Positions 1-34,511 of a DNA stretch of 34,511 nucleotides are shown one piece after another; positions within the stretch are counted from its first letter, which is position 1; each line of letters opens with the position of its first letter. The notes under the pieces are model-generated. The model was not told the origin of the DNA, made no database searches, and saw only the letters and a list, made by a program, of their open reading frames with translations. Origin of the DNA: a virus. A program made the position numbers and the translations under genes. The stretch covers positions 1 through 34,511 of IMG/VR virus record IMGVR_UViG_3300009183_000032; one strand, written 5' to 3'.

Positions 1-123
1 GCCTACTGTGTTGTAGGTAGCATTTTTAGCCATTGTCAAACCATCTAAGTCGATTTTGTTGGCAATAGCAGCAACTGCTGGTTTCAAAACACGATCAGAG
101 AACATATCCAAGCTCAAAGCTAA
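1..123. repeat. Terminal direct repeat, left copy (assembly overlap of a circular genome)
   Basis: These 123 bases are identical to the last 123 bases of the window. The repeat lies inside the major capsid gene and contains no control sequence. It is best read as the overlap left when a circular or circularly permuted genome was assembled as a linear contig, not as a biological terminal repeat. Confidence 0.95.
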
Positions 124-399
124 ATCTTGAGTTGTGAATTGTGTATCCACATGGAACTGAGTTGAAAGGGTTACAGGAACTGAAGTTTCGTTGAAATCTT
201 CAACATTCAATGCAGGGCCTGTTGTTCCAATGAAACGACCAGGTCTGCGAACATTGACTGTGTTACCAATTTTTGCGCCAACTACGGCAAATTGGTCATC
301 ATAGTTACGATCTACTTCAGAAGTGAAAGTTAATTCGTTCTCCAATACCATCAACGCTTCGTTGGTGATCTTGGAAATAGTTAATAAAGTATTGCTCAT
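1..399 (-). CDS. Major capsid protein, P22 coat-like (N-terminal part; cut by the window edge)
   Basis: The first 133 codons of the coat gene, running off the left edge. ATG at 397-399 follows an AAAGGAAAA ribosome site. The protein opens MSNTLLTISKITNEALMVLE and continues through a GNTVNVRRPGRF segment, the usual start of P22 coat-like proteins, which build the icosahedral shell in an HK97-type fold. Joined across the 123-base overlap with 33558-34511 it gives one uninterrupted 409-residue protein, close to P22 coat (430). It lies just downstream of the scaffold gene, as in P22. The break is a product of linearisation, not a mutation. The family call rests on recognised sequence and gene order. 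Confidence 0.9.
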   Translation of the reverse strand, partial: MSNTLLTISKITNEALMVLENELTFTSEVDRNYDDQFAVVGAKIGNTVNVRRPGRFIGTTGPALNVEDFNETSVPVTLSTQFHVDTQFTTQDLALSLDMFSDRVLKPAVAAIANKIDLDGLTMAKNATYNTVG

Positions 400-428
400 T
401 TTCTTTTTCCTTTAAAGAAATTAGGGTT

Positions 429-1385
429 TTACCTGATCTTCCCTGCTTTTCGAGCTGCTTTCCACGCTTGAAACGAACCATGAAACTCACCATCTGAGCC
501 TATTGGGTTCTCCATTGCGCTTCCAGTAGCCCTAATCGGACTGAGAGGAGCTGGTGCTTTAGACTTCTGAACAACAGGCTTACTTCTAACGGCAGTTTCT
601 TCAGCAATCTCTTGCTTTTCAAACCGAGCCTCCAATTTCCCAATTTCTCTAAGCGCTTTTGCCATCGGTAATGCTTGAAACCTTTCAGCTTCTTCTCCAT
701 CTAGACTAGCCAAATGGTAAAGAATCTCAGGCCCAACATCAGACTCAATAATGGCATCTCTCACTTCGTTGCTTACAACAACTTGAGTAGAATTCACTAT
801 TTCATCAAAATCAGCTAGATTTGGCTTCGCTTTTTGAAGTTTCTCAGACCAAGTCTTTAGGACTATTTGTCTTTCTTCTTCAGCTTTACGATTTAAATCC
901 TGCTGATCCCTGTCATACAACGCTTTCTCTGCTGACCATTCCGCTAATGCCTTTGCATATTCAAAAGCATCATCAAACTGATCTGCCCTAGGTTCTCTAC
1001 CAATCGGACTCTCATCAGCTTTTGGCTGTGGAGGTTGCCGATCTATATATTCCCTAAGTTTGGCTTCCAGCTGCTCCCTTTGCTCACGCTCTTTAGCAGC
1101 ATTTTCTTCTGCTAATTTGCGAGCCTTAGTTAGCTCTGAAAACCGCTTTTCGAGTTTAGGATTTTGTTTCCGTTCCTCTGTTGCCTTACCTTCAGTTTCT
1201 GAATCCTGTTCACTCTCACCTTCTTCTGCTACTGGCTCTGATTCAGGAGTTTCCTCAACTGCTTCAGCCTCAGTAGGAGCTTCATCGGTAGCTAAACCAA
1301 GCCGATTCATATTCCATTCGGTTAAATTTTCGCTAGTGACTACATTACTAGCCTGTTTTTCTTCTAATACTTGTGCTTCTGCCAT
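429..1385 (-). CDS. Capsid scaffolding protein
   Basis: A 318-residue, highly charged protein between portal and coat genes, the position and size of P22 scaffold (303 residues). Residues about 30-75 are very acidic and rich in Glu, about 75-115 form a likely coiled coil (repeated KLEKRF/KARKLAEE/LEAKLRE), and residues 300-318 form a basic tail (FQAWKAARKAGKIR) of the kind that contacts coat subunits in P22. A KAPAPLSPI stretch before the tail is typical of these scaffolds. It would direct procapsid assembly and then leave the shell. ATG follows GAGGAAAA. Role is inferred from context and composition; family similarity is good. Confidence 0.85.
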   Translation of the reverse strand: MAEAQVLEEKQASNVVTSENLTEWNMNRLGLATDEAPTEAEAVEETPESEPVAEEGESEQDSETEGKATEERKQNPKLEKRFSELTKARKLAEENAAKEREQREQLEAKLREYIDRQPPQPKADESPIGREPRADQFDDAFEYAKALAEWSAEKALYDRDQQDLNRKAEEERQIVLKTWSEKLQKAKPNLADFDEIVNSTQVVVSNEVRDAIIESDVGPEILYHLASLDGEEAERFQALPMAKALREIGKLEARFEKQEIAEETAVRSKPVVQKSKAPAPLSPIRATGSAMENPIGSDGEFHGSFQAWKAARKAGKIR

Positions 1386-1471
1386 GAGTTTTCCTCAAGA
1401 TTTTGCCCAATGAATCCATTGGTAGATTTACAACAATTCTTTTTTACCACTAAATTCTGTGTAAAACAATA

Positions 1472-1714
1472 TTATTGCTTATCGTTTAATTCTTTTAAAA
1501 GGGCATCCATAGCGCCTCTTTTGCCAAGTTTAATCTTTAGCATTGCATATTTAGGATGGTTTTTAATCCGATCAAACTGCTCATCATCCATCTTCTTAGC
1601 TCTAGCTTTGCGCTCCAATTCCTCATCGCTCATTGGCTTTTTGCCAGCTTTTTCAGCCAACTTCTTTTCCATGTATTCTTCACGATTTTCTGATGTAACT
1701 GTTTCAATAGCCAT
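1472..1714 (-). CDS. Small charged protein between portal and scaffold, unknown function
   Basis: An 80-residue hydrophilic, mostly helical protein rich in Lys, Glu and Asp, with no cysteine and no membrane segment. Its ATG overlaps the portal stop codon (TAATG), so it is translationally coupled to portal. I do not recognise a family. Its place in the head operon suggests a part in assembly, but nothing in the sequence shows one. About 85 non-coding bases separate it from scaffold. Confidence 0.75.
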   Translation of the reverse strand: MAIETVTSENREEYMEKKLAEKAGKKPMSDEELERKARAKKMDDEQFDRIKNHPKYAMLKIKLGKRGAMDALLKELNDKQ

Positions 1715-3906
1715 TATTGGACTCCTGGTTGCATTGGTTGTTGGGGTTGTTGAACTGGCATAGGCTGTGGAGGAGGTTGCATCAAAGGATTCTGTCCTTG
1801 GTCTATATCCTGTGCAGCTTGTGTAGCAAAGGCATATTGCTCCTCATTTCTACGATCCAGCTCCGCTTTAATAGCTGAAGTATCCAAATTGGCAATAAGC
1901 ATCTTAACAATCGCATCAATTTCAGTCTTGTTTTGGCTTGTAATTGAGCGAGTATTTTGGTCATTGACCTTAACTTCTGCCATTGTTTCAGTATTGTGCG
2001 CTCTAGCAGTAACATCCATGAGCTTACGAGCTGTAGCTGCTCTTTCCTTAGTTTCAGTAACAGTTTGACCATATTTGAGATCCATTCCCATAGCCTGCAT
2101 TTGCTGTTGCAACTGCTGGATCATCTGTTTGGACTGAGCCAACTGCATCTGAACTTGTGGAGGAATGTCTGATTTCTCATCAATTTGAGCTAATGGATTA
2201 GATGCTGCCATGCGATCCGCAATAATATCAGCGCCAGGGAAGTCCATATTACGGAAAATTAGATCTCCAGCAGTCTGCATAAGGTTAGGATCAGCAGCAA
2301 GCAAGGTCATCATTGCTTCTACTGCTTCGCCACGCTTAGTTGCAAAGCCAGGGCCTGTATCCATTACTACATCATAGCGACCAACTGATACATCATTGAG
2401 GATCTTTTCAACCCCTTCTTCAGTCGTAACTCTTTGATTTAGTGTAATAATTTCAGGCTTTTCATCAGCTCCAATGATCCGCATTACTCGCTCTGTATCG
2501 TAAATCTTAGGGATTAAATCAAGAATAATACGACCACAATAGGCAATGGAACGAGTTAGATTGTCGTAATAGTGGAAATTGACCATATCGACTTGTTGTT
2601 GCTGACCAGCAATCGCTTTGCCTGACATATTGCCTTGTGGCAACTGGCTTGGATCATAGATGCCAACAACAGTCATCAAGTCGTTAGACATTCCTTGAGT
2701 TGCTGTAACAATGCCAGCAGGAGGAGGTTCAGGCTGTAAACGCTGTGGAGCTGGAGCTGTTCTACCTTCTGTATCAGTTTGCTTGTAGCGCAAAACAGGC
2801 ATCGCTTTGATATTAGCCTGCGCCCACTCATTCTCATGGCCTTCATCTTGACCTTCAGCCATTACCCATTTAGCTTTAGGAGCAAGGGCTACGGACTCGG
2901 TTAAAGCTGTAGTCCAGTAGTTATACATACGCTGTGGATCTTTAGCCATGCGAACCAAGCCAAACTTCTTGTGCTTTGCATCAATAATGCAAGATTGACC
3001 ATAAACAGGAATTACTGGAATGTATTTGCCAGCCCAATCCCTTTCCTCAAGGATCTCCATTGCTGTGAGCTTGCACCATTTGATCTGCTTCCTGTAGGTA
3101 TCTCGCTTCTCAATAATTTCAATGCCTGCATCTGTTAAAACTTGAGCATCAGGCAATTCATCTTCAAATACGCTTGTGCCATCCGATAAAAGGACTAGCT
3201 TTGCAGGAGTGCGAACTGTGTAGAAATACTCGGCAATCCGAACATCTTCTTTAGTAACCCATTCGGAATCAGAATCTCCTGTTCCTCTGCCTGTAAAACC
3301 TTGACCATCATTCTTGCCAGGATACATTGCTCTAAAGGTTTTTTTGCTCACTACAGTAGTGATTAGGCAGCGCTCTGCATCCGAGCCATCAGGAAGCTGT
3401 GAATTAGGATCGAAATAGACTGTAAATGGATTATCAATCGGTCTAATGTAGATTTCCTGCTCAAATGAATCAGGAGAAATATAGTCTGTCATTACCCTAA
3501 AGTAACCCCAACCCATCTTAACTGCGTATTCTGAGGCTGTATCGTAAGCCACATCAGCAGAGGATTGATATTCAATATGACGGCAAACACCACTCAAAAT
3601 ATCGGCTAATTTGGCATCAGCTTCATTGTTCATGCCTTGGACTTTGATCCTAGGTCTTTGTTGCCTGATTTGATTGCAGATCTGACGAACATAGGCATCA
3701 ACCTTGTTAATCGTTAAGCAAGGTCTAGATTCAAGCACTCGGCTGTTTTGCACATCTACAGGCCATTGATCTCCAGCGCAAAAGCGAACATCGTCTAAAG
3801 CCTCAGCTCTATTGTTGGAATCTACATCATTACAAAGGTTTAAAAACTTCTTTGCATCATTGATTCTAGTATCTTCGCTTGAATCTTGATCCTGATAATC
3901 TGCCAT
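1714..3906 (-). CDS. Portal protein, P22-like
   Basis: A 730-residue protein, close to P22 portal (725). It forms the ring at the unique head vertex through which DNA is packaged and ejected. The N-terminal part carries the family signature (CAGDQWP, then RPCLTINKVDAYVRQICNQI and RQQRPRIKV). Near the C-terminus is a Gln-rich helix (QMIQQLQQQMQAMG), a candidate barrel helix, and the end is Pro/Gln-rich. The start chosen is the ATG at 3904-3906, two bases after the terminase stop, with GGGAG upstream; an in-frame TTG at 3921 is a weaker alternative. It directly follows the large terminase, its packaging partner. Confidence 0.93.
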   Translation of the reverse strand: MADYQDQDSSEDTRINDAKKFLNLCNDVDSNNRAEALDDVRFCAGDQWPVDVQNSRVLESRPCLTINKVDAYVRQICNQIRQQRPRIKVQGMNNEADAKLADILSGVCRHIEYQSSADVAYDTASEYAVKMGWGYFRVMTDYISPDSFEQEIYIRPIDNPFTVYFDPNSQLPDGSDAERCLITTVVSKKTFRAMYPGKNDGQGFTGRGTGDSDSEWVTKEDVRIAEYFYTVRTPAKLVLLSDGTSVFEDELPDAQVLTDAGIEIIEKRDTYRKQIKWCKLTAMEILEERDWAGKYIPVIPVYGQSCIIDAKHKKFGLVRMAKDPQRMYNYWTTALTESVALAPKAKWVMAEGQDEGHENEWAQANIKAMPVLRYKQTDTEGRTAPAPQRLQPEPPPAGIVTATQGMSNDLMTVVGIYDPSQLPQGNMSGKAIAGQQQQVDMVNFHYYDNLTRSIAYCGRIILDLIPKIYDTERVMRIIGADEKPEIITLNQRVTTEEGVEKILNDVSVGRYDVVMDTGPGFATKRGEAVEAMMTLLAADPNLMQTAGDLIFRNMDFPGADIIADRMAASNPLAQIDEKSDIPPQVQMQLAQSKQMIQQLQQQMQAMGMDLKYGQTVTETKERAATARKLMDVTARAHNTETMAEVKVNDQNTRSITSQNKTEIDAIVKMLIANLDTSAIKAELDRRNEEQYAFATQAAQDIDQGQNPLMQPPPQPMPVQQPQQPMQPGVQ

Positions 3907-3908
3907 AT

Positions 3909-5195
3909 TTAGCCCATCCAACTCCCTGCTGGAGCGTAAGTTTGTTTAACTGGTTGCCGTTTCTTAGGTTCATTTACCATCAAACCTATATAGCGCCAAG
4001 CATCAGCGCCATGCGAATAGATGTCATGTAACGGCTTTTGACTGAAAGTCCCATGCTCATCAACATCATAGCGATAATGTCTTAGGCAGTTTAAACCTTC
4101 TTCTGTATTTTTTCTATCAAAATAACAACGATTAAATATAGTTCTTGCAGCATTGATTGAGTCGGTTACTGGAACTCGGTCTAAGATCTGCACTTTCATG
4201 CCAGTTGCTCTAACTATTTCCTCAATGGATTTGCCTGTTCCAAGTGACTTTGCAGCAGCATCATGGGGAAGCCAAACAGTATCGTAAACATAGCCAAAGG
4301 TTTGCATCAGGCTTAAATAATGCTGGATAGTCTTTTGATTGTCCTCAAAATATCTTAGAACTCGGATCTCAAAGCCTATAAATTGGATGATCCACGCTGC
4401 TGTATTATCGGCCCAACCCAAATCGAACACTATATGACAGGGTTTGGAGCTATCGTAAGGAACTGTCGTAATCCTACCTTCTAGCTCTGCCATTTCCATT
4501 TCTTTAGCAAAGATAGCCCCATCAATGGTGTTCCTTGTAGCGCCTTCCCATACATTGTTGTAAGCAGCCATATCCCTTTGTTTTAGGGATAAACGCTCTA
4601 AATTAAGGGTTTCAGGAAACCAAGGATTGTCATTCCAGTTTACTTTTACAACTATTGAGCTTTCAGGAGGGTTCTCTACAAAGCGTTTCCAAGTTTCATC
4701 TGTAGGTAATTCAGGGTTAAAACTGACCCAAATCTCTGAATCTTGCTTACGGATTGTAGGAATAAGCACATTCCAGCTATTAGCTGATACGGATTGAGCT
4801 TCCTCTACCCAACAAATATCAATGCCCTCAATGGACTTAACATTGTTTGTATTGTTCTTGATGCCTACAAAGATAAACTCTGTCCCATTTTTACCCCTAA
4901 TTGAGGTTTGTGTAATCTCATAGAAGGTTTCCATGCCCAAAGCATAGATCTGATCTGATAAGAGCTTATGAACCGAGTCTTTAATGGAGGTTTGGAACTC
5001 CCTGGCGCATAGGATACGCATGGGCTGATTAGTTCCTTTAGCTAGTAATGCTCTAGCAAAGCACCAGGACTTAGCACCGCCTCGACCACCATAGAATATT
5101 CTGTAGCGAACCTTATCAGGCTTAAATAGTGCCTCAAATTTCTTAGGAAACTTTATCCTAGAAATTGCATCTTTAATCTGCTGATCTATTTGCAT
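3909..5195 (-). CDS. terL: Terminase large subunit
   Basis: A 428-residue packaging motor. The ATPase half has a Walker A motif GGRGGAKS (residues 36-43), Walker B IDICWVEEA (125-133) and coupling motif WVSFNP (156-161). The C-terminal RNase H-like nuclease half shows Asp258 (FDLGW), Asp312 (LPHDA) and Asp398 (YSHGADAWRY) as candidate metal ligands. It resembles the PBSX/Terminase_3-6 type linked to headful packaging, which fits the circularly permuted assembly. It overlaps the small subunit gene by 23 bases and its stop lies two bases before the portal ATG. Confidence 0.95.
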   Translation of the reverse strand: MQIDQQIKDAISRIKFPKKFEALFKPDKVRYRIFYGGRGGAKSWCFARALLAKGTNQPMRILCAREFQTSIKDSVHKLLSDQIYALGMETFYEITQTSIRGKNGTEFIFVGIKNNTNNVKSIEGIDICWVEEAQSVSANSWNVLIPTIRKQDSEIWVSFNPELPTDETWKRFVENPPESSIVVKVNWNDNPWFPETLNLERLSLKQRDMAAYNNVWEGATRNTIDGAIFAKEMEMAELEGRITTVPYDSSKPCHIVFDLGWADNTAAWIIQFIGFEIRVLRYFEDNQKTIQHYLSLMQTFGYVYDTVWLPHDAAAKSLGTGKSIEEIVRATGMKVQILDRVPVTDSINAARTIFNRCYFDRKNTEEGLNCLRHYRYDVDEHGTFSQKPLHDIYSHGADAWRYIGLMVNEPKKRQPVKQTYAPAGSWMG

Positions 5196-5592
5196 TAGGC
5201 TCTACAAAGGTTATTTCCACACCTTTGAGCAAAGGAGCGCCATCAGCTCCAGTTAGTTCTTGCTTGATGCGCTCTGAATACTTCCTAGGAAATCTTGCTG
5301 CCATTGATCTAGACCATAAACCAACATTTAGCCGTTCCCCATCCTTATGCTCTACAAGGTATGCCTGAGCATGTTCTTCCCACCAAATCATCTCTCTGAC
5401 CTTGGCTTCCTCCAAGGCATGACAAAATTCATCATGTTCCTCTCTCCAACGGCACAAAGTCCTATAGGTAATGCCTAATGCGCCTGAGATCTGTTCTAAG
5501 GATTTACCCTTAGTTCCAAGCTCAATAGCCTTCTGACAGTATGACGGATCATAATCAGTTGGTCTGCCTACAGGATTTGCTGTTTCGCTCAT
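5173..5592 (-). CDS. terS: Terminase small subunit
   Basis: A 139-residue protein immediately upstream of the large subunit. The start GRPTDYDPSYC and a helix-turn-helix at about residues 30-55 (LEQISGALGITYRTLCRWREE) are typical of small terminases that recognise the packaging site. The middle is helical and likely mediates ring assembly. The C-terminus (ADGAPLLKGVEITFVEP) resembles the tail that contacts the large subunit in this family. Its ATG overlaps the preceding stop as ATGA. Strong by motif and position. Confidence 0.92.
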   Translation of the reverse strand: MSETANPVGRPTDYDPSYCQKAIELGTKGKSLEQISGALGITYRTLCRWREEHDEFCHALEEAKVREMIWWEEHAQAYLVEHKDGERLNVGLWSRSMAARFPRKYSERIKQELTGADGAPLLKGVEITFVEPNANRSAD

Positions 5593-5801
5593 TTTGGTTC
5601 TTCAGTAGCCTTTTCGCCATTCTCTACTATTTCTTGAGCTTTTGCATCTGCTTCTGCTTGCATCATTGCATGAGCCTGTGGAATAGCTTGAACTTTAATC
5701 TTTTCGATTACAGGAGCTACTAGGCTGTATTCCCCTTTAGATAGGGCAGCGATCATAAACTCTACTTCTTGGATTGATAGGTCTTTAAGCGTAATACTCA
5801 T
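5589..5801 (-). CDS. Small acidic protein upstream of terminase, unknown
   Basis: Seventy residues, predicted helical, with a hydrophobic N-terminal half (LKDLSIQEVEFMIAALSKGEY) and an Ala/Glu-rich C-terminal half. Proteins of this look are common just before terS in P22-like phages, but I know of no assigned role. It is coupled to terS by an ATGA overlap and preceded by an AGGGTATAAAA ribosome site. A structural or packaging accessory role is only inferred from position. Confidence 0.75.
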   Translation of the reverse strand: MSITLKDLSIQEVEFMIAALSKGEYSLVAPVIEKIKVQAIPQAHAMMQAEADAKAQEIVENGEKATEEPK

Positions 5802-5803
5802 TT

Positions 5804-5956
5804 TTATACCCTTTTTGGTTTAGTTTTCTTGCTTTTTGCTTCTCTTTGAACAGAATAAGCAATAGCGACTGCTTGAGCTGGTTTCTTTCCAGCAGATAGT
5901 TCTGCCTTTACATTGGATTGAAAGGCTTGTTTAGTAGTTGATTTCTTTAATGGCAT
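5804..5956 (-). CDS. Small basic phage protein (MPLKK...QAVAIAYS type)
   Basis: A 50-residue strongly basic protein. It begins MPLKKSTTKQAFQSNVKAEL and contains KKPAQAVAIAYSVQ, a pattern seen in many phages as a short protein in which a lysine-rich start leads into an Ala-rich helix (compare DUF6496-like proteins). The C-terminus is a Lys/Arg run. Its ATG overlaps the preceding stop as TAATG. No function is established; with so much positive charge, nucleic-acid binding is possible. Confidence 0.75.
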   Translation of the reverse strand: MPLKKSTTKQAFQSNVKAELSAGKKPAQAVAIAYSVQREAKSKKTKPKRV

Positions 5957-6234
5957 TAGCAGTTCCAGTTCTTTAATGATGCTTTGGCTCGCTCCGCAGG
6001 GCCTTTAGCTTTTTTAACCACTCCTTCCATCCTTGCACAAAACGATGCTTTGCGACCAGCATCAACTTTAGTCTTAGGATTTGGAGCAGGAGGCTTTAAA
6101 TTGGCATTGTTCTTAGCGTTGTATTCAGCTCTGCCTTTAGCAGTCATTCCAGCGCCTTTTTCTGTAGGATTATAGGTTTTACCCTTACCTACAGTTTTAT
6201 GCTCTATTGGCTTGTCATGTTTTTTTGTAGCCAT
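5956..6234 (-). CDS. Small basic protein, DUF6321-like
   Basis: Ninety-two residues, very basic. The C-terminal half carries the recognisable pattern GRKASFCARMEGV followed by GPAERAKASLKNWNC, and the middle has GRAEYN; this combination matches a conserved phage family that I recall as DUF6321. Function is unknown. It belongs to a run of four small basic proteins (5804-6645) read towards terminase, with its stop overlapping the next ATG. Confidence 0.8.
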   Translation of the reverse strand: MATKKHDKPIEHKTVGKGKTYNPTEKGAGMTAKGRAEYNAKNNANLKPPAPNPKTKVDAGRKASFCARMEGVVKKAKGPAERAKASLKNWNC

Positions 6235-6236
6235 GA

Positions 6237-6407
6237 TTATTTCTTTTTAGCTGTCTTTGCTGAATCTTTAAATGCTTGAGCAGTAGGAGCGCCTTTAGTG
6301 CCAGGCTTACGCATTGTTTCTACTTTCTTAGCGCCTGATGCCTTTTGTTGCTCGATCCGTTCCCTTTTTGCAGCGATATTGGCATATAGGCCAGGTTTAG
6401 TTGCCAT
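6237..6407 (-). CDS. Small basic protein (MATKPGLYANI type), unknown
   Basis: Fifty-six residues. It opens MATKPGLYANIAAKRERI and has MRKPGTKGAPTAQAFKDSA, a pattern found in short proteins of many podoviruses and of unknown role. The start is the ATG at 6405-6407, preceded by AAGGAT at the right distance; an extension six codons upstream lacks a ribosome site. It is almost entirely hydrophilic and rich in Lys, Arg and Ala. Confidence 0.78.
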   Translation of the reverse strand: MATKPGLYANIAAKRERIEQQKASGAKKVETMRKPGTKGAPTAQAFKDSAKTAKKK

Positions 6408-6645
6408 TTTTCTTATCCTTTGCAAATTTAAAATCAGATCTAGGGGTTCTTCTTGCTGGTCTTTTGGCTGCTGGCTTCTTTACAGGAGCTTTAGGCATCT
6501 CAGGCTTCATATCTTTCATGATGAATGTATGATTGATTTCAAGGTTTTCAATCGGTAATTCAACCTTTTTGACCTTATACCAGCCAAAATGACCCATGAT
6601 CTTCTCAATCAATGAGGTTTGATCAAATATTTCAATTTCCTTCAT
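6397..6645 (-). CDS. Unknown protein with basic, Pro/Lys-rich tail
   Basis: Eighty-two residues. The N-terminal half (MKEIEIFDQTSLIEKIMGHF, then GWYKVKKVELP) looks like a small folded alpha/beta domain. The C-terminal half is a basic low-complexity tail (KAPVKKPAAKRPARRTPR) suited to nucleic-acid contact. The ATG at 6643-6645 overlaps the stop of the GroES-like gene as ATGA and has AAGGAGC upstream, so the longer in-frame start is rejected. No family recognised. Confidence 0.75.
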   Translation of the reverse strand: MKEIEIFDQTSLIEKIMGHFGWYKVKKVELPIENLEINHTFIMKDMKPEMPKAPVKKPAAKRPARRTPRSDFKFAKDKKNGN

Positions 6646-6953
6646 GCTTGCTCCTTTTCGGTTATGAAACAGACATCTTGCCAACTCATTACTAAATAAC
6701 GCTCATTATCTTCAAAATATTCAAAGTATTTAAGGTATTCAGCTTCTGAATCATCGTTCATAGTGCCAAATCGAACATAAGAGCCTACAGGAATGGGCAT
6801 TTCTTGCCTGCGACCATTGATTACTTTGCCAGGGCCTACAGCTACCACAGTTCCCATATTGTCTGTTTCTTTGTTTTTAACAAAAATGACAGAGCTGAGT
6901 TCTCTAATATCAGGCTTGACTACGATTTTATCGGCTAAGGGTTTGAGCTTCAT
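6642..6953 (-). CDS. GroES-like co-chaperonin
   Basis: A 103-residue protein matching the chaperonin-10 fold. It starts MKLKPLADKIVVKPD, followed by a mobile-loop-like segment (residues 17-33) with a hydrophobic VIFV patch where GroES has IVL, then GTVVAVGPGKVINGRR and VGSYVRFG. GroES-type proteins cap GroEL; phage versions such as T4 gp31 help fold the coat protein. This one lies upstream of terminase, portal and coat genes, which fits that role. An insert of acidic and aromatic residues (about 65-90, EAEYLKYFEYFEDN) is not typical of host GroES. Its ATG overlaps the preceding stop as ATGA. Confidence 0.82.
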   Translation of the reverse strand: MKLKPLADKIVVKPDIRELSSVIFVKNKETDNMGTVVAVGPGKVINGRRQEMPIPVGSYVRFGTMNDDSEAEYLKYFEYFEDNERYLVMSWQDVCFITEKEQA

Positions 6954-7240
6954 ACCTTTTTCGGTCTGCCTTTAGGTTTAGGCTCTACCTTTGATGCTTC
7001 TTCAAGGACTTTTTTACGCTTTTCTTTGGGATCTTCTTTAGTTTCCGTAGCAATTTCGATGTCCTGAACCATAGTTTCAAATACAGGATTTGGAGGAATA
7101 GCCGAGAATTCCCCACACCATTCTGAGCTGTGCCTGTTTTGGTAAAGAGGAAACCTTCTACAAGATCCAATAAAGTCATTGTCTGTATTTAGGAAATATA
7201 TACAGGATAGACAACCATCTTTAGAATTTACAACAGCCAT
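6950..7240 (-). CDS. Cys-rich small protein with AT-hook-like tail
   Basis: Ninety-six residues. The N-terminal half holds CLSCIYF (C10, C13), a further Cys in GSCRRFP and another in WCGEF, spaced like a small metal-binding knuckle. The C-terminal half is charged and ends KPKGRPKKV, which contains the GRP core with flanking Lys/Pro of an AT-hook, a minor-groove DNA-binding motif. Such Cys-knuckle proteins are frequent in phages but unassigned. It is coupled to the GroES-like gene by ATGA. A DNA-binding role is inference from the tail. Confidence 0.75.
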   Translation of the reverse strand: MAVVNSKDGCLSCIYFLNTDNDFIGSCRRFPLYQNRHSSEWCGEFSAIPPNPVFETMVQDIEIATETKEDPKEKRKKVLEEASKVEPKPKGRPKKV

Positions 7241-7270
7241 CTAGTTCTCCGATTACTAGGTTGGTTAGAG

Positions 7271-7297
7271 ATGCCCTAGACCTTCACGCTAGGGCAT
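7271..7297. other. Perfect 9-bp stem-loop between two late genes
   Basis: ATGCCCTAG, a nine-base loop, then CTAGGGCAT. On the plus strand it is followed by TTTCGCTTTT, the shape of an intrinsic terminator facing right to left-reading genes. On the minus strand, the coding direction here, no U tract follows, so the late transcript may read through it. It could block plus-strand transcription or act as an RNA-processing or stability element between the 73-residue and Cys-rich genes. Confidence 0.6.
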
Positions 7298-7304
7298 TTC
7301 GCTT

Positions 7305-7526
7305 TTAGCAAGGGTTGCAGTCACCACGCTTATGCTCATAACAAACACCAGCAGTTTTGCCAGTATTAAATTGCTTGTCTTTGCCTGTAGCATCTTGCAT
7401 ACCCATTGCTACACCGCCAACTTTTTTCTCCATGCGCTCACCAGTTTTGTCTGAGGAAGTTGCGCCAGCAGGAGCTTTAGCACCAGTTACTGAAGGAATA
7501 CCCTTCATAGAATCCATTTTGCCCAT
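7305..7526 (-). CDS. Small Gly/Lys-rich protein with Cys-containing C-terminus, unknown
   Basis: Seventy-three residues. Low-complexity Gly/Lys/Met start, then GKTAGVCYEHKRGDCNPC with three cysteines and one histidine in the last fourteen residues, a possible single metal site. A good ribosome site (AGGAGAAAAAC) precedes the ATG. I do not recognise a family. It is the second gene of the minus-strand block and is separated from the next by the stem-loop at 7271-7297. Confidence 0.65.
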   Translation of the reverse strand: MGKMDSMKGIPSVTGAKAPAGATSSDKTGERMEKKVGGVAMGMQDATGKDKQFNTGKTAGVCYEHKRGDCNPC

Positions 7527-7568
7527 GTTTTTCTCCTATAGAAATGGGGTTTGAAACCATATTTTGCC

Positions 7569-7862
7569 TTATTGATTGGCATTGTCAAGCAGTTTAACTA
7601 ATCTTATTGCACCATCAATATCGCTAATTCTAACAACAGTTGAGCCTCTCCAGTTCATCATAAATAAATCTTGAGCTGCCGTAAATTTGGCTTTGTCATC
7701 CTTCTTTATCTCGCACAATACTGTTATTTGGTTTTTGCCAATAACTAAATCAGGAAAGCCTTGTCCGATCCTACTGGTATCAAAAACAGAACAGCCAAGC
7801 TCTTTAAATGCTTTAACAATTTCTTTTTGGTTAGAATCAACTCTTTTAGCGTAATAAGTCAT
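7569..7862 (-). CDS. VRR-NUC domain nuclease
   Basis: A 97-residue single-domain protein. The motif GFPDLVIG (Asp38) followed by CEIKKD (Glu51, Lys53) and a downstream QDLF is the PD-(D/E)XK core of VRR-NUC nucleases, a family that includes stand-alone phage proteins able to cut branched DNA. It is probably used in resolving replication or recombination intermediates before packaging. It is the first gene of the late minus-strand block and is divergent from the metallophosphoesterase gene across 57 bases. Confidence 0.88.
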   Translation of the reverse strand: MTYYAKRVDSNQKEIVKAFKELGCSVFDTSRIGQGFPDLVIGKNQITVLCEIKKDDKAKFTAAQDLFMMNWRGSTVVRISDIDGAIRLVKLLDNANQ

Positions 7863-7889
7863 TGATTTATCTCTAAAATAGATTAGTAT
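7862..7889 (+). promoter_or_regulatory. Candidate plus-strand promoter
   Basis: TTGATT and TAGTAT, each four of six matches to the sigma-70 boxes, are separated by 16 bases, 30 bases before the metallophosphoesterase ATG. It lies in the 57-base divergent gap. No convincing promoter for the minus-strand gene could be picked out in the same gap. Confidence 0.35.
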
Positions 7890-7919
7890 CAGCTAACTTT
7901 ACCATCATAAAGGCTTGGC

Positions 7920-8885
7920 ATGAGCAAACCAGCATGTAGTGATCAAGAGTTTATATCATTATTTAAAGAGCATAGATCCCCTACAAAAGTGGCTAGGGTA
8001 TTGAATGTTGATGTTAGAAACATAAATATGCGAAGAAAAAATATAGAAAAAAAATACGATATTCTGCTTGAAGCTAATGACAATAGGGGTATTCCTAAAT
8101 TTATTATTCCTGAAAATAAAGTGCGTTGTGAATATGAATTAAAAAATGGCATTGTTATGGTTGGATCAGATTGCCATTACAACCCAAGCTATATCTCTAC
8201 AGCCCATCGAGCTTTTGTTCATTTTACGAAACAATTAAAACCTAAAATGGTGATTTTAAATGGTGATTTGTTCGACTTTGCAACAGTTAGCCAGCATCAT
8301 CGAATAGGTTATCAGCAACATCCTACAGTCCAACAAGAGCTAGAAGAAGTTCAAAACAGGCTTGGAGATATTGAAAAAGTTAGACCTCCTGGCTGTTTAT
8401 TGCATCGCACCATAGGAAACCATGATTTAAGGTTTGATGGTAAGTTATCTAATGTTCTTCCGCAGTATGAAGGTGTCAAGGGTATGTCCCTTGCAGATCA
8501 TTTACCTGGCTGGTCTTATAGCTGGTCTGTCATGATTAATGACAATACAATGGTTAAACATCGTTGGCACAATGGTATTCATGCTGTGTATAACAATGTC
8601 CTAAAAGGAGGCAAATCAATGGTAACAGGCCATTTGCACTCTTTAAAAGTCACTCCTTGGACTAATTATTCAGGCGATCTTTATGGTGTTGATACTGGAA
8701 TGATGGCAGCAGTCAAGGATGAGCAGTTCTTATATCATGAAGATTCAAGCGTTAATTGGAGGGCAGGATTTGCTGTTCTTACTTATATTAATGGTCATCT
8801 AATGCCTCCTGAGTTGGTGCAAGTCATTAATGAAGATGAGGGCCTTGTGTTTTTTAGGGGTGAACTGCATGAGATTAAATCCTGA
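7920..8885 (+). CDS. Calcineurin-like metallophosphoesterase
   Basis: A 321-residue protein with the full metallophosphoesterase motif set: SDCH (Asp84, His86), NGDLFD (residues 114-119), GNHD (166-169), a His near HNGIH (217-221) and GHLH (237-240). These bind two metals and hydrolyse phosphoesters; the substrate cannot be told from sequence. Residues 7-40 look like a helix-turn-helix (FISLFKEHRSPTKVARVLNV), giving a possible DNA-targeting module joined to a nuclease or phosphatase. AAAGG precedes the ATG. It is followed by a SprT-like gene with a 17-base overlap, so the two form an operon on the strand opposite to their neighbours. Confidence 0.88.
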   Translation: MSKPACSDQEFISLFKEHRSPTKVARVLNVDVRNINMRRKNIEKKYDILLEANDNRGIPKFIIPENKVRCEYELKNGIVMVGSDCHYNPSYISTAHRAFVHFTKQLKPKMVILNGDLFDFATVSQHHRIGYQQHPTVQQELEEVQNRLGDIEKVRPPGCLLHRTIGNHDLRFDGKLSNVLPQYEGVKGMSLADHLPGWSYSWSVMINDNTMVKHRWHNGIHAVYNNVLKGGKSMVTGHLHSLKVTPWTNYSGDLYGVDTGMMAAVKDEQFLYHEDSSVNWRAGFAVLTYINGHLMPPELVQVINEDEGLVFFRGELHEIKS

Positions 8886-9222
8886 AGTATTAAAAAACTT
8901 ATATGCAAGCCTGTATTGCTGCTATCCATTTACTAAATGGAAAATGCCATTACCTGAAGAAATAGAATTTGTTGTTACTCCTGATCCTGAAGTCATGGGA
9001 ACTTATCTTTATGATACTGGCGAGAAATGCGAGCATACGATAACTATATCTTCAGGAAGGTGCGGTCATTACTATACTGTTATTACAACTTTGGCTCATG
9101 AAATGATTCACATGAGCTTTTATCGTCAAGAAGGCAATAAATGGGCGCAACATGGCAAACCATTTAGAGTTCGTTGCAAATTAGTAGCTGATGAGCTTGG
9201 ACTAGATCCATTGGAATTGTAA
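8869..9222 (+). CDS. SprT-like zinc metalloprotease
   Basis: A 117-residue protein with TTLAHEMIHMSF (HExxH at 77-81) and a third possible ligand His95 in QHGKPFR, the pattern of SprT-like metalloproteases. Cellular relatives (SPRTN) degrade DNA-bound proteins; the phage versions are unstudied as far as I know. The start is taken at ATG 8869, with AGGGG upstream, inside the end of the preceding gene; the longer in-frame start at 8830 lacks a ribosome site. Last gene of the two-gene plus-strand operon. Confidence 0.83.
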   Translation: MRLNPEVLKNLYASLYCCYPFTKWKMPLPEEIEFVVTPDPEVMGTYLYDTGEKCEHTITISSGRCGHYYTVITTLAHEMIHMSFYRQEGNKWAQHGKPFRVRCKLVADELGLDPLEL

Positions 9223-9252
9223 AGTTTGATACTTAGAAGTGCATGAAACTTT
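9221..9252. other. Inverted repeat at the convergent end of the phosphoesterase/SprT operon
   Basis: AAAGTTT (9221-9227) pairs with AAACTTT (9246-9252), and ACTT/AAGT can pair inside the loop. It begins at the SprT stop codon and is followed by an A-rich run. It is A/U-rich and weak, so a terminator role is only possible. The remaining A+T-rich bases up to 9301 hold nothing else I recognise. Confidence 0.3.
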
Positions 9253-9301
9253 AATAAAAAATGTATCGTATATTAAACATTTATATAAGTTTTTGTATAT
9301 T

Positions 9302-9445
9302 TTATTTAGCCATGATATACAAACCAACATTAGAAAAAGCATAGCCTGTATATACAACAGCCATAGGCATATTGCCTTTAAAGCCTTGTTCTAAGCCAAT
9401 ATAGAAGTAAATCAATCCAGTAACAATGATTAGCCAGCTACTCAT
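9302..9445 (-). CDS. Small two-helix membrane protein
   Basis: Forty-seven residues. It begins MSSWLIIVTGLIYFYIGLEQ and has a second hydrophobic stretch (MAVVYTGYAFSNVGLYIMA), giving two likely membrane spans joined by a short GFKGN loop. Short phage membrane proteins of this layout are common and unassigned. The ATG lies inside the end of the HNH-type nuclease gene. It is the last gene of the minus-strand early block, far from the late lysis cassette. Confidence 0.7.
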   Translation of the reverse strand: MSSWLIIVTGLIYFYIGLEQGFKGNMPMAVVYTGYAFSNVGLYIMAK

Positions 9446-9710
9446 TTAAAAGCCTATCGGTGAGTTCAAGCAGAGCTTCCTCTGTCGTTGAGTGAGTAGA
9501 TTCCCAAGCTCGCCTTCCAAGGTGGTGAATACCAAGATGGAATCGGTGATGTATTGGGCATAGTCCGATTGTTGGTGCTGTTTTTCTTTGTCCAGCTCTG
9601 CGGATATGGTGGATTTCGCAAAATGAGCCAGGGTTGTTTTGTGTATAGCAGAGTATGCAGCCAATATCTGCAATTTTTCTAAATCGTAGTTTTTCAATTT
9701 TTGTCGTCAA
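9438..9710 (-). CDS. HNH/Ref-type (RecA-dependent) nuclease
   Basis: Ninety residues. GCILC, then CEIHHIRRAGQRKTAP and GLCPIHHRFHLGIHHLGRRAWE show the Cys/His-rich metal-binding core of HNH nucleases, in the arrangement of the recombination-enhancement nuclease Ref of phage P1. Ref cuts at RecA-made displacement loops; activity here is inferred. The start appears to be TTG at 9708-9710, overlapping the preceding TGA, since no ATG lies in frame upstream of the conserved region; no clear ribosome site is seen. Confidence 0.82.
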   Translation of the reverse strand: MTTKIEKLRFRKIADIGCILCYTQNNPGSFCEIHHIRRAGQRKTAPTIGLCPIHHRFHLGIHHLGRRAWESTHSTTEEALLELTDRLLNE

Positions 9711-10135
9711 AATGGTTGTGTTAAGTCAATGTATTTAAAAAGATGTTTAGGCACATCGTAATAAAACTCATGTTTTGTAGCATCTCGCATTTCCACTTGA
9801 TTGTATTTTAGAGCCTCATTACCTCGGATCAGGTAAGCATGGCTCATATCATGGGTTAAAGCAAAAAACAGCGTATTTGGAACTTCAAGCATTTCTACTT
9901 TTCTTACTGGAACATGGATTGTATAGAATGGGCAAACTGGACTCCATTGCCGAACTTCTACCTCCGCAGATCCTACTGGATTACCATTTCTGTAAATAAT
10001 CAGGTCTGTTCCATAAATATCAGGGTTATCAATCGCTTGTAAACCCCACTTCATTTGTATCCAATCGGATACAGCTTTCCTTGCTGGAGGATCGTATTTA
10101 TCATGTAAAGCCTGGTCAAACTTTTTTATTTTCAT
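9707..10135 (-). CDS. Putative PD-(D/E)XK-like protein
   Basis: A 142-residue protein. DIYGTDLIIYR followed by GSAEVEVRQW (Asp, then Glu-x-Glu in a beta hairpin) looks like a PD-(D/E)XK nuclease core, but the usual Lys is missing (EVEVR), so this is tentative. The C-terminal part has VPNTLFFALTHDMSHAYLI. The ATG at 10133-10135 is used; an in-frame TTG four codons earlier has no better ribosome site. It ends overlapping the Ref-like nuclease gene, which supports a nucleic-acid role. Confidence 0.65.
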   Translation of the reverse strand: MKIKKFDQALHDKYDPPARKAVSDWIQMKWGLQAIDNPDIYGTDLIIYRNGNPVGSAEVEVRQWSPVCPFYTIHVPVRKVEMLEVPNTLFFALTHDMSHAYLIRGNEALKYNQVEMRDATKHEFYYDVPKHLFKYIDLTQPF

Positions 10136-10286
10136 GATCGTCTGCAATATCTTGTAGCATCAAGGCCATTTCAACAATGTCTGTAGCCAGCTCATAAGCT
10201 CGATTAGTGTTCCTATTGTTCATGTTGTCCTGATATTTCTTCAATAGGCTGTGAATTACTAAATACGGCATTGAATAATCTTTCAT
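10116..10286 (-). CDS. Small helical protein, unknown
   Basis: Fifty-six residues (MKDYSMPYLVIHSLLKKYQD...), predicted all-helical and acidic at the C-terminal end. The ATG at 10284-10286 overlaps the preceding stop as ATGA, with AAAGGG upstream. It overlaps the next gene by 20 bases. I recognise no family; position among early genes suggests a role in DNA metabolism or takeover. Confidence 0.7.
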   Translation of the reverse strand: MKDYSMPYLVIHSLLKKYQDNMNNRNTNRAYELATDIVEMALMLQDIADDHENKKV

Positions 10287-10615
10287 ACTGAACCCTTTCT
10301 TCGGTTGCTTGATAGTGTTTGCCAAAGTTCCGTAATACGGATCTCGGTATTGCGTTTGTTATCTAAAATCTTGAACTCTTTGTAAGCCTCAACCCAAAGC
10401 TCTACTGCATTACCAAATTTAAGGCTTGCTACGGCTTTTGCTTCCCTTTCTGCGACTGTCCCCTCAGCTACCAAAAAAGAGTGCGCCTTGGCTTGTTTAA
10501 TGCCTTCCTCGAGCCTTTTAACCTCAGACCCTAGGGTTGCATGTTCTTCATCGGTAGTTGAAAGGTAAATTAATGCTTTTTCAACCCTATCTTCATCTAA
10601 CTTTTCTAAACTCAT
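10283..10615 (-). CDS. Coiled-coil early protein, unknown
   Basis: A 110-residue helical protein. A segment such as HATLGSEVKRLEEGIKQAKA followed by GTVAEREAKA and VASLKFGNAVE is conserved in a phage family I have seen between replication and regulatory genes, without assigned function. The ATG at 10613-10615 fits the AAGGAG site seven bases away and makes an ATGA overlap; the ATG two codons earlier sits too close to that site. Confidence 0.72.
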   Translation of the reverse strand: MSLEKLDEDRVEKALIYLSTTDEEHATLGSEVKRLEEGIKQAKAHSFLVAEGTVAEREAKAVASLKFGNAVELWVEAYKEFKILDNKRNTEIRITELWQTLSSNRRKGSV

Positions 10616-10797
10616 TTCCATTCTCCTTTTTCATCAGCTCTATTGCCTTTTACCCATTGATCCTCAAAATCCCTTACCAACTTCCAATCCAACTTATGCT
10701 TGTGCATATATTCCCTAAAAGCCTTTAAACCCCAAATCCTGCGCCACATGATGAGCTGGCGAACTGCACAACGATGTTTATGTTTTTGTTCATCCAT
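10612..10797 (-). CDS. Small basic protein, unknown
   Basis: Sixty-one residues, rich in Lys, Arg, His and Trp (RQLIMWRRIWGLKAFREYM, then KLDWKLVRDFEDQW), with two likely helices. Proteins of this kind with an arginine/tryptophan-rich helix occur in phage early operons. No family assigned. It overlaps genes on both sides (8 and 4 bases), so it is coupled to the putative helicase loader. Confidence 0.7.
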   Translation of the reverse strand: MDEQKHKHRCAVRQLIMWRRIWGLKAFREYMHKHKLDWKLVRDFEDQWVKGNRADEKGEWK

Positions 10798-11179
10798 GTA
10801 TCTTTTGGGTAAATTCTTTAATTTTTGCCATTGCCTCCTCTTTCATCCTTGCTCCAGCCTCGATTTCAGCCTGTGTTTTTTGATGAGTAAGGGTTGTTTC
10901 AGGCTTTACTGGAATCCTGCCAGCTTGTGAGCAAAGCTCTTTGAAGGCCATTGGAGTTGTTACAAATCCCTTTGGATCAAGATTATTCAATGCAAAATCA
11001 AGGATTGGTCTGTAAGTTAAATAATTGCCAATCATCTCTTTCCATACATTCATTACGGCAATCACATTCATATCTCCCCAATGATTTGTAATTTTTGAGC
11101 CGTAAATAATAGAAAACATCTTAAAAACATATTTAATGCCATCTTCTTTACTGCAAAAGTCGGATTCTTTATATTCCAT
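10790..11179 (-). CDS. Putative replication protein P-like helicase loader
   Basis: A 129-residue protein immediately downstream of the DUF1376 initiator-like gene. It contains VIAVMNVWKEMIGNYLTYRP and DPKGFVTTPMAFKELCSQAG, a layout like lambda P-related replication proteins (a helical segment before a domain that would contact the host helicase), followed by a charged helix. The role would be bringing host DnaB to the phage origin. ATG at 11177-11179 with AAGGGA upstream is preferred over the GTG one codon earlier. Family call is moderate and leans on context. Confidence 0.6.
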   Translation of the reverse strand: MEYKESDFCSKEDGIKYVFKMFSIIYGSKITNHWGDMNVIAVMNVWKEMIGNYLTYRPILDFALNNLDPKGFVTTPMAFKELCSQAGRIPVKPETTLTHQKTQAEIEAGARMKEEAMAKIKEFTQKIHG

Positions 11180-11865
11180 CACTTATTCCCTTCAATCTGC
11201 GCCCAAAAATTGCTCATCTTTCCATCTTTAGTTGGAGCTGCTGCCTTTTTTTGATTTCTTACCCAATTTCTCCAAGTTGCAAACCAATCTAGCTTTGTTC
11301 CTTTAGATCCAGGAACACTAGACCAGTAATCTTTAAATTGAACCCAAATGTCTTTAGGGTTTAAATCTTGTCTTTCACTTCTGCAAAAGTTATACCAATC
11401 TTCAGGAATAGTATTGAGATTCAATCTTTGAGCTTTGGGAGCTTTAGCGACTTCAATAGTATTTAATACTGGTGAAGGTGATGGTGATGGTAATGGGCAT
11501 TGCTTCTGCATTGCATTAGCATTGCTTGTAGCATTTTTCCAACGAGCTTCAGCAGCTTTTACGGCTCTTTCATGCTTTTTTGTCTGATTTATCTTTGCTT
11601 CAGCCATTTCTTGCTCAACTCTTTTATGAATCCAGCATCCATCCTCAATACTAAAGAATGGCATTAGCATTGCTTTAGCATTGCTCCAAGCATCAGGATT
11701 TAATTTGCATATTTGAGCCAAAACTTGATCGTTATTGGGTAAACGGCCTGATCTCCAATAATCCATTAAAAGGAGCAAATACGCTCCATGTTGCTCAGTT
11801 GTAAGCCTGGCTGTATCGGCTAAATAATCTCCGATATATAAAGGCATCCAAATATCAGCTTTCAT
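11179..11865 (-). CDS. DUF1376-containing replication initiator-like protein
   Basis: A 228-residue protein. Residues 1-95 form a DUF1376 (YdaU-type) domain: MPLYIGDYLADTARLTTEQH, then GAYLLLLMDYW and RKV-like winged-helix ends. A low-complexity linker (SNANAMQKQ, SPSPSP) leads to a C-terminal domain with PEDWYNFCRSERQDL and WATWRNWVRN, as in phage replication proteins equivalent to lambda O. ATG at 11863-11865 follows AAAGGA. Candidate iterons lie inside the gene (11497-11686). It overlaps the regulator gene upstream and the loader gene downstream, matching the regulator-O-P order of many temperate-like phages. Confidence 0.82.
   Translation of the reverse strand: MKADIWMPLYIGDYLADTARLTTEQHGAYLLLLMDYWRSGRLPNNDQVLAQICKLNPDAWSNAKAMLMPFFSIEDGCWIHKRVEQEMAEAKINQTKKHERAVKAAEARWKNATSNANAMQKQCPLPSPSPSPVLNTIEVAKAPKAQRLNLNTIPEDWYNFCRSERQDLNPKDIWVQFKDYWSSVPGSKGTKLDWFATWRNWVRNQKKAAAPTKDGKMSNFWAQIEGNK
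11497..11686. repeat. Iteron-like direct repeats inside the initiator gene (candidate origin)
   Basis: GCATTGCTT occurs at 11497-11505, 11519-11527 and 11667-11675, with GCATTGCTC at 11678-11686. The longer GCATTAGCATTGCTT is exact at 11513-11527 and 11661-11675, and TTAGCATTGCT recurs at 11675-11685. Lambda-type phages place origin iterons inside the O gene, so these are candidate initiator sites. The repeats encode SNANAMQ and SNAKAML, so codon repetition could explain part of the pattern. Confidence 0.45.
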
Positions 11866-11866
11866 T

Positions 11867-12067
11867 TCATTCCTTTGAAAAAATATCAGGTCTAAGCATT
11901 TCTCTAGTAATTCGGCCTTCGGAAAGCTCCTCAATCTTGCGAATATGCTTAATTGGAATATTTGTCCTAGACCGCCATTGATAAACAGCCGTTTCCCTTA
12001 TACCTAAAAGCATTGCCAGGCGATAAAGAGTCCCAAACTCGACCTTTAATTCGCTAAAAATATCCAT
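11867..12067 (-). CDS. YdaS/Cro-like transcriptional regulator
   Basis: Sixty-six residues, a single helix-turn-helix domain: LYRLAMLLGIRETAVYQWRS is the DNA-binding unit (residues about 14-33) and the end EGRITREMLRPDIF is the usual YdaS-family finish. Such small Cro-like proteins bind operators between divergent early promoters. It is the first gene of the leftward early operon, next to a control region with palindromes at 12117-12132 and 12172-12185. There is no partner CI-like repressor in the window. ATG follows AAAAGGAG. Confidence 0.83.
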   Translation of the reverse strand: MDIFSELKVEFGTLYRLAMLLGIRETAVYQWRSRTNIPIKHIRKIEELSEGRITREMLRPDIFSKE

Positions 12068-12109
12068 AAATTCTCCTTTTCTGCTGCTATACTACCACAC
12101 AATAGCACA

Positions 12110-12138
12110 ATTATACTTAGGGTATGTCCTAATAAATA
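12110..12138 (-). promoter_or_regulatory. Candidate leftward early promoter
   Basis: On the minus strand a perfect TATAAT (12115-12110) lies 43 bases before the regulator ATG. At 17 bases further upstream is TATTTA (12138-12133), a poor -35 box. The palindrome at 12117-12132 fills the spacer, so a bound regulator would block it. Confidence 0.45.
12117..12132. promoter_or_regulatory. Palindrome TTAGG-N6-CCTAA, candidate operator
   Basis: A perfect 5-base inverted repeat with six-base spacing, sized for a dimeric Cro-like protein. It sits between the -35 and -10 regions of the leftward candidate promoter. Confidence 0.45.
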
Positions 12139-12153
12139 TTTTTAATAAAAGTG

Positions 12154-12180
12154 TTGATAAGTGGAATTTTCGTGTATAGT
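12154..12180 (+). promoter_or_regulatory. Candidate rightward early promoter
   Basis: TTGATA (12154-12159) and TATAGT (12175-12180) are good sigma-70 boxes, although the 15-base spacer is short. Transcription would begin near 12187, giving a leader of about 40 bases before the first rightward gene. Confidence 0.5.
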
Positions 12181-12185
12181 AACAC
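12172..12185. promoter_or_regulatory. Palindrome GTGT-N6-ACAC over the rightward -10 box, candidate operator
   Basis: GTGT and ACAC flank the TATAGT box. A wider GTGTT (12151-12155) and AACAC (12181-12185) pair brackets the promoter, and the 9-mer AAGTGTTGA recurs at 12149-12157 and 12208-12216. These are candidate regulator half-sites. Confidence 0.4.
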
Positions 12186-12227
12186 CTAAGCAGTAAATTT
12201 TATTAACAAGTGTTGAAGGGAAAGAAA

Positions 12228-12446
12228 ATGAAAAATCAAGAAATCAAAATGTTAGGCTGTTCATCAGAAATGTTAGAAAAACAGTTTAAAAGCCAATACA
12301 ACATCAATATGTATGTAGCTGGTCTGTTGTCTGATGCTCAAGAATTAACAACAATGGGCAAAACAACAGAAGCCAATCAACTAATCAATCAAGTTAAATA
12401 TTATTTCTTTGAATTTACAGATACAAGAAATGAGGTAACTGTATGA
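12228..12446 (+). CDS. First rightward early protein, unknown
   Basis: Seventy-two residues, helical and hydrophilic (MKNQEIKMLGCSSEMLEKQF ... VAGLLSDAQELTTMGKTTEA). ATG 12228 has AAGGGAAAG upstream; the in-frame TTG at 12210 lies within the direct repeat and is not needed. I recognise no family. As the first gene from the rightward promoter it would be made early in infection. It overlaps the next tiny gene by four bases. Confidence 0.7.
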   Translation: MKNQEIKMLGCSSEMLEKQFKSQYNINMYVAGLLSDAQELTTMGKTTEANQLINQVKYYFFEFTDTRNEVTV

Positions 12447-12535
12447 AAACAGTAATTATTGAATGGGCAACAGCAGTAGTAATGGGAGTAGTTTTTGGCG
12501 CTATGTTTGCTTACGGCCTATTAGGAGGGTTCTAA
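12443..12535 (+). CDS. Thirty-residue single-span membrane peptide
   Basis: MKTVIIEWATAVVMGVVFGA then MFAYGLLGGF: one hydrophobic span covering nearly the whole peptide. It starts as an ATGA overlap with the gene before and ends one base before the next ATG, and AGGAGGG near its end serves the following gene. Its snug fit between two genes supports it being real. Function unknown. Confidence 0.55.
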   Translation: MKTVIIEWATAVVMGVVFGAMFAYGLLGGF

Positions 12536-12536
12536 T

Positions 12537-12827
12537 ATGAGTCGCTTACATGACCACTACTACGAGCCTGACGATTACGATGATCGCTCAAATGAGATCG
12601 AGGAACGCACTTGGGAGCTAATGAAGCCAGGCGCTGAATACGATTACAGAACAACTCAAGCAGTTGCAGAAGCTATGGGGGATCTAGATAAAGAACGAGC
12701 TGATTCCCTACAAGCCATTATTGATACCCAAGATTACGAACAAATTGGTAGAAAAGTAATGATGATGGCTTTGGATTACATGGAACACTATGCCCAAAAT
12801 GCAGCAGAACGAGAAATCAACGACTAA
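12537..12827 (+). CDS. Acidic early protein, unknown
   Basis: Ninety-six residues, strongly acidic. The start MSRLHDHYYEPDDYDDRSNE is a dense Asp/Glu/Tyr cluster and the rest is helical. No family recognised. An acidic, DNA-mimic-like N-terminus suggests an inhibitor of a DNA-binding host protein, but this is speculation. AGGAGGG lies ten bases before the ATG. Confidence 0.7.
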   Translation: MSRLHDHYYEPDDYDDRSNEIEERTWELMKPGAEYDYRTTQAVAEAMGDLDKERADSLQAIIDTQDYEQIGRKVMMMALDYMEHYAQNAAEREIND

Positions 12828-12837
12828 GGAAAAAGTG

Positions 12838-13377
12838 ATGACTAAATTTTTAGAACTACGCAAAATCAATGTAAACGAGCATACAGAGAAAAAAGGTAAA
12901 TTTACCTATCTGTCATGGTCATGGGCTGTAGATCAGCTCCTCCAACAAGATCCTCAAGCTACTTGGACTTATGGAGATCCTGTTTACTTTGCTGAAACTT
13001 TGATGGTGTTTTGCTCAGTAACCGCTTTTGGCAAAACGATGACAGCTCAGATGCCTGTCATTAACAATCAAAACAAAGCTATTCAAAATCCTGATGCAAT
13101 GGCTGTAAATACCGCTATGCAACGATGCCTGGTTAAGGCAATAGCTCTGCATGGTCTTGCTTTGTATATCTATGCTGGAGAAGATCTGCCTGAAGAAGAA
13201 GTTGTTGATTTAACTAAAGAAGCTCAACATTGGGTAGATATGATTAATGATTGTGATTCTATTGAAAGGTTAAAACAAACTTATGCTCAAGCCTATAACA
13301 CCTTGTCAAAAGACAAATCAGCAGTCGCTAAGATTTCCGCAACCAAAGATGCCAAAAAAGCAGAACTGGGAGCATAA
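12838..13377 (+). CDS. Single-strand annealing protein, DUF1071/Sak-like
   Basis: A 179-residue protein. FTYLSWSWAVDQLLQQDP followed by TWTYGDPVY, SVTAFGKTMTAQMPVINNQN and NTAMQRCLVKAIALHGLALY is the DUF1071 signature, a family grouped with phage Sak/Rad52-like annealing proteins. It would bind single-stranded ends made by the exonuclease encoded nearby (13512-14162) and anneal them during recombination-dependent replication. The C-terminus is a Lys/Ala-rich tail. ATG 12838 follows AAGGAAAAAG; the longer in-frame start overlaps the previous gene and lacks support. Confidence 0.87.
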   Translation: MTKFLELRKINVNEHTEKKGKFTYLSWSWAVDQLLQQDPQATWTYGDPVYFAETLMVFCSVTAFGKTMTAQMPVINNQNKAIQNPDAMAVNTAMQRCLVKAIALHGLALYIYAGEDLPEEEVVDLTKEAQHWVDMINDCDSIERLKQTYAQAYNTLSKDKSAVAKISATKDAKKAELGA

Positions 13378-13426
13378 AGCTATTTTTGATGCAATCTTAA
13401 TCAGAGAAAAGGAGGCTCGCAAATGA
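13349..13426 (+). CDS. Possible 25-residue peptide
   Basis: MPKKQNWEHKAIFDAILIRE then KEARK. It begins inside the end of the annealing-protein gene in another frame and its TGA overlaps the next ATG (ATGA), the coupling used all along this operon, and it fills the otherwise empty 45 bases there. The ribosome site is weak. Low confidence that it is translated. Confidence 0.3.
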   Translation: MPKKQNWEHKAIFDAILIREKEARK

Positions 13427-13512
13427 GCTTATTTATTGGGTTTTTAGCCCTAACAGGAGCAGTAACTTGGTTAGTAATTGGTGCAATGCTTTTTTACATT
13501 TGGATGGAATAA
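13423..13512 (+). CDS. Twenty-nine-residue single-span membrane peptide
   Basis: MSLFIGFLALTGAVTWLVIG then AMLFYIWME: one hydrophobic span. An excellent ribosome site (AAAGGAGG) precedes the ATG, and its stop overlaps the exonuclease ATG (TAATG). It is the second such peptide in this operon. Function unknown. Confidence 0.6.
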   Translation: MSLFIGFLALTGAVTWLVIGAMLFYIWME

Positions 13513-14162
13513 TGACAACCTTTACAACAGAAGATAGAGTTGCTTGCATACAACAAGGAACTGATGAATGGCATCAGCTTAGATTAGGAAAAGTTACCGC
13601 TTCTAGGGTTGCAGATATACTGGCTAAGACAAAATCAGGCCCCTCAGCTAGTCGAGGAAACTATCTGATTGAGCTTGCCTTGCAACGAGTTACAAAGACC
13701 ATAGAGGAATCATACCAAAATGAAGCTATGCAATGGGGAACTCAAACAGAACCGCAAGCCAGGGTTGCTTATGAAGTTAAAACAGGCAATTTTGTGGATC
13801 AGATCGCCTTTGTCAATCATCCTACTATTGCTGGCTTTGGTTGTTCTCCTGATGGCTTGGTTGGAAACGATGGTCTTATTGAAATTAAATGTCCAAACTC
13901 TGCTACGCATTGGGGCTACATAAAAGCCAATGAACCACCTAACAAATATGTTATTCAGATGCAAGCGCAGATGGCAGCTACAGGGGCTAAATGGTGCGAC
14001 TTTGTAAGTTTTGATCCAAGGATGCCTGAGCGCAGTCAATTACTGATTGTTCATGTTCCTAGAGATCCTGAGTTTATTTTGTTTATGGAAACAGAAATTA
14101 AGCAATTTTTAAGTGAAGTAGAAGTTGAAGTAAATCTTATGGAGAAGCGCAATGGCAATTAA
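13512..14162 (+). CDS. YqaJ/lambda-Exo-like recombination exonuclease
   Basis: A 216-residue protein. QQGTDEWHQLRLGKVTASR near the N-terminus, MQWGTQTEPQAR, then SPDGLV (Asp114), EIKCP (Glu124, Lys126) and a Gln helix IQMQAQM complete the YqaJ-type PD-(D/E)XK core. This family degrades one strand of double-stranded ends to give single strands for the annealing protein upstream. ATG 13512 overlaps the preceding stop; an in-frame start at 13467 lies inside the membrane-peptide gene and is rejected. Together with the annealing protein and the SSB-like protein it forms a two-component recombinase module. Confidence 0.93.
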   Translation: MTTFTTEDRVACIQQGTDEWHQLRLGKVTASRVADILAKTKSGPSASRGNYLIELALQRVTKTIEESYQNEAMQWGTQTEPQARVAYEVKTGNFVDQIAFVNHPTIAGFGCSPDGLVGNDGLIEIKCPNSATHWGYIKANEPPNKYVIQMQAQMAATGAKWCDFVSFDPRMPERSQLLIVHVPRDPEFILFMETEIKQFLSEVEVEVNLMEKRNGN

Positions 14163-14400
14163 ATATTTTGTAAAAGCAGCAGTATCAGAGTATGAAGATA
14201 AAACCGATGGCAAAATGAAAAAGCGTTATCAGTCTATTGGAGTCATCATGGAAACTAAGCATGGCCTTATGCTCAAAATTGAGTCTTTGCCTATCTATGC
14301 CATGAAAGAAGGTTCAATTTTTGCCTATTTAAATGAACCTGAAGAAAAAGGAGCAGCTCCAGCAAAGCAATCTAATGATTTGGATGATCCACCATTTTAA
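14152..14400 (+). CDS. Small SSB-like single-stranded DNA-binding protein
   Basis: Eighty-two residues: a compact, beta-rich body (KYFVKAAVSEYEDKT, KRYQSIGVIME, LMLKIESLP) and a flexible acidic end DLDDPPF that closely resembles the conserved C-terminal tip (DDDIPF) by which bacterial SSB recruits partners. Its place straight after exonuclease and annealing-protein genes supports a ssDNA-binding role. It is shorter than standard SSB, so the fold is inferred. GGAGAAG precedes the ATG, which overlaps the exonuclease stop. Confidence 0.7.
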   Translation: MAIKYFVKAAVSEYEDKTDGKMKKRYQSIGVIMETKHGLMLKIESLPIYAMKEGSIFAYLNEPEEKGAAPAKQSNDLDDPPF

Positions 14401-14408
14401 GGAGAAAT

Positions 14409-14615
14409 ATGAACAACGAACATATTTGGACTGTTTCAGGAACTGATATTACGATTCGATGGAGGCTTGCTGGATGGACTCCTCCATCAGAATTACAGGA
14501 ATATATAGATAAATGGGCTTACTGGCAGAATCTGCCGTTGCGTAAACTGGATGACCAGGCTAAACAACAATACGAGGCTGTATTGCGTAAAGCCAAAGTT
14601 GCGAGGATCAAATGA
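14409..14615 (+). CDS. Small early protein, unknown
   Basis: Sixty-eight residues. A beta-rich start with conserved-looking Trp and Pro (WTVSGTDITIRWRLAGWTPP), then a helical basic end (KLDDQAKQQYEAVLRKAKVA). Strong ribosome site AAGGAGAAAT. No family recognised. It overlaps the next gene as ATGA. Confidence 0.68.
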   Translation: MNNEHIWTVSGTDITIRWRLAGWTPPSELQEYIDKWAYWQNLPLRKLDDQAKQQYEAVLRKAKVARIK

Positions 14616-14803
14616 TCTACGAAAAAATCCCTTTTGCTGGAGAAATAGCAATTCCTGAAGATGAGTGCGAAAGACAGTTTTTTGAAACTTTTCCTGATGT
14701 CTTTAACACCAATGAAGTTGCTTTAAAGGTTTGGACTATGGCTTGGATTAAAAGCCGTATGTTTACCCTTAAAGATATGGAGCAGGAATTTAAAAAACTT
14801 TAA
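14612..14803 (+). CDS. Last rightward early protein, unknown
   Basis: Sixty-three residues (MIYEKIPFAGEIAIPEDECE ...), acidic in the first half and helical with Lys at the end (SRMFTLKDMEQEFKKL). No family recognised. It is coupled to the gene before. Its stop overlaps by three bases the stop of the convergent minus-strand gene at 14800-14940. Confidence 0.65.
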   Translation: MIYEKIPFAGEIAIPEDECERQFFETFPDVFNTNEVALKVWTMAWIKSRMFTLKDMEQEFKKL

Positions 14804-14940
14804 CCTTTCATGGGATGAGCCTTGTTCATAGGCTCTTTCTCATGTTTTTTTAGTTCTTGTTTAACTTCATAAACAGCATTACGCAACTTAATTACTTGCG
14901 CTTCCTCACGCTTTTCATGCTTTTTAGTTTCTTTAATCAT
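14800..14940 (-). CDS. Small charged protein at the end of the late operon, unknown
   Basis: Forty-six residues, MIKETKKHEKREEAQVIKLR then NAVYEVKQELKKHEKE and an AHPMKG end: one long, highly charged helix and no hydrophobic span. ATG starts one base after the endolysin stop, so it may be translated by reinitiation. It is the last gene of the late transcript, and its stop overlaps the convergent early gene. Not a typical spanin, as it has no signal or membrane segment. Confidence 0.55.
   Translation of the reverse strand: MIKETKKHEKREEAQVIKLRNAVYEVKQELKKHEKEPMNKAHPMKG
14817..14851 (+). terminator. Candidate terminator of the rightward early operon
   Basis: GAGCC (14817-14821), a nine-base loop and GGCTC (14831-14835), followed by TTTCTCATG and a run of seven T. 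It lies 14 bases after the last rightward stop codon, inside the convergent late gene. The stem is short and the T run starts late, so this is moderate. Confidence 0.4.
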
Positions 14941-14941
14941 T

Positions 14942-15538
14942 TTATGCTCCTAGTATGTCCATTGCTTTATGAATTCGATCAATACGATCTTGTAGCCCAA
15001 TAGTGCCACCATTGATCCGCTTGGTCATGGTAGCCCAATCTTCATTATCTGACAACGCATTTAAGCCACGCTTGTTAAAAAACCAGCCAGCAGATAGACA
15101 AGCGTTCTCAGGCTCTAAAATAAGCTCAGGATGCTCCGCAAAAGGCTTTCCTAGGGCTAGTCCACATACTGTATAGTTTGAGCGCCCTGTGAGTTGAATT
15201 AGACCCCTTCCATGAAAGCGCCAGCCATCTCCATCCTCAGTATTTCCTAGATCAGCTCTGCCACCATAAACTTTATTGGCAATTCTTTCAGGTTTACGCT
15301 CATACTCTGAGGCAAATTCAATGTTATGGAATCGACTAGGCCATGTAGCAACTAAGCCTTTAGCGCTGTAATTGAGGTTTTCTTCTAAGACTTTAAATGA
15401 GGCAGATTCATGACCGCATTGTCCAATAAAAGCTGCCTGGCGCTTTGGAGTGTTTATTTCATACTTCTTGAAGGTAGCGTTTAATCCATCAAGCCATTTA
15501 GGATCTATTCCTAAAGCCTGTAATTGCTCTAATGTCAT
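14942..15538 (-). CDS. Endolysin, glycoside hydrolase family 19
   Basis: A 198-residue GH19 (chitinase-like) lysozyme that would cut peptidoglycan glycan strands at the end of infection. FIGQCGHESASF (Glu44) and LEENLNYSAKGL (Glu53) match the family active-site region, and GWRFHGRGLIQLTGRSNY (105-122) is the substrate-binding signature. It has no signal peptide, so it needs a holin to cross the inner membrane. Its ATG overlaps the holin stop as ATGA. Confidence 0.93.
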   Translation of the reverse strand: MTLEQLQALGIDPKWLDGLNATFKKYEINTPKRQAAFIGQCGHESASFKVLEENLNYSAKGLVATWPSRFHNIEFASEYERKPERIANKVYGGRADLGNTEDGDGWRFHGRGLIQLTGRSNYTVCGLALGKPFAEHPELILEPENACLSAGWFFNKRGLNALSDNEDWATMTKRINGGTIGLQDRIDRIHKAMDILGA

Positions 15539-15936
15539 TCTTTTTTAGCTTTCATATCCATGATCTTTTCCATTGTTCTACCGCCAAAATAAAATGACAT
15601 AATTAACATACCCCATTGACCTAAAAGCTCAACATAAGCTCCCCTGGTTTCATGCCCAAGCATAGACATAAAGGCAAAAAATGTATAAACAGCCAAAATA
15701 AATATAAGGGTTAAAGGTCTAATATTTTTAGACAAAGTAGAATCAGAAGCCATATCAGCTTGCTGTCTTTTAGTAAGTTCTTGTTGCTCCGCAGTATCTG
15801 CTGCAATTTGAGCTAATTCGCCATTTTGTTGCATCTGCAACAACTCTAGCTGTGCTTTAGCTTTTTGCTCAGGATCAGGAAAGAATTTATCAATTAGCTT
15901 ACCGCCAATATCTAGTAATGCGCCTAGTGGAAACAT
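15535..15936 (-). CDS. Holin, 3TM gene-transfer-agent-like type
   Basis: A 133-residue protein. An amphipathic start (LLDIGGKLIDKFFPDPEQKA) and a helical Gln/Ala-rich middle lead to two clear membrane spans, about 70-93 (RPLTLIFILAVYTFFAFMSM) and 103-120 (LLGQWGMLIMSFYFGG), then a short basic tail. This is the layout of the holin family typified by the gene-transfer-agent holin (PF11351). It is directly upstream of and coupled to the endolysin, which supports the call. Confidence 0.82.
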   Translation of the reverse strand: MFPLGALLDIGGKLIDKFFPDPEQKAKAQLELLQMQQNGELAQIAADTAEQQELTKRQQADMASDSTLSKNIRPLTLIFILAVYTFFAFMSMLGHETRGAYVELLGQWGMLIMSFYFGGRTMEKIMDMKAKKE

Positions 15937-16392
15937 TTAAAAAGCTCCTAAAACAAATTTAAGCCACAAAGTGACCATTAATGCAGCTAGAAAACAATAA
16001 AACTGAACTCTGCGAACTGCTTTTAAATCATGTTGATATTCTTCGTTGTCTTTGCGTTGCATATTTTCTATATCTAACTTTATCTTTAGCACCGCTTCCC
16101 ACTCTTTTGCTCCGTATTTCTTAACAAAGTCTATTTTTAACTTTGCTTCTTCATCGCTTATTTGCTTCTTATGCTTCCAAGAATCTAAAGCCTTTATTAA
16201 CGCTCTTTCTTTCTTAAACTCTGCTTCTCGCCTTGATCTAATCCGTTCATTGGCTTGCTTTTGAGCTACTTCTAATCCATCTTTTTGAATGTTCTCTATG
16301 GAGCTAGATAGACCTTTACTAGCTTCCCTAGTCGCATCTATAGATCCACTAAGAGCCTTTACTCCTTCTGCAATTCCATACGGATCGGACAT
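15937..16392 (-). CDS. Membrane-anchored coiled-coil protein, unknown
   Basis: A 151-residue protein. The start MSDPYGIAEGVKALSGSIDA, a long charged helical middle (about 40-125) and a C-terminal membrane span (FYCFLAALMVTLWLKFVLGA) recall a phage family often found beside lysis genes. Its topology, with one C-terminal anchor, is unlike an inner-membrane spanin, which has an N-terminal anchor. The role is unknown; lysis or virion function is possible from position. Confidence 0.68.
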   Translation of the reverse strand: MSDPYGIAEGVKALSGSIDATREASKGLSSSIENIQKDGLEVAQKQANERIRSRREAEFKKERALIKALDSWKHKKQISDEEAKLKIDFVKKYGAKEWEAVLKIKLDIENMQRKDNEEYQHDLKAVRRVQFYCFLAALMVTLWLKFVLGAF

Positions 16393-16398
16393 ACATTT

Positions 16399-16635
16399 TC
16401 ATTTTCCTGAGAAATGGCTTCCAATAAATCCCACAATTCCGCTAATTGCAGATACGATAGCCATTCCAACCCAAAAGCCACCTCTAGACTGATTTGCAAG
16501 TGCGACAAGCTCCTCTAATTTAGACTCCATTTTGTCAATTTTTTGCGACATTAGTTCTAATTGCTTTTCGTTATTCTCTACAGTATTCCAAAGAATTCCG
16601 TATTTAACTGGATCGAGTTCAAATGACATATCCAC
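16399..16635 (-). CDS. Small coiled-coil membrane protein, possible second holin or antiholin
   Basis: Seventy-eight residues. An N-terminal coiled coil (ENNEKQLELMSQKIDKMESK LEEL region) is followed by one membrane span (GFWVGMAIVSAISGIVGFIG). The layout matches the haemolysin-XhlA-like or holin-accessory proteins near lysis genes, but it is not specific. GTG at 16633-16635 has AAGGG six bases upstream and is preferred; the ATG two codons later is possible. Confidence 0.65.
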   Translation of the reverse strand: MDMSFELDPVKYGILWNTVENNEKQLELMSQKIDKMESKLEELVALANQSRGGFWVGMAIVSAISGIVGFIGSHFSGK

Positions 16636-16637
16636 GC

Positions 16638-17378
16638 TTAGCCCTTCATAATGTAAGCAAGAGCATAGTAAGGAGGAAGATTAGCGTTAGTTCCACTTAC
16701 ACCAGCAGTAGCTACAGTAGTTGATGCAGTAATGTTTGCATTTCCAGTAGTTACTGCTAAATTTTGACCGCCTGGGTTGTTTATGTTTAATGATCCACCA
16801 GGATTACCGCCACCACCATAATTACCATAAGTGTTGTGACTATGACCTGAATCAGTTGCAGTTGTTGTGGCAGTATGGGTATGACTTACAACAATAGCAT
16901 CGGCTGTTCCACCAGTAGCGTTTACAGCATAGCTTGAACCAGCTCCGACAATAAAACTATTTCGCAAATCAGGAGTTCCGTTTGTTCCATCGCACAAATA
17001 CCAGGTTGCAGGGATAGAGCCAGTAGATCCTGACCATAACAAAATAGCGCCAGTAGGAACAGCAGGGGCTGATGCTGGAGCATTTTGCAGAATTGGATAA
17101 ATATTGTCTAAAGTTTGAATCAATACCGCACTAGCATTTTGCAAAACAAACTTATAAGAATAGCCAGTAAGTAGCCAAATTTCTTGTGGAACTCGACCAG
17201 CAGCATCTAAAACAATAGGGTTTGCATTAGCAATCGTTCCAGCATTAGTTGTATAAGTTACTAATGGAGTAGAAGATCCAGCTTGATAGGTATAAATCAA
17301 ACCTCCAGCTAAAGGAACTCCATTGTCATCAAAAAATTGCTGACCTATTCCAAATGGGGATAAAAGAACTGATGCCAT
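16638..17378 (-). CDS. Tail fibre with tailspike-like head-binding domain and phage collar domain
   Basis: A 246-residue protein. Residues 1-92 (SPFGIGQQFFDDNGVPLAGG, LIYTYQAGSSTP, LDAAGRVPQEIW) resemble the head-binding domain of P22 tailspike and related fibres, which attach to the virion. Residues about 107-150 (GAILLWSGSTGSIPATWYLC DG, then TPDLRNSFIVGAG) are a phage tail-collar domain. After this come HTHT and HSHN, the H-x-H pairs that bind iron in fibre tips. It ends in YYALAYIMKG, typical of collar fibres. It probably recognises the host surface. It sits between the ejection-protein and lysis genes. Confidence 0.85.
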   Translation of the reverse strand: MASVLLSPFGIGQQFFDDNGVPLAGGLIYTYQAGSSTPLVTYTTNAGTIANANPIVLDAAGRVPQEIWLLTGYSYKFVLQNASAVLIQTLDNIYPILQNAPASAPAVPTGAILLWSGSTGSIPATWYLCDGTNGTPDLRNSFIVGAGSSYAVNATGGTADAIVVSHTHTATTTATDSGHSHNTYGNYGGGGNPGGSLNINNPGGQNLAVTTGNANITASTTVATAGVSGTNANLPPYYALAYIMKG

Positions 17379-17380
17379 GA

Positions 17381-19717
17381 TTATTCCTTGCCTATGTCTT
17401 GAAGTTTAGTTTTTATTTCTTTTTTAAGCGCTTTTTCTTGTTTAGAAGCAGAAACTTTTCCGCTTACTTTGCCTCCAATAGCTTCTCCAGCTACAGCACC
17501 TCCAGCAGCTCCAAATGGCCCTGCAACAGTTCCACCAACCGCAGCTCCAGCGCTACCAAAAGCCCTTCTAATGCCTACATCAACAAATTTATTTTGCAAA
17601 AGATTGGTTTGAACACCAGCTCCAGGATATTTATTTGGAATATAAAGAATATCTGCTGCCTCTATTCCATCATAAATTGCCTCAAGACCTTTAGGATCGT
17701 TTTTAAATGCAATTTTTAATTTTTCGCTTAAATTTGATGCTTCTTTTGCAGCAGCAACTGAATTAAATGGTTGATTTTTTGCGCTATTTCCAGCTTCTCT
17801 AATTTGCTCAACTAAAGAAGTTTTAATTTGATTAACAGCTCCAATTTTTCCATCTGCATCAAGAGTATTAAATAAATGCTCAAATTGACTATTTGGCAAT
17901 GTAACTACTTTAGCAGCAACTTTTTCATCAGGAATCTTTTGATTTACCCCATTATCACCAAGCAAATCACCTACAGCTTTAGGGTTATCGTAAACTTCAA
18001 TGCCTTTTTGATAATGTTTGCGAGCTTTTTCGTATGTTTCGCCACCAACTGTTTCAAATACATCTTTATCAATTAAACCTTTTAATTCACCGCCTAATTG
18101 TTTAGTTTCATGGTGATATTTTTTGTTGATAAATTTACGAATTTCTTCAGCTTGAGCAACTGTTAATGGTTTTAAATTACCAGCCTCATCAACAAATTGC
18201 TTTCTTTTGACAAATTGATTAATAGCAGTTTGCAATCCTTTTTCATTTTGATATGCAAAATTTTCATCCATTTTTAAAAATTCGTTAAATTTACCAAGCT
18301 CAACTGGTTTATTGCCAAGTTTGTCTGTAGCTTCTTTATAAAGAGTAGTTGTTCCTGTTTGATGCCCTTCATAGCCTTCTTGCAAAGCATCTTTAATAGT
18401 TTTACCAACTCGAATCTTATCGCCTTCTTGAAATGAAGTTCCATGACGAATAACAGTTCCACCAGCTTCATCTTGAATTTTCTTAAAATGGTTGTCCAAA
18501 ACAGACTTTTCAAGATTAATTTGGTTTGTCATTCCTGTGGCATAAGGGCCTTGATCGGCTTGAGAAGTAATAAATTGAGAGGCAGATTCTTTTGGATTGC
18601 CAACTAATGCTGAATTTCTAATATCCTCTAATCCAATTTTTCTAAGCAATTCTTCTCTTGAGCTTAATTCATTAGGATTTAAAGGAGATGTTTCAGCACG
18701 ATTTACAGGCATTTCTTCAGGAACAGTAATAATTCTTTCTGTAACTGGAACTTGAGCAACTACAGGCGCTTGAGTTGAAATTGGCTGTGTTCCAACAGCT
18801 TGAACTGGCTTAACTTCATCCATCTTAGGAAATGCTTGATTAAGTTTTTCTGTAAGAACAGTTTTAGCTTTTGAGCCACCTTCAGATATTTTTTCAACAA
18901 CTTTTCCAGCTCCAGGAATAGCTACAAACTGTTCAGGATCATAAACTGCGCTTTTAATAGTTTCACCAGCAAACTTACCAGGATTTTCTGCTATTGCGCT
19001 TAATGCTTGTTTTGTAGTTTCTATTGGACTTTCAGCAAACTTGCTAACACCCTCAACAAAACTCTTGCCCTTTTTAATTAACTTTTCTTCGGCAGCTTTT
19101 TTGTCCGCTTCAGTAAAGCCTGGAACTCCAATGCTTGAAGCTGTGTATTCAATAACAGGAGCTAATAGACTCTTATCTTTCCAATCTTGAACAGACATTT
19201 CAGACAAAGGCTTTAACATCTCTTTGCCAAACTTTTTGCCTACTTCGGATATAGTTTTTGGTTCTTCTGTTTTAGTTGGAGTTGCTGAAGCAGATTCCCA
19301 TAAATCAGCAAAGCTAGTGCTTGCAGGAGCGCCTGAAACTGTAACTGATGTTGCTTTTGGAGAATAAGAGGATTTAGGATTGATCTCAACATGAACTGGA
19401 TCTTTAGATCCAAAAGGTCTGTGAAGCCCAAATTGATCCAAAAATGCAGCAGGAACTTCAGGAGAAATATCCGCAGCCAATCCTTTTTCATGCAAGCTAG
19501 TGCCAGGCTTTGCTACTAAATTAGGGTTAGATTTTCTTTTTCCAAATAATTGTATTTGTTCTTCGGTTGATCTTGCTCCGCTAGTTAAAGGCAATTCTCT
19601 GCCTGTTTTAGCTTGCCAAGCATCATTAGCAGCCCTAAGTCTGCTAGACATATCCTCATTTAAACCGCCAAATCTATCAACTGGCGCTGCTTCCCAAAGA
19701 TCAGCAAAATTAGCCAT
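17381..19717 (-). CDS. DNA-ejection (injection) protein with N-terminal M15 peptidase domain
   Basis: A 778-residue virion protein. Residues about 20-115 form an M15/VanY-type D,D-carboxypeptidase: LPLTSGARSTEEQIQLFGK, then SLHEKGLAADIS (His76, Asp83) and VHVEI (His109), the three zinc ligands. It would open peptidoglycan during DNA entry. The rest is a long helical and Gln/Lys/Asn-rich ejection region, ending in a Gly/Ala-rich stretch (GSAGAAVGGTVAGPFGAAGG) that could insert in membranes. FADLWE occurs at residues 4-9 and again at 136-141, just outside the peptidase domain. Position (third of three large genes after the connector genes) matches P22 gp16. Confidence 0.83.
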   Translation of the reverse strand: MANFADLWEAAPVDRFGGLNEDMSSRLRAANDAWQAKTGRELPLTSGARSTEEQIQLFGKRKSNPNLVAKPGTSLHEKGLAADISPEVPAAFLDQFGLHRPFGSKDPVHVEINPKSSYSPKATSVTVSGAPASTSFADLWESASATPTKTEEPKTISEVGKKFGKEMLKPLSEMSVQDWKDKSLLAPVIEYTASSIGVPGFTEADKKAAEEKLIKKGKSFVEGVSKFAESPIETTKQALSAIAENPGKFAGETIKSAVYDPEQFVAIPGAGKVVEKISEGGSKAKTVLTEKLNQAFPKMDEVKPVQAVGTQPISTQAPVVAQVPVTERIITVPEEMPVNRAETSPLNPNELSSREELLRKIGLEDIRNSALVGNPKESASQFITSQADQGPYATGMTNQINLEKSVLDNHFKKIQDEAGGTVIRHGTSFQEGDKIRVGKTIKDALQEGYEGHQTGTTTLYKEATDKLGNKPVELGKFNEFLKMDENFAYQNEKGLQTAINQFVKRKQFVDEAGNLKPLTVAQAEEIRKFINKKYHHETKQLGGELKGLIDKDVFETVGGETYEKARKHYQKGIEVYDNPKAVGDLLGDNGVNQKIPDEKVAAKVVTLPNSQFEHLFNTLDADGKIGAVNQIKTSLVEQIREAGNSAKNQPFNSVAAAKEASNLSEKLKIAFKNDPKGLEAIYDGIEAADILYIPNKYPGAGVQTNLLQNKFVDVGIRRAFGSAGAAVGGTVAGPFGAAGGAVAGEAIGGKVSGKVSASKQEKALKKEIKTKLQDIGKE

Positions 19718-19719
19718 AG

Positions 19720-20982
19720 TTATAGCAATCCAAGTGATTTAGCCAATTTAATCTTATCGCCCATTCGTCTTTGTTCATCAGGACTCATAGAAGCCTTTAG
19801 CTTTCTGACTTCTTCAGGAGTAGATTCTTGGAAAATACGAGAATCATTGATTTGATTAAATGTATTCATGCGCTTTTGATATTCGCCAGCATCTTGAACA
19901 TTGCCCAAAAACTTAGCTTTAGCTTGGTTCATGCGCTCAACACCAATAAGCTGATCTGCCATTAACTTAATAGCACCTTCAGTCATTTTCTTATTAGGAT
20001 TGGCAGCTTCAGCAATTTGTCTAGCCATATCAGTATTGCCACCAGTTAAAGTAAGCATTGCTGAATTCTTAGCCAATTCGTCTGTAGCAGTCTTTTCTGC
20101 TGTATAAACATCCATTCCAATAGCTTGAGCAATACCAGCAGCAAGTTCTTTTCTAGCACCGCCTGTGCTTGTAAATGATTCAGGAGCAAGCCTTTTAATA
20201 TTTTGGAAAATAGCAATTCTAGGTTCTGCACCTTTAGCCAAAGCAACAGTTTCAGTTAAATCTTTAGAGGCAATATCTACTGGAGTCGCTGTAAATGCTA
20301 CATCAGCTCTAGTTGGATTTAGCTTTTTAGGAGCAAACTGATTGTTCATTTGGCTAGTAGCACCACCAGCAGGAGCTACAGGAACGCCAACAGGAGCATT
20401 GCTTTCGCCTGGGGAAACAATTTGATTAGGCCCTGATTTAAGACCAATAATCTCACCAGCAGCATTAGTAGTGTATTGAGGAGTTTGAAGTCCTTGCTGA
20501 CCAGTTGCACCAATACGAGCCTGAATTGAATTCAGCATATCCTGACGAATATTTCCTGCTTGGTTTGGATCATTCAGCATTTGGAAATATTTAGCTGTGA
20601 TGGTATGAGCCATAGGAGGAGGAACTCCTTGCTTAATCATACGATCTGTAGCACCAACCAAAGCATCGCCAGCAGCAGTAACAGTCTTATGATCTTTGGG
20701 ATCAATTTTTGCCAATCTTGGATCATTTACTAAAGCATTTGCTTCATCGGCAGCAATGCCAAAATAATCTTTTTGTAGCCCTGCTTTTGCTTTTTCAGCT
20801 CCAGTAACAGCAGTTTCTGATTCAGCTACCCCTTTAGCTATTGAAGGCTGTAAAAGGGCTTTTTCTCTTTGCAAAGCAGTAGAAGATCTTCCAAGATCAA
20901 CTAAGTTTTGTAAAGACATTGCCTGTGGAGCTTGAGCATTTGCATAAATGCTTGCATCAGGTAGAGAGCTAAGTGCTGGCAT
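19720..20982 (-). CDS. DNA-ejection protein (P22 gp20-like by position)
   Basis: A 420-residue helical protein. The N-terminus (SLPDASIYANAQAPQAMSLQ, NLVDLGRS) and middle (QREKALLQPS, YTTNAAGEIIG) fit phage internal virion proteins that leave the head with the DNA. The C-terminal half (about 250-420) is a long helical array rich in Ala, Lys and Asp, without membrane spans. It lies between the other two ejection genes, as gp20 does in P22. The assignment is mainly positional. Confidence 0.7.
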   Translation of the reverse strand: MPALSSLPDASIYANAQAPQAMSLQNLVDLGRSSTALQREKALLQPSIAKGVAESETAVTGAEKAKAGLQKDYFGIAADEANALVNDPRLAKIDPKDHKTVTAAGDALVGATDRMIKQGVPPPMAHTITAKYFQMLNDPNQAGNIRQDMLNSIQARIGATGQQGLQTPQYTTNAAGEIIGLKSGPNQIVSPGESNAPVGVPVAPAGGATSQMNNQFAPKKLNPTRADVAFTATPVDIASKDLTETVALAKGAEPRIAIFQNIKRLAPESFTSTGGARKELAAGIAQAIGMDVYTAEKTATDELAKNSAMLTLTGGNTDMARQIAEAANPNKKMTEGAIKLMADQLIGVERMNQAKAKFLGNVQDAGEYQKRMNTFNQINDSRIFQESTPEEVRKLKASMSPDEQRRMGDKIKLAKSLGLL

Positions 20983-20992
20983 GATTTATTCC

Positions 20993-22021
20993 TTATGCTA
21001 CTGTATATGAGCCTGGAGCAACATTAAACGAACCGCCTGATGTTGGAGCAAATGATCCTCCTCCAGTAGCATTTGCGTTATAGGCTGTGTAATTATTGTT
21101 GTATGCGCCATTTCCAGCTAACGGCTGATTCATATTATTTAAAGAGTAATAAGCTGCTGCATTTCCTGCTGTGTTAGCAATGTTTCCATAAATATTGCCT
21201 TGGGCAATTTGTGAGGCAGCTTGAGCATTACCAGCAGCAGAAGTTACATTGGCAATATTAGTGCCAGTTCCAATCATTGCATTGGCTTGACCAGTAGTTG
21301 CAGTTAATCCCATATTAGCAATATTTTGCAAATTAGAGTAAATATTTCCACGCTGAGTTTGGAATTGATTAAAAGCAGTTCCATATTCTCCTGAAGCAAA
21401 ATTTTGAGCATAATCTTGTAACGACTTTAAAGCGTTTCCTCCGACAGCTCCACCGCTTACATTATTAGCTTGTAAGTTAGCTCCTACACCTTGTTTTAAC
21501 CTAAATTCATAACCTGGCGCTAAATTAGCGTTTAAATCTTGATTATTAAATTTTCTAGTGAAATAACCACGATCAAATCCAATATCGCTAGGAACTGTAA
21601 TTTGGTCTGATGGCGCTGTAGGTGCTGCAACTGATACAGGAACTTCCATCCGTTCACCAGTTGTATTGTTGTAAACAAATTGATTGCCTTCGGATGGCAT
21701 AACAGTTGTATATTTTCCCCCTAAACCATCAGGAGGACTAAGGGAATACCCTGCTGGAACATTAGAAACAGGCGCTCTTACAGCACCAGCTCTTTGTATG
21801 CTGGTATCTCCAAGGCCATAATTCAGCATATTTAATGCTTGAACTCCTTTGGAAGCATAAGGATTATATACATCAGCAGCTCTTTCGCCACTTGCCAATA
21901 ATTGACCTTGCGCTCTAGCTGCTGCATCGGCTTGAGTTTGAGCTGCGCTTTTAGTTGCTTGGCTAGTCATGTAACCGCCAATAACTGCGCCTCCTACGAT
22001 TGCTGTTGCGACTGCTGACAT
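20993..22021 (-). CDS. DNA-ejection protein, DNA transfer protein p32-like
   Basis: A 342-residue protein. An N-terminal Ala/Gly-rich hydrophobic helix (VATAIVGGAVIGGYMTSQAT) may insert in membranes. The middle holds the family signature: PGYEFRLKQGV followed by GNALKSLQDYAQNFASGEYG and a series of Gln/Asn-rich helices, as in phage DNA-transfer or injection proteins next to P22-type tails. The end is Asn/Gly/Tyr-rich low complexity. First of the three ejection genes. Confidence 0.8.
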   Translation of the reverse strand: MSAVATAIVGGAVIGGYMTSQATKSAAQTQADAAARAQGQLLASGERAADVYNPYASKGVQALNMLNYGLGDTSIQRAGAVRAPVSNVPAGYSLSPPDGLGGKYTTVMPSEGNQFVYNNTTGERMEVPVSVAAPTAPSDQITVPSDIGFDRGYFTRKFNNQDLNANLAPGYEFRLKQGVGANLQANNVSGGAVGGNALKSLQDYAQNFASGEYGTAFNQFQTQRGNIYSNLQNIANMGLTATTGQANAMIGTGTNIANVTSAAGNAQAASQIAQGNIYGNIANTAGNAAAYYSLNNMNQPLAGNGAYNNNYTAYNANATGGGSFAPTSGGSFNVAPGSYTVA

Positions 22022-22855
22022 TTAATCTCTCCTTATTGCAAGGCTCAATGCTTGCCGATAATCAATAGTAATTTCTTCACCTAAATTACCACCTTGACAT
22101 CCATTTATAGCCTTTTTTGCTACCAAATCAATATTGCCATTATCTCTTAAAACCATGATTGCGTTAATATTTTTTGAATGATTTGTATATCTTCCAATAG
22201 GAGTTCTTTTGCCATCAATACGAGCTGGAGCAATTACTTCGCCTTCTTCAATATTGCCTGTGGCAAATACACCTTTGCCATCAATTCTTGAATTAGCCAC
22301 CATTGCTTTGTAGCTTCCAAAAGGCATAGGAATTTGATCTTCCATGTTTTCAGTCTGTTTTCTGACTGTTTCATGGTCAAAACCAAACTCTGCTATTGCT
22401 AAGTAATAATCTGCAATATCAGGAGAATGATCTAAAGTAAGAAGCAATTCCTGTGATTTTTGGCTTTCTTGCCAAGTAATGCTTTTGTTTAAATATGTAG
22501 CTTCTAGCTTTTCAACTTCAATTTCATTGGTTGAATAAACATTTTGCCAAACCATATCTTCATGGATATAGCCTATTTTGCGACCTGGCTTTGAAACAAA
22601 AGTCTGAGGAGCTACCAATTCTGTATGAGATCCATCCTGATTGACCATTGTTACTCGACCTTTAAGCATAATATTTAAATGCTCAGTAGTCTGATAATGA
22701 CCTATAGAGAATGTTCCTGCTGGAATAGACACTTCTCTGATGTAGATATTGGGAGCAAATATATGCTTAACAGGGCAATCAGCCTGTTTTTCTTTTAAAA
22801 AGTGCTTTTCAAGCTCTTGCACCTTTTGTTCTGTAAGGACTTGAAGTTCAGACAT
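22022..22855 (-). CDS. Cupin-SET fusion protein
   Basis: A 277-residue two-domain protein. Residues about 30-115 form a cupin: IREVSIPAGTFSIGHYQTTE, HLNIMLKGRVTMVN, then SKPGRKIGYIHEDMVW, with His53, His59 and His98 as candidate metal ligands; stand-alone cupins of this kind are common among phage virion genes. Residues about 182-277 carry SET-domain marks: SRIDGKGVFATGNIEEGEVI, GRYTNHS (221-227) and LGEEITIDY (258-266), the cofactor- and lysine-binding motifs of protein lysine methyltransferases. The ATG overlaps the 79-residue gene by eight bases, so it is made with virion proteins. A methyltransferase substrate, if any, is unknown. Confidence 0.83.
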   Translation of the reverse strand: MSELQVLTEQKVQELEKHFLKEKQADCPVKHIFAPNIYIREVSIPAGTFSIGHYQTTEHLNIMLKGRVTMVNQDGSHTELVAPQTFVSKPGRKIGYIHEDMVWQNVYSTNEIEVEKLEATYLNKSITWQESQKSQELLLTLDHSPDIADYYLAIAEFGFDHETVRKQTENMEDQIPMPFGSYKAMVANSRIDGKGVFATGNIEEGEVIAPARIDGKRTPIGRYTNHSKNINAIMVLRDNGNIDLVAKKAINGCQGGNLGEEITIDYRQALSLAIRRD

Positions 22856-23087
22856 TGTAATAAGGAACTTTATAAATCCTGCCGTTTACAGACATTTCAA
22901 TAAATCCTACAGGATTTGCTGGCAAAACAGCCCCTCCTGATGTTGCAGATGGCGATGTTTTATTGAAGTTAAGCAAGTTTGCAAAGAAGATCTGCCAAGC
23001 CCTTGTCGGTCTTTTAGTCTGCTCATCCATAAAATCAGTCTGTGGATAAGGATTGTCTTGGCTTGGCCCAAATATTTGATTAGCCAT
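22848..23087 (-). CDS. Small conserved protein between connector and ejection genes
   Basis: Seventy-nine residues. The start FGPSQDNPYPQTDFMDEQTK, the segment TRAWQIFFANLL and the end LPANPVGFIEMSVNGRIYKV PYYNV form a pattern found in many short-tailed phages after the gp10-like gene. It is likely a virion component by context; I know of no assigned function. Start and stop overlap both neighbours. Confidence 0.75.
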   Translation of the reverse strand: MANQIFGPSQDNPYPQTDFMDEQTKRPTRAWQIFFANLLNFNKTSPSATSGGAVLPANPVGFIEMSVNGRIYKVPYYNV

Positions 23088-25216
23088 TAGTTTTCCCCTA
23101 CAGATGCTTTTAAGTTAGCAGATACTATCACCGCTTTAACAGGATCAGTAACCACTACTTCATAGATCCGATCTCTTGCCTGACCTAATCTGCGCCAAAT
23201 AATACGATTTTGGTATTTACCAACCTTGCCAATACCAGCCCAATGCTCATTTGACCATGTAGAACCGCCATCATTTGACCAACGGAGCATAGCTTGAGGG
23301 TTTATACCAATGTCGTTATCGCCCAATGGGAAAGTTTCAATGCCCTGCAAACCAACTCCAGGCTGGAATTGGATCTGCAATTCATCAAAATACTGCCTTT
23401 GGAAGTCTGCTACCAAGTGAGGGCATCTACGCATCCTACGGATATGCTGACCATTATCGGTATAGTTATTAGGATCTAAGCGATAAATCTGCCCATTCTC
23501 CCAATCTCCTACCAATACTGAGCCTTGAAAAAAAGCAGCGCAGTTTGATCTGTGGCGCTTATAGTTGTTTTGGTTATCGCACCAAAGCCATTTATGCCAC
23601 ATTTGGGTAGAGCCGTCATATACCCAAGTTAATTCTAGGCTTGGGAATGTCACTACATAGCACTCATGCCCCTCTAATTGATAGGTATAGGCTACAGCAT
23701 CGCTAATATCTTGATTGACAAGGGTATTTTCTACCGCATGAGTTGAGATACGCTGTGGAAAATAGCCGTTCATTTGCACAATAACTGCTTGACCACGATC
23801 ATTTCTTGAAACATAGGCAAAAGAATTGCCAAAACGAGCCATGCTAAATTTGGCAGCTATTCCATGTTGGCTAGATGCGCCAGGGATGCGCTGGAAAGGA
23901 AATGGAAAAGTTCCCACATCAGCCCAAACCTCTGAAGTCTTTTCACCTAATAAATAGATTTGACCATGATCCACGATCAATGAAACAAGATCATCAGGCC
24001 CTGTAAATTTACTAGCAAAAGCCAATCCATAAGTAATGGGGGATAATAGATCAGAAGAAGCATATTGCTGAGTATCAGGTCTGTTATAGACAAAGTAGTT
24101 ATCTACTACATCAACAGAAGATCCTCCTGTAAATGCTCCATCTGAGGCTGGTAATTCGCTAAAGTTGAGCGCATACATAGTTCTAGAGGTAACAGTTTGG
24201 CTATTATTAATAACATAGTTACCAGTAGATCCAGTTCCTGTTCCAAAAGTTAAAGTAAGGGTTAATCCTGTTCCTGCGCCATCAGATGATGTAGAAGCGT
24301 TGTTTGCAGGATTAGATGTATATTGCCCTGAAAAAGTCCTAGTAAGCCCTGTAACAGCTCCTGAGCCTCCAATACTTGTTACTGTATAAGTAGCAGGGCT
24401 AGAACCATAAACACCGCCCAAAACAGTAATATTTTCGTTTACAGCATATCCTGTGCCAGCAGTAGCAATAGTTTCGCTAAGAACTGTTCCGCTACCTAAT
24501 GCAGTAATGATGGTTTTAGCCGTTACTGTAGAGCCTTGAATAGTTTGTCCAACATACAAAGTTCCGCTTGCTACAGCGCTTACAGTCAAAGTAGTTCCTG
24601 ACATTGCACCAGTAATAACCGCAGCTACTGTAGCTGAATTCATGCGAATGGCAGTAGAAATGGTTTGGCTTTGATTAATAGTCCAACTTGTTCCTGACCC
24701 TGAAACAATAACAGTTTCATTAGAAATACCAACTCCAAATAGAGCTTGATTGGCAGCAATAGTTCCTGAAAGAACCCTAGTTACAGTAAGAGTTGTTCCG
24801 CTAATTGTGCCTTCAAATACAGCAGAATTTGGATTAGAAATGCGCCATGTGTAGCGATTTGAACCATCTACAATATAGACATTAGTGCCATTATCAGCAA
24901 TGCTAACTTGACCAGTAGAGGTATTTAATTGCCCAATAATGGTTGCTGTAAAGTTTGTTCCCATTACATAAACATAAGGGCCACATACCGCTACAAGGTA
25001 ATCTTGACCTGAAATAGCTCTCATGCCTCTAACGGCTTGAGCAGTTTGAAGTGTTACGACATTGGTTAAGCCTGGAGTTGGATAAAGCGCAACAACTCCC
25101 CTTGATCCTGGTTGTTTTGTAGGATCAACTTCAGGTCTAAAGTTTATACACTCCTGAGCATCTTGATAGATGGAAGGAGCTTCATAAGCCGAACCAACAA
25201 AGCCAAAATCAGCCAT
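23087..25216 (-). CDS. Packaged-DNA stabilisation protein, P22 gp10-like, with inserted repeat domains
   Basis: A 709-residue protein against 472 in P22 gp10. The start (FGFVGSAYEAPSIYQDAQEC INFRPE, then ALYPTPGL) and the C-terminal beta-propeller-like part from about residue 360 match the family that plugs the head after packaging. Between them, residues 135-347 are low-complexity beta repeats absent from gp10. Repeat A is 135-192 ([16 protein letters not shown]...). Repeat B starts at about 199 (GAMSGTTLTVSAVASG) and is interrupted near 241-327 by a different module (GTGYAVNENITVLGG...) before its closing strand (GNYVINNSQTVTSRTM). Length minus insert equals about 496 residues. Confidence 0.86.
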   Translation of the reverse strand: MADFGFVGSAYEAPSIYQDAQECINFRPEVDPTKQPGSRGVVALYPTPGLTNVVTLQTAQAVRGMRAISGQDYLVAVCGPYVYVMGTNFTATIIGQLNTSTGQVSIADNGTNVYIVDGSNRYTWRISNPNSAVFEGTISGTTLTVTRVLSGTIAANQALFGVGISNETVIVSGSGTSWTINQSQTISTAIRMNSATVAAVITGAMSGTTLTVSAVASGTLYVGQTIQGSTVTAKTIITALGSGTVLSETIATAGTGYAVNENITVLGGVYGSSPATYTVTSIGGSGAVTGLTRTFSGQYTSNPANNASTSSDGAGTGLTLTLTFGTGTGSTGNYVINNSQTVTSRTMYALNFSELPASDGAFTGGSSVDVVDNYFVYNRPDTQQYASSDLLSPITYGLAFASKFTGPDDLVSLIVDHGQIYLLGEKTSEVWADVGTFPFPFQRIPGASSQHGIAAKFSMARFGNSFAYVSRNDRGQAVIVQMNGYFPQRISTHAVENTLVNQDISDAVAYTYQLEGHECYVVTFPSLELTWVYDGSTQMWHKWLWCDNQNNYKRHRSNCAAFFQGSVLVGDWENGQIYRLDPNNYTDNGQHIRRMRRCPHLVADFQRQYFDELQIQFQPGVGLQGIETFPLGDNDIGINPQAMLRWSNDGGSTWSNEHWAGIGKVGKYQNRIIWRRLGQARDRIYEVVVTDPVKAVIVSANLKASVGEN
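24176..24814 (-). repeat. Beta-repeat insertion in the gp10-like gene (two copies, one interrupted)
   Basis: Encodes residues 135-347 of the stabilisation protein. The unit is SGTTLTV-x-V-SG-x(4)-G followed by a closing Q-T strand. The second unit is split by an unrelated Gly/Thr-rich module of about 85 residues. Similar DNA recurs in the gp4-like gene at 25784-26176. Confidence 0.7.
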
Positions 25217-25225
25217 TTTCCAACC

Positions 25226-26422
25226 TTATCTAAAGAATCCACCATTAAGAATCCAGCCAGCATCTTTTTGACGGCTAGAGAGCATTGCATCAGCAAACTG
25301 AGCTGATTGCATTGGTTTCATGTTGGTGCGTTTTAGGGTTGCTTTAGCTTGTGCAGCATAAGCGTTAATCATCGTAATTTGAGTTTGTGAGGCTTTGCCA
25401 TACATAGGCATCAAACGCTCTGCCAAACACCATCTAAGAGCCATTGAATAGCCTTGTGGCAGAACTATATCGTCATACATAGTGCCATAGTTACTGAATA
25501 TGGTTTGAGCAAACAAATGGACTTCGCCTTGGGATGGATTAGGCCATAGGAATATGTTGCCTGATTGCTCATTTGCATTGAAATAAACAGCTTTAGGCCA
25601 AGGGCCATTCAAAGTTTTCAGACCAATAGAGTTGTAGTTATCTAAAGCCAAAATCGCCATTTGGTAATCTAAACCGCCATTGGCAATAGGCTGACCATTG
25701 GAGCTAGTGTTTACCCTTACATAGGCAGAATCTAATCCTAATGGTTTTTGATAGTAAGCAGTTATCGTTGTAGGAACAATCGTTCCAGTAATAGTTGTTG
25801 AGGCTACTGTTTGGGAAGCGCTAACTGTATAAGTACCAGTTCCACCAGTTCCAGTAATTACAGCAGAAATTGTTGTTCCAGCAGTAATACCAGTTCCGCT
25901 AATAACTGATCCCACATTGACTGCGCCTGAAGTAACGGCAGTTACAGTAAGAGTTGTGCCTGAAATAGAGCCTGTAAATACTGGGGTTTGCGTACCCTGA
26001 ACAATATTTAAAAGATAAGTACCCTGCTCATTCACATTGCCACCAGCTCCAGTTAAAGAGCGAACAATGCGAGTTCCAGCAGTAATGCCTTGAGCTTTAA
26101 GATATTGACCTTGTGCTACAGCTCCTGAATTAATGCCAGTAACTGTCATTACATTGCCTGAAAAAGTAGCAGGAAAAGAAGCGCCAATGAAGTTTGCAGT
26201 AGATGGATCAGGGCCAATCGTATATTGAACTTGACCTGGCACAACTGGGAATATGATCTCAGTTATGTTGAAAACCATCATATCCTCATTTGACCATTGG
26301 TCTATGAGGTCATTCATCATCTCAAAAGCATCTAAAGCAGCATCGGCTGAAGGTTGCTCTCCAGCCTCCAAAGCGCCAATGTCTTTTAAAGCTCTGCTAA
26401 TGATGTCAATAGGTTTTGTCAT
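25226..26422 (-). CDS. Head-completion/tail accessory factor, P22 gp4-like, with inserted repeat domains
   Basis: A 398-residue protein; P22 gp4 has 166. The start ([20 protein letters not shown], then [20 protein letters not shown] and MVFNITEI) and the C-terminal part ([22 protein letters not shown]) match the gp4 family, which closes the portal ring and links it to the tail. Residues about 83-148 and 149-213 are two tandem beta repeats; the second reads [16 protein letters not shown] ... [14 protein letters not shown] and is related to those in the gp10-like protein. ATG lies three bases after the preceding stop. Confidence 0.85.
25784..26176 (-). repeat. Tandem beta-repeat insertion in the gp4-like gene
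   Basis: Two units of about 65 codons (residues 83-148 and 149-213). The second is the cleanest copy of the SGTTLTV-x-V-SG / GTGTYTV-x-QTV unit. DNA such as GTTACAGTAAGAGTTGT is shared with the gp10-like insertion. Confidence 0.7.
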
Positions 26423-26425
26423 AAT

Positions 26426-26737
26426 TTATCCAATCGTAAAAGTATTGTTTTCCCAAGGAAATTCAATCTTTTTACTGGTTTTTAATGCTTCTAGCTGTTT
26501 TTCTAGGTTCAATTTTATGATGTTTACATCATCTTGGGTAGTATCTTGCTCAATCCAACGAGTTAAATCATCTTCTTTAATTTCTGATACAGGCTTGATA
26601 ATTGTGCCTTCAAGGAAAGTATGCTCTCCTTCAGTTTCAACAATATTGGTTTCATCTTGTGCTTTCAATAAATAACGAACTTTGGCAATCGTTTGATTAC
26701 CAAATATTTCTAGAATTGACCATGTATAGGTAATCAT
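26426..26737 (-). CDS. Small virion-region protein, DUF7936-like
   Basis: A 103-residue protein. MITYTWSILEIFGNQTIAKV and a following VRYLLKAQDE, then GEHTFLEGTI form a beta-rich start of a family common in phage tail clusters (I recall it as DUF7936). The middle is acidic, and it ends KIEFPWE. Function unknown. Coupled by ATGA to the gene before, which encodes a tail-assembly-like protein. Confidence 0.65.
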   Translation of the reverse strand: MITYTWSILEIFGNQTIAKVRYLLKAQDETNIVETEGEHTFLEGTIIKPVSEIKEDDLTRWIEQDTTQDDVNIIKLNLEKQLEALKTSKKIEFPWENNTFTIG

Positions 26738-26991
26738 CCAATTAATGCCTTTACTTCATCTTGAGTTAAGCCTAATGCAGCTAGTTTAGATAGTGCAGAA
26801 GCCTTAGTATCAATGGCTGCTTGTGCTTTAGCGGCTACTGTTGCTTGTGTAGATTCCCATAAAGCATCTAATTCAGCTTGTGTAGGTTTAGGGCTTGAAT
26901 CTAACCAATCTAAGCCTTCATAAGAATCGCCATCTAATGACCATTGGGCAGTAGGGTAATTTGTAGAAAGAATTTGTGAATAATTAATCAT
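26734..26991 (-). CDS. XkdW-like tail-region protein
   Basis: Eighty-five residues. The N-terminal half (INYSQILSTNYPTAQWSLDG, then LDWLDSSPKPTQAELDALW) follows the pattern of XkdW-type phage proteins: YP near the start, a Trp core and a P-x-PT-x-x-EL end. The C-terminal half is an Ala/Lys-rich helix ending LGLTQDEVKALIG. Compare 28934-29095, which has the same core. Possible role in fibre attachment or folding, by context only. Confidence 0.7.
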   Translation of the reverse strand: MINYSQILSTNYPTAQWSLDGDSYEGLDWLDSSPKPTQAELDALWESTQATVAAKAQAAIDTKASALSKLAALGLTQDEVKALIG

Positions 26992-27533
26992 CCTGCAATC
27001 TCCATAACAGTAATTGTTGATGCTTCTCTGCCACTATAAGTATCAGAACTATTTAAATCACCATAAGAAGAATTGATAACAATATAATAAGTTCCACCTG
27101 ATTGGCAACACGCTTGCAATGAATAAGTTGTTGAGCTTGTAGTTGCTGGAGAATCTAAATATTGAAAACCAAGACCACCATAAGCAGTATTAGTATCGGA
27201 AGTTCCAAACATTCTAAATGTAGCTTGTGGTCTGCTACCTGCCGCACCGCCAACTCCAATAGCAGTTCCAGCACGAGTAAGTCTAAATAATTGAGAGCCT
27301 TGATTGCTATTTGATGCTGTAGCACCCAATGAAACCATTACAAGAATTTTGCTAGTAGAAAATTTAGGAGTTATAGAAACTGATAAACCAGTAATATCAG
27401 TAAAAGATGCAGATGTTGTTGAAAAAGTATCTGTTTTTATTACACTTTGAACTTGTAAAATACTACCAGCACTAGCTTGTGTAGTAGCGTTGTTAAATGT
27501 TAGACCATTAGTTCCATCAATAATCATGCTCAT
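26988..27533 (-). CDS. Tail fibre / receptor-binding tip protein
   Basis: A 181-residue protein. It starts MSMIIDGTNGLTFNNATTQA, a typical attachment start of modular phage fibres, followed by a beta-rich tip domain of about 145 residues (FSTTSASFTDITGLSVSITP ... FRLTRAGTAIG). It would contribute to host recognition. ATGA overlaps link it to both neighbours. No enzyme motif is seen. Confidence 0.75.
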   Translation of the reverse strand: MSMIIDGTNGLTFNNATTQASAGSILQVQSVIKTDTFSTTSASFTDITGLSVSITPKFSTSKILVMVSLGATASNSNQGSQLFRLTRAGTAIGVGGAAGSRPQATFRMFGTSDTNTAYGGLGFQYLDSPATTSSTTYSLQACCQSGGTYYIVINSSYGDLNSSDTYSGREASTITVMEIAG

Positions 27534-27799
27534 GGCAAAGTCCTTACATATTCTTTAGCTTGGTCAATAGTCATTACATTGCCATCAGCATCTTCTAGGA
27601 TTGAATCATTAGGGCTAGTATTTAAGCTAAATGAATTGCCATCTTCTTGAACTGTACTGCCAGGTTGTTGATCTAATACGGCAGTTTTAAAGGCTTGGTA
27701 GTCTGTGTTGTCAGGGTCAAATGGTATGCAAGCGTTATCTGATAAACAAATAACTGCATTTACTGTTTGTGAAATTCTATTTTTGTGTAATTTATACAT
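27530..27799 (-). CDS. Small fibre-cluster protein, unknown
   Basis: Eighty-nine residues. MYKLHKNRISQTVNAVICLS then DNACIPFDPDNTDYQAFKTA, with a Gln/Asp-rich end (LEDADGNVMTIDQAKEYVRT). The IPFDPDNTDYQAF core occurs in small proteins next to tail fibres in other phages. Likely a fibre-assembly or adaptor protein by position. The ATG lies one base after the preceding stop. Confidence 0.7.
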   Translation of the reverse strand: MYKLHKNRISQTVNAVICLSDNACIPFDPDNTDYQAFKTAVLDQQPGSTVQEDGNSFSLNTSPNDSILEDADGNVMTIDQAKEYVRTLP

Positions 27800-27800
27800 T

Positions 27801-28934
27801 TTATAATTCCGCAGAAACTGCTAACCAAGCATTATTAACCATTAAAATTCCTGTGCAATTCCCACCAGTTAATCCTGAAGAACCACCAAAGCCACCAGTT
27901 CCAAGTATATTTTTGGTTACAGAATCTATAGAACCGCTAGAAAAAGCACCTAATCCAGCACCAGCAGTATTTGATGGATTAAAAGAACCAATAGCCGATA
28001 AAGTACCAGTTGGTGTTGATCGCATTTGTACTGGTAAATCAAGTATTTTTCCAAACGCTGCTCCAGCACTATATGCTTGTAAATTAGCTAAAGTTATAGT
28101 TCCACCACTATCGTTTGTAAGTCTAAAATAATAGCGTTGGCAAGCACTTAATTCTTGGTTATATAAACGATACTCAAAACCAGTAGCAGAACTACCTACT
28201 TCTAGTTGAACACCAGTAATGTAGAAAGTTGCTCCGTTAGTTCCTACTACGGATGTTGCTCCTGTAGCTGACCATAAATTAGAAGTAGACCATGAGCCAG
28301 CAGTTCCACTATATGTAGAACCAACACCAAGACCAAAAACTAACAAAATACCAACACCATTAGTTTTAACCCAAGTTCCGCTTGTTTCTCCAGTAACATT
28401 AACACTAACTTGTGTCCAAGTATTTGCGGAAGAAATTGTGTAAGTAAAAGGATAACACCTATTTCTTGCTGAATTTTGTAAAGCACCGCCAAAAGTTCCA
28501 GTTAGTGAACTACGAACCCAAAATGACAAGGTTACTGTTTTTGCATCTGAAGTTCCCCACCCTAAATCAAGAGTATTTAATCCTTCAATAGCTTGAGCAA
28601 CAGAATAATAGTCACCTGCTTGTACAGAATAAGCGGATAAGGATGTAACACCCAAATAATTATAAAATCCAACTGGTGCAGTTACTGACCCAGCGTTTTG
28701 TTGCATAGTATATTTTGAACCGCCACCAGTTCCACCCTGACCCCAGCCAGCCCATCTATCAACAGAATATTGATTGTCGCTTGTTGCAGTAACACTAGCA
28801 CCAGCATTTCTTTGGTCAATAACCATTGCACCATTGATGATGCGATTCTTCATAATAGAAGCGTTACCAGCACCTAGTATTCCACCGCTTGTAGAAGTTG
28901 TTACTGTATCAACATTGATATTTCCGTAAGGCAT
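27801..28934 (-). CDS. Tail fibre with carbohydrate-binding-like domain
   Basis: A 377-residue protein. After a short attachment start (MPYGNINVDTVTTSTSGG) comes KNRIINGAMVIDQRNAGASV then YSVDRWAGWGQGG, a signature common to phage fibre proteins with a carbohydrate-binding jelly-roll domain. Further on are VTLSFWVRSSLTGTF, NTWTQVSVNVTGETSGTW and GVQLEVGSSATGFEYR. It probably binds surface glycans. The end is Gly-rich. The ATG overlaps the XkdW-like stop as TAATG. Confidence 0.82.
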   Translation of the reverse strand: MPYGNINVDTVTTSTSGGILGAGNASIMKNRIINGAMVIDQRNAGASVTATSDNQYSVDRWAGWGQGGTGGGSKYTMQQNAGSVTAPVGFYNYLGVTSLSAYSVQAGDYYSVAQAIEGLNTLDLGWGTSDAKTVTLSFWVRSSLTGTFGGALQNSARNRCYPFTYTISSANTWTQVSVNVTGETSGTWVKTNGVGILLVFGLGVGSTYSGTAGSWSTSNLWSATGATSVVGTNGATFYITGVQLEVGSSATGFEYRLYNQELSACQRYYFRLTNDSGGTITLANLQAYSAGAAFGKILDLPVQMRSTPTGTLSAIGSFNPSNTAGAGLGAFSSGSIDSVTKNILGTGGFGGSSGLTGGNCTGILMVNNAWLAVSAEL

Positions 28935-29095
28935 TATGCTAATTCCTCATCTGTAGGTCTAGCTAGTGTAGGGTGTTCCCATTTAGCAATGTAATCGCCT
29001 TTGCCGTCTGAATCGTTTTGTAGTGTGATTACAGTTATAAAGTCTTTATCTTCAAGGCTTGGGTATAGTGCTTTGATTTTATTGTATAAAGTCAT
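28934..29095 (-). CDS. XkdW-like small protein
   Basis: Fifty-three residues: MTLYNKIKALYPSLEDKDFI, then LQNDSDGKGDYIAKWEHPTL ARPTDEELA. YP near the start, D-GKGDYIAKW and a P-x-PT-x-x-EL end match XkdW proteins closely. ATG 29095 overlaps the stop of the preceding gene as TAATG; a longer frame starting at 29212 is mostly that gene in another frame and is rejected. Confidence 0.75.
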   Translation of the reverse strand: MTLYNKIKALYPSLEDKDFITVITLQNDSDGKGDYIAKWEHPTLARPTDEELA

Positions 29096-29622
29096 TATGC
29101 AGTCCTTATCATTGAACCGTTGAAATAAGTTGCAAAGTTTCCAACTGTAGTACTGTTTGTGCCAGGTGTTTGATAGCAATAAAGCTCTATATAATCTGTG
29201 CTTCCGTTGCAATACACTAAACCACTAGCTGTAGCACATATCCCTACTACACTTCCTGAAACAAAATTTCCATAATAAAAAATAGTTCCATTTTTATATA
29301 TAGATGTAGCAGCTACTCCAGCCGTTATTCCCCAATTTACTGCACCATTAACTTGGTAATATCCAGCTACAGTAGGGGTAAAAGTAGAGGATGCAAAGTT
29401 ATTGTTTGTATCAAAAACTTCAGTTTGTAATAAAATTTTTGTCCATGTCCCTGCAGCAACAGATTGAGTTGTGCTTTGATAAGCACTAAACGCTGGCATA
29501 TTACCGCTAACCATTACTGTGCCAGTAGCGGCTGGTAATGTTGCAGTATTCGTTCCTGATACGGCAGGAGCAGCTAAAGTAATAGCACCTGATGTATCGC
29601 CTGAAATTACGACTGAACTCAT
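29095..29622 (-). CDS. Fibre tip protein with C1q/TNF-like beta domain
   Basis: A 175-residue protein. The start (SSVVISGDTSGAITLAAPAV then GTNTATLPAATGTVMVSGN) is a fibre shaft repeat; the rest (FSAYQSTTQSVAAGTWTKIL, VAGYYQVNGAVNWG, DYIELYCYQTPG, YFNGSMIRTA) resembles a C1q/TNF-like jelly roll, a trimeric tip domain. ATG 29622 overlaps the fibre stop as ATGA; the four-codon longer start has no separate ribosome site. Confidence 0.78.
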   Translation of the reverse strand: MSSVVISGDTSGAITLAAPAVSGTNTATLPAATGTVMVSGNMPAFSAYQSTTQSVAAGTWTKILLQTEVFDTNNNFASSTFTPTVAGYYQVNGAVNWGITAGVAATSIYKNGTIFYYGNFVSGSVVGICATASGLVYCNGSTDYIELYCYQTPGTNSTTVGNFATYFNGSMIRTA

Positions 29623-31808
29623 AGAACCACCCACCTTTGACCTGAACTTACTGTAACTGATTGACCGCTTGCTACTGTTATAGGGCCAACACTCATTGCA
29701 TTGTTTCCTGATGCAACTGTATAGCTTGCCGATACAGTAGTGTTATTAAGAACTAAGCCATTAGAAGCTATTACCTGGCTTGCTGATAAATCGCCTGTGC
29801 TTGGCTTATACAAATACTTTGCATTACTTGTATAAATCGTTGTTGGAGTTCCGCTTGTAGCAGAAGAAAACAATGGGTAAAGATTGCTTGCAGTAGTCGT
29901 ATCGTTGCTAATTGTTGCACCTGATACGATGCCAGTTAAAGAAGATCCATCACCCAAATATTTAGTTGCGCTTAATGTTCCAGTAGAAGGGTTGTATTGG
30001 AGCTTGGTAGAGCTGACATTTTGAGTTGTAATATTTCCGCTTGTAGCACTTGTAAAGGCTATATAACGAGTAGCGTTAGTAGTTGTATCGTCTGTAATCC
30101 CTAATCCTGTGGCTGGAAGGGCTTGCCAGGTTGGAGCAGATGCGCCATTAGAAGTAACTACATATCCAGCAGTTCCAGTTGATCCAGCCAAAGATAAAGT
30201 GCTATTGATTCTTAATGTAGTAAATGTTCCAGCTAAAGGTGTTGTTCCACCAATAACCATGTTATCCATTGCTCCAGCATTTGTAGGTTTAATTTCGACT
30301 GAGCCTGATCCAGCAGGATTTATATGAACATGACCAGTTCCAGTTGGGCTAATGTCAATTTGTGCGTTTGCACCATTTAAATTAGCAGATACATCAACTG
30401 TTAAATTTGCGCCACCACCGCCACCCCATTGTAAGCAAGCAGTTCCACCTGAATTTCTTAATGAACCACCAGCAGAATTAGCAGCATCATAATTAGTGCC
30501 TACAAATTTAGTACTAGCAGTAATAGTTGTGCCAGTAATTGTATTAGCAGTAGTTCCACCAATAGCAGGAGGAGCTGACAAGTCTAAAGAACCGCCCAAG
30601 GTGAGGTTTCCGCTAGAAGTGACTGTACCGCTTAAACTAATGCCTGAAACTGTTCCTGTGCCTGTTACAGAGGTTACTGTGCCTGTTGTAGGAGTTGCCC
30701 AAGATGGAACACCTGAAGCCAAGGTAAGCACTTGACCATTAGAGCCAATAGCCAAGAATGTTGTTGTATCAGTTGCAGATTGATAAGGAACTGAACCAGC
30801 AACTCCTCCTACTAAATTGCTTGCTTTGGCAGCAGTTCCAGTAGTGTTTTGGTTAAATGTAGGCCAAGTAAATGTTCCAGTTGAGAAATTACCTGAAGTT
30901 GGAGTTCCTAAAACTGGAGTAACTAAAGTAGGACTTGTAGCTAAAACAATGTTTCCTGATCCAGTTACACCAGCAGCCAAAGCAGTAGCAACACCAGTTC
31001 CAAGCCCTGTAATTGATCCTACGGCTGGGGTAATGGTTGTATTGGTAACAGTAGTTACTTGACCGCTTGCATTAGTTGTAAATACTGGAGTTTGTGTAGC
31101 AGATCCATAAGTAGAAGCTGTTCCAACAGGAGTAATGCTAAATATTGTGCCAGTAAGAGTTAATCCTGTGCCAGCAGAATAAGTTGCTGAAGTAGTAAAT
31201 TGCGACCAATTTACCGCAGTTACACCTAAAGTACCGCCAGGAGTTGCTGTACAAAACCAAGCTCCACCAGCTTGAGATCCATATTCAATAAAGGAAATGG
31301 CAGAAACTAGCTCATCCCATGAGTTAGCATCTAAAGATCTAGTCCAAGCAGTTGCAGAAGCCAAATAAATGCCATTATTAGCAGCATTTGACTGATTCTT
31401 AACTAATACTCGATCACCAGCTAAAGTTAAATAGCCATCAATCGTCTGCAATCCTGACAAAGTAATATTTGCCAATGTTGCAACCGCACAAGGTTGTTTC
31501 CAACTAATTCCAGCAGCATAAGACTGCAAAGCCAATAAATTGACTATATCTGTTGCGCCTACTGGTTGAGTTGAAACTGTTCCAGTAGTTGTTGCTATGT
31601 TGGTAAAAACACCAGTAGAAGGAGAAGTATTGCCAATCGGACTGCTATTTAAAGTGCTATTGGTGATCGTTAATCCTGATTGAATAGGATTTGCCGTTGC
31701 ATAAAACGGCTGACCTTGACCAATAAAAGTATTAAATGACCCATCCGTATTGAAATAAGCCTGAACAGGCAATAGATTCTGAACAGATGAATCTGCTGGA
31801 TTAGTCAT
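29619..31808 (-). CDS. Large tail fibre protein
   Basis: A 729-residue fibre, rich in Thr, Ser, Gly and Ala. Residues 100-205 hold a domain common in phage fibres (CAVATLANITLSGLQTIDGY, LTLAGDRVLVKNQSNAANNG, AWTRSLDANSW). The central shaft has short beta repeats (TSVTGTGTVSGISLSG, PTLVTPVLGTPTSG). Towards the end two related repeats occur: DDTTTNATRYIAFTSATSGN and NDTTTASNLYPLFSSATSGT, each followed by a YxPSTGxLSA turn. AAGGATGATTT precedes the ATG. It is followed by several separate tip proteins in coupled frames. Confidence 0.85.
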   Translation of the reverse strand: MTNPADSSVQNLLPVQAYFNTDGSFNTFIGQGQPFYATANPIQSGLTITNSTLNSSPIGNTSPSTGVFTNIATTTGTVSTQPVGATDIVNLLALQSYAAGISWKQPCAVATLANITLSGLQTIDGYLTLAGDRVLVKNQSNAANNGIYLASATAWTRSLDANSWDELVSAISFIEYGSQAGGAWFCTATPGGTLGVTAVNWSQFTTSATYSAGTGLTLTGTIFSITPVGTASTYGSATQTPVFTTNASGQVTTVTNTTITPAVGSITGLGTGVATALAAGVTGSGNIVLATSPTLVTPVLGTPTSGNFSTGTFTWPTFNQNTTGTAAKASNLVGGVAGSVPYQSATDTTTFLAIGSNGQVLTLASGVPSWATPTTGTVTSVTGTGTVSGISLSGTVTSSGNLTLGGSLDLSAPPAIGGTTANTITGTTITASTKFVGTNYDAANSAGGSLRNSGGTACLQWGGGGGANLTVDVSANLNGANAQIDISPTGTGHVHINPAGSGSVEIKPTNAGAMDNMVIGGTTPLAGTFTTLRINSTLSLAGSTGTAGYVVTSNGASAPTWQALPATGLGITDDTTTNATRYIAFTSATSGNITTQNVSSTKLQYNPSTGTLSATKYLGDGSSLTGIVSGATISNDTTTASNLYPLFSSATSGTPTTIYTSNAKYLYKPSTGDLSASQVIASNGLVLNNTTVSASYTVASGNNAMSVGPITVASGQSVTVSSGQRWVVL

Positions 31809-31831
31809 AAATCATCCTTCTAGAACAGTTT

Positions 31832-32185
31832 TTAAGACTGATCGCTTACTGGAGTTATATATACAAGTGCAGGGCCTGCTGCCGAACCAATAGCAGAAAC
31901 TTGAAAAGAGTTTGCTGGAACGGCTAAAACAGTAGGCTGAGTCATGGATGCTGGAAGAATGTAAGAACCAGTTGCGCCATCAGCACCAATAGAGGCTGTA
32001 ACAGCCGTAATTCCTGTTGGTGAAATCTCAATGGCTACTGTATTTGCTCCAGTATTCAAAAACGCTGCATAGTTGCTAAGAACATTACCACCTACAGCCG
32101 AAACAGTAACGGCTGCATGAGCTGTTGCTGCTACGGATAAGGTAGTTGTTCTTCCTGCTAAACGAACAACAGTTGTTAATGACAT
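31832..32185 (-). CDS. Small Ala/Thr-rich virion-region protein, unknown
   Basis: A 117-residue beta-rich protein (MSLTTVVRLAGRTTTLSVAA, VEISPTGITAVTASIG-type repeats). Low Lys/Arg content and Val/Thr/Ala richness suggest an exposed virion decoration or tail protein. No family recognised. It lies between another such protein and the main fibre, with AAGGATAAATC before the ATG. Confidence 0.7.
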   Translation of the reverse strand: MSLTTVVRLAGRTTTLSVAATAHAAVTVSAVGGNVLSNYAAFLNTGANTVAIEISPTGITAVTASIGADGATGSYILPASMTQPTVLAVPANSFQVSAIGSAAGPALVYITPVSDQS

Positions 32186-32198
32186 GATTTATCCTTAA

Positions 32199-32522
32199 TT
32201 AGACTGCTGTTGCAGGCAATGGGCCTTCAATACGAATAACATCAATAATGTAGTTACCAGCAGCAGGAGTTAATGCGCCTGCTGTGCAATTACCAAATTG
32301 AACGCTTAATGTATTGGCTGCTGAAACTCTAACATCAGCAATAAAAATACCAGCAGTTTGAGCGCCAGTACAAGCTATGGCTACATGATCGGTTGTCAAT
32401 AAGCCAGGAACAGTAAATGTTTGGGCAGCAGTAATATTAGCAGCAACTTCGGCTGGGGTAATGGATGGCTGAATGTAGAAAGTGTTAAGAGCGTTTCCAC
32501 GAGCAAGAGTGGTTGATGGCAT
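32199..32522 (-). CDS. Small beta-rich virion-region protein, unknown
   Basis: A 107-residue protein: MPSTTLARGNALNTFYIQPS, then AQTFTVPGLLTTDHVAIACT and GNYIIDVIRIEGPLP. Beta-rich and Ala/Thr-rich, like its neighbour at 31832-32185. ATG 32520-32522 follows AAAGGAC; a longer frame back to 32609 has no ribosome site and overlaps the glycosyltransferase. No family recognised; likely virion by context. Confidence 0.72.
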   Translation of the reverse strand: MPSTTLARGNALNTFYIQPSITPAEVAANITAAQTFTVPGLLTTDHVAIACTGAQTAGIFIADVRVSAANTLSVQFGNCTAGALTPAAGNYIIDVIRIEGPLPATAV

Positions 32523-32571
32523 GATTTGTCCTTTATATAGGGGTTTGAGGCTACCTAAGTTTAATCGTATA

Positions 32572-33231
32572 TTATCGGTTTCGCAAATAGTTTCCAAAAT
32601 GACCGACAAATGTTTTATTTCCTGTATGACCCATTTTAATTTCAGGATCGCACCATACTCTACCGCCTATTTTGCTCCATCTAAAACAAAATGAATAGTC
32701 CTCACCATATTTCTTATCGCCTTCAGCAATATGGGCAAAAAGATCATAAAACAGATTATCTTTAGCTCCATCATGAAAATATTGTTCAGGATAGGCTTTT
32801 ACCATTTGCTCTAAACAATTACGACTAATCTTCATAAATCCTGTCGCAATAGCAGCGACTTCTAATAATCCTGTTTCAGGATCTGCCCATAATTCAGGCT
32901 TTTCAAGGTATTTAATAGGAAATCCTAGCTCATCAATTCGATAAGGGTAAACACCGCCTACTAAATCTACTGGATGATCTACAAGCCTTAAAAGAGCGCC
33001 TTTTTCCCAAGCTACATCAGAATCCACAAAAACAAGGCAATCAGAATCTGTTTTAAGGAAATTGGAGGCTATAGCGCCTCTACAATCGGCTATATAAGCG
33101 CTTCCTATGTCATCAATAAGGGTAAATGTATCACCTCTAGAAACTAGCATTACAAGATCGTTTACAAGAGATCTCATAGTTGCCATATAAACTGAGCCTG
33201 TATAAGCTGGAATAGCTATGGTTATATGCAA
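32572..33231 (-). CDS. Glycosyltransferase, GT-A family 2-like
   Basis: About 219 residues. LHITIAIPAYTGSVY opens a Rossmann-like GT-A fold; CLVFVDSDVAW holds the metal-binding DSD, VAAIATGFMKISRN the acceptor-side segment, and GEDYSFCFRW the catalytic-base ED, followed by a His in KMGHTGN. It would transfer a sugar from a nucleotide donor, perhaps to virion protein or host surface. The start is unusual: TTG at 33231 has AAGGAAAG upstream, whereas the earlier GTG at 33246 has none; no ATG is available before the fold begins. It is the first gene after the terminator at 33246-33281. Confidence 0.83.
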   Translation of the reverse strand: MHITIAIPAYTGSVYMATMRSLVNDLVMLVSRGDTFTLIDDIGSAYIADCRGAIASNFLKTDSDCLVFVDSDVAWEKGALLRLVDHPVDLVGGVYPYRIDELGFPIKYLEKPELWADPETGLLEVAAIATGFMKISRNCLEQMVKAYPEQYFHDGAKDNLFYDLFAHIAEGDKKYGEDYSFCFRWSKIGGRVWCDPEIKMGHTGNKTFVGHFGNYLRNR

Positions 33232-33245
33232 TTTTCTTTCCTTCA

Positions 33246-33281
33246 CAAAAGAAAAAGCCCTCCCTTTTTGGGGGAGAGCTT
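33246..33281 (-). terminator. Intrinsic terminator after the capsid genes
   Basis: On the minus strand AAGCTCTCCC pairs with GGGAGGGCTT around a short A-rich loop, followed by TTTCTTTTG. It lies 17 bases after the stop codon of the 77-residue gene. The other strand also has a T run after the stem (TAGTTTT), so it may work in both directions. It would lower expression of everything downstream relative to coat. Confidence 0.72.
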
Positions 33282-33297
33282 AGTTTTACAACATAAA

Positions 33298-33531
33298 TTA
33301 GGCTGTTACACCGATGTTCTGTAAGGCAGTAATGATGCTATTAACTGCTGTAGAAATCGCTGTGCCAGTTGCGTTTGTTGCAATAGTAGTAATTGCAGCA
33401 GCTTGAACAACTGGAGTTTCGCCATAAAAGCCAATTTTGCCAGTAGCAATACCGAGTGATACACCATCTGCGGCATTACCATTGAATAAATAGACTGTTG
33501 ATACTGTTGATGCTGGGCCTGGATTTGCCAT
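33298..33531 (-). CDS. Small protein after the coat gene, unknown
   Basis: Seventy-seven residues: MANPGPASTVSTVYLFNGNA ADGVSLGIATGKIGFYGETP, then VVQAAAITTIATNATGTAIS and ITALQNIGV. The GKIGFYGETPVVQ core is seen in short proteins directly downstream of phage coat genes, in some cases read as decoration or trimer proteins. Function not established. AAGGAACTAAATC precedes the ATG. The terminator follows it. Confidence 0.75.
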   Translation of the reverse strand: MANPGPASTVSTVYLFNGNAADGVSLGIATGKIGFYGETPVVQAAAITTIATNATGTAISTAVNSIITALQNIGVTA

Positions 33532-33557
33532 GATTTAGTTCCTTTCTAGTCCAAAAA

Positions 33558-34511
33558 TTAAGATGCAATACGGCAAGCCAACTCAGGATAGAGTGGGGCC
33601 CAACCATAAAGAACATCTAAACGAGTAGGAATAGAGTCATTGTTAATGGTGTATTGACGAACTACACGCATTGACAGACCGATTTCCTTGTCGGAAGCAC
33701 GACCAGCAAAATGAACACCTTCAGGCAACTCAAGATCGGCTACTGCGAGAGTAAACGCATTTTTGTGCATAAGGATGTTTTGTGGGCTGGTTGTACCAGT
33801 TGAGTTAAAGAAGGCTACAGCTTGTGCGCCTGAGCTAGTTACGCTGATGTTTTGGAACTGACCAGCAGAAATAGGAGCAGGAGATACATTAACTGTGATT
33901 GTTCCACCTGAACCGCTAACGGCTGTGTTCACAACAAAGTTACGCAACTTACCATAAGACTGACGATTTTGTGGGTTTACTGCAAATACACCAGCAATGG
34001 TGAATGTATCGCCTTGATTCAAGCTAACAGCGTTAGTCAAAGTCAAAGTGATGTTTGCAGATGAAGCCCAACCGCTTGTCAAGAAGCCAGTAGCTGTAGT
34101 CACATTGACTGTAGCTGTTCCAGCAAATGAGCCGTAAGTTTGGTTCACAATGTTCTGATCCATCTTCCAGTTCATACCAGCAGAGTCACGACCCATCAGA
34201 CCTTTACGATACTGAGTAGAAATCGCTTCTTGTGGCACAAATAGACCCTTCAAGCTATCAACGATAGTTGCGCTTGAGAATGGATCAATAATGACTGATC
34301 TACGACCATCACGAGGAGCGCCTTCAGAATCAAGGTAAGCACCAGCGTTTAGGAAGGTAATCAAGCCAGTTGGAGGAGTGCCTGCTGTGCCTACTGTGTT
34401 GTAGGTAGCATTTTTAGCCATTGTCAAACCATCTAAGTCGATTTTGTTGGCAATAGCAGCAACTGCTGGTTTCAAAACACGATCAGAGAACATATCCAAG
34501 CTCAAAGCTAA
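33558..34511 (-). CDS. Major capsid protein, P22 coat-like (C-terminal part; continues at 1-399)
   Basis: The last 317 codons of the coat gene (the first 41 of these duplicate codons at 1-123). The reading frame is open to the window edge at 34511; a TTG near 34505 is not a true start, because codons upstream are in 1-399. Sequence such as DMFSDRVLKPAVAAIANKID and KEIGLSMRVVRQYTINNDSI PTRLDVLYGW is typical of P22 coat-like proteins. It joins 1-399 to give 409 residues. Confidence 0.9.
   Translation of the reverse strand, partial: LALSLDMFSDRVLKPAVAAIANKIDLDGLTMAKNATYNTVGTAGTPPTGLITFLNAGAYLDSEGAPRDGRRSVIIDPFSSATIVDSLKGLFVPQEAISTQYRKGLMGRDSAGMNWKMDQNIVNQTYGSFAGTATVNVTTATGFLTSGWASSANITLTLTNAVSLNQGDTFTIAGVFAVNPQNRQSYGKLRNFVVNTAVSGSGGTITVNVSPAPISAGQFQNISVTSSGAQAVAFFNSTGTTSPQNILMHKNAFTLAVADLELPEGVHFAGRASDKEIGLSMRVVRQYTINNDSIPTRLDVLYGWAPLYPELACRIAS
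34389..34511. repeat. Terminal direct repeat, right copy
   Basis: Identical to 1-123 (see that entry). The unique genome length is therefore 34,388 bases. Confidence 0.95.

Follow-up and report, generated by a model that had tools for sequence, protein, structure and literature searches.

A cupin–SET fusion protein encoded directly before the ejection genes of a P22-like podovirus: a possible accessory lysine methyltransferase

The window (the whole analyzed stretch of 34,511 nucleotides, IMG/VR record IMGVR_UViG_3300009183_000032) represents a P22-like podovirus, since it encodes a P22-type portal, terminase, scaffold, major head protein, holin and GH19 endolysin. The virion genes of the minus strand follow the P22 order. 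The portal gene, which classifies the phage, and the genes surrounding the ORF described here are listed below, together with the domains of its product.

1714..3921, minus strand: P22-type portal protein (PF16510, E 4.3e-180)
17381..19717, minus strand: probable third ejection protein, at the position of P22 gp16 (PF02557 (VanY), E 1.5e-5, and position)
19720..20982, minus strand: probable second ejection protein, at the position of P22 gp20 (position only, no family match)
20993..22021, minus strand: DNA-ejection protein, P22 gp7-like, directly downstream of the cupin–SET gene (phrog_598, E 4.7e-22)
22022..22855 (stop included), minus strand: cupin–SET fusion protein, 277 aa (ATG ORF; phrog_34170; AlphaFold)
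22046..22324, minus strand: SET domain, about residues 178-270 (Pfam SET; structure matches; conservation)
22325..22480, minus strand: helical linker, residues 126-177 (model helices 126-138, 144-156 and 161-169)
22481..22798, minus strand: cupin domain, about residues 20-125 (phrog_12032/phrog_24280; cupin structures)
22848..23087, minus strand: 79-aa ORF between the head-closure and cupin–SET genes (no Pfam or PHROG family match)
23087..25216, minus strand: head-closure protein Hc3, P22 gp10-like (phrog_578, E 1.7e-104)
25226..26422, minus strand: adaptor protein (PF24175 SU10_adaptor, E 1.1e-6)

The siting of the fusion gene between connector and ejection genes, proposed in a first-pass annotation made from the sequence, was confirmed by the Hc3 gene and 79-aa ORF on its upstream side and by the protein encoded directly downstream, whose family, phrog_598, is also matched by P22 gp7 itself. 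Several neighboring genes have features of their own. The protein in the gp16 position carries a VanY-type peptidase at its N-terminus, which is likely a cell-wall enzyme riding on an ejection protein. The adaptor and head-closure proteins both contain an inserted domain matching phrog_21413, and in the adaptor this insert, probably because it is a beta-sandwich, also exceeds the Pfam cut-off for multicopper oxidases. Elsewhere in the window, a metallophosphoesterase gene on the plus strand (7920-8885) lies amid minus-strand ORFs of the replication region.

The AlphaFold model of the fusion protein, built with an alignment of 36 relatives (mean pLDDT 91.3, pTM 0.87), contains two confidently predicted folds, an N-terminal cupin and a C-terminal SET domain, within one ORF, in agreement with the architecture first read from the sequence. 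The whole protein matched phrog_34170 (E 2.5e-95), a full-length cupin–SET family that is listed with unknown function and to which we add here domain, motif and gene-position evidence. The top PDB sequence match of the whole protein, LRP4, was rejected as a chance match within the cupin part.

The cupin forms a beta-barrel, residues 24-110 of which superpose on solved cupins with Z scores of 9-10 over 82-103 residues. The first 135 residues of the protein matched two families of stand-alone cupins, phrog_12032 (E 4.7e-35) and phrog_24280 (E 1.1e-26), and lone cupins are also encoded in the named podophages considered below, which supports the earlier view that this cupin belongs to a type that often occurs by itself in the virion regions of phages. 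These podophage cupins share both the N-terminal domain and the gene position with the fusion protein, but they have only a short tail behind the cupin, whereas the cupin–SET protein continues into the linker and the SET domain. As for the metal-ligand positions of cupins (HxH...E...H), H53 and H59 are mostly kept in the clade of the window protein, the second ligand is Gln and the last one varies; in several cupin-only relatives the first ligand is replaced by Arg or Lys.

The SET domain was recognized by Pfam (PF00856) with E 3.9e-5 and 24.4 bits against a cut-off of 22.4, the match covering only the C-terminal half of the domain (profile positions 60-104 of 105, residues 219-266). The fold extends over residues 177-271, approximately, and superposes on MLL1, EZH2, vSET and SETD8 (Z 9.4-10.7 over 76-97 residues); Foldseek searches of the model were concordant with these superpositions. 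The best fold matches were the SET domains of MLL1 (Z 10.7, rmsd 2.0 A over 80 residues) and EZH2 (Z 10.2), with about 30% identity. By sequence, the family profile also reaches MLL1 (E 0.002) and vSET (E 0.012), albeit weakly.

The characteristic motifs of SET enzymes are present: (i) GKG at residues 193-195 (motif I), (ii) GRYTNHS at 221-227 (motif III, consensus RxxNHxxxPN), and (iii) EEITIDY at 260-266 (motif IV, consensus GEExTxxY), which includes the catalytic Tyr266; GRYTNHS and LGEEITIDY (258-266) are the two stretches that had initially been quoted as SET marks. The conservation of these sites was analyzed in 81 distinct SET sequences, obtained from 109 SET ORFs. Gly195 and Ser189 are invariant in all 81, Asn225 and R222 are kept in 99%, and His226 in 97%; E261 is retained in 79 of the 79 sequences that reach it, as are T263 and Tyr266 in 78 of 78. 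At motif III, the window protein has NIN where most relatives have PN. The first-pass annotation had made the assignment depend on a SET fold in the predicted structure and on AdoMet-binding residues in close relatives: the fold is present in the model of the C-terminal part and in its superpositions, and relatives both close and distant retain the residues of the AdoMet site. All parts of the protein are under purifying selection (dN/dS of 0.10 for the cupin, 0.07 for the linker and 0.13 for SET, values which are rough because synonymous distances are near saturation), and chance is excluded, as the protein is conserved in dozens of relatives with identities as low as 30%.

Two elements of canonical SET enzymes are absent. 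The SET-I insert with motif II (YxG) is missing, as only about 10 residues separate the RID strand from GRYTNH according to our reading of the alignment, and in the window protein Tyr266 is not followed by any aromatic residue, i.e. the post-SET (C-terminal) aromatic is also lacking. SET proteins vary most in SET-I, and therefore its loss lowers the certainty about substrate binding, not about the fold. Since both elements are missing, substrate binding may need a partner, and a partner chain could complete the lysine/substrate channel.

Among characterized proteins, a close parallel is vSET (PBCV-1 A612L), an H3K27 methyltransferase. Both domains are small, virus-encoded and devoid of pre-SET, with motifs I, III and IV in common (34% identity over 80 residues, Z 9.8, rmsd 2.0 A). 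However, vSET stands alone and modifies the histones of a eukaryotic host, whereas the phage domain is fused to a cupin, is shorter (SET-I being the missing part) and contains an extra GCxGG loop before motif IV. It likewise differs from MLL1 and EZH2 in having no pre-SET, post-SET or SET-I helix, and in that the host has no histones.

Full-length relatives of the fusion protein were found in Rhodoferax phage P26218, phage zth2-2, two Manatee Spring podoviruses and Pseudoalteromonas phage PH1, and one such relative already bears an annotation taken from the histone methyltransferase of PBCV-1. Scanning viral contigs with a profile revealed at least 525 relatives. Of the 185 cupin ORFs in the loci that we fetched, 109 include SET, a share biased by the queries, and because these loci were retrieved through the cupin, SET without a cupin could hardly be found among them. 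In cellular genomes the SET profile matched rarely (2 of 398 Pseudomonadota at E 1e-5): one match is the genome that supplied query row L187 and the other is a canonical SET with a post-SET cysteine motif.

In the cupin-domain tree (139 columns), SET occurs in two separate cupin clades and only in some members of each. The tree needs five SET changes, at least four of which are forced by well-supported branches, while one rests on L188, which has a long branch. Common to the SET domains of the two clades are the motif RTxxGR[YF]xNH and a short SET-I, which suggests that one phage SET type was involved; on these sequence features, a single type seems to have moved between cupins. The clearest case is a pair of loci, L229 (2235-3099) and L230 (825-1380), with 89% DNA identity through the cupin. 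Past the cupin, one of them encodes SET and the other a short unrelated tail, and homologous DNA resumes at the gene end. This pair is a natural, clean SET/no-SET module swap, and SET is thus a swappable C-terminal module.

The position of the gene is constant. A gp7-like gene lies directly downstream of 92 of the 109 SET ORFs and of 54 of the 76 cupin-only ORFs. In Vibrio, Thalassomonas and other podophages, a lone cupin is encoded immediately ahead of the ejection gene, preceded by Hc3 or by one or two small genes; in a T7-like Sphaerotilus phage its gene is found between tail tubular B and the T7 gp14 homologue. The corresponding gene orders are 10-26-14-7-20-16 in P22 and 12-13-14-15-16 in T7, so that, by analogy of position and not by homology, the cupin corresponds to P22 gene 14 and T7 gene 13. 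P22 gp14 (DUF2824) and T7 gp13 (PF11090) are encoded directly before the first ejection gene, as is the cupin–SET protein, and they too are small proteins with an enzyme-like fold, but the folds are unrelated. The gp14 and gp13 families (PF11039/PF11090) had no match in the window at E 0.1, nor in 11 cupin-bearing phage records.

P22 gp14 (L101:8911-9366), modelled from an identical sequence (L102:2001-2453; pLDDT 83.6), has a full-length GNAT acetyltransferase fold (Z 16.7 over 144 residues, rmsd 2.4 A). In the alignment, the usual acetyl-CoA loop signature is missing and looks degenerate. T7 gp13 gave only weak matches to spermidine acetyltransferases (E 0.4); we take its Pfam family to be placed in the acetyltransferase clan. 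The occupants of this slot would thus be GNAT-like in P22 and perhaps T7, a cupin in many phages, and a cupin–SET protein here. A general scheme, in which the enzyme-fold proteins encoded at this position chemically mark lysines of ejection proteins during assembly, strikes us as distinctly doubtful; if it were true, proteins could be readied for injection by acetylation or methylation interchangeably. A rule by which a phage has either GNAT or the cupin but never both is not strict, because phage zth2-2 has both. In that phage (L025:5935-7933), where the genome order is different, cupin–SET is encoded immediately behind the terminase gene; a small ORF that looks ejection-like comes next, and the GNAT acetyltransferase gene lies two genes past cupin–SET.

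Several features of the fusion protein are therefore directly supported: both folds, through confident models, the conserved AdoMet and catalytic motifs, purifying selection, a fixed slot, and the modular gain and loss of SET. A fused enzyme in a constant position, with a SET domain that is dispensable, suggests an accessory lysine methyltransferase that the cupin brings to a partner in assembly. The explanation that we tentatively prefer, while rating it somewhat short of probable, is that an assembly cupin in the gp14/gp13 position bears a compact AdoMet-dependent SET lysine methyltransferase for a virion or ejection protein. The cupin would bind a virion component or an assembly intermediate and thereby present the SET active site, late in infection, to lysines of phage proteins, most likely those of an ejection protein or another part of the virion; the methyl mark may then tune packing, stability or ejection of the target. 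As cupin-only versions do without SET, methylation would be an accessory, not an essential, assembly step.

The neighboring proteins were searched for a lysine conserved at 85% or more in SET-bearing genomes. At this threshold no such lysine was detected in the gp7-like protein or in the head-closure protein, and hence the likeliest neighbor substrates have no fixed target site; this alignment result argues against the gp7-like protein as a fixed-site substrate. The gp7-like protein is lysine-poor (6 lysines in the window), and several of its positions are more often lysine in cupin-only genomes, in a comparison that ignores relatedness. The gp20-like, gp16-like and 79-aa proteins do contain conserved lysines, which carry no weight because the sequences are too few or too similar and there are almost no cupin-only controls. 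Homologues of the 79-aa ORF (22848-23087) occur in 21 SET-bearing loci, most of them close relatives, and have four near-invariant lysines.

The lack of a SET-linked lysine in the gp7-like and head-closure proteins also fits an enzyme directed at the host. In that case SET, delivered along with the ejection proteins or else synthesized late in infection, would methylate a host protein, and the cupin would be a carrier only. Moreover, accessory functions aimed at the host are often dispensable and mobile, and SET shows both traits among the cupin clades. We nevertheless consider this unlikely, because in the loci fetched SET was not seen alone but remained joined to a protein of a structural slot, encoded adjacent to the ejection genes. 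It is also improbable, in our view, that the domain is non-catalytic and has retained its fold as a binding or oligomerization module. The absence of the SET-I and post-SET substrate elements points in that direction, as does P22 gp14, an enzyme fold in the same slot without the usual acetyl-CoA loop signature. However, the 81 sequences, whose identity falls to about 40%, show almost no variation at Tyr266, the Asn-His pair or GxG, and a pure scaffold should not keep them all.

PHROG and RefSeq entries label the lone cupin "short tail fiber protein" or "tail fiber adhesin", which would make it a receptor-binding accessory with SET outside on the tail; this is very unlikely, since these names stem from annotation, the gene sits in the gp14/gp13 slot and AdoMet is unavailable outside the cell. 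That SET modifies lysines of its own cupin or linker, e.g. to switch the assembly state, is extremely unlikely, even though the linker is strongly constrained and some SET enzymes are known to methylate themselves.

Each component was known before: SET enzymes, SET proteins encoded by viruses, and the phage cupin; the fusion itself is already grouped in phrog_34170. In the open-access literature on SET domains and cupins in phages we found no description of a cupin–SET fusion or of a phage SET enzyme of this kind, and the paper on Rhodoferax phage P26218 does not mention SET. To our knowledge, lysine methylation of proteins by SET enzymes has been studied almost wholly in chromatin. The finding puts a testable question, namely the role of the small proteins encoded in the P22 gene 14/T7 gene 13 slot, and the L229/L230 pair, together with the cultured carriers (Rhodoferax phage P26218 and Pseudoalteromonas phage PH1), opens it to experiment. 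A conserved, selected SET enzyme within a virion operon points to methylation in phage assembly or entry.
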